Below are positions 1 through 45,512 of a stretch of DNA of 45,512 nucleotides, in pieces. Under the pieces are notes generated by a model. That model saw only the letters and a program-made list of their open reading frames with translations, was not told the origin of the DNA and ran no database searches. The translations under genes were made by a program, and so were the position numbers. Numbering within the stretch: position 1 is the first letter of the stretch; every line of letters starts with the position of its first letter. Origin of the DNA: a virus; the IMG/VR virus record IMGVR_UViG_3300030090_005281, positions 1 through 45,512 of that record; one strand, given 5' to 3'.

Positions 1-254
1 CGGTCAAAACTTACCGTGATAGCAATAAAGACGACGTTGTTGACCTTGACGTACAGTCTATTACTGAAGGCTATTATGGAATCAATATCCACAAAGCGGG
101 CTCAGCGTCGACGCAGGTAGACAAGTGGTCTGCTGGTTGTCAGGTATTCAGCCACAGTAAAGACTTTGAAGAGTTTATGTCTATCTGCTACGCGGCCAGG
201 GAGAAGTGGGGCAATAGCTTCAGCTATACACTGATCGACGAACCGGAGTTTTAA
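1..254 (+). CDS. C-terminal part of a putative cell-wall hydrolase (endolysin-like)
   Basis: The frame is open from base 3 and ends with TAA at 252-254, giving 83 visible codons; the start lies outside the window. It shows GINIH (visible residues 26-30) and WSAGCQV (42-48), an NIH...S-x-GCQ arrangement. This resembles phage-encoded peptidoglycan-acting domains and is reminiscent of the His...Ser-x-Gly-Cys layout of L,D-transpeptidase-like folds. The next gene is holin-like and overlaps this stop by one base, which supports a lysis role. The family assignment is inferred from motif memory; the enzymatic class (transpeptidase-like or hydrolase) is not settled. Confidence 0.55.
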   Translation, partial: VKTYRDSNKDDVVDLDVQSITEGYYGINIHKAGSASTQVDKWSAGCQVFSHSKDFEEFMSICYAAREKWGNSFSYTLIDEPEF

Positions 255-562
255 TGGAGGCCCTGGTAGACACATTGCTATCAGGGGGGCACTTAGGCGT
301 TTTCGCAGCGTTTTTGGTGTATCAGTTTATGGCCATGCAAAAGCGTCTTGATAAGCTTGTAGAAGGCTTTCAAGAACAACTGGATGAGATCCGCAAAGAG
401 TATGAGGCTCGGTCTGAAAAGATGCGTGAGCGTTACGATCGAGTGATTGAAGAGTACCGACATACAAATGACAGTCAATCCAAAGACTTTTTGATTACTC
501 GCACCAAGGTACACAACGACATCGTGTCTAAGTTGGACCGCATTTTAGATCGTGACAAGTAA
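254..562 (+). CDS. Holin-like small membrane protein (BhlA/UviB-type topology)
   Basis: This 102-residue protein has a short N-terminus, one hydrophobic segment (about residues 12-27, GHLGVFAAFLVYQFMA) and then a long charged helix rich in Glu, Arg and Lys (about 30-70) that looks like a coiled coil. One N-terminal membrane span followed by a charged coil is the layout of BhlA/UviB-like phage holins. The start codon overlaps the stop of the hydrolase-like gene (TAATG), so the two are probably translationally coupled. Membrane permeabilisation during lysis is the likely role. A virion-associated membrane protein is the alternative. Confidence 0.55.
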   Translation: MEALVDTLLSGGHLGVFAAFLVYQFMAMQKRLDKLVEGFQEQLDEIRKEYEARSEKMRERYDRVIEEYRHTNDSQSKDFLITRTKVHNDIVSKLDRILDRDK

Positions 563-575
563 GGAACCCAAAATC

Positions 576-1088
576 ATGTCATCACCAGAAGAAACACCAA
601 AACCAGACTCAACACCAAAACCTGAACCTACCGATGTCGAGGGATTTGATATAGGCCCTGACCCTCCAGAACTATCTGAAATGGTTGGTGTATCTCAGGA
701 CATCACAGCCGCAGCAGACGCAGCTAAGTCTTTGGGCGGTGACTACGCACCAATGGTTGCTATTGCTCTTACTGGTATGGCTGTAGCTGGCGGGTCGAAA
801 GCGTGGAGCTTTTACCGTGAGCGTGCAGAGCAAAAGCATGAACAAGAGATGCAAAAGCTCAAGATGGAGGCTCAATCACAAGGAACGGAAGGCGAGCAAC
901 CACCCGCATGTCAAGCAGCCAATCAAAAGATACAGCTTGATTTAGACGCACTCCAGTCCAAGATTAGCTCTATTGAAAAGAAAACTTCGATGATTTCTTC
1001 TGATTTTGACGGCGAGGATGTAGAACGTCAAATCAAGCGCATGAAAAAACGTATCGACGAATTGTTTGAGATCACTGAGCAAAAATGA
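576..1088 (+). CDS. Proline-rich membrane/coiled-coil protein of the lysis-like cluster
   Basis: A GTG at 552 overlaps the upstream gene, but the ATG at 576 has AAGGA at 561-565 and gives a more natural N-terminus, so 576 was chosen (170 residues). The N-terminal 40 residues are Pro/Glu/Thr-rich. A small hydrophobic stretch follows (APMVAIALTGMAVAGG, about residues 57-72), then a charged Gln/Glu/Lys coiled coil and a second coil near the C-terminus. The family is not recognised. Its position between two other small membrane proteins suggests an accessory lysis or envelope role; this is inference only. Confidence 0.6.
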   Translation: MSSPEETPKPDSTPKPEPTDVEGFDIGPDPPELSEMVGVSQDITAAADAAKSLGGDYAPMVAIALTGMAVAGGSKAWSFYRERAEQKHEQEMQKLKMEAQSQGTEGEQPPACQAANQKIQLDLDALQSKISSIEKKTSMISSDFDGEDVERQIKRMKKRIDELFEITEQK

Positions 1089-1465
1089 TTGTCGTTACGC
1101 TGGTATTCTTGGGAACTTTTGTTGTTTTACCAGCAGGACTTAGTTTTGTTTCAGATGGTGACCTCGGAGCTCAAGCTAAGAAACAGACCCCAATAGAACA
1201 GGTGGTTGTTGAAGAGTATATCCCTGACCCCGATCCTGTCTTTGTTGCCAGGTTGAAAGCCAAAAAGAAAACTGTAATCACGTTAGTTCCTGTTTGTTCT
1301 GACGAGGGATCAGAGGGGCGGTTACGCACAGCAAGTCTTGATTTTTTAGAGCAAATAGAAGGTTTGCCCGAAGAAACAGTTTTCGAGATACAAGATTGTG
1401 GTGATGAGGGTATGGTTGATATTCAAATCATCGAAACAATAGAAAAAGACCCATCCAAGCCGTGA
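1085..1465 (+). CDS. Small exported or membrane-anchored protein, unknown
   Basis: The ATG at 1085 overlaps the preceding stop (ATGA), so it is likely coupled. The 126-residue product begins with a hydrophobic segment (MIVVTLVFLGTFVVLPAGL) that reads as a signal peptide or anchor. An acidic domain follows with two cysteines (in VPVCSDEG and IQDCGDEG) that could form a disulfide outside the cytoplasm. A spanin-like role would fit the position, but there is no lipobox and no proline-rich periplasmic linker, so I do not claim it. This is the last gene of the rightward lysis-like run, ending before a convergent operon. Confidence 0.55.
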   Translation: MIVVTLVFLGTFVVLPAGLSFVSDGDLGAQAKKQTPIEQVVVEEYIPDPDPVFVARLKAKKKTVITLVPVCSDEGSEGRLRTASLDFLEQIEGLPEETVFEIQDCGDEGMVDIQIIETIEKDPSKP

Positions 1466-1595
1466 CACCTGAATGGGTCGAGTTTAAATCCACGAGTTTT
1501 ATTGAAGGTTCGGACCATCCAAACCTTATTTTGAACAACACCAACAAAGGTGGATCAAAAATCCATTAACGGATATCAATCATCCTGTAAACTTA

Positions 1596-1664
1596 ACCCC
1601 CCACCCGGTGGGAATCGCCCATACTCACGCTCCGAGATGGGAACAGACGATATGGGTGGGGGGT
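1596..1664. terminator. Inverted repeat between convergent operons, possible bidirectional terminator
   Basis: The C-rich arm 1596-1606 (ACCCCCCACCC) is the exact reverse complement of 1654-1664 (GGGTGGGGGGT): an 11-bp stem with a 47-base loop. It lies between the rightward gene ending at 1465 and the leftward gene ending at 1676, where a shared terminator is expected. There is no clear U-run on either side, so intrinsic termination is uncertain. The rest of 1466-1675 holds no gene I can support. Confidence 0.4.
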
Positions 1665-1675
1665 CAAGGGGATGA

Positions 1676-2281
1676 TTAGACTTTCTTCGCTGGTGCTGCA
1701 CCTTGGGTGGGTGCGATTGCATCATTGAACATATCAAGAACTCGACTCAATCCTTCAGGTGGGCCATCATCACGGGCCACTACCTTAACGTCATACTTGG
1801 CGCTGTTGTCGCTACTGCGGGTGTTTTCGCTGTGGTTGGCTACAGAACCATGCACAGTCACTTCGCAAGAGAAAAGACCAGCGTTGTACTTGGCCTTAGC
1901 TGTAAGGTCAGCCTTGCTATCTGAAGTCTGTTTGCTCGATGTCGATGACTTCACTTCCATCGTAAATCGCACTTCAGCTTCCTTGACTGACAAGCTGGGC
2001 GTATTGATGATGGCTAGCAGTGGAACCTGAAGATCCACTTTTTCCATCGTTGTGTTTCCGGCAGCGTCCTGTACGGGCTTGTTGAACGAAAAGTCCACAG
2101 TCCGTGCAGCCATGTTGCCCTTACCATCGTCATTCAGACCAACATCTTTGATAAAGTCACTGGATGCCTTTGCAAGCAGGGTTTGTGCATTACACGCTGC
2201 TTTGAGCGGACCACCAATGAGTTGTTCCATTGGTAGACCACCAAACTGGTCTGACATTTTTACGAGGCCGGAATCTGCCAT
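1676..2281 (-). CDS. DUF2589-like protein A
   Basis: This 201-residue protein has the features I associate with Pfam family DUF2589: QFGGLPMEQLIGGPL near the N-terminus, AARTVDFSFNKPV, VPLLAIINTPSLSV, EVRFTMEVKSS, and a C-terminal DGPPEGLSRVLDMF followed by a short tail ending in AAPAKKV. It has no membrane span or signal peptide. GGAGAG lies 5 bases before the ATG. It is the last gene of the leftward exonuclease/RecT operon, directly after a second protein of similar layout (2291-2785). The biochemical function of the family is unknown to me. Finding it in a phage is unusual. Confidence 0.72.
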   Translation of the reverse strand: MADSGLVKMSDQFGGLPMEQLIGGPLKAACNAQTLLAKASSDFIKDVGLNDDGKGNMAARTVDFSFNKPVQDAAGNTTMEKVDLQVPLLAIINTPSLSVKEAEVRFTMEVKSSTSSKQTSDSKADLTAKAKYNAGLFSCEVTVHGSVANHSENTRSSDNSAKYDVKVVARDDGPPEGLSRVLDMFNDAIAPTQGAAPAKKV

Positions 2282-2290
2282 GATGCTCTC

Positions 2291-2785
2291 CTATGGAAGC
2301 AGTTTGATTAGTTGATCGTCGATTCTTGCATAACCCTCTGGAGGCTCACTGCCCTTGAAGATCAACTTGAGTTTAGCAGCATTGCTCTCTTTTTTAAACC
2401 ACGAAGGATTGTTGGCACATGGCCTCACCATCAACTGACCTTTTTTCCGATCTGCATTCAGTCCTGATATCTCCACAGACATTTCAACTTCGAGCGTATC
2501 CACCCGTAAGCTCTGGCCAGTCGTAAGCGATTGCAGCGGGACTGGTATGCTTTTTCGTACCAGAACTCCATCTTCCCACATTGGTATTTCCATGATGACC
2601 ATGCGTGGTACATATATGTGTCTTCCGTCGTCATCGGTTTGCGGCTCACCGTTATCGTCTACCTTCTGCTGCCAGAACTCTTGATTCATGATCGAATCAA
2701 GCTCATGGCGCTCTGCGATGTCGGTGGCCGCTATAACCGCTGATTGTATAGAATGAACAATGTCATCTAAAGAATGATCAGGCAT
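2291..2785 (-). CDS. DUF2589-like partner protein B
   Basis: This 164-residue protein starts with a short amphipathic region (SLDDIVHSIQSAVIAATDIAE). It continues with a beta-rich segment containing YVPRMVIMEIPM, IPVPLQSLTTGQSLRVDTLEVEM and a GLNADRKKG loop. The order short helix, PVPLxSL, then SLRVDxLEVEM parallels VPLLAIINTPSLSVKEAEVRF in the downstream gene, so the two look like distant members of one fold encoded in tandem. Such pairs also occur in bacterial chromosomes. AAGGGTAG precedes the ATG. The pairing suggests a hetero-oligomer; its role is unknown. Confidence 0.6.
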   Translation of the reverse strand: MPDHSLDDIVHSIQSAVIAATDIAERHELDSIMNQEFWQQKVDDNGEPQTDDDGRHIYVPRMVIMEIPMWEDGVLVRKSIPVPLQSLTTGQSLRVDTLEVEMSVEISGLNADRKKGQLMVRPCANNPSWFKKESNAAKLKLIFKGSEPPEGYARIDDQLIKLLP

Positions 2786-2802
2786 TTTCTACCCTTGCCC
2801 TA

Positions 2803-3468
2803 TCACTCGACAAAACCTTCTGGTTCTTCATCAAACTTTTCTTCTGTTTTTTCCACAGACTTTTCCGCAGACTTTTCCGCAATCTTGTCTTGTGCCATCA
2901 CAGCAATAAATTGCTTCATCAGGTCTTTGAGCTCTTGGTCGTCAGAGTTTGCACCTTGAGCCTTAATCGCTTCAATAAGCTCTTTATTGGAGTTACCAAC
3001 ATCGACGTTGACATCAACAACAGGAACGCCATTTTTGTATTTCAGATCCGTTTCATTCTTGATGTCTACGAATTTCACAGCAACCATTATTGATTCTTCA
3101 CCGCCAGCGTTTTTTCTGATGTCGATTTCATAATCAATAACTTTCCAACTTCCGTTTGGTTGACGAAGATTGATTGCTTTGAGTAGACCTTCATAGGTTT
3201 TGCCTATTTGCTCCCGATACAAAGGCTCATCAACATGATTGAGAATACCAGACAGGCGCCACTGAGCAGTTTTTAACTTTGTTCTGTAGCTCGAAAATTC
3301 CTTCCTGGCTTTCTTATCGATAATTCGAGACTCCATCTCATCTTTCAAAATATCGGTGAGTTCATTGGCTTGAACAATAAACATCCGTTTATCTTTTGTG
3401 CTGGCTTTTTCCGAAAAGGCCATAGGAAATCGAGTTGCGTTCTGTTGTGCTTCGTCAATCAAGGACAT
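2803..3468 (-). CDS. Unknown protein of the recombination operon
   Basis: This 221-residue soluble protein has a Lys/Arg-rich helical N-terminal half (residues about 25-75), a central beta-rich segment (WKVIDYEIDIR...IMVAVKFVDIKN) and an acidic, repetitive C-terminal tail (DKIAEKSAEKSVEKTEEKFDEEPEGF). The acidic tail ending in a bulky residue is reminiscent of ssDNA-binding or replication accessory proteins, but no OB-fold signature is recognisable. It has AGGAG upstream of the ATG and sits directly after recT in the same operon, so a recombination accessory role is plausible by context only. Confidence 0.6.
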   Translation of the reverse strand: MSLIDEAQQNATRFPMAFSEKASTKDKRMFIVQANELTDILKDEMESRIIDKKARKEFSSYRTKLKTAQWRLSGILNHVDEPLYREQIGKTYEGLLKAINLRQPNGSWKVIDYEIDIRKNAGGEESIMVAVKFVDIKNETDLKYKNGVPVVDVNVDVGNSNKELIEAIKAQGANSDDQELKDLMKQFIAVMAQDKIAEKSAEKSVEKTEEKFDEEPEGFVE

Positions 3469-3478
3469 TTATATACTC

Positions 3479-4357
3479 CTACGAGGTGAAATCTTCTTCG
3501 GGTTCAGGTAGATCGTTTGCCTTCGCCTTTTCAACCAAATCTTTAACCTTAGATCTCCGTTTTGACTTTGGTTTTGATTCAGCTGGTTCAACATCAATAA
3601 CATTTTCATTGATGTCAGCGTTAACGTCTTCATTAACATCGATTGTTTCAATATCGATGACGTTTCCAAAATCAGACTGAATATCGTGCTCCAGAACAGC
3701 AGTCGTCTTTGGAGTAAGTGGTAGGTACTTACAGATTCGACGGATCACTGTCTTTCGCCACATTTCTTCTGTGTGTTGTGCCCACGGTCCAGATTCTGGA
3801 CTACGTGAGCTCTTGCGAATCTTGTTGATTTGATCCTTTCGCATCACTTCTACTTGGCGTTGACCGTCTTTGAAAAAACATACAGCATACGCAAGAAGCA
3901 AGTCACCAGGGTTTTCATGGCACTTTTTGTGTCGAAGAACCTCACCCCTCTCAAGATCGAACGAGTGTTCGAAATCATCGTTTTCGTAGACAACCTCTGC
4001 TTTGAAGTGAGCAACTTCACCTGATCGCTTTACAAGGTCCATCAGTCCTGTGTACTCAATCCACAGCTCTGCGTTGTAGCCTTTGCTTTTCTTGTCCCAC
4101 ATGGGAACCAAAGAAGCTCGGTGCAAAACTCCACCAGCAACCAGGTCCAACTCGCATGCCTTAGCAAGTGCCATATAAACTGACGCTGGGCTGCACTGTA
4201 CGAGTCTTTCGTTCTTCACGGCCTCAAACATTGCAACACGAATAATTCGATCAACGTCGGTGCCCTGTGGTGCAATCTTAATCAGGCTGCTTTTCTTACC
4301 CTCAAGATAATCGTTCAGTTGGGTAACTTTGTCTCTGGTGCTAAGTGCTGTTGTCAT
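3479..4357 (-). CDS. recT: RecT-family single-strand annealing protein
   Basis: RecT-type recombinases bind ssDNA left by a partner exonuclease and anneal it to complementary strands. The 292-residue product carries the family core: SPASVYMALAKACELDL (about 55-72), ELWIEYTGLMDLVKRSGEV, a KKCHENPGDLLLAYAVC segment, and SPESGPWAQHTEEMWRKTVIRR with the conserved WxxH/EMxxKTxxRR stretch. An acidic/basic tail follows, as in many RecT proteins. The ATG has AGAGG upstream and overlaps the 3' end of the exonuclease gene by 17 bases, the classic exonuclease/annealase pair. Confidence 0.93.
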   Translation of the reverse strand: MTTALSTRDKVTQLNDYLEGKKSSLIKIAPQGTDVDRIIRVAMFEAVKNERLVQCSPASVYMALAKACELDLVAGGVLHRASLVPMWDKKSKGYNAELWIEYTGLMDLVKRSGEVAHFKAEVVYENDDFEHSFDLERGEVLRHKKCHENPGDLLLAYAVCFFKDGQRQVEVMRKDQINKIRKSSRSPESGPWAQHTEEMWRKTVIRRICKYLPLTPKTTAVLEHDIQSDFGNVIDIETIDVNEDVNADINENVIDVEPAESKPKSKRRSKVKDLVEKAKANDLPEPEEDFTS

Positions 4358-5315
4358 GTCGTTCCTCTTTGATTCTTAGTAGTCTGGACCCGGCTTGTTC
4401 AGTAACGTATTTCTCATACATTTCTGGCTCATCTTGACGAAACTTGTTTTTATCAAACACTCGTCTGTTTCTTGATGGTTTCCAAGTTGCAATACCTTCG
4501 ATTCCAGGTTCGTCACCGATTGCAGCTCTAAGTCTATTTTCAAGTTCCTGCTTTTTTCGTTCTATTTCTTTGAACTGTTTTCTGACCTCAACGATTTTTT
4601 CGTACAAGTCTTTTTCAGCAACTGTTGCTGGTCGCAGTGGCTTATCTTGAATTCTTTTGTGTAGTTTGCCCAGCACATTCTTACAAAGAGCAGTCCCATC
4701 AACATCGGGTGGTATTTGCTTTTCGACGTGCTTATCCCACCATTGTTCTGCTACATCCAATATCTGAGCGCCCAACTCTTTGTCTCTTTCGATTCTGTAA
4801 ACACGGAAATCATCCAGGCCAAATAGAGTCGCGATGTCCCAGTATGGAGCATCAAAAATCTCCATGTAGGTTCTCATTTGAATTTCTACATCTAGAGGAA
4901 TGTCAGTTGTTCCTGAATCACCCCAGCCTCTTCGAAATCTACGGGTCTTTGCATCCATACCAAACCGGACACCGTTTTGTTCAACAAGGCGATCAGGTGT
5001 GCCAAAGATGCGTGGCCGAGATGGATGCCATGTCAATCCCTCTTCCCAAAGCTTGCACCCTTCCCCCAGGTGGAGCCCATAAAATTCACATACATATTTT
5101 TCCATTACTCGACCACGCATCAAAACTGCATCGTCAACATCGTCTGATTCAAAAAGATCTGTTTTTTCCGTCCAAAGTTTAAAAACACTGTTTTCAAATG
5201 AACCTACTTTTTCGGCCTCATCATTACATGCAGAAAGCAAAATGCATGCTACGTCGGTGCCTCCGAGTCCTTTTTTGCGCTCGTTAAGCCAAGCTTCTCG
5301 CTCTTGTTGGTTCAT
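4341..5315 (-). CDS. YqaJ-like viral recombinase/exonuclease
   Basis: This is an alkaline 5'-3' exonuclease of the lambda Exo/YqaJ superfamily that supplies ssDNA to RecT. The ATG at 5315 follows AGAGGA and gives 324 residues; an upstream in-frame start would run through the promoter and was not used. Motifs: GGTD at 18-21, RGRVMEK with Glu72, GTPDRL with Asp108, MDAKT with Asp121 and Lys123, and EIQMRTYM with Gln146. These are the PD-(D/E)XK metal-binding and structural residues. It is first in the leftward operon, just downstream of a TTGACA promoter at 5334-5362. Confidence 0.93.
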   Translation of the reverse strand: MNQQEREAWLNERKKGLGGTDVACILLSACNDEAEKVGSFENSVFKLWTEKTDLFESDDVDDAVLMRGRVMEKYVCEFYGLHLGEGCKLWEEGLTWHPSRPRIFGTPDRLVEQNGVRFGMDAKTRRFRRGWGDSGTTDIPLDVEIQMRTYMEIFDAPYWDIATLFGLDDFRVYRIERDKELGAQILDVAEQWWDKHVEKQIPPDVDGTALCKNVLGKLHKRIQDKPLRPATVAEKDLYEKIVEVRKQFKEIERKKQELENRLRAAIGDEPGIEGIATWKPSRNRRVFDKNKFRQDEPEMYEKYVTEQAGSRLLRIKEERHDNST

Positions 5316-5333
5316 TGTTCCTCTCTTGATTTG

Positions 5334-5362
5334 AGAGTACTCTTTATTGCAAAGTGTGTCAA
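5334..5362 (-). promoter_or_regulatory. Leftward promoter of the exonuclease/RecT operon
   Basis: On the minus strand, a perfect -35 hexamer TTGACA (5362-5357) is followed after 17 bases by TACTCT (5339-5334). Transcription would start just upstream of the exonuclease ribosome-binding site. A GTGTG/CACAC inverted repeat (5354-5358 and 5368-5372) overlaps the -35, and a CTCTC/GAGAG repeat (5321-5325 and 5333-5337) overlaps the -10. Confidence 0.65.
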
Positions 5363-5379
5363 GGAGCCACACCCAAAGA

Positions 5380-5408
5380 TGGACAAATAGTGTCCGCTTC
5401 GATATTGT
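5380..5408 (+). promoter_or_regulatory. Rightward promoter with palindromic operator over its -35
   Basis: TGGACA (5380-5385) and TATTGT (5403-5408) are separated by 17 bases and read toward the Cro-like gene at 5429. The palindrome GGACA-AATAG-TGTCC (5381-5395) lies exactly over the -35, where a bound repressor would block RNA polymerase. With the divergent TTGACA promoter it makes a compact lambda-like switch. The same GGACA core recurs many times at 21667-21995. Confidence 0.6.
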
Positions 5409-5428
5409 ATCAACCAAAGGTGTGTCTA

Positions 5429-5668
5429 ATGATCATCGCTGAGTATAGAAAAAGCCTGCCGGGACGAAGTACAAGAGTATCTTTTGTTCAATGGTTGAAC
5501 GGAGAGCTGGTGCGTTTTGAGATGAAGATCAGCATTGGATATTTGCGAGACCTCGAATATGGTCGCAAAACACCTTCTTTACCTCTTGCGATAGGTATAG
5601 AAAAGGCAACAGGTGGAGCCGTTTCTGTGAGAGAATGGCCTGGTCTTTCGGCAAGGCTACGTTTATAA
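5429..5668 (+). CDS. Cro-like helix-turn-helix regulator
   Basis: The start at 5429 has AAAGG 8 bases upstream and falls after the promoter, so it was preferred to the in-frame ATG at 5354; the product is 79 residues. KISIGYLRDLEYGRKTPSL reads as the second and recognition helices of a Cro/C1-type HTH, followed by ALAIGIEKATGGAVSVREWP-like text; the IEKATGGAV element is typical of small Cro-type and YdaS-type regulators. It is first in the rightward transcript and is the best candidate to bind the palindromic operator over its own promoter. Confidence 0.72.
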   Translation: MIIAEYRKSLPGRSTRVSFVQWLNGELVRFEMKISIGYLRDLEYGRKTPSLPLAIGIEKATGGAVSVREWPGLSARLRL

Positions 5669-5681
5669 ATTTGGAGTTGAA

Positions 5682-5990
5682 ATGAGTTTAAAAGAAAAAG
5701 TAAATGCTATGCGTGTTGTTATGGGAACAAAAGCCTGCCATCATGGATACAGCTTAGATAATGTCGTTAGAACCCTCTATGCGTACATTAATGAGCTTGA
5801 ATCAAAGGTAGCTCAGCCTGACAGCGTAAAGGTAAAAGTCGGAATGATTCAAGCAGAAGTCAGTTCTGGAGCGGACGGCAAGCTTGGGACTGCGGACGAT
5901 ACGGTTAAATTAAGCGTTGCAAAAAAGAAGGCACCTGCAAAAAAGAAGGCGCCCGCTAAAAAGAAAGCAACATCTAAGAAGAAGTCCTAA
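5682..5990 (+). CDS. Small protein with histone-H1-like basic tail
   Basis: This 102-residue protein lies 13 bases after the Cro-like gene, with GGAG upstream. Residues 1-45 form a helical domain (KEKVNAMRVVMGTKACHHGYSLDNVVRTLYAYINELESKV). Residues about 60-80 contain GADGKLGTADDTVKL, which looks like a small acidic loop. The last 25 residues are a repeated KKxPAKKKAPAKKKAT tail, the composition of H1-like and HU-tail DNA-binding segments. Likely a DNA-binding or condensing protein; no family is recognised for the front part. Confidence 0.65.
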   Translation: MSLKEKVNAMRVVMGTKACHHGYSLDNVVRTLYAYINELESKVAQPDSVKVKVGMIQAEVSSGADGKLGTADDTVKLSVAKKKAPAKKKAPAKKKATSKKKS

Positions 5991-6211
5991 GCTTCGTGAT
6001 CATCAGATAAATCCAGAAGCAGCTTCATCACTGCTTCTGTTTTTACCTTTTCTCGATGCTCGTTGACTGCTTCAATGACGTTGTCTTGAGTTACTGTACT
6101 CATGACAAAATCGCCCTCGCAGTCGCATACTTCGATTTCATCATCTACTTGAACAACTTTCCAGGCTTGTGGTTTTTTCCATTGCTCTTGTATTTGTTTA
6201 AGTGCAGGCAT
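5987..6211 (-). CDS. Small unknown protein, leftward
   Basis: The start ATG at 6211 (MPALKQIQEQWKKPQAW) lies just after the stop of the upstream gene and gives 74 residues; longer in-frame starts would run deep into that gene. It has one beta-rich segment (WKVVQVDDEIEVCDCEGDFVM), then an acidic helical C-terminus. Its stop codon overlaps the stop of the convergent basic-tail gene. No family recognised. It ends the leftward helicase/primase operon. Confidence 0.55.
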   Translation of the reverse strand: MPALKQIQEQWKKPQAWKVVQVDDEIEVCDCEGDFVMSTVTQDNVIEAVNEHREKVKTEAVMKLLLDLSDDHEA

Positions 6212-6213
6212 TT

Positions 6214-6795
6214 TCAATCCAAAAGGTTTCGTACTCCGATACCTCTGTGTGGAATCGTAACTGTTTGTGACCATTGATCGATAATGTCTTTCATCATTTT
6301 CTGTGCAGTTTCATGGTTGTGAATACTGAATGCTTTGTTGTCGATGACACAACTTGCCCACAAGATATCCACACTTTTACGCAGTTGATCACGGATAGAT
6401 TCCGTAATCGTCATTGCTAAATGTGGTGTGATTTTGATCCATGCGTAAATTTTATCTATGCGTAACGAATCCACGATTCTGCCATCATCGATGCAGTCTA
6501 CCAAAAGGTTCTTGGTTCGCTCTTCTACGTTTGGCAGATTGATCATGTCAGACCAGTCAGTGAAAATCTTTCTACCCATAAGGTGGTCGATACCAAATCC
6601 AAGCACATTGATGTAATGTCCATTTTCCAGAAACTCTTTTGCACGGTTGGCTTCGGAGTACAGATGAAACATCTCGTTACCTGGGAATACTCGAACTTTA
6701 TTCATACGATTATTCGATAATATTCTGTGTTTGTCCTCTTCAGTAAGGAAGGCATCGATCCTCTCTTGGACATCATTTGGAACCACGTTCTCCAT
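6214..6795 (-). CDS. Unknown replication-operon protein
   Basis: This 193-residue soluble protein is mostly helical, without recognisable motifs. Features include RIDAFLTEEDKHRILSNNRM, a HYINVLGFGIDHLMGRK segment and a basic C-terminus ending RGIGVRNLLD. Its ATG overlaps the stop of the VirE-type helicase gene (ATTAG/TAATG arrangement at 6793-6797), so it is co-translated with it. A helicase or primase accessory role is inferred from position only. Confidence 0.6.
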   Translation of the reverse strand: MENVVPNDVQERIDAFLTEEDKHRILSNNRMNKVRVFPGNEMFHLYSEANRAKEFLENGHYINVLGFGIDHLMGRKIFTDWSDMINLPNVEERTKNLLVDCIDDGRIVDSLRIDKIYAWIKITPHLAMTITESIRDQLRKSVDILWASCVIDNKAFSIHNHETAQKMMKDIIDQWSQTVTIPHRGIGVRNLLD

Positions 6796-8132
6796 TAGAA
6801 CTCCACATCTACATTTTCTACTACAGCTTTTGGTTTGTCGATATTAATGACGTTGTCTTTTTTGCTCTCGACCCAAACGTATTTACGATCTCCATAAATT
6901 CTTCTTCTGACCCTTTCGTACCCGAGCTGCCGCATAATATCTCCCACACGCATCTCTGATGATCGAGTCATTTGATATTTTTCTAGCTTCAAACCCTGTT
7001 CCATGATGTCAGTGGTAGAGCAGTTGAGACCATTAGCACTAATGTATCGTTCGATTACTTCGTGCCATGGATCAAACTGCCGGAAGTCAGACGATTGAGT
7101 GTCCAGCACTTCTTGTGATTCTTGCTCCAAGTACCACTTCTCACCGTTCTTGTACGCCACTGCAGCCTCTGCCCACAGTTGCTCACGGTTCTTTTCGGTC
7201 CAGTTCAAATCCATTTTACCAACTTGGATTGGCCAGTATCGGCGTGATCCTGTTTCATCGGTGATGAACTCAGCCTTGTTTGTAGTTCCGCAAAACACAG
7301 TATGTCGTTGCAGCGTCACAGTTTGTCGTGCGTAGGGCAATCGAAACGTGTCCTCTTGTGCAGACAAAAACGCCTTGGTACTGGAGTTGCGAGCTCTTCG
7401 GATTGAATCAAGCTCTGCTACCTCATAGATCCAGGCACGGTGTATCTGCATGTAGGCGTTGCTTGAACCAATATCCATTGGCGTGTCACAAAAATACTCC
7501 TGGGTAGCAAGGACGCGAAACGTTGTGCTTTTTCTGGCACCCTGTGGCCCTACAAGGATGAGTACACAGTCTGCCTTACAACCAGGGTTCATCGCTCTTG
7601 CAACGCACTGTATGAGCCATCTACGCCCAATCTCGCGATTCAACTCGTTATCTTCTGCACCACATCCCCGAATCAGCCATTCGTCTGCTCTCGGTACGCC
7701 ATCCCAAACATTTTTATTGAGCCATTCAGTAAGGGGATTCCTACCGTTAAGCTCAGCAATGTAGTTGGTTGCTTCTACGATAGAGTCTGTAGTGAAGTGG
7801 GTGTTGTAATGTCTGTGCATCCAACGCTTTATACGTGTGTAGTCAGTGTCTTTGAGTGGATCATCATTCATGTAAATGGCATTGCTAAACTCATTCAGCC
7901 AAATCTTTTTCTTCCAACGCTTGTCGTTTTCCATAATCGACAACAAGTTTGGGACTGTGGGTTTGATTTTCTCAACGCCATCGCGACCAGTGTGTGTCTC
8001 CAGATGACTGACTACGCTTGAGTCGATACCTCGTTGTTCACCATTCTCATAGGACTGTTCTGCAGCTTCAAGTAGGTCGGTTAGCCTTGGTGAACCCTCT
8101 TTGCCGTCAATAACGGAATCAATGTCAAGCAT
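6795..8132 (-). CDS. VirE-family (VapE-like) replicative helicase/ATPase
   Basis: The ATG at 8132 has GGAGG 8 bases upstream and yields 445 residues; a TTG further upstream was rejected. The protein has a VirE-type P-loop domain: WLNKNVWDGVPRADEWL before the domain, Walker A GPQGARKST (195-203), Walker B-like WIYEVAELD (234-242), and FCGTTNKAEFITDETGSRRYWPI, a typical VirE sensor stretch. A winged-helix-like C-terminus follows (MRQLGYERVRRRIYGDRKYVW). These proteins act as superfamily-3-like helicases next to phage primases, and the primase gene precedes it with an 8-base overlap. Confidence 0.88.
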   Translation of the reverse strand: MLDIDSVIDGKEGSPRLTDLLEAAEQSYENGEQRGIDSSVVSHLETHTGRDGVEKIKPTVPNLLSIMENDKRWKKKIWLNEFSNAIYMNDDPLKDTDYTRIKRWMHRHYNTHFTTDSIVEATNYIAELNGRNPLTEWLNKNVWDGVPRADEWLIRGCGAEDNELNREIGRRWLIQCVARAMNPGCKADCVLILVGPQGARKSTTFRVLATQEYFCDTPMDIGSSNAYMQIHRAWIYEVAELDSIRRARNSSTKAFLSAQEDTFRLPYARQTVTLQRHTVFCGTTNKAEFITDETGSRRYWPIQVGKMDLNWTEKNREQLWAEAAVAYKNGEKWYLEQESQEVLDTQSSDFRQFDPWHEVIERYISANGLNCSTTDIMEQGLKLEKYQMTRSSEMRVGDIMRQLGYERVRRRIYGDRKYVWVESKKDNVINIDKPKAVVENVDVEF

Positions 8133-9141
8133 CAGATGATCCTCCAAAACGATCAAGAGGAATCCTATATGTCACTCTTCCATTCAACTGCAAACGGATT
8201 GTTTGTGCATATTCTTCACCTTTTTCATCAGGGTCAGTTCCGATGTAAATCTTCAGATCCTTGGGAATGTTTAGTTGTGAAACGGCTCCAAATGATCCAG
8301 AAGTACCCCCAAGAACCGCTAGCTTTAAGTCTTGGCTTTCAACTTCGGCTGCACATTTAATAAAGTCGGTGATTCCTTCGACAAACAAAAGCCCATCGAT
8401 GGGTGTGTCTACCTTTCGAATCATCTTGACTGCATATCTGTTGGGCATGAACAAACTTTTGGCTTCGAAACCTTTTGGCCACAAGGTTTTTGGTCCTGAT
8501 TTTGGAACGTCCACTGCCCTTGTGTGGAGACTGACGAACTCACCATCTGTGTTGAATGCTGGCACGATTAATCTCCATAGAGCACTACGACCTGCTGGCC
8601 ACCATTCCGGCCATCGGTAGTCCATTCTATCGGGCGTTACTCTGACAACACCAGATTTAGATACTGACTGCAGATCCAGATTTCTACTTCTTAAAAAAAC
8701 AAGAGCTTGATCGCCAGTTTCCAACTGATTCAATTTTTTAGAAGCAGCCCACAAGCTTTGTACTTCCTGCTTTGGTGGTCTCTTGCCTCTGATCGGTTGA
8801 GGCGTTTTCATAATAGATGGATCCTCTTCTTGTTTTATATCAAACCATGCTTGTACTTTTTTCTTTTCAAATGAACTAGCATCTTTGAATTTCTTGCCAT
8901 TCAAGGCACAAGACACAAGATCGATTCCTGAACCCACAGTATTGCATCGATGGCATTTCCATCCTGTGTTGTCACTTCTCAAACCTATAGGGCCTCTCTT
9001 GTCTGATGACCCTCTTTTGACTGCATTACAAACTGGACATGGGGCAAGTGAATTGTTTTGCCTAATCTGTAATCCTAACCTGCTTGCTATTTCTGATACT
9101 GCTATTGACTCCGCTGCACGCAACCACACGTTTAGCTCCAT
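8125..9141 (-). CDS. DNA primase with zinc finger and TOPRIM domain
   Basis: This 338-residue protein has the DnaG-like two-part layout. The N-terminal zinc finger has Cys35, Cys38, Cys63 and Cys66 (CPVC...CHRC). The TOPRIM domain has FVEGITD with Glu255 and GTDPDEKG with Asp303 and Asp305. It synthesises RNA primers at the replication fork and would act with the VirE-type helicase downstream. The start has only a weak ribosome-binding sequence (CAGAG); a poly-C/A stretch lies upstream (9155-9175). Confidence 0.9.
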   Translation of the reverse strand: MELNVWLRAAESIAVSEIASRLGLQIRQNNSLAPCPVCNAVKRGSSDKRGPIGLRSDNTGWKCHRCNTVGSGIDLVSCALNGKKFKDASSFEKKKVQAWFDIKQEEDPSIMKTPQPIRGKRPPKQEVQSLWAASKKLNQLETGDQALVFLRSRNLDLQSVSKSGVVRVTPDRMDYRWPEWWPAGRSALWRLIVPAFNTDGEFVSLHTRAVDVPKSGPKTLWPKGFEAKSLFMPNRYAVKMIRKVDTPIDGLLFVEGITDFIKCAAEVESQDLKLAVLGGTSGSFGAVSQLNIPKDLKIYIGTDPDEKGEEYAQTIRLQLNGRVTYRIPLDRFGGSSDA

Positions 9142-9193
9142 CTCTGTGAATTTTTTGGGGGGAAGAGGGGGTGGGTAAGTTTATCAATCAGTG

Positions 9194-9463
9194 TCAATCA
9201 CTGTTGTTCAACTTGTACTTGAGTCTGCCTTCTTCTGTGATCCAAAAACTCATGGCAACGCCAGTACGCTCTCTTGCTCGTTGAGCATACTTGACCAAAA
9301 GATTGACCGTGATCGGCTTACGCTTTCCGTTTAGTGCGTGCCAAATGTGTGTGTGTGATACGCCAAGAACTCTACCAGCTTCACGATACGTGTCAGCAAT
9401 TGCATTCACTAAAGCCTGAAGAGCTGGGCTTGTATCGATGACAAAATCTTTCTCTGTGTCCAT
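9194..9463 (-). CDS. Small helix-turn-helix DNA-binding protein
   Basis: This 89-residue protein has REAGRVLGVSHTHIWHALNGK (about residues 27-47), which reads as helix 2, turn and recognition helix of a Cro/C1-like or YdaS-like HTH, followed by ITVNLLVKYAQRARERTG. It is transcribed away from the rightward island starting at 9603, and the 139-base gap between them is a natural operator region. Likely a repressor or activator of that divergent pair. It could also be the first gene of the primase operon. Confidence 0.7.
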   Translation of the reverse strand: MDTEKDFVIDTSPALQALVNAIADTYREAGRVLGVSHTHIWHALNGKRKPITVNLLVKYAQRARERTGVAMSFWITEEGRLKYKLNNSD

Positions 9464-9602
9464 GTGTTGACTCCCTTTGGTGTTGCTACGTTAGTTAACT
9501 GAATGTTGGTTGTCAAAAAACAAAACTACATTTAGAGGATGCACGGAAAGTAATGGTGGTATAAACTCTGGTACAATACATCAACTACTATCAGGAGATG
9601 GC
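9464..9602. promoter_or_regulatory. Divergent control region
   Basis: This stretch separates the leftward HTH gene from the rightward island. It contains a GTTAGTTAAC near-palindrome (around 9491-9500), an extended -10 candidate TGGTACAAT (9569-9577) facing right, and AGGAG (9593-9597) 5 bases before the ATG at 9603. The leftward leader carries AACACCAAAGGGAG, related to other leaders in this phage. No -35 hexamer is convincing. Confidence 0.4.
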
Positions 9603-9971
9603 ATGGCGCTTACCGTTCATGGATTTCAATCAACCACATCTGCTTACAGAATAGTGCAAGAAACTGCATCTGGTGCAACAGTCCTTACGGACGTTGTAGG
9701 GTCTGGTGGAAGCATCTACTGCATCACCATCGTCAATTCAGACCAAACCAACCAGGGTGTCACAAAGTTTTTCTTGAGTAGCCGAGACACACCTACATTG
9801 GGTACGACTGAGCCAGATCTTGCTTTGTATTGTGCTGCAAACACTTCTGCTCGATTTGAATATCCCCAGGGTCTTTCTTTTAAAGCGTTGACTTTTGCAA
9901 CTACAAGAAATTTTGCGACTTCGGATACAACAGCACCCGGTACAACAAAAGTAATACTCCTCTGCAGGTAA
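9603..9971 (+). CDS. Putative virion surface protein A
   Basis: AGGAG 5 bases upstream selects the ATG at 9603 over a TTG at 9510, giving 122 residues. The protein is rich in Thr, Ser, Ala and Gly and looks all-beta. GSIYCITIVNS...QGVTKFFLSS is followed by ARFEYPQGLSFKALTFATT and a C-terminal TTKVILLCR. The next gene shows the same order of elements, so the two are probably paralogues. The composition fits phage capsid decoration, fibre or receptor-binding components. It lies in a rightward island surrounded by leftward replication genes, far from the main structural module. Confidence 0.55.
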   Translation: MALTVHGFQSTTSAYRIVQETASGATVLTDVVGSGGSIYCITIVNSDQTNQGVTKFFLSSRDTPTLGTTEPDLALYCAANTSARFEYPQGLSFKALTFATTRNFATSDTTAPGTTKVILLCR

Positions 9972-9978
9972 GTTAAAA

Positions 9979-10362
9979 ATGGCATTTACATCATCAACTA
10001 ATACCGCAACTATGGTCAGCACTGTAATTACAGATACAAATGCTGACCTGACCATCAATCAAGTTGCCACCCAAGCACAAAATTTGTATTTTGTTGAGAT
10101 TACAAACCCAAACGCATCGGGTTCTGCTTATGTGAAGATCTTTGCTGCAGCTTCGGGTGTCACTCTTGATACTCAGCACCTAATGCAGTTTTATTGTCCA
10201 CCAGGGACCACTTGCTACATGTACATGAAAGAGCCGATTGCGATTGCCAATGGCTTGGCCTTTTACTGTTCGTCAACCCGTGGTCTTAATAATACACAAA
10301 CAAACCCACAGTCTGCGCCTGCAAAAGCAGTGACTGTTAAAATGGGTATTAGTAACCAGTAG
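9979..10362 (+). CDS. Putative virion surface protein B, paralogue of A
   Basis: This 127-residue beta-rich protein begins 7 bases after gene A. It repeats A's pattern: NLYFVEITNPNASGSAYVKIFAAAS corresponds to GSIYCITIVNSDQTNQGVTKFFLSS. It also has a YMYMKEPIAIANGLAFYCSST segment where A has FEYPQGLSFKALTFATT, and a short closing strand AVTVKMGIS. No catalytic motif is visible. Likely forms a homologous or mixed oligomer with A; virion location is inferred. Confidence 0.55.
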   Translation: MAFTSSTNTATMVSTVITDTNADLTINQVATQAQNLYFVEITNPNASGSAYVKIFAAASGVTLDTQHLMQFYCPPGTTCYMYMKEPIAIANGLAFYCSSTRGLNNTQTNPQSAPAKAVTVKMGISNQ

Positions 10363-10401
10363 TTCGAATCATACGTTTGTTGTCAGTTACAATAATCCAG
10401 T

Positions 10402-10821
10402 ATGAAAAAGTTTTTGAGCTCTTATAGGGACATCTTGGTCTACCACGACTACGGACCCTTGCTGCTGTTTTGGAACATCGCTGACCTTGCCAACAATCGT
10501 GTGCTTTGGATGAGCTATGGAGAGGCTTTGGACAACGGAATGGAGTGGGCCTACTTCCAGTACTGCCTGTACTTTGTTGTGGCCCTGGGCATGCTGTTCA
10601 GCTTACCCAACGTTCGGTCTTGTTCCAGGTTTGTCGGCGTCTACTTGCTGTTGTACATCTTCTCTACAACCCGGTTTATCGTGAAGGTTTTTGACGATCC
10701 AGACTTCGCCGCTGGAGAAGTTGGGCGCAGCCTTGTGGTTACGGGCGTTTACTTTACCTTGTGGGTTTGGATATACGTTAAAATGCGTATGGAAGTAATG
10801 CATAAGGATCTCCGTGGATAA
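10402..10821 (+). CDS. Multi-span membrane protein
   Basis: This 139-residue protein has about four hydrophobic stretches: YGPLLLFWNIADL (17-29), FQYCLYFVVALGMLFSL (51-68), FVGVYLLLYIFSTTRFIV (77-94) and SLVVTGVYFTLWVWIYV (109-126), with charged ends. It is followed with an 8-base overlap by a membrane-anchored coiled-coil gene. A small polytopic membrane protein beside a holin-like protein could be an antiholin/holin partner or a superinfection-exclusion factor; the sequence does not decide this. Confidence 0.6.
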   Translation: MKKFLSSYRDILVYHDYGPLLLFWNIADLANNRVLWMSYGEALDNGMEWAYFQYCLYFVVALGMLFSLPNVRSCSRFVGVYLLLYIFSTTRFIVKVFDDPDFAAGEVGRSLVVTGVYFTLWVWIYVKMRMEVMHKDLRG

Positions 10822-11119
10822 GCCGACCACTACTGCTGCAATCGTCGCCGCCGTAACAGGTGTGTTCAGTGCGGGCGCGTTTAAGTTCTATGAGTTTATG
10901 CTCAAGCAAAAACGAGAAAAACAAGTCGAGGAAAAGGCTGAGCAAACGCTGTACCGTGATGATCTGATCAAACGTGTAGAGAAGTTGGAGATCGAACGGG
11001 ACGAGCATCTGCAGCAAATCATCGACTTGATGACTGACATTGCTGGATTGAAAGTAGAAGTTGACTACGTCAAGCGCGAGAACGAAATCCTTAAGATCAA
11101 GATAGATGCGTTGAGATAG
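10814..11119 (+). CDS. Membrane-anchored coiled-coil protein (second holin-like gene)
   Basis: It starts with GTG at 10814, overlapping the previous gene, with AAGGA about 6 bases upstream. The 101-residue product has one N-terminal hydrophobic segment (AAIVAAVTGVFSAGAFKFYEF, about 8-28), then a long heptad-like charged helix to the end. The topology matches the protein at 254-562, though the sequences are not clearly alike. Either a second lysis component or a membrane tether. The gene ends 21 bases before a convergent leftward gene. Confidence 0.55.
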   Translation: MDKPTTTAAIVAAVTGVFSAGAFKFYEFMLKQKREKQVEEKAEQTLYRDDLIKRVEKLEIERDEHLQQIIDLMTDIAGLKVEVDYVKRENEILKIKIDALR

Positions 11120-11140
11120 TGATTGGATGTTTGATCTTGA

Positions 11141-11512
11141 TTATCGCAAAGGCCCTTGGGGATGAAACGGAAACGCTGTGCCCTCGGGACTGTACTCTTG
11201 TGGGTCGGAGTCATAGGGTATGTGATCAGCCAAAAGGCAAACCGCAATCCATATTTTAGCGTTCTCCAACAACCACTTGTTACTAAGCGGAGTCTCAAAT
11301 CCATAGCCACTGTCAACCCACTGATAAAGTGCATCGACCTGTTTAAGTAGAATATGCAAGGCTACTCGTTCATTCTCTCCGTAACCAAGTAGGGTGAAAT
11401 ACCTCCGTTCATTCGGTGTGCCACCGATTGGTGTCATCCAAATCGATAGTTTGACCGTAGCGGTTTCAATCGCACTGGGAAGTCTTGAAATATAAATACC
11501 GTCTGGTTTCAT
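11141..11512 (-). CDS. Unknown protein
   Basis: This 123-residue soluble protein has a beta-rich N-terminal half (DGIYISRLPSAIETATVKLSIWMTP) and a helical middle (ENERVALHILLKQVDALYQWVDSGYGF). No family is recognised. It is the last gene of the leftward helicase-SSB-tRNA operon and converges with the membrane coiled-coil gene. The start ATG lacks a strong ribosome-binding site. Confidence 0.5.
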   Translation of the reverse strand: MKPDGIYISRLPSAIETATVKLSIWMTPIGGTPNERRYFTLLGYGENERVALHILLKQVDALYQWVDSGYGFETPLSNKWLLENAKIWIAVCLLADHIPYDSDPQEYSPEGTAFPFHPQGPLR

Positions 11513-11660
11513 AATGTTGTTTTCTCTTGTTGTAGTGGTCGAAGCAGTATCGCTTCATGAAGTAATACGAGGCTGTCAGTAAAGGTCCGACACGACGTTT
11601 TCTTGTTCCTTCACCAATGAGTACTGATCGACCACACAAGGTCCGACATGAAACAAGCAA
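11466..11660 (-). CDS. Possible small basic protein
   Basis: An open frame of 64 codons fills the 148-base gap between the FmdB-like gene and the gene at 11141-11512, overlapping the latter by 47 bases. It contains GEGTRKRRVGPLLTASYYFMKRYCFDHYNKRKQ, which has protein-like composition. The only long start is TTG at 11660, directly after the previous stop and without a ribosome-binding site. An internal ATG would leave 30 residues. Kept as a weak call because nothing else explains the gap. Confidence 0.3.
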   Translation of the reverse strand: MLVSCRTLCGRSVLIGEGTRKRRVGPLLTASYYFMKRYCFDHYNKRKQHYETRRYLYFKTSQCD

Positions 11661-11846
11661 TTAAGATTTTTTTAGGCCGTAGTTGTCTTTGGCCCAACCA
11701 TCTCCTTTCAACGAGAAGCTGGTAAGAGATGGCTTCTTGTTCATCTGTTTCATACACTTTTGGCAATCGGGCCACGGAGCAGCAAAACTCTGAAGAGTCT
11801 CCAACAGTCTCCCGCAAGAATTGCATTCAAATACATACAACGGCAT
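11661..11846 (-). CDS. FmdB-type zinc ribbon protein
   Basis: This 61-residue protein starts MPLYVFECNSCG, the signature opening of FmdB-like zinc ribbons. Cys8, Cys11, Cys28 and Cys31 form the metal site and the C-terminus has FSLKGDGWAKDNY, which also recurs in the family. GGAGA lies 5 bases before the ATG. It follows a tRNA gene in the same direction. A longer start through that tRNA was rejected. A second FmdB-like gene is at 39924. The role is probably protein or nucleic-acid contact; targets are unknown. Confidence 0.8.
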   Translation of the reverse strand: MPLYVFECNSCGRLLETLQSFAAPWPDCQKCMKQMNKKPSLTSFSLKGDGWAKDNYGLKKS

Positions 11847-11864
11847 GATGTCTCCGAAAAAAAA

Positions 11865-11938
11865 CTGGGGCGGTTGGACTCGAACCAACAACATCCGGGG
11901 TAACAACCCGGTGCGCCTGCCTGTGGCACCTCACCCCA
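11865..11938 (-). tRNA. tRNA-Asn (GTT)
   Basis: The minus strand folds into a complete cloverleaf of 74 bases. The acceptor TGGGGTG pairs with CGCCCCA (one G-U), the D stem GTGC with GCGC, the anticodon stem CCGGG with CCCGG around loop TTGTTAC (anticodon GTT), a 5-base variable loop follows, and the T arm GTTGG-TTCGAGT-CCAAC closes it. Base 73 is G and U1-A72 closes the acceptor, as in bacterial tRNA-Asn. CCA is not encoded. Position 8 is A rather than the usual U and the D-loop is atypical. It lies between ssb and the FmdB-like gene and is probably cut from their transcript. Confidence 0.82.
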
Positions 11939-11946
11939 TTTGGTTT

Positions 11947-12342
11947 CTAAAAAGGAATCTCTTCGTCCATTCTGTTTTCGTTAGTGGGTTGCTTAGGTTG
12001 CTGTTCACCAGCTCCGTTCATTGGCCTTGAAACAAACTCAACACGATCAGCAAGGATCTCGGTGACCCATCGTTTGTTGCCTTCCTTATCTTCAAATGAA
12101 CGGTTCTGAATGCGACCTTCTACAATGACCTTCGAGCCTTTGTCCAGGTACTGTTCGCAATGTTCAGCACTTTTTCCAAACACAACAATGCGGTGCCAGT
12201 CGGTTGCATCGACCCACTCGTCACCTTTTTTTACTCGTTGATTGGTAGCAACACTAAAGTTGGCAATGGGCAGTCCACTCTTGGCTTTTCTTGCTTCTGG
12301 TTTTTGACCAAGGTGGCCACTAATAAATACGCGATTCATCAT
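11947..12342 (-). CDS. ssb: Single-stranded DNA-binding protein
   Basis: This 131-residue SSB has the standard OB-fold text: MNRVFISGHLGQKPEARKAKSG, IANFSVATNQ, WHRIVVFGKSAEHCEQYLDKGSKVIVEGRIQ, and WVTEILADRVEFV. A disordered Gln/Pro/Asn linker leads to the acidic tip MDEEIPF that recruits host or phage replication partners. The ATG overlaps the stop of the upstream methyltransferase gene (ATGA), with GGAGC just upstream. Confidence 0.95.
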   Translation of the reverse strand: MMNRVFISGHLGQKPEARKAKSGLPIANFSVATNQRVKKGDEWVDATDWHRIVVFGKSAEHCEQYLDKGSKVIVEGRIQNRSFEDKEGNKRWVTEILADRVEFVSRPMNGAGEQQPKQPTNENRMDEEIPF

Positions 12343-12917
12343 CGCTCCTCTGTTGATTGAAAAAGATCAAGGGCTTCCGACTTGAAGTCATTGTCTCTTT
12401 TTTGTTGAAACATCGTTTGTTGATTGCAATACCTTTTCCATGCATGATTTCCTCCGTTCGAGCCTGGAAACAAATCACAGAACTCATCGTTGGATTCAGC
12501 ATTTAAAACAGTGAACAACCATAACCAAAAGTCTAACGGCTTTGCACCAGTCAATCCTTTCTGCAAGGTGATGTTGCAAGATACAAAGTCTGGTATCGTT
12601 TCCATTGTCCTGGTTCGTTTTCTGCCCCCACGCACGATCACAGGCTCCCATGCATATGCAGGGTTCACGTTTGGCTTGAAGCTGCAAAATGGTTTGACCC
12701 AAGCCATGACACGAACATCGTCAGGACAAAATGGTAACAGAGTGTGGAGGGTGGTCGAGCTCAGCGAGTACGCCCAGCCATCAGGAAACTCATCCACCAA
12801 TCTTTCAATCAACCGCTTGTGCTCTTTTGGGTTGTCCCATACTAAAGCGTCGGAATGATTTTTTGCGTAGAGCTTGCCGCACCCTAAATACGGTGGATCT
12901 GCGTAGGCAAACTTCAT
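12339..12917 (-). CDS. Orphan DNA adenine methyltransferase (DPPY type)
   Basis: This 192-residue protein begins MKFAYADPPYLGCGKLY, with the DPPY catalytic motif at residues 7-10. It ends with a SAM-binding-like DLFPGSNGG motif, so the motif order is DPPY first, FxG last. VRVMAWVKPF and WEPVIVRGGRKR are typical of phage MT-A70-like and D12-like enzymes. There is no restriction partner nearby, so it probably protects phage DNA or regulates it. Both ends overlap neighbouring genes by ATGA. Confidence 0.8.
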   Translation of the reverse strand: MKFAYADPPYLGCGKLYAKNHSDALVWDNPKEHKRLIERLVDEFPDGWAYSLSSTTLHTLLPFCPDDVRVMAWVKPFCSFKPNVNPAYAWEPVIVRGGRKRTRTMETIPDFVSCNITLQKGLTGAKPLDFWLWLFTVLNAESNDEFCDLFPGSNGGNHAWKRYCNQQTMFQQKRDNDFKSEALDLFQSTEER

Positions 12918-13180
12918 TTGTCACCTGCATTTTTATCCCAAACCTGGCGACCATGTCCCTTGTTCGCTTCCTCCAGCATGGCTGATACATCATCGAAAGA
13001 CATCTCGATAGTACGAAACTTGTTGCCGCAATGATTGCACGCACGACTTCTGACCACAAAGTCTGGTGTATACCAGCCTACTAAATCATTTCCCTTATGA
13101 ACGTCGTTACCTTTCCCTGGCTTTGCAGGTGTCCTCGTTGTGGTAACAGTTGTTTTCTTTAAGCACTTTGGACAGTTCAT
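12914..13180 (-). CDS. NrdR-type zinc ribbon protein without ATP-cone
   Basis: This 88-residue protein starts MNCPKC (ATG at 13180, overlapping the helicase stop). Its Cys pairs are 3/6 and 48/51, and RSRACNHCGNKFRTIE matches the RRxCxxCxxRFTTxE stretch of the NrdR zinc ribbon. NrdR proper is about 150 residues with a nucleotide-binding ATP-cone; here the C-terminus is only a short helix. It is therefore likely a stand-alone DNA-binding ribbon. Targets are unknown. Confidence 0.7.
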   Translation of the reverse strand: MNCPKCLKKTTVTTTRTPAKPGKGNDVHKGNDLVGWYTPDFVVRSRACNHCGNKFRTIEMSFDDVSAMLEEANKGHGRQVWDKNAGDK

Positions 13181-14592
13181 AGGATGTTGCTCGTTCCGAT
13201 CGCCTCGACCGTACAACCAACCTGCTCATAAAATCGAGATCTCCTTTGACTTGCGTACAACGATGGTTTGGTAGCATCAACCAAGTCGATCACAATCGGT
13301 GTCTTTTTATTTTCTGCACGTCGCATGATTCGACCAATGCGTTGTTGAATCTTTCCCATGGACTTTGTTGGTGTCGTCAACATCAAGGTGTCCAACCCAG
13401 GTAAATCCAACCCTTCATCAGCAACGGTCGTTGCAAACAATGCACTAATGACCCTATCATCTGCCTCGCGCAACACCTCTTCTCTCTGCTTCTTCGTCAT
13501 CTTACCGACCAACGTAGCAGAGCTCATGCCTCTATTCGCAGTCTCTTCAGCCAAGTCTATGCAGTGTTGGACTCGGTCAGACAGAACCAGTATCTGACGA
13601 CCGTCCGACACCATCTTCTCTACGATTGCAAGTATCTGAGCGTTGCGTTCTTTTGATCCGCACATGTCGTTCACCAACTTTGGCCAGTCCTTTTTCATTT
13701 CTGGCTTCCAGTAAGTACAGTGAAACTTCACAGTGGGCGCAAGAACGTTGCCCTTTTCAATCAAATCAGTCGTATGGATTTGTGCGACCGCATCTCCAAA
13801 GTGCCAGTACATGATGTCGCCCAGTCCATCTGGACGGTCAGGTGTAGCAGTCAGTGCGAGCCTTGCCTGGGCTGGCATACCAAACATCACATGACTGAAT
13901 GTGGATGCTGGTACATGATGCGCTTCGTCAACAATACACAGACCAAACTGACTTCCAAACTCTAAAAGCTCATCGAATCGCATTCGATATAAAGTCTGAA
14001 AGCTGGCCACAACAACATCTCCAGACGCATCTTTTTTTCCGTTGCCATACATGGTCACGCTTACTTCGCCATCACTGACCAGCTGAGCACATATACGTTC
14101 CTTCCATTGGCTCGCTAAGTCTGATGTGTGTACCAAAACGATGGTCTTGACATTGCATCTTACGATTGCCCCAAGACCCATCATTGTTTTTCCAGCTCCG
14201 CATGGCGCTACGATAAGGCCGTTGCGAAAACGTTTGACCCATTCATCAACCGCATCCTGTTGGTAGTCTCTCAACTGTATTCCATCAGCGAACTGGTATG
14301 AAGATAGTTCTGTGTTCGTGCTGGTTCGATTTATCTGTTGAAAGTCGTATTGACTTAAATCTATCCCTCTTGGGATCATCAAACCGCCACCCCACGTATG
14401 CCACAGTGGAATCGTTTGGCATGCGTATATCTGCTCGTCAGGTATGTTGACCCACTTACCGCTTTTGCGTAGAGCTTGTGCCTGATTGTACGCTGGGTTC
14501 ACACAAGTGTATTGTTCCCGTATCTGTGACAGGTAGGGACTGTTCGGAGGAATGAAGTACCCCCCACTCTTTACGCATCTGTTGTCGGTCAT
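13177..14592 (-). CDS. Superfamily 2 DNA helicase (DEAH, XPB/UvsW-like)
   Basis: The start at 14592 gives 471 residues. Motifs: Q-like GIQLRDYQQDAV (104-115), Walker A APCGAGKT (129-136), DEAH (222-225), TAT (248-250), a helicase C domain with LFATTVADEGLDLPGLD, and motif VI QQRIGRIMRR (416-425). The N-terminal 100 residues are a separate recognition region. Such phage helicases remodel forks and recombination intermediates. It heads the operon that continues with the zinc ribbon, methyltransferase and ssb. Confidence 0.92.
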   Translation of the reverse strand: MTDNRCVKSGGYFIPPNSPYLSQIREQYTCVNPAYNQAQALRKSGKWVNIPDEQIYACQTIPLWHTWGGGLMIPRGIDLSQYDFQQINRTSTNTELSSYQFADGIQLRDYQQDAVDEWVKRFRNGLIVAPCGAGKTMMGLGAIVRCNVKTIVLVHTSDLASQWKERICAQLVSDGEVSVTMYGNGKKDASGDVVVASFQTLYRMRFDELLEFGSQFGLCIVDEAHHVPASTFSHVMFGMPAQARLALTATPDRPDGLGDIMYWHFGDAVAQIHTTDLIEKGNVLAPTVKFHCTYWKPEMKKDWPKLVNDMCGSKERNAQILAIVEKMVSDGRQILVLSDRVQHCIDLAEETANRGMSSATLVGKMTKKQREEVLREADDRVISALFATTVADEGLDLPGLDTLMLTTPTKSMGKIQQRIGRIMRRAENKKTPIVIDLVDATKPSLYASQRRSRFYEQVGCTVEAIGTSNIL

Positions 14593-14617
14593 AGTAAACT
14601 CTCTGTGGTGGTGTTTC

Positions 14618-14628
14618 TCTAAATATAG
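14618..14628 (-). promoter_or_regulatory. Putative -10 region before the SF2 helicase
   Basis: The minus strand reads CTATATTTAGA (14628-14618), containing TATATT, 26 bases before the helicase start. It is followed by AACACCACCACAGAGAG, a leader sequence seen in variants at other leftward genes. The same 11-mer occurs at 21553-21543 before another leftward operon. No -35 hexamer is evident. Confidence 0.4.
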
Positions 14629-14673
14629 TGTGTGAGGCATCTGTACGCCATGCCTCCCTGCGCGTGGCTGGAT

Positions 14674-16035
14674 CTATTCCTCCGACCCTTCAATCGTGTA
14701 TGTCCAGATAGACTCCTCTGCATCCCACTCCAGGTACAGTGGCGTCCCATCTCCAGACATCACGTATGTCATGGTCTTGTCTTTGATCACTTCCATCTCC
14801 TCAACATCTTCCGTCCCTTCGGGTACGTTGATGATCTTTACCCATTCCATGCCATCGTCTGGTTCAGGTTCCGACTCAGGCTCAGACTCAGGCTCACCAT
14901 CGGTGAACTCCTGGTCCATATCTGGCCAGGGTAAATCATCCTCAACTGACTGCTCTTTCAATCGAGGCAGAGAATCGATTGGACTCTTCTCTTCCGCTTG
15001 CTCTACTACTCCATCTACTTCCTCCTTCTTTCTAAGGATCACTGTATCAGGATCAATCTCTGGCTCCGCATAGATCAAGTTCGCATCATCGGTTGGATGC
15101 CAGCCATTAACGCCGTTCCGCATTTTCTTCTTCCAACCAAGTGCTTTCATGGTCGCACCTACTGCGAGCTTGACCTTGTGACTTAGTTGTTCTTCAGACT
15201 CGGGAGCGGCGATGTCATTGCCAATGAAGTCGTAGTAACGAATGGCCATATCAAAAGACGAACTGCCTGCGTCATTGATGGTCAGACCAGTGTTCTCGTT
15301 GGTCATCAAAGCAACCATGTGCTCATCTGGTTTGACCCCTGGCTTGTTCCTTCTTTCCTTCTTTGGCTTTGGAGACTCTTCCACAAACTCGGAGAACTCC
15401 AATTCAACCCAGTCCTCGTCACTGGACTCAGTCTCAATCTCTACGACGATGTCATCATCGATCTCGTCAATCTCAAACCCAACCTCATCAACGTCACACA
15501 AGTCAGGCATAAGCTCATCGCCAAAGAAGTTCTTTGGTGGATACCAGCGATACAAGCGATCACCATCCACTTGGCTCCTGTGACTTTCCCATCCAAGATC
15601 ACGCATAACCAAAGCAAGAGCCTTCTCAGCTTTCGATGCGCTCACTTCACCATTCGGGTTGAGTTGATGATCCTCAATGATTCCATTCAAACCCAAACCA
15701 ATGTCCGCTTCTGTGAGCTCACCCTCAATCTGCTGCTTGTACTCTTCTTTCAGCTGACTCAAAGATGTTTCCTTCTTTGGTTTGAACTCGTTTGCAGCAG
15801 CCAACAAACCACTCTCCACCTGCTCCATTGTCAAGGACTTCCCGTATGTCCCTGCCATGTAGACCATTACGTGTGCGAGTGATCTCCTGGTTACCTCAGT
15901 ACCATTGAAGTCCAATAGCTTCCGACCTGACCGATGGGTAAACCGATCGACCATCTTCTCGTCATGTTTGGCTGCGAGGAATACACTGTGTACCCCAATA
16001 GCCGCCTTGATGTTTGCCGTCTTTTCGTCCGGCAT
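14674..16035 (-). CDS. Large acidic protein with an internally repeated domain, unknown
   Basis: This 453-residue acidic protein contains two segments that resemble each other: LALVMRDLGWESHRSQVDGDRLYRWYPP (about 141-168) and LAVGATMKALGWKKKMRNGVNGWHP (about 290-315). Each is preceded by a helical stretch, so a domain was probably duplicated; LGW...W-P may be a winged-helix-like core. Between and after them lie Asp/Glu-rich linkers, including an SEPESEPESEPEPD run. GGGAGGTGT precedes the ATG. The family is not recognised; a DNA- or protein-binding replication factor is possible. Confidence 0.65.
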   Translation of the reverse strand: MPDEKTANIKAAIGVHSVFLAAKHDEKMVDRFTHRSGRKLLDFNGTEVTRRSLAHVMVYMAGTYGKSLTMEQVESGLLAAANEFKPKKETSLSQLKEEYKQQIEGELTEADIGLGLNGIIEDHQLNPNGEVSASKAEKALALVMRDLGWESHRSQVDGDRLYRWYPPKNFFGDELMPDLCDVDEVGFEIDEIDDDIVVEIETESSDEDWVELEFSEFVEESPKPKKERRNKPGVKPDEHMVALMTNENTGLTINDAGSSSFDMAIRYYDFIGNDIAAPESEEQLSHKVKLAVGATMKALGWKKKMRNGVNGWHPTDDANLIYAEPEIDPDTVILRKKEEVDGVVEQAEEKSPIDSLPRLKEQSVEDDLPWPDMDQEFTDGEPESEPESEPEPDDGMEWVKIINVPEGTEDVEEMEVIKDKTMTYVMSGDGTPLYLEWDAEESIWTYTIEGSEE

Positions 16036-16054
16036 AAGACACCTCCCTGTGTGT

Positions 16055-16441
16055 TTAGTTCAAGTGTTTAACCAATGACGCAGCAAGTATCTGCCTGTCC
16101 TCATCATTGGTCTGAAACAACCAAGCATTACGGAGCTTGGTCAAAGTGCTAAATCCATTTTGAGATGGATGAATCTTATTCAGTATGAGTAGAGCCGAAG
16201 CAAAGCCCAGTGGATGATTCAAATCGATGGTCAACGATTCCCAAGGAACAGGCATGCTGGTTCCCTCGTTGTCGATAATCAGACAGTGCGTCGGATGATC
16301 TTCACCCCACGGACGAACCGTAATCGTTTGCTCATTCTTGCTCACCCAACCAGCAGGCTCATGGCCTGGACGAATGCGAACGGGCGTACCGACCACAACG
16401 TCCAGTCTGGATAGCGATGGCATGATTTCAATCCAGTGCAT
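16055..16441 (-). CDS. Unknown small protein
   Basis: Starting at the ATG 16441 (GAGG 6-8 bases upstream, 14-base overlap with the previous gene) gives 128 residues. The protein looks beta-rich at the front (VVVGTPVRIRPGHEP...QTITVRPWGED, like a small barrel), then helical (FASALLILNKI, LTKLRNAWLFQ, RQILAASLVKHL). ATG 16423 is an alternative start. No family recognised. Part of a string of coupled genes running left from 17007. Confidence 0.55.
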   Translation of the reverse strand: MHWIEIMPSLSRLDVVVGTPVRIRPGHEPAGWVSKNEQTITVRPWGEDHPTHCLIIDNEGTSMPVPWESLTIDLNHPLGFASALLILNKIHPSQNGFSTLTKLRNAWLFQTNDEDRQILAASLVKHLN

Positions 16442-16610
16442 TCTTTGCCTCATTGTCTTTCCGTATACGCTCATTGGCGCTTCTTGCGAGCCTGTACATA
16501 CCCTGGCGTTGCGCTTCCACCAGCACAACCTTGGGGTCGATACCGTCACGAATCAGCTTCGACCATCGGATCGTTCGAGTGTGGAATCGTTCATCGCTTA
16601 GGTCCATCAT
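16428..16610 (-). CDS. Small basic helical protein
   Basis: This 60-residue product contains FHTRTIRWSKLIRDGIDPKVVLVEAQRQGMYRLARSANERIR, a basic helical protein that could bind nucleic acid. The start ATGATG (16610) overlaps the stop of the preceding gene and AAGGGGG lies upstream. The 3' end overlaps the next gene. No family recognised. Confidence 0.5.
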   Translation of the reverse strand: MMDLSDERFHTRTIRWSKLIRDGIDPKVVLVEAQRQGMYRLARSANERIRKDNEAKNALD

Positions 16611-16816
16611 GCCCCCTTACTTACTTTTTTAATAGCGAACAGAGCGGCCTTGACCATTTGCTCAAGCTCCCAGCGTGCTTTCGGTGCATCACGTTGAGCC
16701 TGATTATATTGATCGCCCGTTCCGTTGTAGTGGCAGTCAGAGATGTCTTGCTGAGAGCCTGCATATTTATCAGCGGCCTTCATGATCTTTTCCAATGCTT
16801 CTTCATCAGTCATCAT
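16607..16816 (-). CDS. Small unknown protein
   Basis: This 69-residue, mainly helical product (DEEALEKIMKAADKYA...APKARWELEQMVKAALFAIKKV) is coupled to both neighbours through ATGATG/TGA overlaps, with GCGGAGGC just upstream of its start. No family recognised. Confidence 0.55.
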   Translation of the reverse strand: MMTDEEALEKIMKAADKYAGSQQDISDCHYNGTGDQYNQAQRDAPKARWELEQMVKAALFAIKKVSKGA

Positions 16817-17007
16817 GCCTCCGCAGGTTTGGTGCTCATCACCATGTATTGAATCGCTTGACTCTTCTTGACCATGTCCAGCAAAGCAGAAGCGACCATC
16901 TTGTTACCGCCAGAGAACGCAAGCGCCTCCGAGCTCCATTCTTCGTCCGACATCGGTATTCGATTGTGTTGGACGTACTCCAAAAAATCTTCCCACATAT
17001 CAACCAT
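16813..17007 (-). CDS. Small unknown protein
   Basis: This 64-residue acidic protein contains MWEDFLEYVQHNRIPMSDEEWSSEALAF, then a helical C-terminus ending PAEA, where the last codons also form the next gene's ribosome-binding site. Its leader reads AACACCACACACAGAGGATTAA, a form of the leader seen before several leftward genes; AGAGGA sets the start. No family recognised. Confidence 0.55.
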   Translation of the reverse strand: MVDMWEDFLEYVQHNRIPMSDEEWSSEALAFSGGNKMVASALLDMVKKSQAIQYMVMSTKPAEA

Positions 17008-17059
17008 TTAATCCTCTGTGTGTGGTGTTATCGTAGTCTAATCTATTAACAATAACCGG

Positions 17060-17581
17060 TCAACGATTGTCCGGTACTTCGTTTCCCCAACTAATCCAGC
17101 CCTCTCGGTTTGACCTTGCGAACATCTCAAGGTGCGGTCCATGGCTACGGGCCTCAATCAAATCATAGAACTCGCTGGGCTTCTGGCTGTGCCTACCCCT
17201 TGGCGCGTTAATCCATGACCCAATCGTCTTGTCATCAGTTTTGACGTTGTATCCTTTGCCTCTGACACCAAACAGTAAGATCTCATGCTGACCACGGAAG
17301 TATTGACCAAGACCTTTACGACCCTCTTTTGTCCATACCACGTTTGTTTTATACTTAAAGCCAAGTGTACCAATGAGCCATATGGCGTCTGCCAAGAAAC
17401 TATTGGTTGCCCAAACATACAAGTGACAGTCATTAGCAGGCTTCCACTCAGGTGACTGCATGATCACCCTTGGCATGTCAGGTGTCTTAACCAACGGGTA
17501 GTGCCGGTCAGCTCCACGTTTAATCTTGCCACCACCAGCCTCGTTCCACGGTGGGTCCATGAGAATAGTTCGATACATCAT
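17060..17581 (-). CDS. MT-A70-family adenine methyltransferase (DPPW type)
   Basis: This 173-residue protein starts MMYRTILMDPPWNEAGGG with the DPPW catalytic motif at 9-12. It continues with LYVWATNSFLADAIWLIGTLGFKYKTNVVWTKEGRKGLGQYFRGQHE and KPSEFYDLIEARSHGPHLEMFARSNREGWISWG, the ordered core of the MT-A70 family. It methylates adenine N6 in DNA (phage members) and probably shields the phage from restriction. It has no cognate nuclease beside it. Coupled upstream to a small gene by an ATGATG/TGA overlap. Confidence 0.9.
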   Translation of the reverse strand: MMYRTILMDPPWNEAGGGKIKRGADRHYPLVKTPDMPRVIMQSPEWKPANDCHLYVWATNSFLADAIWLIGTLGFKYKTNVVWTKEGRKGLGQYFRGQHEILLFGVRGKGYNVKTDDKTIGSWINAPRGRHSQKPSEFYDLIEARSHGPHLEMFARSNREGWISWGNEVPDNR

Positions 17582-17787
17582 TCTTCATCCTGTACAACAG
17601 CGTTCAATAGAACATGTCGTGCAAACTCATACGCACCCATGCCTGTTTCTTCGTGCTTCAGTCCATCGACATCTACATGGTACTTAAGGCACTCGATGGC
17701 GTGGGTCATTGCAAACAGAGCGTGCCACAAGGCAGTCGCATAGTTCGGATCGATATTCATTTCTTCAATAGATTTTGTTGATCCCAT
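17578..17787 (-). CDS. Small unknown protein
   Basis: This 69-residue product starts at ATG 17787; a GTG three bases upstream overlaps the same junction. It contains NYATALWHALFAMTHAIECLKYHVDVDGLKHEETG, a helical, His-rich stretch. The start lies in a GGAGGTGAGTGATG junction, where the final GGE codons of the gene before provide the ribosome-binding site. No family recognised. Confidence 0.55.
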   Translation of the reverse strand: MGSTKSIEEMNIDPNYATALWHALFAMTHAIECLKYHVDVDGLKHEETGMGAYEFARHVLLNAVVQDEE

Positions 17788-18110
17788 CACTCACCTCCTT
17801 TGTTCTGAGCATCCACGATGCTCTTGGTGTAGTCCCTCTTCATCTCTTTCAATGCCTCTGCGGCAGCGATCCCGGCTTGCACAAAGAAGTCCTCGGCATC
17901 CTCAACCGGGTCAGGATTGAACCGTTCCTTCGTACACTTCATGCAGTTGCACAAGGGACCAGGCTTCTGGCTCTGCTCGGCCCAGTCCGGTACAACTTGG
18001 TACACCTTCTCACCACCCTCGATGCGGGTCAGCTGTTCTGGTGTGACCACGACCTCTACCGGTTCTGCCAGTGTGTATGTCTCGCCATCGTCCAATACAA
18101 ATATCATCAT
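17787..18110 (-). CDS. Small unknown protein with CxCxxC motif
   Basis: ATG 18110 overlaps the cytosine methyltransferase-like stop; the product has 107 residues. A beta-rich front (MIFVLDDGETYTLAEPVEVVVTPEQLTRI) is followed by PLCNCMKCTKERFNPDP, a possible metal site, and a helical C-terminus. It ends in NKGGE, encoded by the junction that starts the next gene. No family recognised. Confidence 0.55.
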   Translation of the reverse strand: MMIFVLDDGETYTLAEPVEVVVTPEQLTRIEGGEKVYQVVPDWAEQSQKPGPLCNCMKCTKERFNPDPVEDAEDFFVQAGIAAAEALKEMKRDYTKSIVDAQNKGGE

Positions 18111-18721
18111 TGTTCTCTTCCCCATTGTTGGGCCATTGCAGCAGCGATCCCTCTGAACGTGCGGCTACGGTCTTTGTTAGTCATTACTTTGGTGTAGGTG
18201 GCCTTCTCTCCACGTCGGGCACCACCCGTGTTGCTTGGCAGGTAAACACCGTACTCATCCAACACATCGGTGGGCTGGAGCTCTGGTAAACCCTTGAGCC
18301 ATAGCAGTGTGCGCTTGCTGTACGGGTGACCGTACTCATAGGGCTGCACCACCTGTGAATGCTTTGGCAGATCGAATGCTCTCAATGGCGTTGGATTCTC
18401 CACAGCAATCCTCGGTATGGGTGCGTTCAACATCTCCATGAAGAATGCTTTGGCCTCCAGACCCTTGGCGTATCGGTCTTTGTCGATGACACCAGGACTT
18501 GTGTACAACCACCGAGCACTGGCTTTCGATAGATATGTGCAAGGCGGATGCGCAATCAGCAAGTCCCAACCATCCCCAAGGATGTCCCGCACATCACCTT
18601 TGTAGTGCTGGCCCGGTATCTCGGTACTCCTGATGTCACAGGACACCGCGTCGTGACCCAACACACTGAAGGCTTCACGAACGATACCACTGTACTCACA
18701 TGCGACAAGGACTTTCATCAT
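18107..18721 (-). CDS. C5-cytosine methyltransferase-like protein
   Basis: This 204-residue protein has a SAM-binding front (MKVLVACEYSGIVREAFSVLGHDAVSCDI, then GDVRDILGDGWDLLIAHPPCTYLS) with the PPC catalytic loop of C5 methyltransferases at about 59-61. ENPTPLRAF then fits motif VI (ENP), and RGEKATYTKVM lies before the end. It is shorter than bacterial Dcm enzymes and lacks a target-recognition domain of usual size; short forms like this are common in phages, often annotated as cytosine methylases. Substrate not established. Confidence 0.75.
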   Translation of the reverse strand: MMKVLVACEYSGIVREAFSVLGHDAVSCDIRSTEIPGQHYKGDVRDILGDGWDLLIAHPPCTYLSKASARWLYTSPGVIDKDRYAKGLEAKAFFMEMLNAPIPRIAVENPTPLRAFDLPKHSQVVQPYEYGHPYSKRTLLWLKGLPELQPTDVLDEYGVYLPSNTGGARRGEKATYTKVMTNKDRSRTFRGIAAAMAQQWGREQ

Positions 18722-18731
18722 ACACCTCTGG

Positions 18732-19052
18732 CTAAACAGCCTCTTCCATTAAGACAATAAGTCTGCAATCCTCGAACTTGACCAGTCCAGAATCTATTGC
18801 TGACTGAAGTATCTCAGCATGATCTTCAACCGACATTCCGTACCTTGGTTTGTTGGGGTCGTGTTCCATCGGAAAGTTTGGAATCATACGAATATCAAAC
18901 TCGTTATCCTCACCTTCATGGATGTCTGGCGTATACCAGAATGTCAACGGGTCTGGAAAGTTGTGGCCTTTGTAGCAGTGGTAGATGGGCACAGTGTCTC
19001 CAGAAACATTAAGCTCGAATGCTTCTTCAGGTTGTACATATGTATATGGCAT
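18732..19052 (-). CDS. Small acidic unknown protein
   Basis: ATG 19052 lies in a GGAGGTGAGTGATG junction; a GTG just upstream is less likely. The 106-residue acidic product contains FWYTPDIHEGEDNEFDIRMIPNFPMEHDP and a final strand EDCRLIVLMEEAV. Family unknown. It starts the belt of small, junction-linked genes extending right to 21485. Confidence 0.55.
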   Translation of the reverse strand: MPYTYVQPEEAFELNVSGDTVPIYHCYKGHNFPDPLTFWYTPDIHEGEDNEFDIRMIPNFPMEHDPNKPRYGMSVEDHAEILQSAIDSGLVKFEDCRLIVLMEEAV

Positions 19053-19189
19053 CACTCACCTCCATAAGTTTCACGTTCTTCGCTGGATAGAAACTCAGCA
19101 AAGCAAACAGGTGTCCAACCTCCACGCTCGATGCGTTCAAGGTTAGCCTCGATATAGTTTTTGTAGGCCAACAAATCTTCCAGCATCAT
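19052..19189 (-). CDS. 45-residue micro-protein
   Basis: The frame runs from ATGATG at 19189 to TGA at 19052, giving 45 residues: MMLEDLLAYKNYIEANLE, then ERGGWTPVCFAEFLSSEER and TYGGE. Both ends lie in the conserved junction sequence, so it fits exactly between two genes. The sequence is acidic and helical with one cysteine. It has no known family. Evidence for reality is the junction placement and protein-like composition. Confidence 0.6.
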   Translation of the reverse strand: MMLEDLLAYKNYIEANLERIERGGWTPVCFAEFLSSEERETYGGE

Positions 19190-19428
19190 TCACCTTCCTT
19201 ACATTCATGGTCAGCATCGACATGATGTGACTCGTCGCAGTGTACGCAGATGGCCTGGTCCAATACATTCATTAGTACAATGTGGTCATCATCTAAAACG
19301 TCATCGTCAACGGCAACGCCGACATGATTCATGGGTAGGTACTCATCTTCACAAAGGACGGTCACGTTTTGATCCATCTGCTCTGGAGTAAACCCGGACA
19401 GATGCTTTAATAGTTCACGGTATGTCAT
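19186..19428 (-). CDS. Small acidic unknown protein with CxxC-like C-terminus
   Basis: This 80-residue product starts at ATG 19428. The front is helical (YRELLKHLSGFTPEQMDQNVTVL), an acidic middle follows (VAVDDDVLDDDHIVLMN), and the C-terminus AICVHCDESHHVDADHEC looks like a zinc-binding cluster. It ends KEGE in the junction. No family recognised. Confidence 0.55.
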   Translation of the reverse strand: MTYRELLKHLSGFTPEQMDQNVTVLCEDEYLPMNHVGVAVDDDVLDDDHIVLMNVLDQAICVHCDESHHVDADHECKEGE

Positions 19429-19607
19429 CACTCATCTCCTTCTTCAACAAGGCCCATCTCTTCAGCATCTTCCATGAACTTGGTGGGGTCCATTTCATAT
19501 TCGCCAACAGCTTGGTTGATGAACATCTCGAACAGATCTCTTGTGCTGAGTGTGTCCCAAACGGCAAGCGCAACCTTCTCTCGATTCTCTGCGTTGTTCT
19601 CCATCAT
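19428..19607 (-). CDS. 59-residue protein, paralogue of the protein at 24657
   Basis: It runs from ATGATG 19607 to TGA 19428. It begins MMENNAENREKVALAVWDTLS, closely matching the start MENNAANRRRIARMCVESMT of the 85-residue protein at 24657-24914. The remainder is acidic and helical and ends EEGDE in the junction. The shared N-terminus suggests duplication within the accessory belt. Function unknown. Confidence 0.6.
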   Translation of the reverse strand: MMENNAENREKVALAVWDTLSTRDLFEMFINQAVGEYEMDPTKFMEDAEEMGLVEEGDE

Positions 19608-19900
19608 TCACCTCTGGCAAATGCTGCCAACTCATTCATGCGAACACGCATGGCTAAATCAACCTTGCGTGGCTGCATGTCAGGAAACAGGCACACACCC
19701 TTCATGTATGCATCCTCCAAGACTTTGTTTTCATGTCGGCGGCGCTCTACCAGTCGAAGCATCTTGCCTAAGTTTTCATCGGTTAGTTTTCTGGAGCCAT
19801 CAACCCATTCCTCCAGCAAACCAAGTGCTGCATTGTTTACCTCGAAGAGTACGGGCGCTCGGCACCCTTCACACTTTCCACACTTTCTAATCACTTCCAT
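19604..19900 (-). CDS. Small protein with CxxCxxC zinc-binding start
   Basis: This 98-residue product starts at ATG 19900 as MEVIRKCGKCEGCRAPVLF (Cys pairs at 7/10 and 13, a probable metal site). A helical region follows, LGLLEEWVDGSRKLTDENLGKMLRLVERRRHENKVLEDAYMKGVCLFPDMQ, and it ends FARGE in the junction. No family recognised. Confidence 0.55.
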   Translation of the reverse strand: MEVIRKCGKCEGCRAPVLFEVNNAALGLLEEWVDGSRKLTDENLGKMLRLVERRRHENKVLEDAYMKGVCLFPDMQPRKVDLAMRVRMNELAAFARGE

Positions 19901-20451
19901 CACTCACCTCCTACTTCGGGCGCTGCTTTTTTGATTAGGTCGATACTTTCCTTCAACCACTTCTTTGCGTTGCCTGGTTGTGTGCCTTCATATGGCGCGT
20001 CTTTCGCAGCGTTACCCATCACCCATACTATGTACTCCAGGTGACCGATGGGTATCTCCACTGGGGCATGATGGCGTGTCTTTTCAGCAGCACACTTCTC
20101 ATCACAGTCGGTGCATACGTACTCAGCCAACGTCAGATTAACATCTGCAAGGCATTCGTCAGTAAAGAACCCACCGCATACCTCACACTGGAATGCATGC
20201 TCGTCAACACAGTGTTGGCACCAACCACCACATTCACCATGAACAGTGGTCAGTTCATCCTTATCGGTGACCTCTTCATCGCAACGCTCATAGTGCTCTG
20301 AAGGCAGACCCTTTTCAATAACCTTGTAGTGACTGCATCGGAATGTCTCTACACAAGCGCACTCGTATGTTCCACTTGCGTGCCAGTAGTGCCCGCACTC
20401 GGTGCACGTCCCACCGTAGGCCCCCCAATCGTCGGGTACGTTACTCATCAT
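19900..20451 (-). CDS. Cys-rich multi-zinc-finger-like protein
   Basis: This 183-residue product begins ATGATG at 20451. It has several Cys/His clusters: TCTECGHYWHASGTYECAC, ECGGWCQHC, FQCEVCGGFF and YVCTDCDEKC. These resemble a chain of zinc ribbons or treble clefts. The C-terminal 60 residues are helical. It ends EVGGE in the junction. Such proteins often bind host proteins or nucleic acids; this one is not assigned. Confidence 0.6.
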   Translation of the reverse strand: MMSNVPDDWGAYGGTCTECGHYWHASGTYECACVETFRCSHYKVIEKGLPSEHYERCDEEVTDKDELTTVHGECGGWCQHCVDEHAFQCEVCGGFFTDECLADVNLTLAEYVCTDCDEKCAAEKTRHHAPVEIPIGHLEYIVWVMGNAAKDAPYEGTQPGNAKKWLKESIDLIKKAAPEVGGE

Positions 20452-20591
20452 TCACCTCCTTCGATAAACTCTTCTGCTGTCAGCACCCACTCACACTCTT
20501 CACAGTCCTCGTCAGTGCAGACATGATCCTCTCGGTAGACACTCAGAATGTCCATGACTCTTTGCATGATTTGTTGTTCTTCTTTGGTCAT
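20448..20591 (-). CDS. 47-residue acidic micro-protein, paralogue of the gene at 23224
   Basis: ATG 20591 to TGA 20448. The product (MTKEEQQIMQRVMDILSVYR, then EDHVCTDEDCEECEWVLTAE) matches the 45-residue protein at 23224-23361 in nearly every position of residues 4-34, including three cysteines in VCTxEDCEEC. Both ends lie in GGAGGTGARTGATG junctions. It is acidic and may bind metal. Real by conservation within the same genome. Confidence 0.75.
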   Translation of the reverse strand: MTKEEQQIMQRVMDILSVYREDHVCTDEDCEECEWVLTAEEFIEGGE

Positions 20592-20800
20592 CACTCACCT
20601 CCTGCATTCGCTTGAATAGGTCCATAGATAGGAAACACACTATCGACATGGAACGTCGAAAATGGACGCTTGCACTTGAAAACTCTCACGTTCACCCAAG
20701 GCTCGCCTGAGTATACAAACTTTACGTAGCCGTATTCATACTCCCAACCGGAGCCCCACTCGACACGTCGTCGAACCATCACTTCATCGAACCGTTGCAT
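20591..20800 (-). CDS. Small unknown protein, aromatic and beta-rich
   Basis: The start at 20800 gives 69 residues. VMVRRRVEWGSGWEYEYGYVKFVYSGEPWVNVRVFKCKRP has alternating hydrophobic and charged residues with many Tyr and Trp, which suggests a small beta-barrel. It ends ANAGGE in the junction. No family recognised. Confidence 0.55.
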   Translation of the reverse strand: MQRFDEVMVRRRVEWGSGWEYEYGYVKFVYSGEPWVNVRVFKCKRPFSTFHVDSVFPIYGPIQANAGGE

Positions 20801-21186
20801 CACTCACCTACCTTGGTTGGTATGACTACGATTGAAACCCATTGGCCGTTGAGTGGTAGACCCACAATCTTTTTCATGTCCACGGTCCATACATCGGCAC
20901 AGTCTTTGGAGCACCATCCGTCCTCGTTGGACCAGAAAAGGAATGCTTTTCCAGCGTCGTCGAACTCATCGAGATGACTGCCACTGGGCATGGGTTTGTG
21001 GCGAATCATCCAACGCTTGACTGGTGTTCCACGATGCGACTGGCATCCTTGACCAGCAATGCAATACCACTCACCATACCCGGTGCCGCAGGAACGTATC
21101 GATTCTTCAAGCTCATACCGGGTACCGCGTCGTCCGCAGTTTGCACATCCAAACTCTTCGTTCATACTAAATCCACTGGACATCAT
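20800..21186 (-). CDS. Small protein with two Cys clusters
   Basis: This 128-residue product starts ATGATG at 21186. Cys motifs GCANCGRRGTRYELEESIRSCG and GWCSKDCADVW could form one zinc site. WYCIAGQGCQSHRG lies between them. A strand-rich end (NGQWVSIVVIPTK) closes with VGE in the junction. No family recognised. Confidence 0.55.
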   Translation of the reverse strand: MMSSGFSMNEEFGCANCGRRGTRYELEESIRSCGTGYGEWYCIAGQGCQSHRGTPVKRWMIRHKPMPSGSHLDEFDDAGKAFLFWSNEDGWCSKDCADVWTVDMKKIVGLPLNGQWVSIVVIPTKVGE

Positions 21187-21485
21187 TCACCTCTCTGCTT
21201 GTTCTCTTTGGTTCTCAAGTCCATCTCCCAACCACGCTCATACTCAAGCTGAGATCTGTAGATGGACAACAACTGATCCTCTTCCCAGTCTGTGATCTCC
21301 ACTGGAGTCTTAGACTTGTCACCGCTCAGATACGAAAGCTCAGCATGCACATGCTCACCCTCACCAACACTGGCATCACCCTCGCAATACTCTCCCTCAA
21401 CTGTAATCAACACGTACCCTGTGACATCGCCAGTTACTTCATCAACTACTTCACGTTCAAACTGCACAACAACTGCTACTGACAT
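21183..21485 (-). CDS. Acidic beta-rich unknown protein, first gene of the small-gene string
   Basis: This 100-residue product has AVVVQFEREVVDEVTGDVTGYVLITVEGEYCEG, a beta-rich front, then GEGEHVHAELSYL and a helical end. AGGAGA precedes the ATG at 21485. There is no gene directly upstream, so it begins the junction-linked string of small genes going left. It ends QRGE in the junction. Confidence 0.6.
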   Translation of the reverse strand: MSVAVVVQFEREVVDEVTGDVTGYVLITVEGEYCEGDASVGEGEHVHAELSYLSGDKSKTPVEITDWEEDQLLSIYRSQLEYERGWEMDLRTKENKQRGE

Positions 21486-21542
21486 CTGACTGCTCTCCTC
21501 TGTTTTTTTGGTGTTTTTAGTATCTATATGTAGGGTGGTGGT

Positions 21543-21575
21543 TCTAAATATAGCGAAATATAATGTGGGAAATGA
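21543..21575 (-). promoter_or_regulatory. Putative promoter of the small-gene operon
   Basis: The minus strand has CTATATTTAGA (21553-21543), identical to 14628-14618, and a second TATATT at 21563-21558, forming a direct repeat of AAATATA on the plus strand. AACACCAAAAAAACAGAGGAGAG follows as leader. This is probably the promoter of the 21485 operon. A -35 element is not clear. Confidence 0.4.
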
Positions 21576-21666
21576 CTGTGACTACGTGGTGTATGCCTGT
21601 GCCTATGAAGTGAGCTTATCTGATTATATTTGAGAAGTCCACTAAATGTAGAGAAAAAAACGAAGT

Positions 21667-21995
21667 CGGACAGAAAATGGTAGTAAGTGTCCCAGTAAGG
21701 GGGGACAGTGTCCTATACTTAGGGACAGCCGAGAATGTAGTTTGAACCTTGGGTATTACTACTGTCCCTACCGTCCCTACCTTATATAGTATGTACCTCC
21801 TTTGGTAGTAGTAGTATTCCTTTAATAGATATAGGTAGTACAACCAAATCCCCTCTATAGGGAAACGAGGGGGGAAGGGGGACAGCAGGGGTTTGAGCTT
21901 AGTATTGTTCACTTTGAACCTAATTTATTGGGTGGCCCTACCTTTTTGATTGGGTAGGGACAGAGAGGGTAAAGCTACCGAGGTAGGGACAGAGA
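21667..21995. repeat. Array of GGGACAG/CTGTCCC repeats
   Basis: About ten copies of a core GGGACAG (or its complement) lie in 330 bases: near 21667, 21688, 21702, 21709, 21721, 21762, 21772, 21878, 21953 and 21982. The last two are the longer GGTAGGGACAGAGA. Some form palindromes, such as GGACAGTGTCC at 21703-21713. The region has no gene otherwise and is AT-rich in the middle (21780-21840). The last two copies overlap the 3' end of the gene at 21975. Confidence 0.7.
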
Positions 21996-22451
21996 CTCAC
22001 CAGATGACTCAATCACAGATACTATCGGCTCTATGACTCCAGATGGATGGCAGATGATGTGTACCTGAAAACCATCACGCATCCAACGCCTTGTGAGGAG
22101 TACCGACCAACCATGTACCTGATCAATCGTGTACCGAGACTTGCTACCACCCCCACGGATATGGTTAAACATACTCACGGCAGTCTCACCAAGAGCTCTC
22201 GCATACTCACGTAAGGAACCATCTCGATTAAATGACGACTCAATCTCACGAAAGATCATGTACAAACGCACACTGCATGCCTGAACCTCAGACTTCAACC
22301 AACGACCAGTCAAGTGATTGTCGATGTCCTCATTCAACCTCTCAACACCACCAGAAGGAATCGAACGCAATGTGTCAGCATCCCTTGAGGTTAGACGGCT
22401 CCGTCGTAATGTGGCAGAAGCCTCACTGTATTTGTCAGATATGTCAGTCAC
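21975..22451 (-). CDS. Unknown protein with basic N-terminus
   Basis: This 158-residue product starts with GTG at 22451 (GAGGAAT upstream). It has SATLRRSRLTSRDADTLRSI, then a helical core (WLKSEVQACSVRLYMIFREIESSF; REYARALGETAVSMFNHIRGGG) and a strand-rich end. Its last codons, SLSLPR, are encoded by the GGTAGGGACAGAGA repeats, so the repeat array extends into the gene. It is divergent from the gene at 22487. A DNA-binding regulator of the array is conceivable but has no motif support. Confidence 0.5.
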   Translation of the reverse strand: MTDISDKYSEASATLRRSRLTSRDADTLRSIPSGGVERLNEDIDNHLTGRWLKSEVQACSVRLYMIFREIESSFNRDGSLREYARALGETAVSMFNHIRGGGSKSRYTIDQVHGWSVLLTRRWMRDGFQVHIICHPSGVIEPIVSVIESSGESLSLPR

Positions 22452-22486
22452 CAGGTATTCCTCGGATAGTTTATGGAATAAAAAAT

Positions 22487-22756
22487 ATGGTCGAAACTCA
22501 GTCAGCTTTTCCGTGGATAGATTTGGACGATAACACAGGTGGACCGATTGTTCGCGCCGTCATGTCAAGTGTCAGCCCTGCCGTTTGGAGCAGTGTTTTT
22601 CAGCAATCTGCCTATAAAGCAGTTGCAACCTACGATATGGCCAAGCGAAGAATCGAGAAACAGGCCGGGAAACCGAAACGGAAGCCCATCGACCGTGCGG
22701 GAATGGTGCGTAGGGCAGCAAGGCAACGCGCCAAGAGTAAGAAAAGGGGGGGCTGA
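22487..22756 (+). CDS. Small basic protein on the opposite strand
   Basis: ATG 22487 gives 89 residues. The front is PWIDLDDNTGGPIVRAVMSSVSPAVWSSVFQQ and the C-terminal third is strongly basic (RRIEKQAGKPKRKPIDRAGMVRRAARQRAKSKKRGG), which suggests DNA or RNA binding. A hairpin directly after the stop supports a real transcription unit. It is the only rightward gene between 11119 and 27645. An upstream in-frame extension overlaps the divergent gene and was rejected. Confidence 0.55.
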   Translation: MVETQSAFPWIDLDDNTGGPIVRAVMSSVSPAVWSSVFQQSAYKAVATYDMAKRRIEKQAGKPKRKPIDRAGMVRRAARQRAKSKKRGG

Positions 22757-22780
22757 GCTCTGCTGGTAGAACCCAGCCCC
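22749..22780 (+). terminator. Hairpin at the end of the basic protein gene
   Basis: GGGGCTG (22749-22755) pairs with CAGCCCC (22774-22780), an 18-base loop between. It lies over the stop codon of the rightward gene and just before the convergent leftward gene ending at 22796. There is no U-run, so termination may be weak or bidirectional. Confidence 0.45.
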
Positions 22781-22795
22781 ATCCTCTATGTGTGT

Positions 22796-23227
22796 CTACG
22801 CTGTAGGCTGTGTGTCAACTACCGCTTGCTTTGCGTTCCCTTTCGGAAACAGCATGCCGTGCAGATCCTCTCGGATCTCTTTGAGTAGATTCAAAAGCCA
22901 CTGTGTGCTCTCGCCCGTCGAATCGTTACCGACCGGCTGCATGAAGTAGGCTTCCTTCTCAAACTCATAGACTTGGTAGTGCAGCTGAGCCAGAGCGTCT
23001 TTGATTCCAATGCCGCCACCTGATCTAACCTCGAAGTAGTCCTGGGTTTCACCGGGCTTGCCCGTAGGCATCATCCCTTTGACTTCCAAGACCGCAACGA
23101 TGTATCCAGGGACTGGCGTTGTAACAAAGTGCAATGTTTGCAGTGATGTTTCAAGTGTTATTGAGTTCATAACTTCCTTGTATTTGTGTTGCGTGACCCG
23201 GCTTGTCACGTTGAGCTCTGTTCTCAT
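22796..23227 (-). CDS. Unknown soluble protein
   Basis: This 143-residue product has its ATG at 23227 overlapping the stop of the upstream micro-gene (ATGA), which supports this start. LHFVTTPVPGYIVAVLEVKGMMPTG is strand-rich. GGIGIKDALAQLHYQVYEFEKEAYF and WLLNLLKEIREDLHGML are helical. The family is not recognised. It is the last gene of the leftward run before the convergent basic protein gene. Confidence 0.6.
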   Translation of the reverse strand: MRTELNVTSRVTQHKYKEVMNSITLETSLQTLHFVTTPVPGYIVAVLEVKGMMPTGKPGETQDYFEVRSGGGIGIKDALAQLHYQVYEFEKEAYFMQPVGNDSTGESTQWLLNLLKEIREDLHGMLFPKGNAKQAVVDTQPTA

Positions 23228-23361
23228 TGATCAAGAATCTCTTTTGCTGCCAAAACGGACTCGCATTCTTCGCAGTCCTCTTCGGTGCATACATGATCTT
23301 CTCGATGTACATTGAGAATATCCATTACCTTTTGCATGATTTCTTTTTCTTTGTTGTTCAT
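23224..23361 (-). CDS. 45-residue acidic micro-protein, paralogue of the gene at 20448
   Basis: ATG 23361 to TGA 23224. MNNKEKEIMQKVMDILNVHR followed by EDHVCTEEDCEECESVLAAK is nearly the same as the 47-residue protein at 20448-20591. The two copies differ at many synonymous bases, showing protein-level conservation. The C-terminus differs (EILDQ here, EFIEGGE there) because this copy lacks the junction. Function unknown; the Cys trio may hold a metal ion. Confidence 0.75.
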   Translation of the reverse strand: MNNKEKEIMQKVMDILNVHREDHVCTEEDCEECESVLAAKEILDQ

Positions 23362-23415
23362 TTGTTTCCTCATCCAACAGAACGATAGGATTTTTTGTTG
23401 TGGACAAACCTGTCA

Positions 23416-23498
23416 GTGCGCGTGCGCGTGCGTGCGAGTTTGCTGATAGGGCAGCCAGGTGGCAGCTGGAGGGAGAACACCACTTCACCACCTCCAGC
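23416..23498. repeat. Z-DNA-prone repeat element, copy A
   Basis: Plus strand: alternating G/C/T tract GTGCGCGTGCGCGTGCGTGC (23416-23436), seven bases, the conserved nonamer TGATAGGGC (23444-23452), twelve bases, then an 8-bp hairpin with arms GCTGGAGG (23465-23472) and CCTCCAGC (23491-23498). Two related copies follow at 24351 and 25782. It sits between the leftward genes 23521-23697 and 23224-23361 and holds no gene. Confidence 0.75.
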
Positions 23499-23520
23499 CG
23501 CCTTGAACTGGCCAGTCCAA

Positions 23521-23697
23521 TCAATAGTCGTATCCGTCGATCGGCCCATCCTCATACGAGTCAAGCTCGTCAAGGTGCATCTCTCTGTTGATACGATCTG
23601 TCCTTCTGTCCCAATCTTCTTCTCGTTCGCATGTGCATCGGAGCGCATGGTCGATGTGCTTTGCACAACTGTTGTGGTGTTCTTCTGTCTCCATCAT
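23521..23697 (-). CDS. 58-residue acidic micro-protein with Cys and His
   Basis: ATGATG 23697 to TGA 23521. It contains MMETEEHHNSCAKHIDHALR, then CTCEREEDWDRR and a tail of Asp, Glu and Tyr ending GYDY. His/Cys spacing (HHNSCxKH...CTC) could bind zinc. Its start lies in a conserved AGGTGAATGATG junction with the upstream gene. No known family. Confidence 0.6.
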   Translation of the reverse strand: MMETEEHHNSCAKHIDHALRCTCEREEDWDRRTDRINREMHLDELDSYEDGPIDGYDY

Positions 23698-24257
23698 TCA
23701 CCTCTCTTGAAAATCAGGTGTGCGTTGTTGTTGAGGAATCCCTCATCGAATAAACGATGCACATCATTCACATCGAAGAATAGATCTTCAATGCTGTTCA
23801 TTGACATCGCCAATATGCCTGGTCCAAATCGTGGCAGTCCTTCTTCTGGTTCATGTGTCGAACAGTCAGCATCGTTGATTCGATTGGGATGAACGATGTC
23901 TTTGTGGATAGCGAATGGCCCACATTCCAATAGGTTTTCTTCATTGGTGAATACAAGCCAATCGTGTATGAACTTCTGGTTGACTGCGTTCTCAAAGTCT
24001 TTGCGCTTTTGGACATCGAACCCCGACTCGCGCAGGAACATGACAGCCTCTTCTTCATTGACCGCGTGGGAGTCGATCGACATCGCGTGTTCTTTGTCCT
24101 CTGGTGATGTCGCAGGAACAAAGCAGTCAGGGCATAAGTAGTCCTCGCCGTATCCGCAGTACTCATCGGTTCGAACCCATACGCCGCATGAATCGCATTG
24201 GTAGGAGACATGGACTGCTCCGCTGTCGTCTATGTATATTTGTGTAGGTTTACTCAT
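23694..24257 (-). CDS. Unknown protein with N-terminal zinc finger
   Basis: This 187-residue product has YQCDSCGVWVRTDEYCGYGEDYLCPDC (about 19-45), a four-Cys zinc finger, then an acidic mixed region with VFTNEENLLECGPFAIHKD and DVNDVHRLFDEGFLNNNAHLIF. It ends KRGE in the junction. The start lies immediately after a duplicated leader (24255-24276). Family unknown. Confidence 0.6.
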   Translation of the reverse strand: MSKPTQIYIDDSGAVHVSYQCDSCGVWVRTDEYCGYGEDYLCPDCFVPATSPEDKEHAMSIDSHAVNEEEAVMFLRESGFDVQKRKDFENAVNQKFIHDWLVFTNEENLLECGPFAIHKDIVHPNRINDADCSTHEPEEGLPRFGPGILAMSMNSIEDLFFDVNDVHRLFDEGFLNNNAHLIFKRGE

Positions 24258-24276
24258 GGTGTTCTCCTTGTGGTGT
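24255..24276 (-). repeat. Duplicated translation leader, copy 1
   Basis: These 22 bases, which include the start codon of the gene at 24257, are identical to 26385-26406. On the minus strand the core is ACACCACAAGGAGAACACC followed directly by ATG. The AGGAG is the ribosome-binding site and the flanking ACACC blocks are part of the repeat. Confidence 0.7.
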
Positions 24277-24312
24277 CTATATCCAGTAACCTATGTTTAC
24301 TTGTGTGCCAAC

Positions 24313-24318
24313 ATTATA
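24313..24318 (-). promoter_or_regulatory. Putative -10 element TATAAT
   Basis: A perfect minus-strand TATAAT (24318-24313) lies 56 bases upstream of the start at 24257 and right after repeat element B. No good -35 is visible at 16-18 bases. It likely drives the zinc-finger protein and the genes to its left. Confidence 0.4.
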
Positions 24319-24350
24319 TTGAAAATACTTTCTTGATGTATGTCAGCTGA

Positions 24351-24430
24351 TGTGTGCGCGTGCGCGTGCGTGCCCGTCGTTGATAGGGCAGGGTTGCCCC
24401 CCAGCCTCAAGGGCATGGGGGAGCTTTTTT
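24351..24430. repeat. Z-DNA-prone repeat element, copy B
   Basis: Tract TGTGTGCGCGTGCGCGTGCG (from 24351, running to 24373), the nonamer TGATAGGGC (24381-24389), then a GC hairpin (24396-24403 with 24416-24424) followed on the plus strand by TTTTTT (24425-24430). The hairpin plus T-run has the form of a rightward intrinsic terminator although all nearby genes run left. Confidence 0.7.
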
Positions 24431-24492
24431 GTAGCGGTAGCATCCGCTCTCCAGGGTTTCGATCTCTTCTCTTTCCCAGTAGTTCCAAAAAA

Positions 24493-24660
24493 TCATGTTA
24501 CCTCCATGACTGATTTGAGCCAGTCCTGATGCATTTCGTCATGAACCAGATCCCACAAGTCATCGACTACTTCTTGGATGTCCTCGGGATCGCCTTTTTC
24601 GATTAGATCGTCGATCGTTTCGATCTTGTCCAATATGCTGGATAGTATCGCTTCCATCAT
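24493..24660 (-). CDS. Small acidic helical protein
   Basis: ATGATG 24660, overlapping the upstream stop, gives 55 residues: MMEAILSSILDKIETIDDLIEKGDPEDIQEVVDDLWDLVHDEMHQDWLK. It is strongly acidic and helical with no cysteine. An upstream in-frame start would run into the neighbouring gene. Followed by repeat element B about 60 bases further on. No family recognised. Confidence 0.6.
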   Translation of the reverse strand: MMEAILSSILDKIETIDDLIEKGDPEDIQEVVDDLWDLVHDEMHQDWLKSVMEVT

Positions 24661-24914
24661 TCCCCTCCGCAGTCGTCGCAATAGTCAACGTCTGGATGTT
24701 GTTCGTCGGGCTCACAGCCTGCGCATGTGTATGTCTTATTGTCATCGATCATGTCGATGTCTCTTAGCTCTTGAACCACAGAATCGAATAGACCGGGCTC
24801 GCGTTTGTATCGGGTTCGCATCTCATATATGAGGGCATCGTTCATCTCTTCGAGTGTCATAGACTCAACACACATTCGAGCGATACGTCGTCTGTTTGCT
24901 GCGTTGTTTTCCAT
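24657..24914 (-). CDS. Small protein with C-terminal zinc finger, paralogue of the protein at 19428
   Basis: This 85-residue product begins MENNAANRRRIARMCVESMT, like the 59-residue protein at 19428-19607. It ends with a Cys cluster (YTCAGCEPDEQHPDVDYCDDCGGE). The final GGE is encoded by a variant junction. The leader AGGAGAACACCACA precedes its ATG and is of the same type as other monocistronic leaders here. Function unknown. Confidence 0.65.
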   Translation of the reverse strand: MENNAANRRRIARMCVESMTLEEMNDALIYEMRTRYKREPGLFDSVVQELRDIDMIDDNKTYTCAGCEPDEQHPDVDYCDDCGGE

Positions 24915-24937
24915 TGTGGTGTTCTCCTGGTTTGGGT

Positions 24938-25678
24938 TTAGTGTTTGAGGAATACGACGCCAGGGACAGCCCCATGGTGATCGTTTTGTGCGTCACATAG
25001 TCCGCAACTGTTACAGTCGACGGCTTTGTGTTGGGCAGGGCAGACGATCAGCCGGTGACCGTTTGGTGTGGTGAACGTTTCACCGCTCCACTCTTCGAGA
25101 TCTTTCAAGGTGCTGCGCTTCGATCCTGGTACCTTGAGATCGTCCGATGTCAACGCAACGCGCCATCCCTCATCAATGCGATCGTCGGCCTCTTCGAGCG
25201 AGTGAACCGACGCCATAGCAAGGCCTTGCAAGTGTGCGCCCTTGTCCGCTGCGAAATGTGTATACAGCAACATCCCACGGAATCCGGCCTCGCGTACATC
25301 GTTTGCCCATCCCTCGACAGTCTCCCGATCGAATATCCACGGATCGCCACCTACAGCCCCACGGACATATCGGGCCATTCTGCGGGAGTTTGATATTGCT
25401 GTCTTGAGGCTGTAACGGTGTGGTCGTCGCATGGCTTCCTTTGCCCTATGTACTCCCAGCGAGTGAACCTCTGCCATGTCCTTTGCATGTGCTCGCTGCA
25501 TGGATGCCTGTGCCCTACGTGCGCCCAGCCAGTGATAGCATCCGTCTTGGCGTAGTGGGCAACCTTCACAGGATCGCTCTGTCTCTGCTTTATCGACGCC
25601 AACGTATCCCTGCGGAATGTCGCCGGTCTTGTCGTTGTTCGATCGTCCAACCCATAGCATTGTTGGTTTCTTGTTCAT
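24938..25678 (-). CDS. Conserved phage protein with Cys clusters at both ends, unknown
   Basis: This 246-residue product has CEGCPLRQDGCYHW near residues 36-49 and CPAQHKAVDCNSCGLCDA near 215-232, spaced like metal or Fe-S cluster ligands. Between them are RMARYVRGAVGGDPWIF, EAGFRGMLLYTHFAADKG and a WRVALTSDDLKVPGS strand region. It ends VPGVVFLKH. I have seen proteins of this type in phage genomes but cannot name a function. The leader repeats AGAGAACACC twice (25679-25712). Confidence 0.65.
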   Translation of the reverse strand: MNKKPTMLWVGRSNNDKTGDIPQGYVGVDKAETERSCEGCPLRQDGCYHWLGARRAQASMQRAHAKDMAEVHSLGVHRAKEAMRRPHRYSLKTAISNSRRMARYVRGAVGGDPWIFDRETVEGWANDVREAGFRGMLLYTHFAADKGAHLQGLAMASVHSLEEADDRIDEGWRVALTSDDLKVPGSKRSTLKDLEEWSGETFTTPNGHRLIVCPAQHKAVDCNSCGLCDAQNDHHGAVPGVVFLKH

Positions 25679-25781
25679 GTGGTGTTCTCTCTGTGGTGCG
25701 GTGTTCTCTTTTAGCCTAACATGAAAAAATCGTTTTTGTGCGGTTTTTTTTTCGATTATTTTTTGCGGGTTATTTCCCGTC

Positions 25782-25857
25782 TGCGCGTGCGCGTGCGCGT
25801 GCGCCCCCGTCTGTGATAGGGCCGCAGGTAGCCGCCACCCTTACGGGTGACGACTGC
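25782..25857. repeat. Z-DNA-prone repeat element, copy C
   Basis: Tract TGCGCGTGCGCGTGCGCGTG (from 25782 to about 25804), nine bases, nonamer TGATAGGGC (25814-25822), then an outer GCAG/CTGC pair (25824-25827 with 25854-25857) around an inner hairpin CACCC-TTAC-GGGTG (25836-25849). The 29-codon gene on the minus strand ends with TAA inside the inner loop. The 25741-25781 side is very A/T-rich. Confidence 0.7.
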
Positions 25858-25930
25858 AGCTGAGTTCAACGATTGCCATAGAGATCACAATTGCGAGCAT
25901 GATGAAGTGAATCAGAAACGGGTCAATCAT
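25841..25930 (-). CDS. 29-residue hydrophobic peptide
   Basis: ATG 25930 overlaps the stop of the upstream gene (ATGA) and TAA lies at 25843-25841 within the loop of element C. The peptide MIDPFLIHFIMLAIVISMAI, then VELSCSRHP, is one membrane span with a short tail. Coupling to the upstream gene and the hydrophobic core make it a plausible small membrane peptide. At this length it could be chance. Confidence 0.45.
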   Translation of the reverse strand: MIDPFLIHFIMLAIVISMAIVELSCSRHP

Positions 25931-26178
25931 CCCATCCGCTCCAACTTCCATTCCTCATAGCGGTTGTCCGCTTCCATATCTTCCACTGCTTGGATATATA
26001 TTTCCAGACCCTCGCTGTGTATTCTTGACACCTCTTCACATTCAAGATCAATGTCTTTTCCTGTTTCACAGTTTGTAGCCTTCAATATATTTACTTCGCC
26101 ATCGTAGGTATCGACAACACATTCCACATCAATTTCTATTGTGCGAGTTATGCTGTACGTGAATGATTGTTTTGGCAT
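25927..26178 (-). CDS. Small acidic beta-rich protein
   Basis: This 83-residue product (SFTYSITRTIEIDVECVVDTYDGEVNILKATNCETGKDIDLECEEV) looks like a small beta-sandwich with an acidic helical end (YIQAVEDMEADNRYEEWKLERMG). Its ATG is overlapped by the stop of the upstream gene, with GAGGACACC before it. No family recognised. Confidence 0.6.
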   Translation of the reverse strand: MPKQSFTYSITRTIEIDVECVVDTYDGEVNILKATNCETGKDIDLECEEVSRIHSEGLEIYIQAVEDMEADNRYEEWKLERMG

Positions 26179-26387
26179 TATGGTGTCCTCATTAGTTTCT
26201 TGATTGCGGCAATGGCTGCCTTCGGTGATTTGTACGCTCCCGTTCGGGGTGAATCAGGCATAGCAAAGGCTGTTGCCCAGTACATATGTGGAGCCTTTCC
26301 AGCCATTCGCCATAAAGTTATGTCATTATCGACACGACAGTAATAGTTTCCTGTCCATATATTGGATGTCCATTGGTATGCTTTCAT
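26178..26387 (-). CDS. Small Trp-rich protein
   Basis: ATG 26387 follows the duplicated leader exactly, and gives 69 residues. It contains MKAYQWTSNIWTGNYYCRVDNDITLWRMAG, then a helical C-terminus SPKAAIAAIKKLMRTP. The front resembles short phage proteins that pack a small sheet against a helix. No function assigned. A longer in-frame extension into the terminator was rejected. Confidence 0.6.
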   Translation of the reverse strand: MKAYQWTSNIWTGNYYCRVDNDITLWRMAGKAPHMYWATAFAMPDSPRTGAYKSPKAAIAAIKKLMRTP

Positions 26388-26406
26388 GGTGTTCTCCTTG
26401 TGGTGT
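26385..26406 (-). repeat. Duplicated translation leader, copy 2
   Basis: Identical over 22 bases to 24255-24276, including the start codon. Further upstream both leaders continue with GGTGAACACC/TAGACACC-type sequence, so this copy has GAACACC twice. Confidence 0.7.
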
Positions 26407-26423
26407 TCACCGTTATGGTAACA

Positions 26424-26458
26424 TAAAAGAGCCCGACAGGGAACCACCCCTGTCGAGC
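26424..26458 (-). terminator. Rho-independent terminator after the gene at 26468
   Basis: On the minus strand GCTCGACAGGG (26458-26448) pairs with CCCTGTCGGGC (26441-26431) around GTGGTT, 11 bp with one G-U pair. TCTTTT follows at 26430-26425. It ends the short unit 27324-26468. Confidence 0.85.
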
Positions 26459-26467
26459 ATACTCGAT

Positions 26468-27199
26468 TTATGCGGTCTGTTTCTGACTTCGCAGTTCCTC
26501 AAGCATTGGAGAAATGTCCTCGGGCAATATCACAACCCCACCGATAACAAACTGTCGAAACGTCGGCTGCAGTTGCCCAACCCCACGCTCAACGCCTACC
26601 ATCCGATACCCAAGCGAATAGGTACGACGGTCCATGAACATCTTTCGAAGCTTATCTGCGACCCGTCCCGGTCCTGTCTTGGGCCGAGTACGGCCACGAT
26701 TGTACATCGGTTGCCGTTTGTTGTGTTCCTCGTACTTGCTGATACGCTTCATCTTCTGAAGTTCGGTATCAGCAGGTACGGCCTTTATGTTGAGCATGTT
26801 ACCGCATGCACTAATCTGCAAAACTTCAATACCGCCAGCGGTTGACTGTACCTTGACCGTGTTCCGATTCTTCTTGGGCTGTTTCCCGTCCAGTGAATTT
26901 TGCCAGGATGTAGTCTGTTTTGTGTACGCCTTGACAAACTCTTCAAAGGTTGCGTCTACCTTGTTACACATTGCATTCACTTCATGCATATTCCATCCGA
27001 GCGTACCAAACTCATCAAGCTCCACACGATACCTGTCGTGCGCTCCGTCTATTGCTCGTTTCAAGCTTTCCGCATAGCTTTGGACACGTATAACCTTGTC
27101 GGATTTAATGTTGTCCTTGTTTGTATATTCAAGGATACCGCCCCACTGTCCGCCACTGTTTTTACATGCTGGTCTAAAAATGTCGAGTTGACTGTTCAT
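26468..27199 (-). CDS. Unknown protein with basic C-terminal half
   Basis: This 243-residue product has its ATG overlapping the stop of a 42-codon membrane peptide gene. The front half is mixed (GWNMHEVNAMCNKVDATFEEFVKAY), a strand-rich region follows (NTVKVQSTAGGIEVLQISACGNMLNIKAVPADTELQKMKRI), then a basic stretch (HNKRQPMYNRGRTRPKTGPGRVADKLRKMFMDRR). DNA or RNA binding is possible. It lies in the first leftward transcription unit from the 27.4 kb control region, so it is likely early. Confidence 0.6.
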   Translation of the reverse strand: MNSQLDIFRPACKNSGGQWGGILEYTNKDNIKSDKVIRVQSYAESLKRAIDGAHDRYRVELDEFGTLGWNMHEVNAMCNKVDATFEEFVKAYTKQTTSWQNSLDGKQPKKNRNTVKVQSTAGGIEVLQISACGNMLNIKAVPADTELQKMKRISKYEEHNKRQPMYNRGRTRPKTGPGRVADKLRKMFMDRRTYSLGYRMVGVERGVGQLQPTFRQFVIGGVVILPEDISPMLEELRSQKQTA

Positions 27200-27324
27200 T
27201 TTATCACCCCAGCAAGCAAAAGTTCATAGGTGACGGGAATAGCAAGCAAACAAACCAAGGAAATCACAAAGCATATGCTTCCAATGATGTCGCATATTCT
27301 TTCGACTCTATCTTTCTTTTTCAT
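27196..27324 (-). CDS. 42-residue single-span membrane peptide
   Basis: ATG 27324 with TTGGAGAACA upstream, TGA overlapping the next start at 27199. The product has a basic start MKKKDRVERICDIIG and a hydrophobic span SICFVISLVCLLAIPVTYELL. It is the first gene after the TTGACA promoter, hence probably an early membrane protein (for example exclusion or host takeover); role unknown. Confidence 0.6.
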   Translation of the reverse strand: MKKKDRVERICDIIGSICFVISLVCLLAIPVTYELLLAGVIK

Positions 27325-27370
27325 ATTGTTCTCCAATGGTCCGAGTTGTTTTGGTGTTGGACCTGGATTG

Positions 27371-27399
27371 AATCTCGCACGATTTCAGTTCACTGTCAA
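27371..27399 (-). promoter_or_regulatory. Leftward promoter with consensus -35
   Basis: Minus strand: TTGACA (27399-27394), a 17-base spacer, GAGATT as -10 (27376-27371). It would transcribe the membrane peptide and the gene at 26468. Confidence 0.65.
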
Positions 27400-27456
27400 G
27401 GCAACATATGAAGAAAAACGACATTTTTCTGGTTTTTTTAGTGCAACCACCCATCC

Positions 27457-27571
27457 AGCTGAAAATGTACCCGTCAGTAGATAAAACCCCACAAATATAC
27501 CCTTCAGTAGATTTCAGCTGAAAATGTACCCATGAGTAGATTTATCCAAATAATCCGACCCTTCAGTAGAT
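27457..27571. repeat. Four phased 14-bp direct repeats (iteron-like)
   Basis: Consensus ACCCNTCAGTAGAT, copies at 27469-27482, 27499-27512, 27528-27541 (ACCCATGAGTAGAT) and 27558-27571. Start-to-start distances are 30, 29 and 30 bases, about three helical turns, so bound protein would lie on one DNA face. Copies 1 and 3 are preceded by the identical CAGCTGAAAATGT (27457, 27515). The nonamer GCCCTATCA of the Z-DNA-prone elements follows at 27575-27583. The region lies between divergent units. Confidence 0.85.
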
Positions 27572-27603
27572 TTCGCCCTATCATGAGATTCCCGTCTGAG
27601 GTG

Positions 27604-27632
27604 TTGTTTCGCTCTTTACGTTAGACTGTACA
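27604..27632 (+). promoter_or_regulatory. Weak rightward promoter candidate
   Basis: TTGTTT (27604-27609), 17 bases, TGTACA (27627-27632), ending 12 bases before the ATG at 27645. The poor -10 would fit a promoter that needs an activator bound to the upstream repeats. Confidence 0.35.
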
Positions 27633-27644
27633 AAGTCGACTCAA

Positions 27645-27992
27645 ATGCGGTATTCAAATAGTGGTGGAGGAACTTACTACATGCAAGATGATGACGATGG
27701 ATTCTTGATGGTCGATACCGAAGATGACGTTGAGCTCGGTTTGTTCACATTAGAGGATGTGGAGTTTTCACAAGACACAGAGTGGTTCTTCGAAGGTGCA
27801 TGGTATTCTATGTGCTCATACTTAGATGACTTGTATCCGAGTATGATGGTAGGAGAACCAATGGGATCACAGGAGGACAGTGGGCATCTATCAGTTTGGG
27901 CACGACTTGATTTCGAGGATAGCGTTATGTGGTTGAGGATCATGACATTCTCACCATTTCATTGGATATGGAAAGACACTCAATACCATTAA
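27645..27992 (+). CDS. Acidic unknown protein, first gene of the rightward module
   Basis: This 115-residue product is very acidic (YMQDDDDGFLMVDTEDDVELGLFTLEDVEF) and rich in Trp, Met and Tyr (WFFEGAWYSMCSYLDD, WARLDFEDSVMWLRIMTF). No typical ribosome-binding sequence precedes the ATG, so it could be leaderless-like or start elsewhere. Its stop codon forms part of the next gene's ribosome-binding site (TAAAGGAG). No family recognised. Confidence 0.5.
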   Translation: MRYSNSGGGTYYMQDDDDGFLMVDTEDDVELGLFTLEDVEFSQDTEWFFEGAWYSMCSYLDDLYPSMMVGEPMGSQEDSGHLSVWARLDFEDSVMWLRIMTFSPFHWIWKDTQYH

Positions 27993-28000
27993 AGGAGTAC

Positions 28001-28909
28001 ATGGTACTCACACAGTTCTATCCATTGAGTGGAGTCAATGGGGTAGACGAGTATTCTGTATATGGCAACAAGGTAGACGAATATCGTGATGCTCTCGGCG
28101 TGAAGTACGATGACGAGTTGATATTCAAAGAGGTCAAGAAGTGTAGAGGTAAAGCAATGCACTGGTTTGCACCAGGAGACATTGTCTGTAGACGGATTGG
28201 TTTAGAGGAGGATCTAGTAGATGTACTTCGACCGATGCAAGATAAAGTGTTCATCTCAAAGAAGATTGATCAGATCGAATATAAAGAAGAACTTGAACAA
28301 CTTAGACGTAGTGCTATCGAGAGTCACAAGTGGAAGGTACGTCGTAGGAAAACTTGGTTTGCAGTTGTTGATCCAAAGGGTAGAGCTGTTGTCATTGCTT
28401 TTCGTTACTGGACAAATGCCTTCAAGAGATTGATGGAGCAGTTGTGTCCAATACATCCAAAGCACAAGATCTATGCATGTGCTCCATACAGGGTGGCAGC
28501 ATCATGGTGTGCATTCAAGGTGATGCATCGATATGCAATGAAGCACTGTAGTCATGAGATGAATGTAGTTCAAGCATTGAAGTGTATGCGATATGCAGAG
28601 TGGGTTTGGTGGAGGCGTACTGAAGTAAAGAACATGATGGGTACAGGACGTATCTACAAGATGTACAAACGTAGAGCCAAGAAGTTCATACCGTTTTGGG
28701 AGAGATGCTTTCGTCTAATGGATGATGGTGTACAAGTACCAGACTCAGTACGTCATATAAGGGAACATCCTACAACTCGATGGATAGCAGTTACACCGAA
28801 GGAAGCAGAGTGGTACTTGGGTTGTGTGTATTGGCCAGAGTGGTATGGTGGTGATCCAGTTCGTTTTCAGAAGTTCATCAAGAGTAGTAGAGGTAGAATG
28901 TGGAGATAG
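28001..28909 (+). CDS. Basic, Trp/Met/Cys-rich unknown protein
   Basis: ATG 28001 directly follows AAAGGAG and is after the previous stop; an earlier GTG would overlap that gene. The 302-residue product is basic and aromatic: HKWKVRRRKTWFAVVDPKGRAVVIAFRYW, APYRVAASWCAFKVMHRYAMKHCSHEM, WVWWRRTEVKNMMGTGRIYKMYKRRAKKF, and AEWYLGCVYWPEWYGG. The amphipathic basic helices suggest nucleic-acid binding. It lies upstream of RusA, so a role in DNA processing is possible. No family recognised. Confidence 0.6.
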   Translation: MVLTQFYPLSGVNGVDEYSVYGNKVDEYRDALGVKYDDELIFKEVKKCRGKAMHWFAPGDIVCRRIGLEEDLVDVLRPMQDKVFISKKIDQIEYKEELEQLRRSAIESHKWKVRRRKTWFAVVDPKGRAVVIAFRYWTNAFKRLMEQLCPIHPKHKIYACAPYRVAASWCAFKVMHRYAMKHCSHEMNVVQALKCMRYAEWVWWRRTEVKNMMGTGRIYKMYKRRAKKFIPFWERCFRLMDDGVQVPDSVRHIREHPTTRWIAVTPKEAEWYLGCVYWPEWYGGDPVRFQKFIKSSRGRMWR

Positions 28910-29277
28910 CTTGTACAGATCTGACACCAGATGTCATACAGAAGTGTCGTCATGTTCAACGTCATGTACGGTTAGCGATTAGTGATTGGTACTACTTTCT
29001 TTCACGTATGTCTTTATCGAGTGACACATGGTTATACGGTTGTGATTGGTGGATGAAGAACGTTCCATCACAGCTGGATATACCGTGGGCATTTGAGTCG
29101 ATAGCAGATGTTGTACGTCGTCCAGGTATGTTGGACATATTGATTGTTAAGGTTGATGAGATTTGTATTTCAATTGATCGCAACGATGGTACTGACTTTC
29201 CAGACAGTGTTCATAAGTTACGGGATTCATTGAAGATATTGCAGAAGGAAATGGAAGATGCAGGAATGGCAGTTTGA
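28900..29277 (+). CDS. Unknown protein before RusA
   Basis: It starts with GTG at 28900, overlapping the previous gene by 10 bases (GAGG upstream). The 125-residue product has HVRLAISDWYYFLSRMSLSSDTWLYGCDWW, then a helical acidic C-terminus (DSVHKLRDSLKILQKEMEDAGMAV). It overlaps rusA by 20 bases. No family recognised. Confidence 0.55.
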   Translation: MEIACTDLTPDVIQKCRHVQRHVRLAISDWYYFLSRMSLSSDTWLYGCDWWMKNVPSQLDIPWAFESIADVVRRPGMLDILIVKVDEICISIDRNDGTDFPDSVHKLRDSLKILQKEMEDAGMAV

Positions 29278-29704
29278 TTGTGTGATACCTGGGGCACCGA
29301 TTGGTAAGGGTAGACCAAGGGCAACGAAGATGGGTAGTCATGTTCGTTTGTACACACCGAAGCGTACAGCAGATTGGGAGAGGAGCAGTGCATTGATCAT
29401 GCGTAATGCATGGATGTCACCACCAAGCGATAGTCTATGTAGGGCAAAGATTACTGCAGTGTTTCCGAGACCAAAGAGGTTGTTACGGAAGAAGGATCCA
29501 GAGCACAGGATTTGGCACAGCAGTAAACCAGACATAGACAATGTTTGTAAATCTGTTCTGGATTCGCTGGTTATGGCAGGAGTTATTCGGGATGACACAC
29601 AGGTTGTTATTCTCACAGCCAAGTCTGTATATGCATCTAAGGATGAGGGTCCGTGTGTTGAGGTGAGTGTCACGTCTATTGACGGTGTCGGTCCATTAGA
29701 ATAG
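29258..29704 (+). CDS. rusA: RusA-family Holliday junction resolvase
   Basis: This 148-residue product has the RusA core: KGRPRATK (17-24), YTPKRTADWE (32-41), KPDIDN with the catalytic Asp pair (90-95), KSVLDSLVMAGVIRDDTQV with Asp102, Asp112 and Asp113, and Lys122. RusA dimers cut four-way junctions; in phages this removes branches before packaging, which fits its place next to the structural module. It starts inside the previous gene. Confidence 0.92.
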   Translation: MQEWQFDCVIPGAPIGKGRPRATKMGSHVRLYTPKRTADWERSSALIMRNAWMSPPSDSLCRAKITAVFPRPKRLLRKKDPEHRIWHSSKPDIDNVCKSVLDSLVMAGVIRDDTQVVILTAKSVYASKDEGPCVEVSVTSIDGVGPLE

Positions 29705-29795
29705 TTTGTGTGTACCGATGATCTCTACAAGGTGGAGTGGTGTTTGCCTTGTTCTGAAAGAGTGATTTGGTCTACACATTAGTGTTGTTCTCTTT

Positions 29796-29835
29796 GCCCT
29801 CGGCTGTATCTCTGTGCGGTCGGGGGCTTTTTTTT
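29796..29835 (+). terminator. Rho-independent terminator after rusA
   Basis: GCCCTCG (29796-29802) pairs with CGGGGGC (29821-29827), including one T-G pair, followed by eight T (29828-29835). It separates the 27645-29704 unit from the structural unit. The 170 bases 29705-29873 hold no gene I can see; a promoter for the next unit should lie after the T-run. Confidence 0.85.
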
Positions 29836-29873
29836 ATGTTATTTAAGATGTACTATTGCTTCAGGAGAAAGCT

Positions 29874-30554
29874 ATGCATGGGAAGGTTCCACCGGTATTG
29901 GTCTTGGAGATAGACACTCGGTCTGAGAAGGAGAAGGAGAACGATCGACTTCGTGAGTTAGCGAGGACATCTGGTCGTGACTCTATGGAGTATGACGAGG
30001 ATGACGTTGTTGATATGTCAACGATGTTGAAAGAGTATTCTGGTCCGATGATTGAGCGTGGACCGGACATGATTTTATCTGATCATATGGAGGATGGTCC
30101 TGGTTCATCATTGTTTGATGAGTCGAGTGCCAGTCGGTATGCAAAGGCGATGGGTATTTCGGGAGATGAGCTGGACCGTATACGTGCAGCCTCGATGATG
30201 GAGCAAGGTGGCCCTGAGTCATTATCCAGGTTCAAGCAGGACTATGGTGAAATGAAGAAGTATGGTGGTGATGTAGTTGCGATGGAGTTGGCAAGAGAAG
30301 GCGACGACATGGACGATTCATTGATGGATGGTTTGCTGACATCATCGATGGACAGCACCAGTAAGATGGACATGTCTGACAATATGAACCAAGCGATGGC
30401 AGCGATGGAAGAACAGTTTGGTCGTGATGCCGAGGCGATATTGGATGGTGAGGCTGACGGATATTTTGTATTTTCCGTAGATTGTCCTAATATGGGCCAG
30501 GTGAAATATGTTTATGACTCTAAGGACGGCGTTGGCCGTGTATTGAGAGGTTGA
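29874..30554 (+). CDS. Acidic Met-rich protein, likely virion or head-assembly associated
   Basis: ATG 29874 follows AGGAGAAAGCT; 226 residues. It is very rich in Asp, Glu and Met (DDSLMDGLLTSSMDSTSKMDMSDNMNQAMAAMEEQF), with a basic helical front (SEKEKENDRLRELART) and a C-terminal strand region (GYFVFSVDCPNMGQVKYVYDSKDG). Proteins with such tails often start phage structural modules. Not assigned to a family. Confidence 0.6.
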   Translation: MHGKVPPVLVLEIDTRSEKEKENDRLRELARTSGRDSMEYDEDDVVDMSTMLKEYSGPMIERGPDMILSDHMEDGPGSSLFDESSASRYAKAMGISGDELDRIRAASMMEQGGPESLSRFKQDYGEMKKYGGDVVAMELAREGDDMDDSLMDGLLTSSMDSTSKMDMSDNMNQAMAAMEEQFGRDAEAILDGEADGYFVFSVDCPNMGQVKYVYDSKDGVGRVLRG

Positions 30555-30555
30555 T

Positions 30556-31311
30556 ATGGCGAGTCCTTATACTGTTTCCGGTGATACGATCAAAAAAGCT
30601 CAAGATGAAGAGTCAGAAGCGATATTGAAGTCGGCCACATCTGCGAAAAAGGATCGTGCGAAAACGGCCAAATCGACAATAAAGTCTCAAAAAGATCAAT
30701 CTTTTATAGATGCCATGAATTTTGCCACAGATATTACGAAAGGCGCGATAGATGCTTCAGGAGACATTGCTTCTGCGAAATCAAAAGCTTTGCCATCTGC
30801 AGTTGCTACGGATGCAGGCGCTACGGATGCAGTTGCAAAGCCAGATTTGAGTACAAAAAGCGGTCGTATTGGTGCGCGTGCGGACGATTTACAGTCGAGA
30901 GCTGAAGTAGCGGGCGCTAGTGGTCGTTTATTGCGTCAAGCCAAGTTGACTGATCGTGCGGCTGCACTTGATCAAAGAGTTCCTGAGATGCAACGGCAAG
31001 AGTTGTTGATGGAGCAGCAGCGAAGGGATCAGTTTGCTGAAAAGGTTGATGACCGCAGGGAGCGATCTCAAAAGCGTTTGGATCGTTACAACATCAGAAA
31101 AGAGTATGGTCAGGACAGAAAAGTAGGTGCTTATCGTGCTGATGGAGATCTTTACACAGCGCAGCCTCAAGCTCCTGATACCAGTGCTGAGATATTCGAT
31201 CCTCGATACAAGGCTTCTGATGATGTTGTTCGTAAGCGTGCTCTTGCTTTGATGTCACAAGAGGATGATTTAACTGAGGACGAAATTCTAAGTTCAATGA
31301 TGAGTCGATAG
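30556..31311 (+). CDS. Ala/Lys/Asp-rich helical protein, likely internal virion protein
   Basis: This 251-residue product begins one base after the previous stop. It is mostly helical and disordered: SATSAKKDRAKTAKSTIKSQKDQS, a small repeat-like stretch ATDAGATDAVAKPD, then a basic coiled coil (MQRQELLMEQQRRDQFAEKVDDRRERSQKRLDRYNIRKEYG). The composition is like phage internal or scaffold-associated proteins. No family recognised. Confidence 0.6.
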   Translation: MASPYTVSGDTIKKAQDEESEAILKSATSAKKDRAKTAKSTIKSQKDQSFIDAMNFATDITKGAIDASGDIASAKSKALPSAVATDAGATDAVAKPDLSTKSGRIGARADDLQSRAEVAGASGRLLRQAKLTDRAAALDQRVPEMQRQELLMEQQRRDQFAEKVDDRRERSQKRLDRYNIRKEYGQDRKVGAYRADGDLYTAQPQAPDTSAEIFDPRYKASDDVVRKRALALMSQEDDLTEDEILSSMMSR

Positions 31312-31328
31312 ATTAGGAAGGCTTTAAG

Positions 31329-31613
31329 ATGGCGAAAAAAGGCGTACCGACCAAAACCAACAGTCCACGTCGGATCAAAAAGGGTGAGCCTGGTTATGGT
31401 AAGAAAAAATTTGTTGTACTTGCCAGTGCGGGTGGCAAGCAACGTGTGATTCGTTTTGGTGATGCGAACATGGAGATTCGTCGAGATAATCCGAAAGCCC
31501 GCAAAAATTTTCGTTCACGTCACGGTTGTGACAAAGAGAAAGCAAAAGACAAGCTGACTGCGAAGTACTGGTCATGTTGGCAGTGGCGCAGTGGTAAGAA
31601 GGTGAAAGGATGA
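31329..31613 (+). CDS. Basic protein with RFGDxNM...FRxRHxCD...YWSC motif
   Basis: This 94-residue product has GKQRVIRFGDANMEIRRDNPKARKNF, then RSRHGCDKEKAKDKLTAKYWSCWQW. I recognise this motif set from small conserved proteins near the terminase/portal region of many environmental phages; no function is known to me. It is very basic, so nucleic-acid contact in the capsid is plausible. Its stop overlaps the next start. Confidence 0.7.
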   Translation: MAKKGVPTKTNSPRRIKKGEPGYGKKKFVVLASAGGKQRVIRFGDANMEIRRDNPKARKNFRSRHGCDKEKAKDKLTAKYWSCWQWRSGKKVKG

Positions 31614-31849
31614 ACCAGTATAAGTTAGACGATGATGACAAGACGTTGGCGAAAGGCCTTAAAGATCCCAAGCGTGCGATGAAAAAGGTTTCATCCAACT
31701 TGAAGAAGGCATCGAAGGCTCATGCCAAGCAGTCAAAGCAATTGGCAAAGGCTTCTAAAATGCACGCCAAGGACGCTGAAACGGTGTCAAAGATAACGAA
31801 AGACATGAAGCGAACGAAGAACCCTGGCTACAAGATGAACGGCTATTGA
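31610..31849 (+). CDS. Small Lys-rich helical protein
   Basis: This 79-residue basic protein: PKRAMKKVSSNLKKASKAHAKQSKQLAKASKMHAKDAETVSKITKDMKR, one long Lys/Ala helix similar to histone-like or DNA-condensing proteins. The ATG overlaps the stop of the previous gene. Not assigned. Confidence 0.6.
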   Translation: MNQYKLDDDDKTLAKGLKDPKRAMKKVSSNLKKASKAHAKQSKQLAKASKMHAKDAETVSKITKDMKRTKNPGYKMNGY

Positions 31850-31868
31850 ACAAAATAGGAGCTTTGTC

Positions 31869-32096
31869 GTGGACAAAACAGATAAAGAGCTCGCAAAAAA
31901 CATGCGACCGAAGAAAAAGAAGAAGGCCAAGAAGGCTAAGAAATCGAAGGGCAAGAATGTTCCTACGAATCCTGAGCTTTATGCAAGGACAAAAGCGGAC
32001 GCCAAAAAGAAATTTGATGTTTATCCAAGTGCGTATGCCAATGCGTGGTTGGTCAAGACCTATAAGAAACGTGGCGGCGGTTACAGGAAGGCTTGA
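31869..32096 (+). CDS. Basic protein of the PTNPxLYxxxKxxAKxKFxVYPSAYAN family
   Basis: GTG at 31869 with AGGAG about 10 bases upstream gives 75 residues. A Lys-rich front (RPKKKKKAKKAKKSKGK) precedes PTNPELYARTKADAKKKF and DVYPSAYANAWLVKTYKKRG. This conserved stretch is found in small proteins of phages and large eukaryotic DNA viruses; function unknown. It is adjacent to another such protein. Confidence 0.75.
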   Translation: MDKTDKELAKNMRPKKKKKAKKAKKSKGKNVPTNPELYARTKADAKKKFDVYPSAYANAWLVKTYKKRGGGYRKA

Positions 32097-32098
32097 TC

Positions 32099-32389
32099 AT
32101 GGCTAGAGGTGGACTTGGGAAATGGTTTAAAGATCAATGGGTAGACATTGGTGCGCCTAAAAAAGATGGCAAGTTCCAAAAGTGTGGCCGTAAATCTGCT
32201 AAAGATTCAAAGCGAGGCTACCCGAAGTGTGTGGAGCTATCCAAAGCCAAGCAGATGACCAAAAAAGAGCGTGAAAGTGCTACTCGACGCAAGCGTGCAA
32301 AAAAACAAGGTGTTGGTGGAAAGCCAACCAATGTTAAAACTGACGATGAAGTTTTGTCAGAAAACATGAGAAAAAAGAAGAAAAAGTAA
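32099..32389 (+). CDS. DUF5872-like basic protein
   Basis: ATG 32099 (an upstream TTG was rejected) gives 96 residues. GGLGKWFKDQWVDIGAPKK, FQKCGRKSAKDSKRGYPKC and a KERESATRRKRAKKQGVGGKP tail match the conserved GGLGxWFxxxWVDI...CGRxxA...YPKCVxxSKA pattern I recall as DUF5872, present in phages and giant viruses. The function is unknown; the two Cys and basic tail could bind nucleic acid. It overlaps the next gene by one base. Confidence 0.75.
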   Translation: MARGGLGKWFKDQWVDIGAPKKDGKFQKCGRKSAKDSKRGYPKCVELSKAKQMTKKERESATRRKRAKKQGVGGKPTNVKTDDEVLSENMRKKKKK

Positions 32390-35319
32390 TGGCATCAATC
32401 GAAAACATGACCGACGAAGAGTTGCTTGCAATGACGATGCCTGGTGAGCGTGGATACGTCGTCCCTGCCCTTCGAGATCCGTTGTTACAGAAGCGAACGG
32501 ACGTGATTGATGAGGACATTGATCCAGACGATGTTCTGTCAAAATCGATGGACGCAGAGCCTGTTTATCAAATCGGTGAGCCGGATATCGAGGATGGTTT
32601 TGTTGATCGTGTCTCGCGTGGTGCAGAGCGTGTTGGTCGTGGTGTTGGTGATTTGGTCTATCAAGCGCATGCAGCGAAAACCAAAGCTTTGATGGATCCT
32701 GTGGGCGCTGCAGAAGAGGCCAAGCAGTTTGCATCGAGAGTTATGGAGGGCGATCCCGAGGCCCAGGAGCAGGCATTGATTGCCACATCGATGTCTATGG
32801 CCGAACCCATGGCTACAGCGGCTGACGTTGAGCTGGCTCGTCGTGATGTTCGTAAGGCTATGGAGACCCGTGATCCAGGTGATATTGCGACTGCGGGTGT
32901 TTCTACAGTGTTTGCGGCGATTCCTTTGGTTGGTGTTGGTTTGACCAAGGGGATTACCAAGGCTGCACCGGACCCTGAAGTTCTTGAGAACTTGTCTGAT
33001 TTGAAAGGCAACAAGCCCAAGTTAAATGAAGATGGAACAATTACGATGTACCATCGAACAAGTCCTGAGTCTGCTGCTGAGATTCGCAAGACTGGCAAGT
33101 TTTTATCGAAAGAGAATACTAATGAGGTGTTTTTATCGAGCAGTCCTACGGGTCAAGCAGAGGGCTATGGTTCTGAGGTTGTTGAAGTTCGTGTGGATCC
33201 TGCCAAGGTTCGTCTGGACGATGCCTTTGATGATGAGATTCATGTGGCGGTTAAAGTTGACGACATAGGGAAGCCATCTACTGCTGGTCCAGAGCCTGTA
33301 TTCGAGTCTCTATTGGAGAAGGCCGTTGTCGAGAAGATGCCCAACAAGGTTGCGGTAGATGACGTAGAGAAGTTTTTGAACAGAAAAGGTGCGACGAAGT
33401 CAGAGATTGCTGACACCAAGGTTCCTGAGTTTGTGGAGCAAGCAAAGGCAGAAGGCAAGAAGAGTGTCACCAAGGACGAGGTGATCCAGCATCTTGATGA
33501 AAACAAGGTGCAGATCGAAGAGGTGAGGCTGGGTAAATCGTTACAAAAGTTGCCAAAAGAGATCGAGGATCTTTCAGATCAGAAGTTTGTTGCTTTTGAA
33601 TCATTGGATGAAGAGGCTACTGATCTTGCTCGCGTTCTTGCTCCAAATGAAAGTGCATCAGCGCAAGTGGATAAACTTTTAGATAACCCAAATCATTTTG
33701 ATAGATTGTACATTGATTATGTTGGCGGCATAGACAGGATTCGAAGATTTGATGATGTGCCTGATGACATGCAGGATGCGGTCACTAGCGTCGTTTCTTT
33801 GGACACATTCAAATCGATCAGTAACTGGGAGCCCGAGGACGCTGCACGGATAACGAAGGCTCGCAATGCCGTGAACGCGAAGCTAGATGAAATCGTTTCT
33901 GAGCCTGGGTACTTTGCTCAAAACGATTCTGATCAGGTCACAAACTTGAAAATGATCGGAATGATTCTCAACGACATGCCCGAGGCCGAGACCAGGTTGG
34001 CTGCATTGCGCCAGTTTCAGGCTTCTCCGAAGTACCAAGAATATTCTCGGTTAAGCAAAGATTTCAGAGAAAAATATTCAGCATTCCAAAATGATTCGCG
34101 AAAGCTTGCGCCAGTATACGAAAGGTACTCAGTTCCTCATGGCGACAACTACCAAGAGATTCTGCTGACGGTTCCAACCAAGCCTTACACGGATTTGCCT
34201 GAAAGCTTTGAAGTGTTGGACATGGCAGACGTATATAAAAATGAAAAACATCGCGGCCACTACCAGGTTTTTCATGATGGTGCTCCAGTTGGTGGTTCGC
34301 GTGGGATTTTTCGGACACCAGAAGAAGCCAAGGAATATGCGATCGATGAAATAAACGAAGCTGATGGTTGGGCAAGTTTATATGGAAGAAAAAAGTTCAC
34401 TGAATCCCACCACAGAGACATCCCCAACGTCATGGCCCACATTCGCACCAAGGACCGTTTCGATCACAAGGGTCGCAAGATTCTGTTTGTAGAAGAGATC
34501 CAGTCTGACTGGCACCAGAAGGGACGAAAAGAGGGTTACGACGACGACAAGGTTCACATTATAGACATTGATGGGAATGTTGTGAAAAAGGTCGATACTG
34601 AGAGTGCTGCCAAACAATACATCAGAGAGGTACAGGACAGAGCAATGAGCACAGGGAAACCTTTGCAAGATGGTGGGCCTGAAGATCTTGATTACAAAAT
34701 GCCGGGAATGCGGCCAAATTTAGTTCCCGACGCCCCCCTAAAAGACACCAAGGAATGGACTGCTCTTGCCGTTCGTCGAGTATTTCGTGAGGCAGCAGAC
34801 GGTGGCTATGACGGTGTAGCGTTCAGCCGTGCAGACATGATTACGCCTGTGGTTACTTTGCCTGAAAGACAGGCTTTTGAAGCACTTGGCAATCGAAGAG
34901 AATTCATATATATTCTAGGAGAAATGAGAAAGCGTGGCAGTCAATATGCAGAGGCTGCAGACGAGGCCGAGCGTGTATTCAAGGGCAATGAATACTACTA
35001 TGACAAGTTGTTGCCCAGCATTGCCAAGAAAGAATCGAAGGGTGATTTGGGCACTACGCTTATCGAGCTAAAAGATGTTGGCTTCTCGAAAGTAAAAGAG
35101 CGACACACTCCAGGCATGTCTTACCCTCAGTTCAACAAGCAAGTTGAAAGACTCGTTGATTCTGGATGGGTTCAAGAAGTACCGTTTTTTGAACTCACCC
35201 CTAAAGTCAAAGAAAAGGTCAGCAAGCCTCAGAAATTGTACGAGGCTGTTATCGGTGCGGGTGCCGGTGGTGCAGCTGCACGGGCCATGAGAGAAGATGA
35301 GGTGGAAGATGACAGTTAA
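32389..35319 (+). CDS. Large polyvalent-type protein with ADP-ribosyltransferase-like segment
   Basis: 976 residues. Residues about 215-285 read MYHRTSPESAAEIRKTG...NTNEVFLSSSP...GYGSEVVEVRVDPAKVRLDDAF, the shape of ADP-ribosyltransferase-like toxin domains found in phage head-injected proteins. Residues about 690-820 have VMAHIRTKDRFDHKG, ILFVEEIQSDWHQKGR and DAPLKDTKEWTALAVRRVFREAADGGYDGVAF, a segment common in large phage polyvalent proteins. A predicted hydrophobic patch lies near 165-190. It precedes HNH and terminase genes, so it is likely carried in the virion. Confidence 0.65.
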   Translation: MASIENMTDEELLAMTMPGERGYVVPALRDPLLQKRTDVIDEDIDPDDVLSKSMDAEPVYQIGEPDIEDGFVDRVSRGAERVGRGVGDLVYQAHAAKTKALMDPVGAAEEAKQFASRVMEGDPEAQEQALIATSMSMAEPMATAADVELARRDVRKAMETRDPGDIATAGVSTVFAAIPLVGVGLTKGITKAAPDPEVLENLSDLKGNKPKLNEDGTITMYHRTSPESAAEIRKTGKFLSKENTNEVFLSSSPTGQAEGYGSEVVEVRVDPAKVRLDDAFDDEIHVAVKVDDIGKPSTAGPEPVFESLLEKAVVEKMPNKVAVDDVEKFLNRKGATKSEIADTKVPEFVEQAKAEGKKSVTKDEVIQHLDENKVQIEEVRLGKSLQKLPKEIEDLSDQKFVAFESLDEEATDLARVLAPNESASAQVDKLLDNPNHFDRLYIDYVGGIDRIRRFDDVPDDMQDAVTSVVSLDTFKSISNWEPEDAARITKARNAVNAKLDEIVSEPGYFAQNDSDQVTNLKMIGMILNDMPEAETRLAALRQFQASPKYQEYSRLSKDFREKYSAFQNDSRKLAPVYERYSVPHGDNYQEILLTVPTKPYTDLPESFEVLDMADVYKNEKHRGHYQVFHDGAPVGGSRGIFRTPEEAKEYAIDEINEADGWASLYGRKKFTESHHRDIPNVMAHIRTKDRFDHKGRKILFVEEIQSDWHQKGRKEGYDDDKVHIIDIDGNVVKKVDTESAAKQYIREVQDRAMSTGKPLQDGGPEDLDYKMPGMRPNLVPDAPLKDTKEWTALAVRRVFREAADGGYDGVAFSRADMITPVVTLPERQAFEALGNRREFIYILGEMRKRGSQYAEAADEAERVFKGNEYYYDKLLPSIAKKESKGDLGTTLIELKDVGFSKVKERHTPGMSYPQFNKQVERLVDSGWVQEVPFFELTPKVKEKVSKPQKLYEAVIGAGAGGAAARAMREDEVEDDS

Positions 35320-35593
35320 ACGAGATTCAAGAGGCCGTGTGCGTGACTACAAAAAAGAGTATGATCGCGATCACAAGCCATCGAAGGACAAGAAAGATCG
35401 TGCATCTAGAAATGGTGCTCGTAAGAAACTTATTGACTACTTTACGAAGCATGGAAAATCAATTCCAAAAAATAAAGATGTAGATCATAAAGACGGTAAC
35501 CCACGGAATAATTCATCTAAAAATATACGATTTATGGACCAAAGCGAAAACAGAGGTAGGTCTAATAGCGAACGTTCAAAAAAGAAACGATAA
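35309..35593 (+). CDS. HNH-type nuclease-like protein
   Basis: ATG 35309 with GAGGTGGAAG upstream gives 94 residues; it overlaps the previous gene by 11 bases. KDVDHKDGNPRNNSSKNIRF followed by MDQSENRGRS is the HNH core (DVDH, then N-x-x-x-N-I-R). The N-terminus has RDYKKEYDRDHKPSKDKKDR. HNH proteins beside terminases aid genome packaging in several phages. Its HNH is short, so activity should be treated as probable. Confidence 0.75.
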   Translation: MTVKRDSRGRVRDYKKEYDRDHKPSKDKKDRASRNGARKKLIDYFTKHGKSIPKNKDVDHKDGNPRNNSSKNIRFMDQSENRGRSNSERSKKKR

Positions 35594-35621
35594 TTGTTTT
35601 TTAATCATTAAATGATATTAT
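35594..35621 (+). promoter_or_regulatory. Promoter before the terminase genes
   Basis: TTGTTT (35594-35599), 16 bases, TATTAT (35616-35621). A perfect palindrome ATCATT-A-AATGAT (35604-35616) fills the spacer and reaches the -10, so a bound protein could block it. Confidence 0.55.
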
Positions 35622-35638
35622 CGTTGTATGAGGGCCAT

Positions 35639-36142
35639 ATGGGACGAAACAAAAATAACTCTGGAAAAACAGAACTGACACCATGGATTGATCCAGAATT
35701 GTTGGACTACAAGCCAACAGATCGTCAGTCTGCGTTTCGTCGATGTGTACGCAACTGTGTTTTGGGCGGTAAGTTTTTAAAGGCTGACTGGTATCGTGCC
35801 AGTGCTCGCTCAGAGTCAGAAGCATTTAAGGGACATCCAGTCACTCCGAGTGAGTTTAAGCGATGGGCAGCGAAAAAAGGTTTCATGGTTTGGTTCTATG
35901 AGGACTTTCCTGAAGCAGAGCCCATCAGCGAACAAGAAATGCAGATGATTGAGCACAAGTGGTGGCGAGGCGTTCTCGATGCCATGGATGAGGGAGAAGA
36001 GTGGGCGTATCGTGCGTTTGCTAAGGTCCGCTTTGAAGCTCGTCGTGTTGAGCAAGAACGAGTTGAAAACAAAGAACTGTCCGACTTTTTGGGATCCGAT
36101 AGCGAAGGTGGCGCTTGGCACATTAATGCTCCAGAGGCGTAA
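35639..36142 (+). CDS. Putative small terminase subunit
   Basis: The ATG 35639 follows GAGGG and gives 167 residues; an earlier in-frame ATG is in the promoter. DRQSAFRRCVRNCVLGGKFLKADWYRASARSESEAF resembles a helical DNA-binding front, then TPSEFKRWAAKKGFMVWFYEDFPEAEP and an acidic helical C-terminus. It is called small terminase because it directly precedes, and overlaps by one base, the large terminase. Family not proven by motif. Confidence 0.6.
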   Translation: MGRNKNNSGKTELTPWIDPELLDYKPTDRQSAFRRCVRNCVLGGKFLKADWYRASARSESEAFKGHPVTPSEFKRWAAKKGFMVWFYEDFPEAEPISEQEMQMIEHKWWRGVLDAMDEGEEWAYRAFAKVRFEARRVEQERVENKELSDFLGSDSEGGAWHINAPEA

Positions 36143-37722
36143 TGGGCACAAACCGCACTGCTTTGCTGAACAGCAGGCTCGGCGTCATAGCCGAAGACCC
36201 AAGAGAGTTTATTTCTCGTCTAAAGCTGGTTGACGAAAAGGGTATTGAGCGTCGTTTCAATACACCATTTCCAGAGCAAGTGTTGGCGTTGGATGACTTC
36301 ATGTCACCAGCGAACACCATCATTCATTATAAGCCACGCCAGATTGGGGATACCACAGTCGCATCTGCATACAACTTTGACTACACGTATTGGGCCACAG
36401 ATCCCGTTAGAACGCTTGTTGTCGCAAACGTATACGAAACCACCGATTCAATCTTTGGAAAGCTCCAGCACTTCTACAGGAGCCTTCCTGAAGCCTTGAA
36501 GCGTCCTGTTGCACGCTCTAACAAAAAAGAGTTGATATTTGATGACACACAGGCTGGATTTCGATGCATGACTGCAGGTGGTAAGGGTCATGGTCGTGGT
36601 TGGACGTATCAGCGACTTCATGCAGACGAGCTTGCGTTTTGGCCAAATGCAGAAGAGGTATGGGCTTCTGTTACGTCAACAATGCACCCAGGCCCACATT
36701 TGAAAACGATTATTTTGTCTACTGCAAATGGCCCTGGAAACCTGTTTCACAAAAAGGTCATTGCTGCCAGGGAAGCGCAGAGGCAGGGTGATTCATCTGT
36801 ACAGTTTCGATTTTTCCGTTGGTGTGATCATCCAGCTTATTCATCACTTGTTCCTGACGGCTGGGAGCCTGACAATGAAGAGTGGGAGCTGGCTCAGACT
36901 CATGGTCTATCAATGGAGCAGTTGTACTGGCGACATACTAAGATTCATGGTGTAAACGGGATTGGTCTTTCAAAATTTCGACGTGAGTACCCGCTTACGA
37001 TTGAGGATGGCTTTGCTGAGTTCGAAGGTTCTTGGTTTGATCAGGATTATTTGAATGATGTTTTGTCATCGATTTCGCCAAGAGATGGTGAGCTGCGTAT
37101 TTATGAGCGCCCACAGCCTGGGATCAACTATGCGATGGGTGTTGACCCGTCATGGTGTAATGGTGGCGACTATGCGGTGGCCCAGGTTTTGAGTGCAGAC
37201 GGTCGTCAGGTGGCGACTTTATCGATGAATAAGGGCGGTGAGATTTTGTTTGCTGCCAAAGCTGCAGAATTGGCTTCTCATTACAACAAAGCAAAGACTC
37301 TCATTGAAAGCAACCCTGGTGGTGCTGGTCCCGTTGTCATTCGAGAGTTTCATAAATTAAACATTCCGTTGTGGACCAGGCCGACCCCATCTGGAAAAAA
37401 AGCAAACACGTCTAAAATATACTGGACGACATCTCGCGGATCCAAAGAAGAGGGCTATGCTCATTTGCGCCAGGTTGTAAATGGCGATGGTTTGACGCTG
37501 AACGATGACTCAACGGTCCAAGAGCTTATGCATGTTCGAGAAGCAAATGGTAAGATTGAAGGTCAAGATGGGTATCATGATGACCACGCAGATGCTTTAA
37601 TGTTGGCTGAGTGGTGTCGCAGGGGGATGCCCACTGCAAGGCTTCCACCTTTGCATTATAAAAGACGTTATGTTGCACATCGAAATCCATTCGTAAACAA
37701 AAGAGAACTAAGAAATGGCTGA
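36142..37722 (+). CDS. terL: Terminase large subunit
   Basis: This 526-residue protein is the packaging ATPase and headful or cos nuclease. The ATPase has a deviant Walker A KPRQIGDTT (64-72; the usual second lysine is Asp), Walker B RLHADELAFW (158-167) and an STANG coupling motif near 194-198. The RNase-H-like nuclease has Asp335 in GVDPSW, ESNPGGAG (389-396) and DDHADA (480-485). It starts at the small terminase stop and overlaps the portal gene by 8 bases. Confidence 0.93.
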   Translation: MGTNRTALLNSRLGVIAEDPREFISRLKLVDEKGIERRFNTPFPEQVLALDDFMSPANTIIHYKPRQIGDTTVASAYNFDYTYWATDPVRTLVVANVYETTDSIFGKLQHFYRSLPEALKRPVARSNKKELIFDDTQAGFRCMTAGGKGHGRGWTYQRLHADELAFWPNAEEVWASVTSTMHPGPHLKTIILSTANGPGNLFHKKVIAAREAQRQGDSSVQFRFFRWCDHPAYSSLVPDGWEPDNEEWELAQTHGLSMEQLYWRHTKIHGVNGIGLSKFRREYPLTIEDGFAEFEGSWFDQDYLNDVLSSISPRDGELRIYERPQPGINYAMGVDPSWCNGGDYAVAQVLSADGRQVATLSMNKGGEILFAAKAAELASHYNKAKTLIESNPGGAGPVVIREFHKLNIPLWTRPTPSGKKANTSKIYWTTSRGSKEEGYAHLRQVVNGDGLTLNDDSTVQELMHVREANGKIEGQDGYHDDHADALMLAEWCRRGMPTARLPPLHYKRRYVAHRNPFVNKRELRNG

Positions 37723-39937
37723 TTACGAGAAATACCAACAGAGAGATTACAGTGGCGATCAAATCAAGCCATCTGTAGTTCATGAGCAACTTCGTGCTCA
37801 CGACAAACGAATGCGTGATCAACGATCACAGTGGGCACTGACGAAGGCATCATACACCACAAACTTTTGGAAGCACGTAAGGCATCGTGAATATGCTGGA
37901 AAACAACACCAGACACGCGATAACGAAATCAATGTCGAGGTAAACCGTCTTTTTGGAATTATTACGGCCTACTTGGCAGCACTGTATCCACGAATGCAGC
38001 GTGCGGTTGTGTTGCCTGACCCTGAAGGTATTGGTGATTCACTCAAAACAGAACTTGCTTTGAACCGTTTTATGGAGTCCAGCAAGATTCACCACCGGAT
38101 TATGACTGCATTACGTCAAGCTCTTCTGTACCCAGGTGCTGGAGCTAAGATTGGATACTACGCTGGTCGCGGAAATCCTCTCGACCGTGTTTGGATGCGG
38201 GTCATTCCGTATTGGGAAATGGTTCTTGATTGTGATGTTGGTGACCAAGAGGACGAACGTTTCCGTGGTCATGTGTACTATCGACCGAAAGCAGATGTAG
38301 AAGAAGAGTATGGTCTGACCGAGTTGAAAGGCACTGAGCGTGCTGATTATTTGCGTGTTGGATATTCAGACAAATCGGATGCATCTGTTAGGCAGACCGC
38401 GTATCCAAAACAAGACAAAGCAAACAGTGACAACAGTTACTTTGTTCGTGTTTTAGAAATCTGCAACATGAAGGACAACTACGAGGACAAAGAGAATCCA
38501 GGGATTCTTTATGAAGGTCGCCTGGAAATCTACGTTCTTGGTCAAGGCAAGTTGTCTCAAAAGCCTGTGTATGTAGGTCCGCTGCCATTCGCTGAGAAAG
38601 ATGGCCGACCAATGGCTCACATTATCCCGTTGATTTTTAATCATGAGCCAGAGTATCCATTGCGTGGTATTGCTCATGCTGAGCGCATCTTGCCTCAGAT
38701 TCAAGAGCTCAATGCCTATCGGTCATTTATGGCGATGGCTACACGAAAAGATACACGTCAATACATTACACGCAAGGGAACGTTTGGTGCTGATGAGTTG
38801 ACGGATCTAACTGAAGGTCATGATGGTTTGGTTCTTCAACTCGATCAGGATTACGATCGACCATTGAGTGACGCGATTGCGCCGATTGGTAATCTACCGA
38901 TTAGCTCGAACATCAATGAGTATTTGGCTTATGTTGAGGGCGACTTAGATCGAAGCCTGAACTTGAGCCCATCTGCCCGAGGCCAGGTAACAAAGGCAAC
39001 TGCTTTTGAGGTTCAAGCAGTACAACAGTATACAGAGTCTGAATTTGGCCTTCATGCAACGATCAAAGATGAGTGGCTGACATCTATTCTTAGGGTTGTG
39101 TTGCGTGCTTTGATTTCATCTATGCAAGACCTTGGAGAATCTTCTGGTGCTTTCGAGGGCCAAGATGTACAACTTGCAGAAGTTGGTGCCGTTTCGAATG
39201 AAGAAAAAACTGAAGATGTAGGCTTGCAGGAGGAGGACGGTGAAGTTGAAATCGATGGCAAAGCACAAGTCGAGGCTGCTGAAGAGCAGGAAAGTGACGG
39301 GGAGCAAGAACCATTCGTTGACGATGATGCTGTCGATGACTTTGAAGAAGATCCTAAAGAGCCAGGTAAGATCAAATCCGAAAAGCTTATCCTGAGAGAT
39401 CGTAGAGATTTCGTTCAAGTAGACGTGGAAGATTTGGACGCTGAGTTTGCGATTACGTTTGTTGAGGGTGCTGGAGCACCGATGGAAGAAGCAGTCCAGC
39501 AGCAAAACCTTTTGGGTCTGTTGGAGCCATACACAGCACTGTGGAACGCTACACAGCAGGGCGGTGCGCAAGGATTTATGGCTCGCCAATACATGAAAAC
39601 GATTGCTGATAAGTTTGGTTTGCCAAAGGATCTTCATCCAGATGAGCTTGATGCGAAGATGGCAGAAGAAATGGAACAAGAGGGTGAGGCACCACAAGAG
39701 CAGCAACCCCAACAAGCCGCAGCCCCACAACAGCCTGCACAACAAACAGCAGAGTCTGATTTGTCAGATTTAGCAAACATGCCTCCAGATCAGGCTATTC
39801 TTGCAATGAGGGAAATATTTGCTAATGATCCAGAGATGCAGCAAGTATTAGATCAATTAGAGACTCTACCACCAGATCAGCAGGCACAAATGATTGCTCA
39901 AATGCTTACACCAGGAGAGGCCGGTGCCCCTGTATAG
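37715..39937 (+). CDS. Portal protein
   Basis: 740 residues. The front has NEINVEVNRLFGIITAYLAALYPRMQRAVVLPDPEG and KIHHRIMTALRQALLYPGAGAKIGYYAG, then WMRVIPYWEMVLDCDVGD, with EHAERILPQIQELNAYRSFMA-type helix text (residues about 325-345), all consistent with large dodecameric phage portals. The C-terminal 220 residues are very acidic and Gln/Pro-rich (EEMEQEGEAPQEQQPQQAA). The large size recalls podovirus-type portals. It lies right after terL. Confidence 0.85.
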   Translation: MADYEKYQQRDYSGDQIKPSVVHEQLRAHDKRMRDQRSQWALTKASYTTNFWKHVRHREYAGKQHQTRDNEINVEVNRLFGIITAYLAALYPRMQRAVVLPDPEGIGDSLKTELALNRFMESSKIHHRIMTALRQALLYPGAGAKIGYYAGRGNPLDRVWMRVIPYWEMVLDCDVGDQEDERFRGHVYYRPKADVEEEYGLTELKGTERADYLRVGYSDKSDASVRQTAYPKQDKANSDNSYFVRVLEICNMKDNYEDKENPGILYEGRLEIYVLGQGKLSQKPVYVGPLPFAEKDGRPMAHIIPLIFNHEPEYPLRGIAHAERILPQIQELNAYRSFMAMATRKDTRQYITRKGTFGADELTDLTEGHDGLVLQLDQDYDRPLSDAIAPIGNLPISSNINEYLAYVEGDLDRSLNLSPSARGQVTKATAFEVQAVQQYTESEFGLHATIKDEWLTSILRVVLRALISSMQDLGESSGAFEGQDVQLAEVGAVSNEEKTEDVGLQEEDGEVEIDGKAQVEAAEEQESDGEQEPFVDDDAVDDFEEDPKEPGKIKSEKLILRDRRDFVQVDVEDLDAEFAITFVEGAGAPMEEAVQQQNLLGLLEPYTALWNATQQGGAQGFMARQYMKTIADKFGLPKDLHPDELDAKMAEEMEQEGEAPQEQQPQQAAAPQQPAQQTAESDLSDLANMPPDQAILAMREIFANDPEMQQVLDQLETLPPDQQAQMIAQMLTPGEAGAPV

Positions 39938-40523
39938 TTTTAAATGTAGTGATTGTGGATGGGAAAAAGACAAAATTTTCCGAGTATCAAATCGGCCATC
40001 AGAAATCGATTGCGAAAGTTGCGACCAAAAGGCGAAATACAGCTTTTCTCCATCGAAGCATCAATCCAACGACGCGAAACACATAACGAACATCAAGTCC
40101 GAAAAACGAGGGCTTTCGATGCACCGATTCAAGTGTCACGATTGCGATTGCGTTTTCGAAGTAATTGTTGATCACAGCAAAGGTGAATCAGTCGAGGACA
40201 CATTTAACTGTGAAAAATGCGACTCCACCAATACCTCATGGAAGCCCTCTGCACAGATTGACAGATTTAGTGAACAATTCCCTTATTTTGACCGTGGCCT
40301 TGGTGTATGGTTAAAAAGCAAAGCACATCGCAGACAAATTTGTAAGGAAAGAGGTCTTACACCTGTTGGCAAAGAAGTAGGTGAAGATAAGATTTTTTCT
40401 CAATTCGATAAAAGAAGAGAAAAAGAAGAAAAAGAATATAACGATTACTGTGACAGACTTGATAATGCTCCTGAATTTAGCGAGTATAGGAAAGCTGTCG
40501 ATAAAGGACAAATTACTCTTTAA
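39924..40523 (+). CDS. Tandem FmdB-like zinc ribbon protein
   Basis: GTG 39924 with AGGAG upstream gives 199 residues, starting PLYSFKCSDCG after the first residue. Two ribbons are visible: Cys8/11/30/33 and, after MHRFKCHDC, Cys71/74/96/99. A basic and acidic helical C-terminus follows. It starts inside the portal gene's end. The first ribbon matches the protein at 11661-11846. Function in a virion module is unknown; it may be a chaperone or regulator. Confidence 0.65.
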   Translation: MPLYSFKCSDCGWEKDKIFRVSNRPSEIDCESCDQKAKYSFSPSKHQSNDAKHITNIKSEKRGLSMHRFKCHDCDCVFEVIVDHSKGESVEDTFNCEKCDSTNTSWKPSAQIDRFSEQFPYFDRGLGVWLKSKAHRRQICKERGLTPVGKEVGEDKIFSQFDKRREKEEKEYNDYCDRLDNAPEFSEYRKAVDKGQITL

Positions 40524-40533
40524 GGAGCCCATC

Positions 40534-41184
40534 ATGCCCGTCGAACCAAACACCGGAATGCAATTGCCTTACAAGGGCGAACCTGGATACGAAGAAGCAA
40601 AATCTCAGTTCCCTGAACTGTATGCAGCAGAAGAGCAAGGAATGCCTGCTGGAGAGGCACCACCTGCAGATATGCAACCTGCAGAAATGCCTGGTGATGA
40701 AGGTCCAGCTGATGCAATGGGTCAAGAGGATCAGTTGATGCAGATGGCCGAATCGGCACCGATGCCAGAAAAGCCATTCTCTGTATCTGCAGTAAAAACT
40801 CTTTTGAAAGAATTGAACAAAGCTTTGGATGCTTTTTCTGGACAAGACATTCCAGATCTCGAAGTTGAAATGCCATCAAAAGGCGCAAAGCTCGAAGGCC
40901 CATTGCCTCCAGGTATTTACCTTACTTTGCTTGCTATTGCGGAAAGTCTGACTCTTTTGGACCCCAAGTCTGCTGAAAAGTATCAATTTAATCCTCAAGA
41001 AATTGTTACTGATGCTGACCTTCGCAAAGTCACAGCAACACTAAAGAAAATGTCTAAGGACAAAAAGGTGCTGGAAGCAATGCAAGCTCCTGCAGGTGGA
41101 GAGGCAGAGATGGAAATGGAACAACCATCTGCACCTGGATTTTTTGATGAAGATGAACAAACACTTGCCGCTAATATGGGCTAA
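40534..41184 (+). CDS. Acidic Pro/Met-rich protein near the portal
   Basis: ATG 40534 with AAGGAG upstream; 216 residues. It starts MPVEPNTGMQLPYKGEPGYEEAKSQ. An acidic Pro/Ala/Met-rich region (EQGMPAGEAPPADMQPAEM) is followed by a folded middle (FSVSAVKTLLKELNKALDAF; GIYLTLLAIAESLTLLDPKSAEKY; DADLRKVTATLKKM) and an acidic tail. Proteins like this lie next to capsid genes in many environmental phages; no role is known to me. Confidence 0.6.
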   Translation: MPVEPNTGMQLPYKGEPGYEEAKSQFPELYAAEEQGMPAGEAPPADMQPAEMPGDEGPADAMGQEDQLMQMAESAPMPEKPFSVSAVKTLLKELNKALDAFSGQDIPDLEVEMPSKGAKLEGPLPPGIYLTLLAIAESLTLLDPKSAEKYQFNPQEIVTDADLRKVTATLKKMSKDKKVLEAMQAPAGGEAEMEMEQPSAPGFFDEDEQTLAANMG

Positions 41185-41242
41185 GGTTGTTTGTTCATTA
41201 TTTTAATGATAAAGTTTTTTCGTAAATATATTGGGAGATCGC

Positions 41243-42235
41243 GTGGACGATTTGAATAACACAGAGAGCGTTCAGATAGAAGGTGAGCCGTACCAAGGCG
41301 ACCTTGGTGATTTGGTTGTTGACCAGAGCGTAGAAGCTCAGTCAGAACCATCTGGAGAGGTGTTTGATGCTGCATCAGACGCTGCACCAGAGCCTGCACC
41401 AGAGCCTGAACAAGTCAACGAAGCACCACAGCCACAAGAGCAGCATCAGTCATTCAATGCTTTGGATGCTGAGCTTGGAGATCTTGAGGAGCTTCAGCAC
41501 GACGGCTTTTACGATAAAGTAGATGAAAGCCACATTAAAGATCTGCCCCCAACAGCTCGTCGTATTTTGCACAATTTCCGTATCGATCGAAAACTTGCGC
41601 AAGAAAAACACGACCAAGAAATTCAAGATCTTCAAACGAAGATTGAACAGCGTGAAAACAACCTGTCCAATATGGAGCGTGAGTTTGCTAAACGTCAGGC
41701 TGAGTTTGCAAGTTTGATCGAAGATCCAGAAGTTCAAAGCCTTCTTGCTGAGCCAGAGGGTGAGTTGCCTGATATCTTCACTGAGGAAGGCGTAGAAGCT
41801 CGAATCCAGCGTGGAATTGCTAAGGGCATGTCTGCGATTTTGGAGCCAATGAAACACGCAGCCGATGTGACGGCTCGTCAAAACAACTACCTTGAATTCG
41901 TTAACAGCCATCCAGAGATGAAAGACAAGTCCTTTAAAAAGGACGTTGCAGGTCTTGTTCGCTCTCGGGCTGAAGACGGAATACCACTTTCGACGGAAGA
42001 CGCTTATCAAATCGTCAAAGCTCGTCGTGTAATGGCCAAGCAACAAGCTCGGGCCGCACATGAGCAACGAGCCCGTCAACAGTCTGCACGGCGTATTGGT
42101 CGTGCTGTTTCGGGTGGAAACCCTTCTAACGGAGAGATTCCCCCCGATGTCAAGAAGCAGGGTGCGTTTGCAATCGCGAACTGGCTAAAGGCAAATCCCG
42201 AAGCAGCCCGAAAATATCAACAACTACACCGTTAA
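41243..42235 (+). CDS. Scaffold-like protein
   Basis: GTG 41243 with GGGAGATC upstream; a TTG further upstream is less likely. 330 residues. The Gln/Pro/Glu-rich front is followed by a long coiled coil (KLAQEKHDQEIQDLQTKIEQRENNLSNMEREFAKRQAEF) and a basic, Gln/Arg-rich end (ARAAHEQRARQQSARRIGRAVSGG). Acidic front, coiled middle and basic tail directly before the capsid gene are typical of phage scaffolding proteins. A weak TCATT/AATGA hairpin with a T-run lies at 41194-41220. Confidence 0.7.
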   Translation: MDDLNNTESVQIEGEPYQGDLGDLVVDQSVEAQSEPSGEVFDAASDAAPEPAPEPEQVNEAPQPQEQHQSFNALDAELGDLEELQHDGFYDKVDESHIKDLPPTARRILHNFRIDRKLAQEKHDQEIQDLQTKIEQRENNLSNMEREFAKRQAEFASLIEDPEVQSLLAEPEGELPDIFTEEGVEARIQRGIAKGMSAILEPMKHAADVTARQNNYLEFVNSHPEMKDKSFKKDVAGLVRSRAEDGIPLSTEDAYQIVKARRVMAKQQARAAHEQRARQQSARRIGRAVSGGNPSNGEIPPDVKKQGAFAIANWLKANPEAARKYQQLHR

Positions 42236-42264
42236 CCTTCCCCCATTTGGAGCATTAGAAAATA

Positions 42265-43317
42265 ATGGCAGCAACAACTCTTACCATCGGTAACGAGCTA
42301 CTTTCGACCACGATGCATATCGTGATGAAAGAGTGGCGCGATAACATTTATACCAGCACTGCACTGCTCGACGCTATGACGCGAGTACACGGTGAGGGTC
42401 AACCCACACAAGCTGGCGGGACTCGTATCGTTCAACCACTTGGTTTCGGTGAGCACAGTAAGTCAACCAAGATTTCTACTGGTTACGAGCGCATCGATCT
42501 GAGTGTTGAGGATGTGTTCCAACCTGCTGTGTATGATTTTGGACACGTCGTTCGTCCAATCGCCATCTCGGCAGAAGAAGAACTCACCAACCAAGGTGAT
42601 GCAGCGATTCTTTCTATTCTCGAAAACCGTGTGACATCTGTAGCCAACGCAATGAAGCGTGACTACGTCAAAAAGCTTGTTCAAGGTAACGTCGCAGAAT
42701 GGGAAGAATGGAACAGCCTCAACGGACTTACAGTCGGCGGTGATACATCTGGAAATGGTTTCCTTGAGAACGCCATTGCTGGTGGTGGCGCTCAAGACTC
42801 TTCAGTTGGTGGAGTCAGCAAGTCAACATTTTCATCAAAGACTGGTTGGAACAACCAATTTTTCAATGCAGACGATGACTTTTCTGCGAACGGTCTTGCT
42901 GGATTGTATGACATCATGGTCGAAATCAACGCCGTTTCTCCTTCTGGACCACCAAACGTGATTCTTGCTTCACGGGCTGGTTTCAAGAACCTGAAGCGAG
43001 CTCTTCAAGCATCTGAGATGTACATGGATGAGAAGAGTCTTGATGGCGGTAAAATGAGCACAATGTTCCAAGGTGTGCCCATTGATGTCGAGTACTACAT
43101 GCCTGTTAGCGAAGCCAACAACAAGGCTTCTTTCTACATCTTGAGCGCAAACGATATCTACACCGTTTGGGATCCGAAGGGCTACTTCGATCTTAGTGAC
43201 TTCGAAACCGTTTCTGGTGAGTACGATGTTCGTGCCGCTAAGCTTCGGTGCCGTGGTCAGCTGATCGCGAAGCACATTGGTTCTTCCGGTCTCGTCGCAA
43301 ACGCTGAAACGTTCTAA
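42265..43317 (+). CDS. Major capsid protein (HK97-fold type)
   Basis: 350 residues, starting MAATTLTIGNELLSTTMHIVMKEWRDN. The text FQPAVYDFGHVVRPIAISAEEELTNQGDAAILSILENRVTSVANAMKRDYVKKL is a typical spine-helix region; GLAGLYDIMVEINAVSPSGPPNVILASRAGFKNLKRAL and VPIDVEYYMP...ILSANDIYTVW are typical P-domain and strand text of HK97-like capsids. Position after the scaffold and before a decoration-like gene supports the call. Strong hairpin follows. Confidence 0.85.
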   Translation: MAATTLTIGNELLSTTMHIVMKEWRDNIYTSTALLDAMTRVHGEGQPTQAGGTRIVQPLGFGEHSKSTKISTGYERIDLSVEDVFQPAVYDFGHVVRPIAISAEEELTNQGDAAILSILENRVTSVANAMKRDYVKKLVQGNVAEWEEWNSLNGLTVGGDTSGNGFLENAIAGGGAQDSSVGGVSKSTFSSKTGWNNQFFNADDDFSANGLAGLYDIMVEINAVSPSGPPNVILASRAGFKNLKRALQASEMYMDEKSLDGGKMSTMFQGVPIDVEYYMPVSEANNKASFYILSANDIYTVWDPKGYFDLSDFETVSGEYDVRAAKLRCRGQLIAKHIGSSGLVANAETF

Positions 43318-43327
43318 GATACGACTT

Positions 43328-43354
43328 GGGTGGGGGTCATGTTGACCCTCACCC
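43328..43354 (+). terminator. Hairpin after the capsid gene
   Basis: GGGTGGGGGTCA (43328-43339) pairs with TGACCCTCACCC (43343-43354) with a TGT loop: 12 bp with one G-T pair. Only a weak U-run follows, so partial termination or mRNA protection after the capsid gene is likely. Confidence 0.65.
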
Positions 43355-43391
43355 TACTTCATAGCCATAGAATCAAAAGAGGGAGGATATC

Positions 43392-43856
43392 ATGGCAATT
43401 CATAAAGTAGACGGCGTCGATGGCGTCAATAATTTTCCAAAGAAGTTTGTTACTCTTCATACGACTGAGTCAAGTGGTGTAACTAAGGGTGACATTCTTA
43501 TGATCGAGACCGATACAGGCGTTACCGATCACAACAAGAATGGCGTTGGCGCTACTGTTGTAAAGGCTACTTGCACTGCGACTACTGGTGACGAAGGTCT
43601 TGCCATTATCGGCTGTGCGGCTGAAACTACTACTGCTGCTGGGCTTGTGAAGGTTCAGGTTGCTGGTAAGTTTGAAAACGCAAATGTCACTACCGGTATT
43701 ACTCGAGCCAAGGGTATTTGTGTCCTTGATGGTACTGCAGGTCGTGGTGTAGCATGGACAGCGGCTACAAATTTGACGCTTCCTTTTGCTATTTGTCTTG
43801 AGACAGCAGCAAGCAACTTGTGTGACATTATGATCACCGACAAGGGCTATTTCTAG
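43392..43856 (+). CDS. Capsid decoration/stabilisation-like protein
   Basis: GGAGGATATC precedes the ATG; 154 residues, beta-rich and Thr/Ala/Gly-rich: VTLHTTESSGVTKGDILMIETDTGVTDHNKNGV, DEGLAIIGCAAETTTAAGLVKVQVAGKFE and GTAGRGVAWTAATNLTLPFAICLET. The composition and layout match DUF2190-like capsid decoration proteins. It follows the capsid gene and is closed by a perfect terminator. Confidence 0.65.
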   Translation: MAIHKVDGVDGVNNFPKKFVTLHTTESSGVTKGDILMIETDTGVTDHNKNGVGATVVKATCTATTGDEGLAIIGCAAETTTAAGLVKVQVAGKFENANVTTGITRAKGICVLDGTAGRGVAWTAATNLTLPFAICLETAASNLCDIMITDKGYF

Positions 43857-43888
43857 GCCATATTTGATACCGGACCCTAGGTCCATTT

Positions 43889-43930
43889 ACGGCTGCTGGG
43901 GTATACTATCTCAGCAGCCGTTTTCTTTTT
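43889..43930 (+). terminator. Rho-independent terminator
   Basis: ACGGCTGCTG (43889-43898) pairs perfectly with CAGCAGCCGT (43912-43921), followed by TTTTCTTTTT. It ends the capsid/decoration transcript 12 bases before the next gene, so that gene needs read-through or a promoter inside. Confidence 0.9.
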
Positions 43931-43942
43931 CAGGGATGAACA

Positions 43943-45512
43943 ATGAATCTTAAAGAGCTTATTGAAGAGGTCAACTCAGCACTCGATTACAACCCTGATT
44001 TGGAAGCATACAAAAGTCAGGTATCTCGGGTAATTAACCGGCACTATCTTCAGATTTCAAGTCAGTATCCCTGGCTGTTTCGGCAAAAGACTGTGCCGTT
44101 GACTTTGCGTGCTGACATCAAAGGCAGCGCAGACTCAAGGTTGATGGTCGGTAGAAAAGAACATTACGGATCAAGTAATATTCTGTATTTCGAAGGCACA
44201 ACAGACGTGTCTCCAGAAATTTTTGTTAATCCAGAAATGCTTGGGAACACCTTGGTTATTGAAGGCAATGAAACAATCACTGATTGGGATAGCATTGCTC
44301 ACGGCTCATCTGAAAGAGAGTTTACAGTAACCGCAATTTTTGATCATCCATCGGAAGATCCACCAGGGCACTTTACCAACACAATTACGGGAGTCGCTGG
44401 TGGGTTGGTTGAAACTGATTTTGGTTCAGGCGAACCACGCCCTCAATCTGTTGGATACGAAGGCACATCAAGAGCTGGTGGGATGGTCGGAGCAGAGTTT
44501 CCTGATGGACATAGGCCAGGTAATGGTTGTGGTATCGTTATTGATAGACCACTTATTGATCCCAGCACTGTTGCTTACGTTACTTCAACAGATACTGATT
44601 TTGCTACTGCTACCGGCTATAACTCTGATGGAAGCTATAATTCAGACAGGACAATAACAAAAAGATATTATGAGGATTGGTCAATCGAGTTTAGGAAATA
44701 TTATCTTCCTGAAGATTGTATTGAAGTTCTTGGAATAGTAGATCGTGGATTGAAATCGTCTGTTCATTCACAAACAACATTGAAAGGTCAGACAGTAACT
44801 AGAACATCTACAAATACAGCACCTGACCGTGGACGCTTGATATTCATTGACTCTGCAAAAGAAGAGCAACTGTATTTGGATAGAGACTCACCTGGAGACC
44901 CAGTCATTGGTATCGAAGGTATGCCGACTTACGTGACCCCACCACAAGATGCACCAATTGTGATCGGCATAGAGGGTGGCCGTTATGATGGAGGTGAATT
45001 GCATGCGAACGCGCTATCCAAAACTTATACCCTAGCCTACAATAAATATATAAGCGAGTATATGATGATAACTCCTGGCGTAGTACTGACTAAACCGGGA
45101 TTGTTGTACGAGGCAGAGTATGAGTACTGCTATACTTTTGTTGAGGGTGGTGTGGAATCAGCCCCTTCTCCAGTGACCAGACTTCCGGCAGTAACAAATA
45201 ATAGAGAAAAATTTAGATATGCAGTAATTCACGGTGAGTCCACTCAGGGAAACTTTCTTAGAAACGGTCAGATGAGGCAAATGGTATTGGGGGGATCTCA
45301 TGAAGCTTTGTTCGGAGATGACATTTCAACTCATATTGAATCTGGTTTTAAGCATTGGACTGAGTCTGACAGAGAGGGTGATGCTGTTGCAAGTGATACC
45401 CCAATTACAGGAGATGACGTTTCTTTAAATAAGGTCACACGCTTTACTGGTAGGCTTAAAAGATTCTATAGACGAAAAGTCCCACCAACAAAGGCTGCAA
45501 TGGAACAAATAT
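43943..45512 (+). CDS. Head-to-tail connector-like protein, open at the window end
   Basis: The frame from ATG 43943 (AGGG 8 bases upstream) stays open to the window edge, 523 codons visible. The N-terminal 60 residues (MNLKELIEEVNSALDYNPDL followed by VSRVINRHYLQISSQYPWLF) match the helical start of phage adaptor or neck proteins. Later regions are beta-rich with Gly/Asp/Thr loops (VTSTDTDFATATGYNSDG; TLKGQTVTRTSTNTAPDRGRLIF). The size exceeds a simple adaptor, so it may be a fused neck or tail-tube protein. Role inferred from position and start. Confidence 0.7.
   Translation, partial: MNLKELIEEVNSALDYNPDLEAYKSQVSRVINRHYLQISSQYPWLFRQKTVPLTLRADIKGSADSRLMVGRKEHYGSSNILYFEGTTDVSPEIFVNPEMLGNTLVIEGNETITDWDSIAHGSSEREFTVTAIFDHPSEDPPGHFTNTITGVAGGLVETDFGSGEPRPQSVGYEGTSRAGGMVGAEFPDGHRPGNGCGIVIDRPLIDPSTVAYVTSTDTDFATATGYNSDGSYNSDRTITKRYYEDWSIEFRKYYLPEDCIEVLGIVDRGLKSSVHSQTTLKGQTVTRTSTNTAPDRGRLIFIDSAKEEQLYLDRDSPGDPVIGIEGMPTYVTPPQDAPIVIGIEGGRYDGGELHANALSKTYTLAYNKYISEYMMITPGVVLTKPGLLYEAEYEYCYTFVEGGVESAPSPVTRLPAVTNNREKFRYAVIHGESTQGNFLRNGQMRQMVLGGSHEALFGDDISTHIESGFKHWTESDREGDAVASDTPITGDDVSLNKVTRFTGRLKRFYRRKVPPTKAAMEQI

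Follow-up and report, generated by a model that had tools for sequence, protein, structure and literature searches.

Gene content of the window and its leftward operon

The window analysed here is the whole 45,512-nt stretch of IMG/VR record IMGVR_UViG_3300030090_005281. Matches to a terminase (phrog_2, E = 2.7e-31) and to a major head protein (phrog_9953, E = 4.6e-25) among its genes identify it as the DNA of a tailed phage. Against cultured phages the terminase gave only remote matches (at most 27% identity among the matches listed) and a 740-aa protein of the record gave none; thus the phage has no close named relative among cultured phages. The record also carries a tRNA-Asn gene (11865-11938, minus strand) and three ORFs that resemble DNA methyltransferases by eye (12339-12917, 17060-17581 and 18107-18721, minus strand).

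An operon on the minus strand comprises, in reading order, exo, recT, C221, B and A. The first gene encodes a RecE/YqaJ-like recombination exonuclease (4341-5315; phrog_434, E = 6e-62; YqaJ, E = 1.5e-7), whose start was assigned by eye to an internal ATG, the longest ORF starting at 5417. It is followed by genes for a RecT-like ssDNA annealing protein (3479-4357; Pfam RecT, E = 1.7e-37; phrog_148, E = 3.6e-58), for the 221-aa protein C221 (2803-3468), which has no Pfam or PHROG match above background, and for two proteins of 164 aa (B, 2291-2785) and 201 aa (A, 1676-2281) separated by 9 bp. With the exonuclease start so assigned, every junction between a stop and the next start is an overlap or a gap of no more than 17 bases. 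Beyond A lies an intrinsic-terminator-like site on the same strand (1448-1479), with a 13-pair stem followed by TTTTT; it is the strongest of 12 such sites found in the region, where 8.6 (sd 3.2) are expected by chance, and probably marks the end of the operon.

A and B are divergent members of one family

We found that both A (152.2 bits, E = 1.9e-44, profile positions 1-153 of 154) and B (51.6 bits, E = 1.7e-13, positions 2-153 of 154) exceed the curated Pfam cut-off of 23 bits for PF11655 (DUF2589) across the full profile, the members here being phage-borne. No other part of the record matched DUF2589, and none of 14 control genomes did. The preliminary description, which had placed two adjacent DUF2589-like genes here, was therefore correct as to family; it had them follow the exonuclease and RecT, and both of these do lie upstream on the same strand, with C221 intervening between RecT and B. 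Almost nothing has been written about DUF2589 in the literature searched, which lay outside subscription papers and preprints: PF11655 is absent by name, and a single paper among 5.39 million names DUF2589, in a passing mention of the Archaeoglobus fulgidus genes AF0414-AF0417, induced on lactate.

Profiles built from 57 A and 45 B sequences are homologous (hhalign probability 97.8, E = 1e-12, 161 columns), as the description of a related pair had implied. The predicted order of elements is also alike in the two proteins: a long N-terminal helix, strands, a short helix, further strands and a C-terminal helix. We infer from this agreement that A and B share a three-dimensional fold, and the counter-result named in the preliminary description, a pair without a common predicted fold, did not arise; but the homology of the sequences is firmer than the fold itself, which is provisional because A was modelled with low confidence (mean pLDDT 59.2, with residues 106-159 below 50, against 74.6 for B). 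With models this weak, Foldseek against the PDB returned nothing at E = 0.001 or better for either protein, and the best VIA-align score was Z = 2.7. In BFVD, the model of B had a single match, A0A516L4Y6 (E = 1.2e-7, TM = 0.52), which is itself unnamed. A sequence search of the PDB with A, and searches with profiles of A, B and the bacterial protein X described below, yielded no relative. Failure to match a solved fold gives no evidence that the fold is new.

Two further candidates were rejected. SUMO appeared as a relative of B in two weak PDB matches (E = 0.18 and 0.34), which we do not believe. Alternation of hydrophobic and polar residues in the strand regions of A exceeds that of shuffled sequences (for example 1.62 versus 0.65 at residues 98-114) and had raised the possibility of a pore-former; this was dropped, because any amphipathic sheet shows such alternation.

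The pair is conserved in viruses while the recombination genes beside it are not

In scans of IMG/VR, 175 relatives were found for A and 103 for B, and the best 80 of each, retained for analysis, gave 69 distinct viral pairs. A wider scan with a profile built from bacterial and phage sequences returned the same best 80 loci. The viral loci, like the bacterial ones considered below, are the best-scoring part of what was found and are hence biased toward the type seen in the window. The phages bearing the pair are uncultured and probably marine. In a collection of 50,697 phage records, one had a relative of A (an unannotated fragment, 32% identity) and none had a relative of B.

The preliminary description had suggested surveying how often the pair lies next to recT, and had regarded the neighbouring recombination genes as a possible hint of function. 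For 48 distinct pairs the contig extends at least 4.5 kb upstream of B; within that distance a RecT homologue is present in 31 and absent in 17. Over 68 viral pairs, median identity to the window is 90% for A and 87% for B, versus 31% for RecT and 31% for Exo (37 pairs each), and 35% for C221 in the 38 pairs that carry it; because resemblance to A or B was the basis on which loci were selected, the identity values of A and B themselves are biased, the contrast between the two flanks less so. The Exo and RecT proteins next to the pair fall as low as 25-31% identity, a divergence that A and B do not show. Thus, although exo-RecT phage operons (phrog_434, phrog_148) supply the upstream genes of the operon here, DUF2589 is not tied to them, and the hint of function drawn from adjacency is not supported. 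The pair might be an accessory of the exo-RecT pathway, given the shared operon with its short gaps and the frequency of RecT upstream. We consider this very improbable in view of the 17 pairs that lack RecT, the divergence of adjoining recombinases that A and B do not follow, and the bacterial loci, where recombination genes do not recur.

Both proteins are under strong purifying selection and hence constrained (dN/dS = 0.042 in A, 0.062 in B; synonymous sites nearly saturated). The phage sequences form one clade in the tree of A (support 100/98) and one in that of B (SH-aLRT 100, quick tree), which fits a single old acquisition of A and B as a pair. Such a clade, nested among bacterial sequences and compatible with a single capture, would also fit a passenger, or moron, that plays no fixed part in the phage cycle. 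Against this stand the low dN/dS at near-saturated synonymous sites and the retention of the pair as its neighbours change, which make a passenger most improbable. The alternative first proposed, that the pair is cargo, is not supported, given the strong purifying selection and the single phage clade in each tree: A and B are a conserved core unit.

In 14 of the 69 viral pairs B and A are more than 200 bp apart, the space being mostly occupied by a low-complexity gene that varies between loci; 12 pairs have such a gene on the same strand close behind A. On this evidence A and B could belong to the virion or another particle and assemble there with the variable, disordered proteins encoded alongside. 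Tight assembly would fit the high conservation of A across phyla, where 34 columns are invariant among 57 sequences. In many of these phages, however, the pair sits among early recombination genes, and the top 25 families near the bacterial genes include none for capsid, portal, terminase or tail. A virion role is therefore decidedly unlikely in our estimation, ranking next after the conflict system considered below.

Three observations concern genes around the pair. Unrelated-looking variable genes between B and A (L005, L018, L025, L035 and L111) share a C-terminal end resembling LMENMRxK. In some close relatives of the window a gene has been inserted before B (L086, 7363-8001) that matches phrog_3704, named ferredoxin (E = 6.5e-40). 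A 101-aa protein of the window (10814-11119, plus strand; viral cluster 16), which combines a single hydrophobic stretch with a coiled coil, has homologues encoded divergently immediately before B in many viral loci, but its gene is 8 kb away in this one.

A convergent lysis-type cassette lies beyond A

On the far side of A, the plus strand carries a convergent cassette consisting of the end of a lysin gene, a small membrane protein gene and two further genes. The lysin gene is cut by the contig end, so that its C-terminal part remains (3-254); its family matches the endolysins of phrog_33083 (E = 1.1e-16), and the remaining part is 58% identical to the lysin of another phage locus (L057) and 52% identical to the lysin at a flavobacterial DUF2589 locus (L174). 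The small membrane protein (254-562) has one hydrophobic stretch and a coiled coil by eye, and a weak PHROG match to Rz-spanin (E = 0.0029). The two remaining genes are a lysis-side neighbour (585-1088) with no family match above cut-off, found in 37 of 68 viral pairs at a median identity of 83%, and the last gene of the operon (1085-1465), which has no family match and is related by eye to viral cluster 21.

Among the 47 viral pairs in which A is followed by 3.5 kb or more of sequence, homologues of the small membrane protein gene lie convergent to A in 32, and either this holin-like gene or a lysin does so in 34; the other 13 have neither family near A and structural genes there instead. Median identity of the small membrane gene is 84% (43 pairs), so that the lysis side of the pair is conserved at 84% versus 31% for RecT on the other.

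In bacteria the pair travels with a third protein

A scan of one genome per species identified 211 relatives, of which the best 80 were kept; with three plasmid loci these make a set of 83, spanning Bacillota, Pseudomonadota, Bacteroidota, Actinomycetota, Thermodesulfobacteriota and Myxococcota. Counting B as present when a match above 60 bits lies on the strand of A and within 5 kb of it, we found B in 78 of the 83 loci (before A in 64, after it in 14), which bears out the preliminary description of the family as known mainly from bacterial tandem pairs. All nine host genomes searched whole had DUF2589 as A plus B, one of them with two pairs and another with three consecutive domains. A and B are thus two divergent DUF2589 members that travel as a pair, both in the phage clade and in bacteria.

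A third protein, which we call X, is present near A in 76 of the 83 loci and directly after it in 63. It is a conserved protein of about 90 residues with a YHVGFxRKP motif (loci L143-L226; for example L156, 10897-11181) and has no match in Pfam, NCBIfam or the PDB. X is missing from the phages studied here, and the viral scan found a relative in a single contig. In the four loci inspected, none of A, B and X has a clear transmembrane stretch.

The distribution of DUF2589 is patchy, with 9 of 398 genomes positive in the sample of one phylum and 19 of 296 in that of another. Two variant arrangements were seen. At two Amycolatopsis loci (L198 and L202) three DUF2589 domains occur in a row instead of two. 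A second class, mostly from a Bacteroidota sample (L278, L283, L287, L289-L295 and L299), has one DUF2589 gene followed by recurring proteins of about 230 and 190 residues.

Peptidoglycan hydrolases and effector-like genes neighbour the module

A peptidoglycan hydrolase lies within 5 kb of A in 45 of the 83 loci, in every case on the strand of A, and three further matches lie beyond 5 kb; in the other 38 loci none was recognised by the six profiles used, which were seeded from near genes and so favour near matches. Six unrelated families are involved: GH108, GH19, CHAP, Amidase_2, a PG_binding_1 enzyme and a phage-type lysin. Since these enzymes share no ancestry and differ from lineage to lineage, selection seems to act on the activity itself.

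As an independent control we tallied Pfam families among 146 near and 146 far genes. For the near set, 193 operonic flank genes were reduced to 179 by removing genes of the three plasmid loci and any product shorter than 60 or longer than 1000 aa, and 146 of these are non-redundant. For the far set, 150 genes were sampled from 303 non-redundant ones and all but the last four were used. The near genes include PG_binding_3 (10), GH108 (8), GH19 (8), PG_binding_1 (6), Amidase_2 (5) and CHAP (2), whereas among the far genes the same families fall outside the top 25; as the tallies cover the top 25 families, single members may be hidden. No family for nucleic-acid handling or recombination appears among the recurring bacterial neighbours (top 25 near families), and the hint of nucleic-acid handling drawn from the phage operon is accordingly not borne out. 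None of the 46 near hydrolases has a signal-like N-terminal hydrophobic stretch.

A test set was drawn by family search, irrespective of similarity to the phage proteins. The search matched 28 genomes. Setting aside two that the first set already contained and four with only short weak matches left 22 loci, and one of these (L280) is on the same contig as L220 and was left uncounted. At least five of the resulting 21 loci have a hydrolase nearby (92 of 158 neighbour genes scanned): GH19 in two, CHAP in one, a phage-type lysin on the opposite strand in one, and a phage lysozyme, placed by reading of L284, in one. A sixth has an amidase by eye.

We give particular weight to the phage-type lysin. 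The lysin family of the phages also stands beside A at all three flavobacterial loci of the first set (L174, L182 and L205; E = 1e-62 to 1e-71). This endolysin family (phrog_33083/phrog_3000) thus includes the lysins beside both the phage and the flavobacterial pairs; it is, however, common in phages without DUF2589 as well, such as crAss-like phages. A small membrane gene is present in the operon at 19 of the 45 hydrolase loci, but such genes are no more frequent near the module than far from it (33 of 146 near genes versus 45 of 150 far genes), and no holin or spanin was recognised in the bacterial loci.

Other neighbours resemble effectors. Patatin, Exo_endo_phos, a TcdA/TcdB-type glycosyltransferase domain and WHH/colicin-DNase each occur at single loci, Peptidase_C58 accounts for 3 of the 146 near genes, and a Tle1-like phospholipase, a subtilase and Endonuclease_NS were found in the test set. 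With so variable a set of effector-like genes (from patatin to the Tle1-like phospholipase and subtilase) and so patchy a distribution, bacterial A, B and X could form the core of an abortive-infection conflict system with exchangeable effectors, and the phage pair, which lacks X and lies among early genes, would then be a decoy or inhibitor. This is the main rival to the role proposed below; we nevertheless judge it unlikely, as none of ten module and neighbour proteins matched in PADLOC, the neighbour tally is dominated by peptidoglycan hydrolases, and the strong purifying selection on A and B gives no sign of an arms race.

A possible role in envelope breaching or release

The best-supported lead, which we advance tentatively and at somewhat less than even confidence, is that the pair works in cell-wall lysis, envelope breaching or release. 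Cell-wall enzymes without an export signal need help in reaching the wall, and phages use holins for this. A and B may bind each other or co-assemble in the cytoplasm, and would take part in a process whereby the envelope is opened from inside by an endolysin-type peptidoglycan hydrolase of the cytoplasm and something is let out. In bacteria, the hydrolase, and often also an effector encoded next to it, would be handled or gated by the B-A-X module, much as in a lysis cassette or Type 10 secretion system; here the fit to a release role comes from gene association. In the phage, A and B would be expressed alongside the early genes, and the convergent lysis cassette would supply the cell-wall enzyme and the membrane proteins; A and B may tune or assist lysis or release, perhaps by acting on the lysin and on the timing of lysis. 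Their place beside recT would then be an accident of gene order.

The constancy of B and X beside A in bacteria, the signal-less hydrolases of six families close to A, the lysin family shared by the phage and flavobacterial loci, the lysis genes convergent to A in 34 of 47 viral pairs and the much higher conservation of the lysis-side neighbours than of RecT argue for such a role. Several observations weigh against it: 38 of the 83 bacterial loci have no recognised hydrolase, small membrane genes show no enrichment that would point to a holin partner, 13 of 47 viral pairs have neither lysis family nearby, no fold match was found, the phage lysin belongs to a separate operon that converges on that of the pair, as early and late phage regions commonly do, and X, present in nearly all bacterial loci, is missing from these phages.

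The muramidase TtsA of the typhoid bacterium belongs to GH108, one of the hydrolase families found at the bacterial DUF2589 loci, and this is one likeness to Type 10 secretion. These systems have put phage lysis modules to a new use, the release of folded proteins (PMC10847048, PMC13284979; see also PMC6996933). The bacterial loci resemble them in encoding an endolysin-type hydrolase with the module (45 of 83 loci), without a signal in any near hydrolase, together with effector-like proteins; they differ in that the conserved core is DUF2589 A, B and X, that no holin or spanin was recognised, and that their part in release is putative. A broader proposal, which we regard as unlikely, is that A, B and X constitute an undescribed release system across several bacterial phyla, one that carries or admits effectors and cytoplasmic cell-wall hydrolases to the envelope and needs no classical holin, and that a clade of uncultured phages adopted its A-B core for their own lysis or release.

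These results move DUF2589 from a bare name to a testable hypothesis, that of a three-protein core accompanying unrelated hydrolases and effector-like genes in several phyla. If this core governs envelope breaching, it would represent a new way to release proteins or phage, and the two well-conserved phage proteins would be simple tools for its study.

Follow-up and report, generated by a model that had tools for sequence, protein, structure and literature searches.

Three copies of an element composed of an alternating GY tract, the nonamer TGATAGGGC and a hairpin lie in the window, by which we mean the whole 45,512-nt stretch analysed here (IMG/VR virus record IMGVR_UViG_3300030090_005281). 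All three had been noted in a previous sequence-only reading of this DNA, and all three were located (Table 1). The tract-to-nonamer gaps of copies 1, 2 and 3 are 8, 7 and 9 nt; the earlier values for copies 2 and 3 and the start of copy 1 stand, whereas the gap of copy 1 had been given as 7 nt and the two other starts were each one base out. Five nonamers are present in the window where 0.13 would be expected, and 0 of 100 shuffles reached five; a 16-nt RC alternation is found only at the three copies (0.00 expected). The tracts are long alternating purine-pyrimidine runs rich in GC/GT, the sequence type predicted to form Z-DNA.

Table 1. Coordinates and strands of the element copies, isolated nonamers and associated features in the window
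Feature	Position	Strand	Remarks
Copy 1 tract, alternating GY, 20 nt	23416..23435	+	RC when read on the coding strand
Copy 1 nonamer TGATAGGGC	23444..23452	+	GCCCTATCA on the leftward coding strand
Copy 1 hairpin	23461..23502	-	After 58-aa gene 23521-23697; z = -3.7 against shuffles
Copy 2 tract, alternating GY, 22 nt	24352..24373	+	
Copy 2 nonamer	24381..24389	+	
Copy 2 hairpin	24396..24424	.	z = -3.6 against shuffles
Possible -10 box TATAAT of leftward unit 24257-23694	24313..24318	-	Downstream of copy 2 on the coding strand
Copy 3 tract, alternating GY, 22 nt	25783..25804	+	
Copy 3 nonamer	25814..25822	+	
Copy 3 hairpin, CGTCACCC-GTAA-GGGTGGCG	25824..25861	-	Hairpin family common to L005 and L043; z = -2.6
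Nonamer without tract, recT operon end	2797..2805	-	TGA is the stop codon of 221-aa gene 2803-3468, next to recT
Nonamer without tract, divergent switch	27575..27583	-	Upstream of rightward genes
89-aa HTH protein, candidate nonamer reader	9194..9463	-	Present in the carriers examined

The hairpins had been described as unrelated in sequence, which does not apply to all of them: copy 3, hairpin included, resembles two L005 copies at about 84% over 68 nt. On the + strand, the loop of the copy 1 hairpin reads GAGAACACCAC and is identical to the leader preceding many leftward start codons; similar hairpins with this loop are present in L005, L012, L003 and L148. The copy 2 hairpin is flanked by a T run (24425-24430) on the + strand, that is, on the non-coding side. 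A promoter scan favoured a box different from the TATAAT listed in Table 1, for which the -35 is weak. Searched with Rfam 15 at gathering score, the window yielded no match to the element, its sole match being a tRNA.

Occurrence and anatomy of the element across carrier viruses

We scanned IMG/VR for the pattern and read candidate contigs in full or in part. This search of relatives, proposed in the sequence-only reading, returned 38 distinct tract sites (about 40 occurrences) in 12 viral contigs (the window, G001-G004, G006-G011 and G025), each bearing one to seven copies of the unit (seven in G003) and roughly 2-10 nonamers. All 38 sites present the same order on the coding strand: the end or stop codon of a gene, a hairpin, 0-10 nt, GCCCTATCA, 4-14 nt, an RC tract, a sigma70-type promoter and the next gene, with the start codon of many copies lying some 90-175 nt past the nonamer. 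The hairpin, previously taken as the third and downstream part of the element, is thus its first.

Analysis of hairpin structure and covariation, also suggested beforehand, revealed strong hairpins (z < -2) in 27 of 37 copies, UUCG or GNRA tetraloops in most copies folded, and one compensatory change, from U-A to C-G, between L031 and L036. T/U runs follow the hairpin in several L031 and L036 copies, and are absent from the coding strand of the window copies. As in an intrinsic terminator, a stable hairpin stands directly after the gene; with nonamer, tract and promoter all following it on the coding strand, the hairpin is most likely the terminator of the preceding leftward unit. Promoters of the TTGAC(N)-17-TATATT type score on average 9.6 on the coding strand, compared with 8.5 for the opposite strand and 8.3 for shuffled sequence, with a strong signal in G003, G006, G007 and G010 and a weak one at the window's own copies. 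The distance from nonamer to -35 ranges from 27 to 127 nt; the nonamer therefore goes with the hairpin rather than the promoter, and a fixed promoter-activator spacing was rejected on the same grounds. Pairing of GCCC...GGG across the linker was likewise discarded: of 37 linkers, 27 contain GGG where 10.3 would be expected, yet it is not universal.

In L031 and L036, single-gene units are each preceded by a copy, and some copies stand ahead of long gene-less stretches. At L031 ~4200-4600, L036 3060-3470, L018 ~13460-13870 and L003 5400-6600, a copy is followed by a gene-less stretch with a promoter and a common GTAGACACAC motif, and such stretches possibly encode a noncoding RNA.

The nonamer itself is strictly conserved. 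When the search was started from tracts, 34 of 44 distinct (GY)6+ tracts led to the exact nonamer and none to a word with one or two mismatches, although selection was not wholly removed from this test because most of the contigs had themselves been found by the nonamer. Palindromic tracts read on their complementary strand make up five of the remaining ten; three more are additional tracts next to a copy, one is truncated where its contig ends, and the last is unrelated. Over 399 kb we counted 64 exact nonamers, against two instances of the reversed word and a mean of 1.6 per one-mismatch variant. On both sides of the nonamer, conservation drops from its maximum to about 0.3 bits; only these edges of the profile are informative, as the nonamer was the search key.

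Clustering of called genes (excluding G025, and with G008 checked for RecT and the HTH protein only) shows that the carriers have in common RecT, a YqaJ-type nuclease, a VapE-like helicase, a primase, an SSB and an HTH protein, and they make up an uncultivated group of phage-like dsDNA viruses with a common replication/recombination module, in which the element separates small gene units within one region of the genome. The window is a fragment, and relatives with its terminase reach 75 kb. A terminase search gave 44 relatives, many of them fragments and several 70-75 kb in length; none contained tract plus nonamer, and four contained single nonamers, none next to a tract. RecT identity to the window's protein is at least 72% in the carriers tested and 28-62% in matching relatives without the element; in the tested relatives that lack it, RecT and HTH proteins are more distant or none was found. 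Given this absence from terminase relatives with distant RecT and HTH proteins, a protein partner of the nonamer is most likely encoded in the replication/early module. In diverged viruses essentially every tract is followed by the exact nonamer, and terminase-only relatives lack tract plus nonamer; both observations bear out the proposal that the arrangement is a functional unit and not sequence drift. One relative without the nonamer, G056 (L207-L210, 38536-42319), has intergenic clusters of AAGCGCTACCCGGACCG, and related viruses may have words of their own, of which this would be an example.

The element had no match in the cultured phages searched, among which neither DNA nor the 246-aa and 302-aa proteins detected a close relative; only distant matches came from terminase, the VapE-like helicase and RecT. 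Plasmids matched only in pieces of 21-26 nt. Nineteen matches in 85,000 bacterial and archaeal species genomes were judged to be due to chance: they occur one per locus, are mostly coding-like and, by eye, never show the terminator-nonamer-tract-promoter layout. The same judgement was reached for IMG/VR matches L001, L002, L004, L013, L019 and L021. A literature search for the nonamer word returned only unrelated papers among the matches listed.

Nonamers outside tract sites and candidate regulatory partners

The two additional nonamers reported at 2797 and 27575 both exist, on the other strand. Divergent switches in the window, L031 (9237) and L038 (1559, 1681) carry one or two nonamers without tract at an equivalent place. 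In the window, the nonamer at 27575 is adjoined by two 59-bp direct repeats (27456-27573), 80% alike and with CTTCAGTAGATT units. The nonamer at 2797 is no stray match, its place being conserved in many relatives; the genes that follow it differ, and some are convergent. Orientation relative to transcription is constant at tract sites and the divergent switch, and reversed in the 2797 class.

Nonamers also occur inside genes, namely in the helicase P-loop and in a 106-aa family. In six contigs the P-loop nonamer retains the codons ATG ATA GGG while neighbouring synonymous positions vary, a pattern that is no more than suggestive. At L043 11000, tract and nonamer lie inside a 120-aa ORF, with the tract encoding an Arg-Ala repeat.

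The 89-aa HTH protein yields an AlphaFold model with pLDDT 88.6, which Foldseek relates to Xre-like proteins (best E 2.8e-3), and the recognition-helix region of its family is conserved across carriers. That this protein, a candidate reader, binds the nonamer is a guess. The sequence GTTAAC occurs in or near promoters at L005 6744 and 7392, L043 5172 and 5871, and window 9495, including upstream of the HTH gene, and is possibly a separate operator. Intergenic inverted repeats TGTCCCTACC ... GGTAGGGACA surround an AT-rich TATATA core at window 21763-21991, L003 5516-5724 and L031 3638-3750, and are present also in L018, L020, L036, L043 and L045; they are candidates for a replication origin or a bidirectional operator.

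A proposed transcription-unit boundary and competing explanations

Building on the observed arrangement and orientation of the element, its strict conservation, structured hairpins and promoters, and its restriction to viruses with the module, we tentatively favour, at just under even confidence, its interpretation as a transcription-unit boundary at which a viral protein would read the nonamer while terminator and supercoil-absorbing tract insulate neighbouring units. Under this model the leftward transcript would end at the strong hairpin, directly past which GCCCTATCA would be a nine-base site, strict in sequence, to which a protein from the viral replication/early module probably binds; this protein would stop or control any RNA polymerase that got past the hairpin. 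The Z-prone tract, adopting Z-DNA, would absorb the supercoiling difference between units, and the sigma70-type promoter past it would start the next small unit, so that each small accessory gene could be independently expressed. The nonamer alone may play the same role at the 27575 divergent switch and the 2797 recT operon end, and a polar rule whereby polymerase meeting GCCCTATCA first is blocked would fit tract, divergent and operon-end sites alike. A boundary would account for where the element lies, for its association with terminators and for the variability of the promoter distance, as well as for its presence at tandem, divergent and operon-end junctions. Against it stand the coding-sequence nonamers and the in-ORF copy in L043, both left unexplained, the lack of a coding-strand T run in the window copies (with that of copy 2 on the opposite strand), the weak promoter case at these copies, and the reversal of the 2797 nonamer relative to its operon. 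Of the functions offered by the sequence-only reading, insulator or boundary is the best, whereas a mobile or recombination signal gained no direct support.

We consider unlikely an operator or stoperator function in which a lambda-repressor-like protein, for which the 89-aa HTH protein is a candidate, would bind nonamers and silence early units, for instance in a dormant state, on the pattern of Cluster A mycobacteriophages. The HTH family of the carriers, with its conserved recognition-helix region and Xre-like model, is consistent with this, as is an asymmetric dispersed site that, where a tract is present, always keeps one orientation towards the gene downstream. Nonamer invariance, however, exceeds expectation for operators, its copies are few for each contig, GTTAAC, which several promoters contain and which also lies ahead of the HTH gene, would be an equally good operator for the HTH protein, and the window proteins scanned included neither an integrase nor a lysogeny gene. 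Single-gene cassettes, the recurrence of element and hairpin in different gene contexts, and the termination of several contigs at or near a nonamer would also be expected of a recombination point, RecT-mediated or site-specific, for swapping single accessory genes. This we find improbable: cassette order is largely collinear among L031, L036 and L020, pairwise BLAST shows similarity continuing through the nonamer with no breakpoints there, no integrase was seen, and the contig ends may reflect coverage gaps at GC hairpins.

A role as a polar nine-base site in priming, fork arrest or a Chi-like process, recognised by the replication/recombination module, would agree with nonamer strictness, with co-occurrence of element and module, and with the P-loop nonamers of six contigs amid differing synonymous flanks; it is nonetheless rather improbable, since the sites lie mainly at transcription-unit boundaries beside terminators and consistent polarity from one origin is not seen. 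Very improbable, finally, is that TGATAGGGC begins a rightward promoter producing short hairpin RNAs antisense to leftward genes. T7-type promoters have an ATAGGG start, which TGATAGGGC resembles, and 2797-class nonamers directly precede genes, but at tract sites the word runs opposite to the genes, some sites of the 2797 class have a convergent gene in front of them, the proteins scanned included no single-subunit RNA polymerase, and conservation stops sharply at nine bases instead of extending over a promoter of some 23 bp.

Returning to the transcription-unit boundary, its strongest form, a strictly sequence-specific viral insulator in which one protein, an invariant nine-base word and a Z-DNA-prone supercoil sink isolate single-gene units, strikes us as somewhat unlikely. 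The element is a defined cis-element whose sequence rules are strict and whose candidate partner genes are restricted, and it provides a handle on how a phage separates densely packed small units; it bears on a possible selected role of Z-forming DNA between bacterial-type operons and could serve as a marker of this virus group in metagenomes.

Among known systems, the closest analogue in behaviour would be the stoperators of Cluster A mycobacteriophages, to which we do not assign the element. These are short, asymmetric, lineage-specific intergenic or promoter sites, oriented to transcription and proposed to stop both initiation and elongation (PMC9283540). The nonamer resembles them as a short asymmetric site at many intergenic places, but stoperators span 13 bp at more than 20 sites, the nonamer 9 bp at about 2-10 sites in each contig, and tract and hairpin, both present in the viral element, are not described as part of the stoperator site (PMC9283540). 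Stoperators are bound by a 183-residue two-domain repressor (PMC9283540), of which no counterpart was identified here. The element shares with intrinsic terminators a strong UUCG- or GNRA-loop hairpin after the stop codon and, in L031-type copies, a T run; it differs in that nonamer and tract always come next and in the window copies lacking that run on the coding strand. DNA uptake (USS) sequences place an invariant word of 9-12 bases beside bacterial terminators, whereas the viral nonamer is low in copy, of single orientation per class and accompanied by a tract. REP/BIME are intergenic elements with a hairpin and a proposed supercoil function; in the viral element it is the hairpin that varies and the nine-base word that is constant. 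The start-associated sequence of Cluster K mycobacteriophages is a phage-group-specific repeat near gene starts, from which the nonamer is distinguished by its different sequence and by its location next to terminators, 27-127 nt upstream of the -35.
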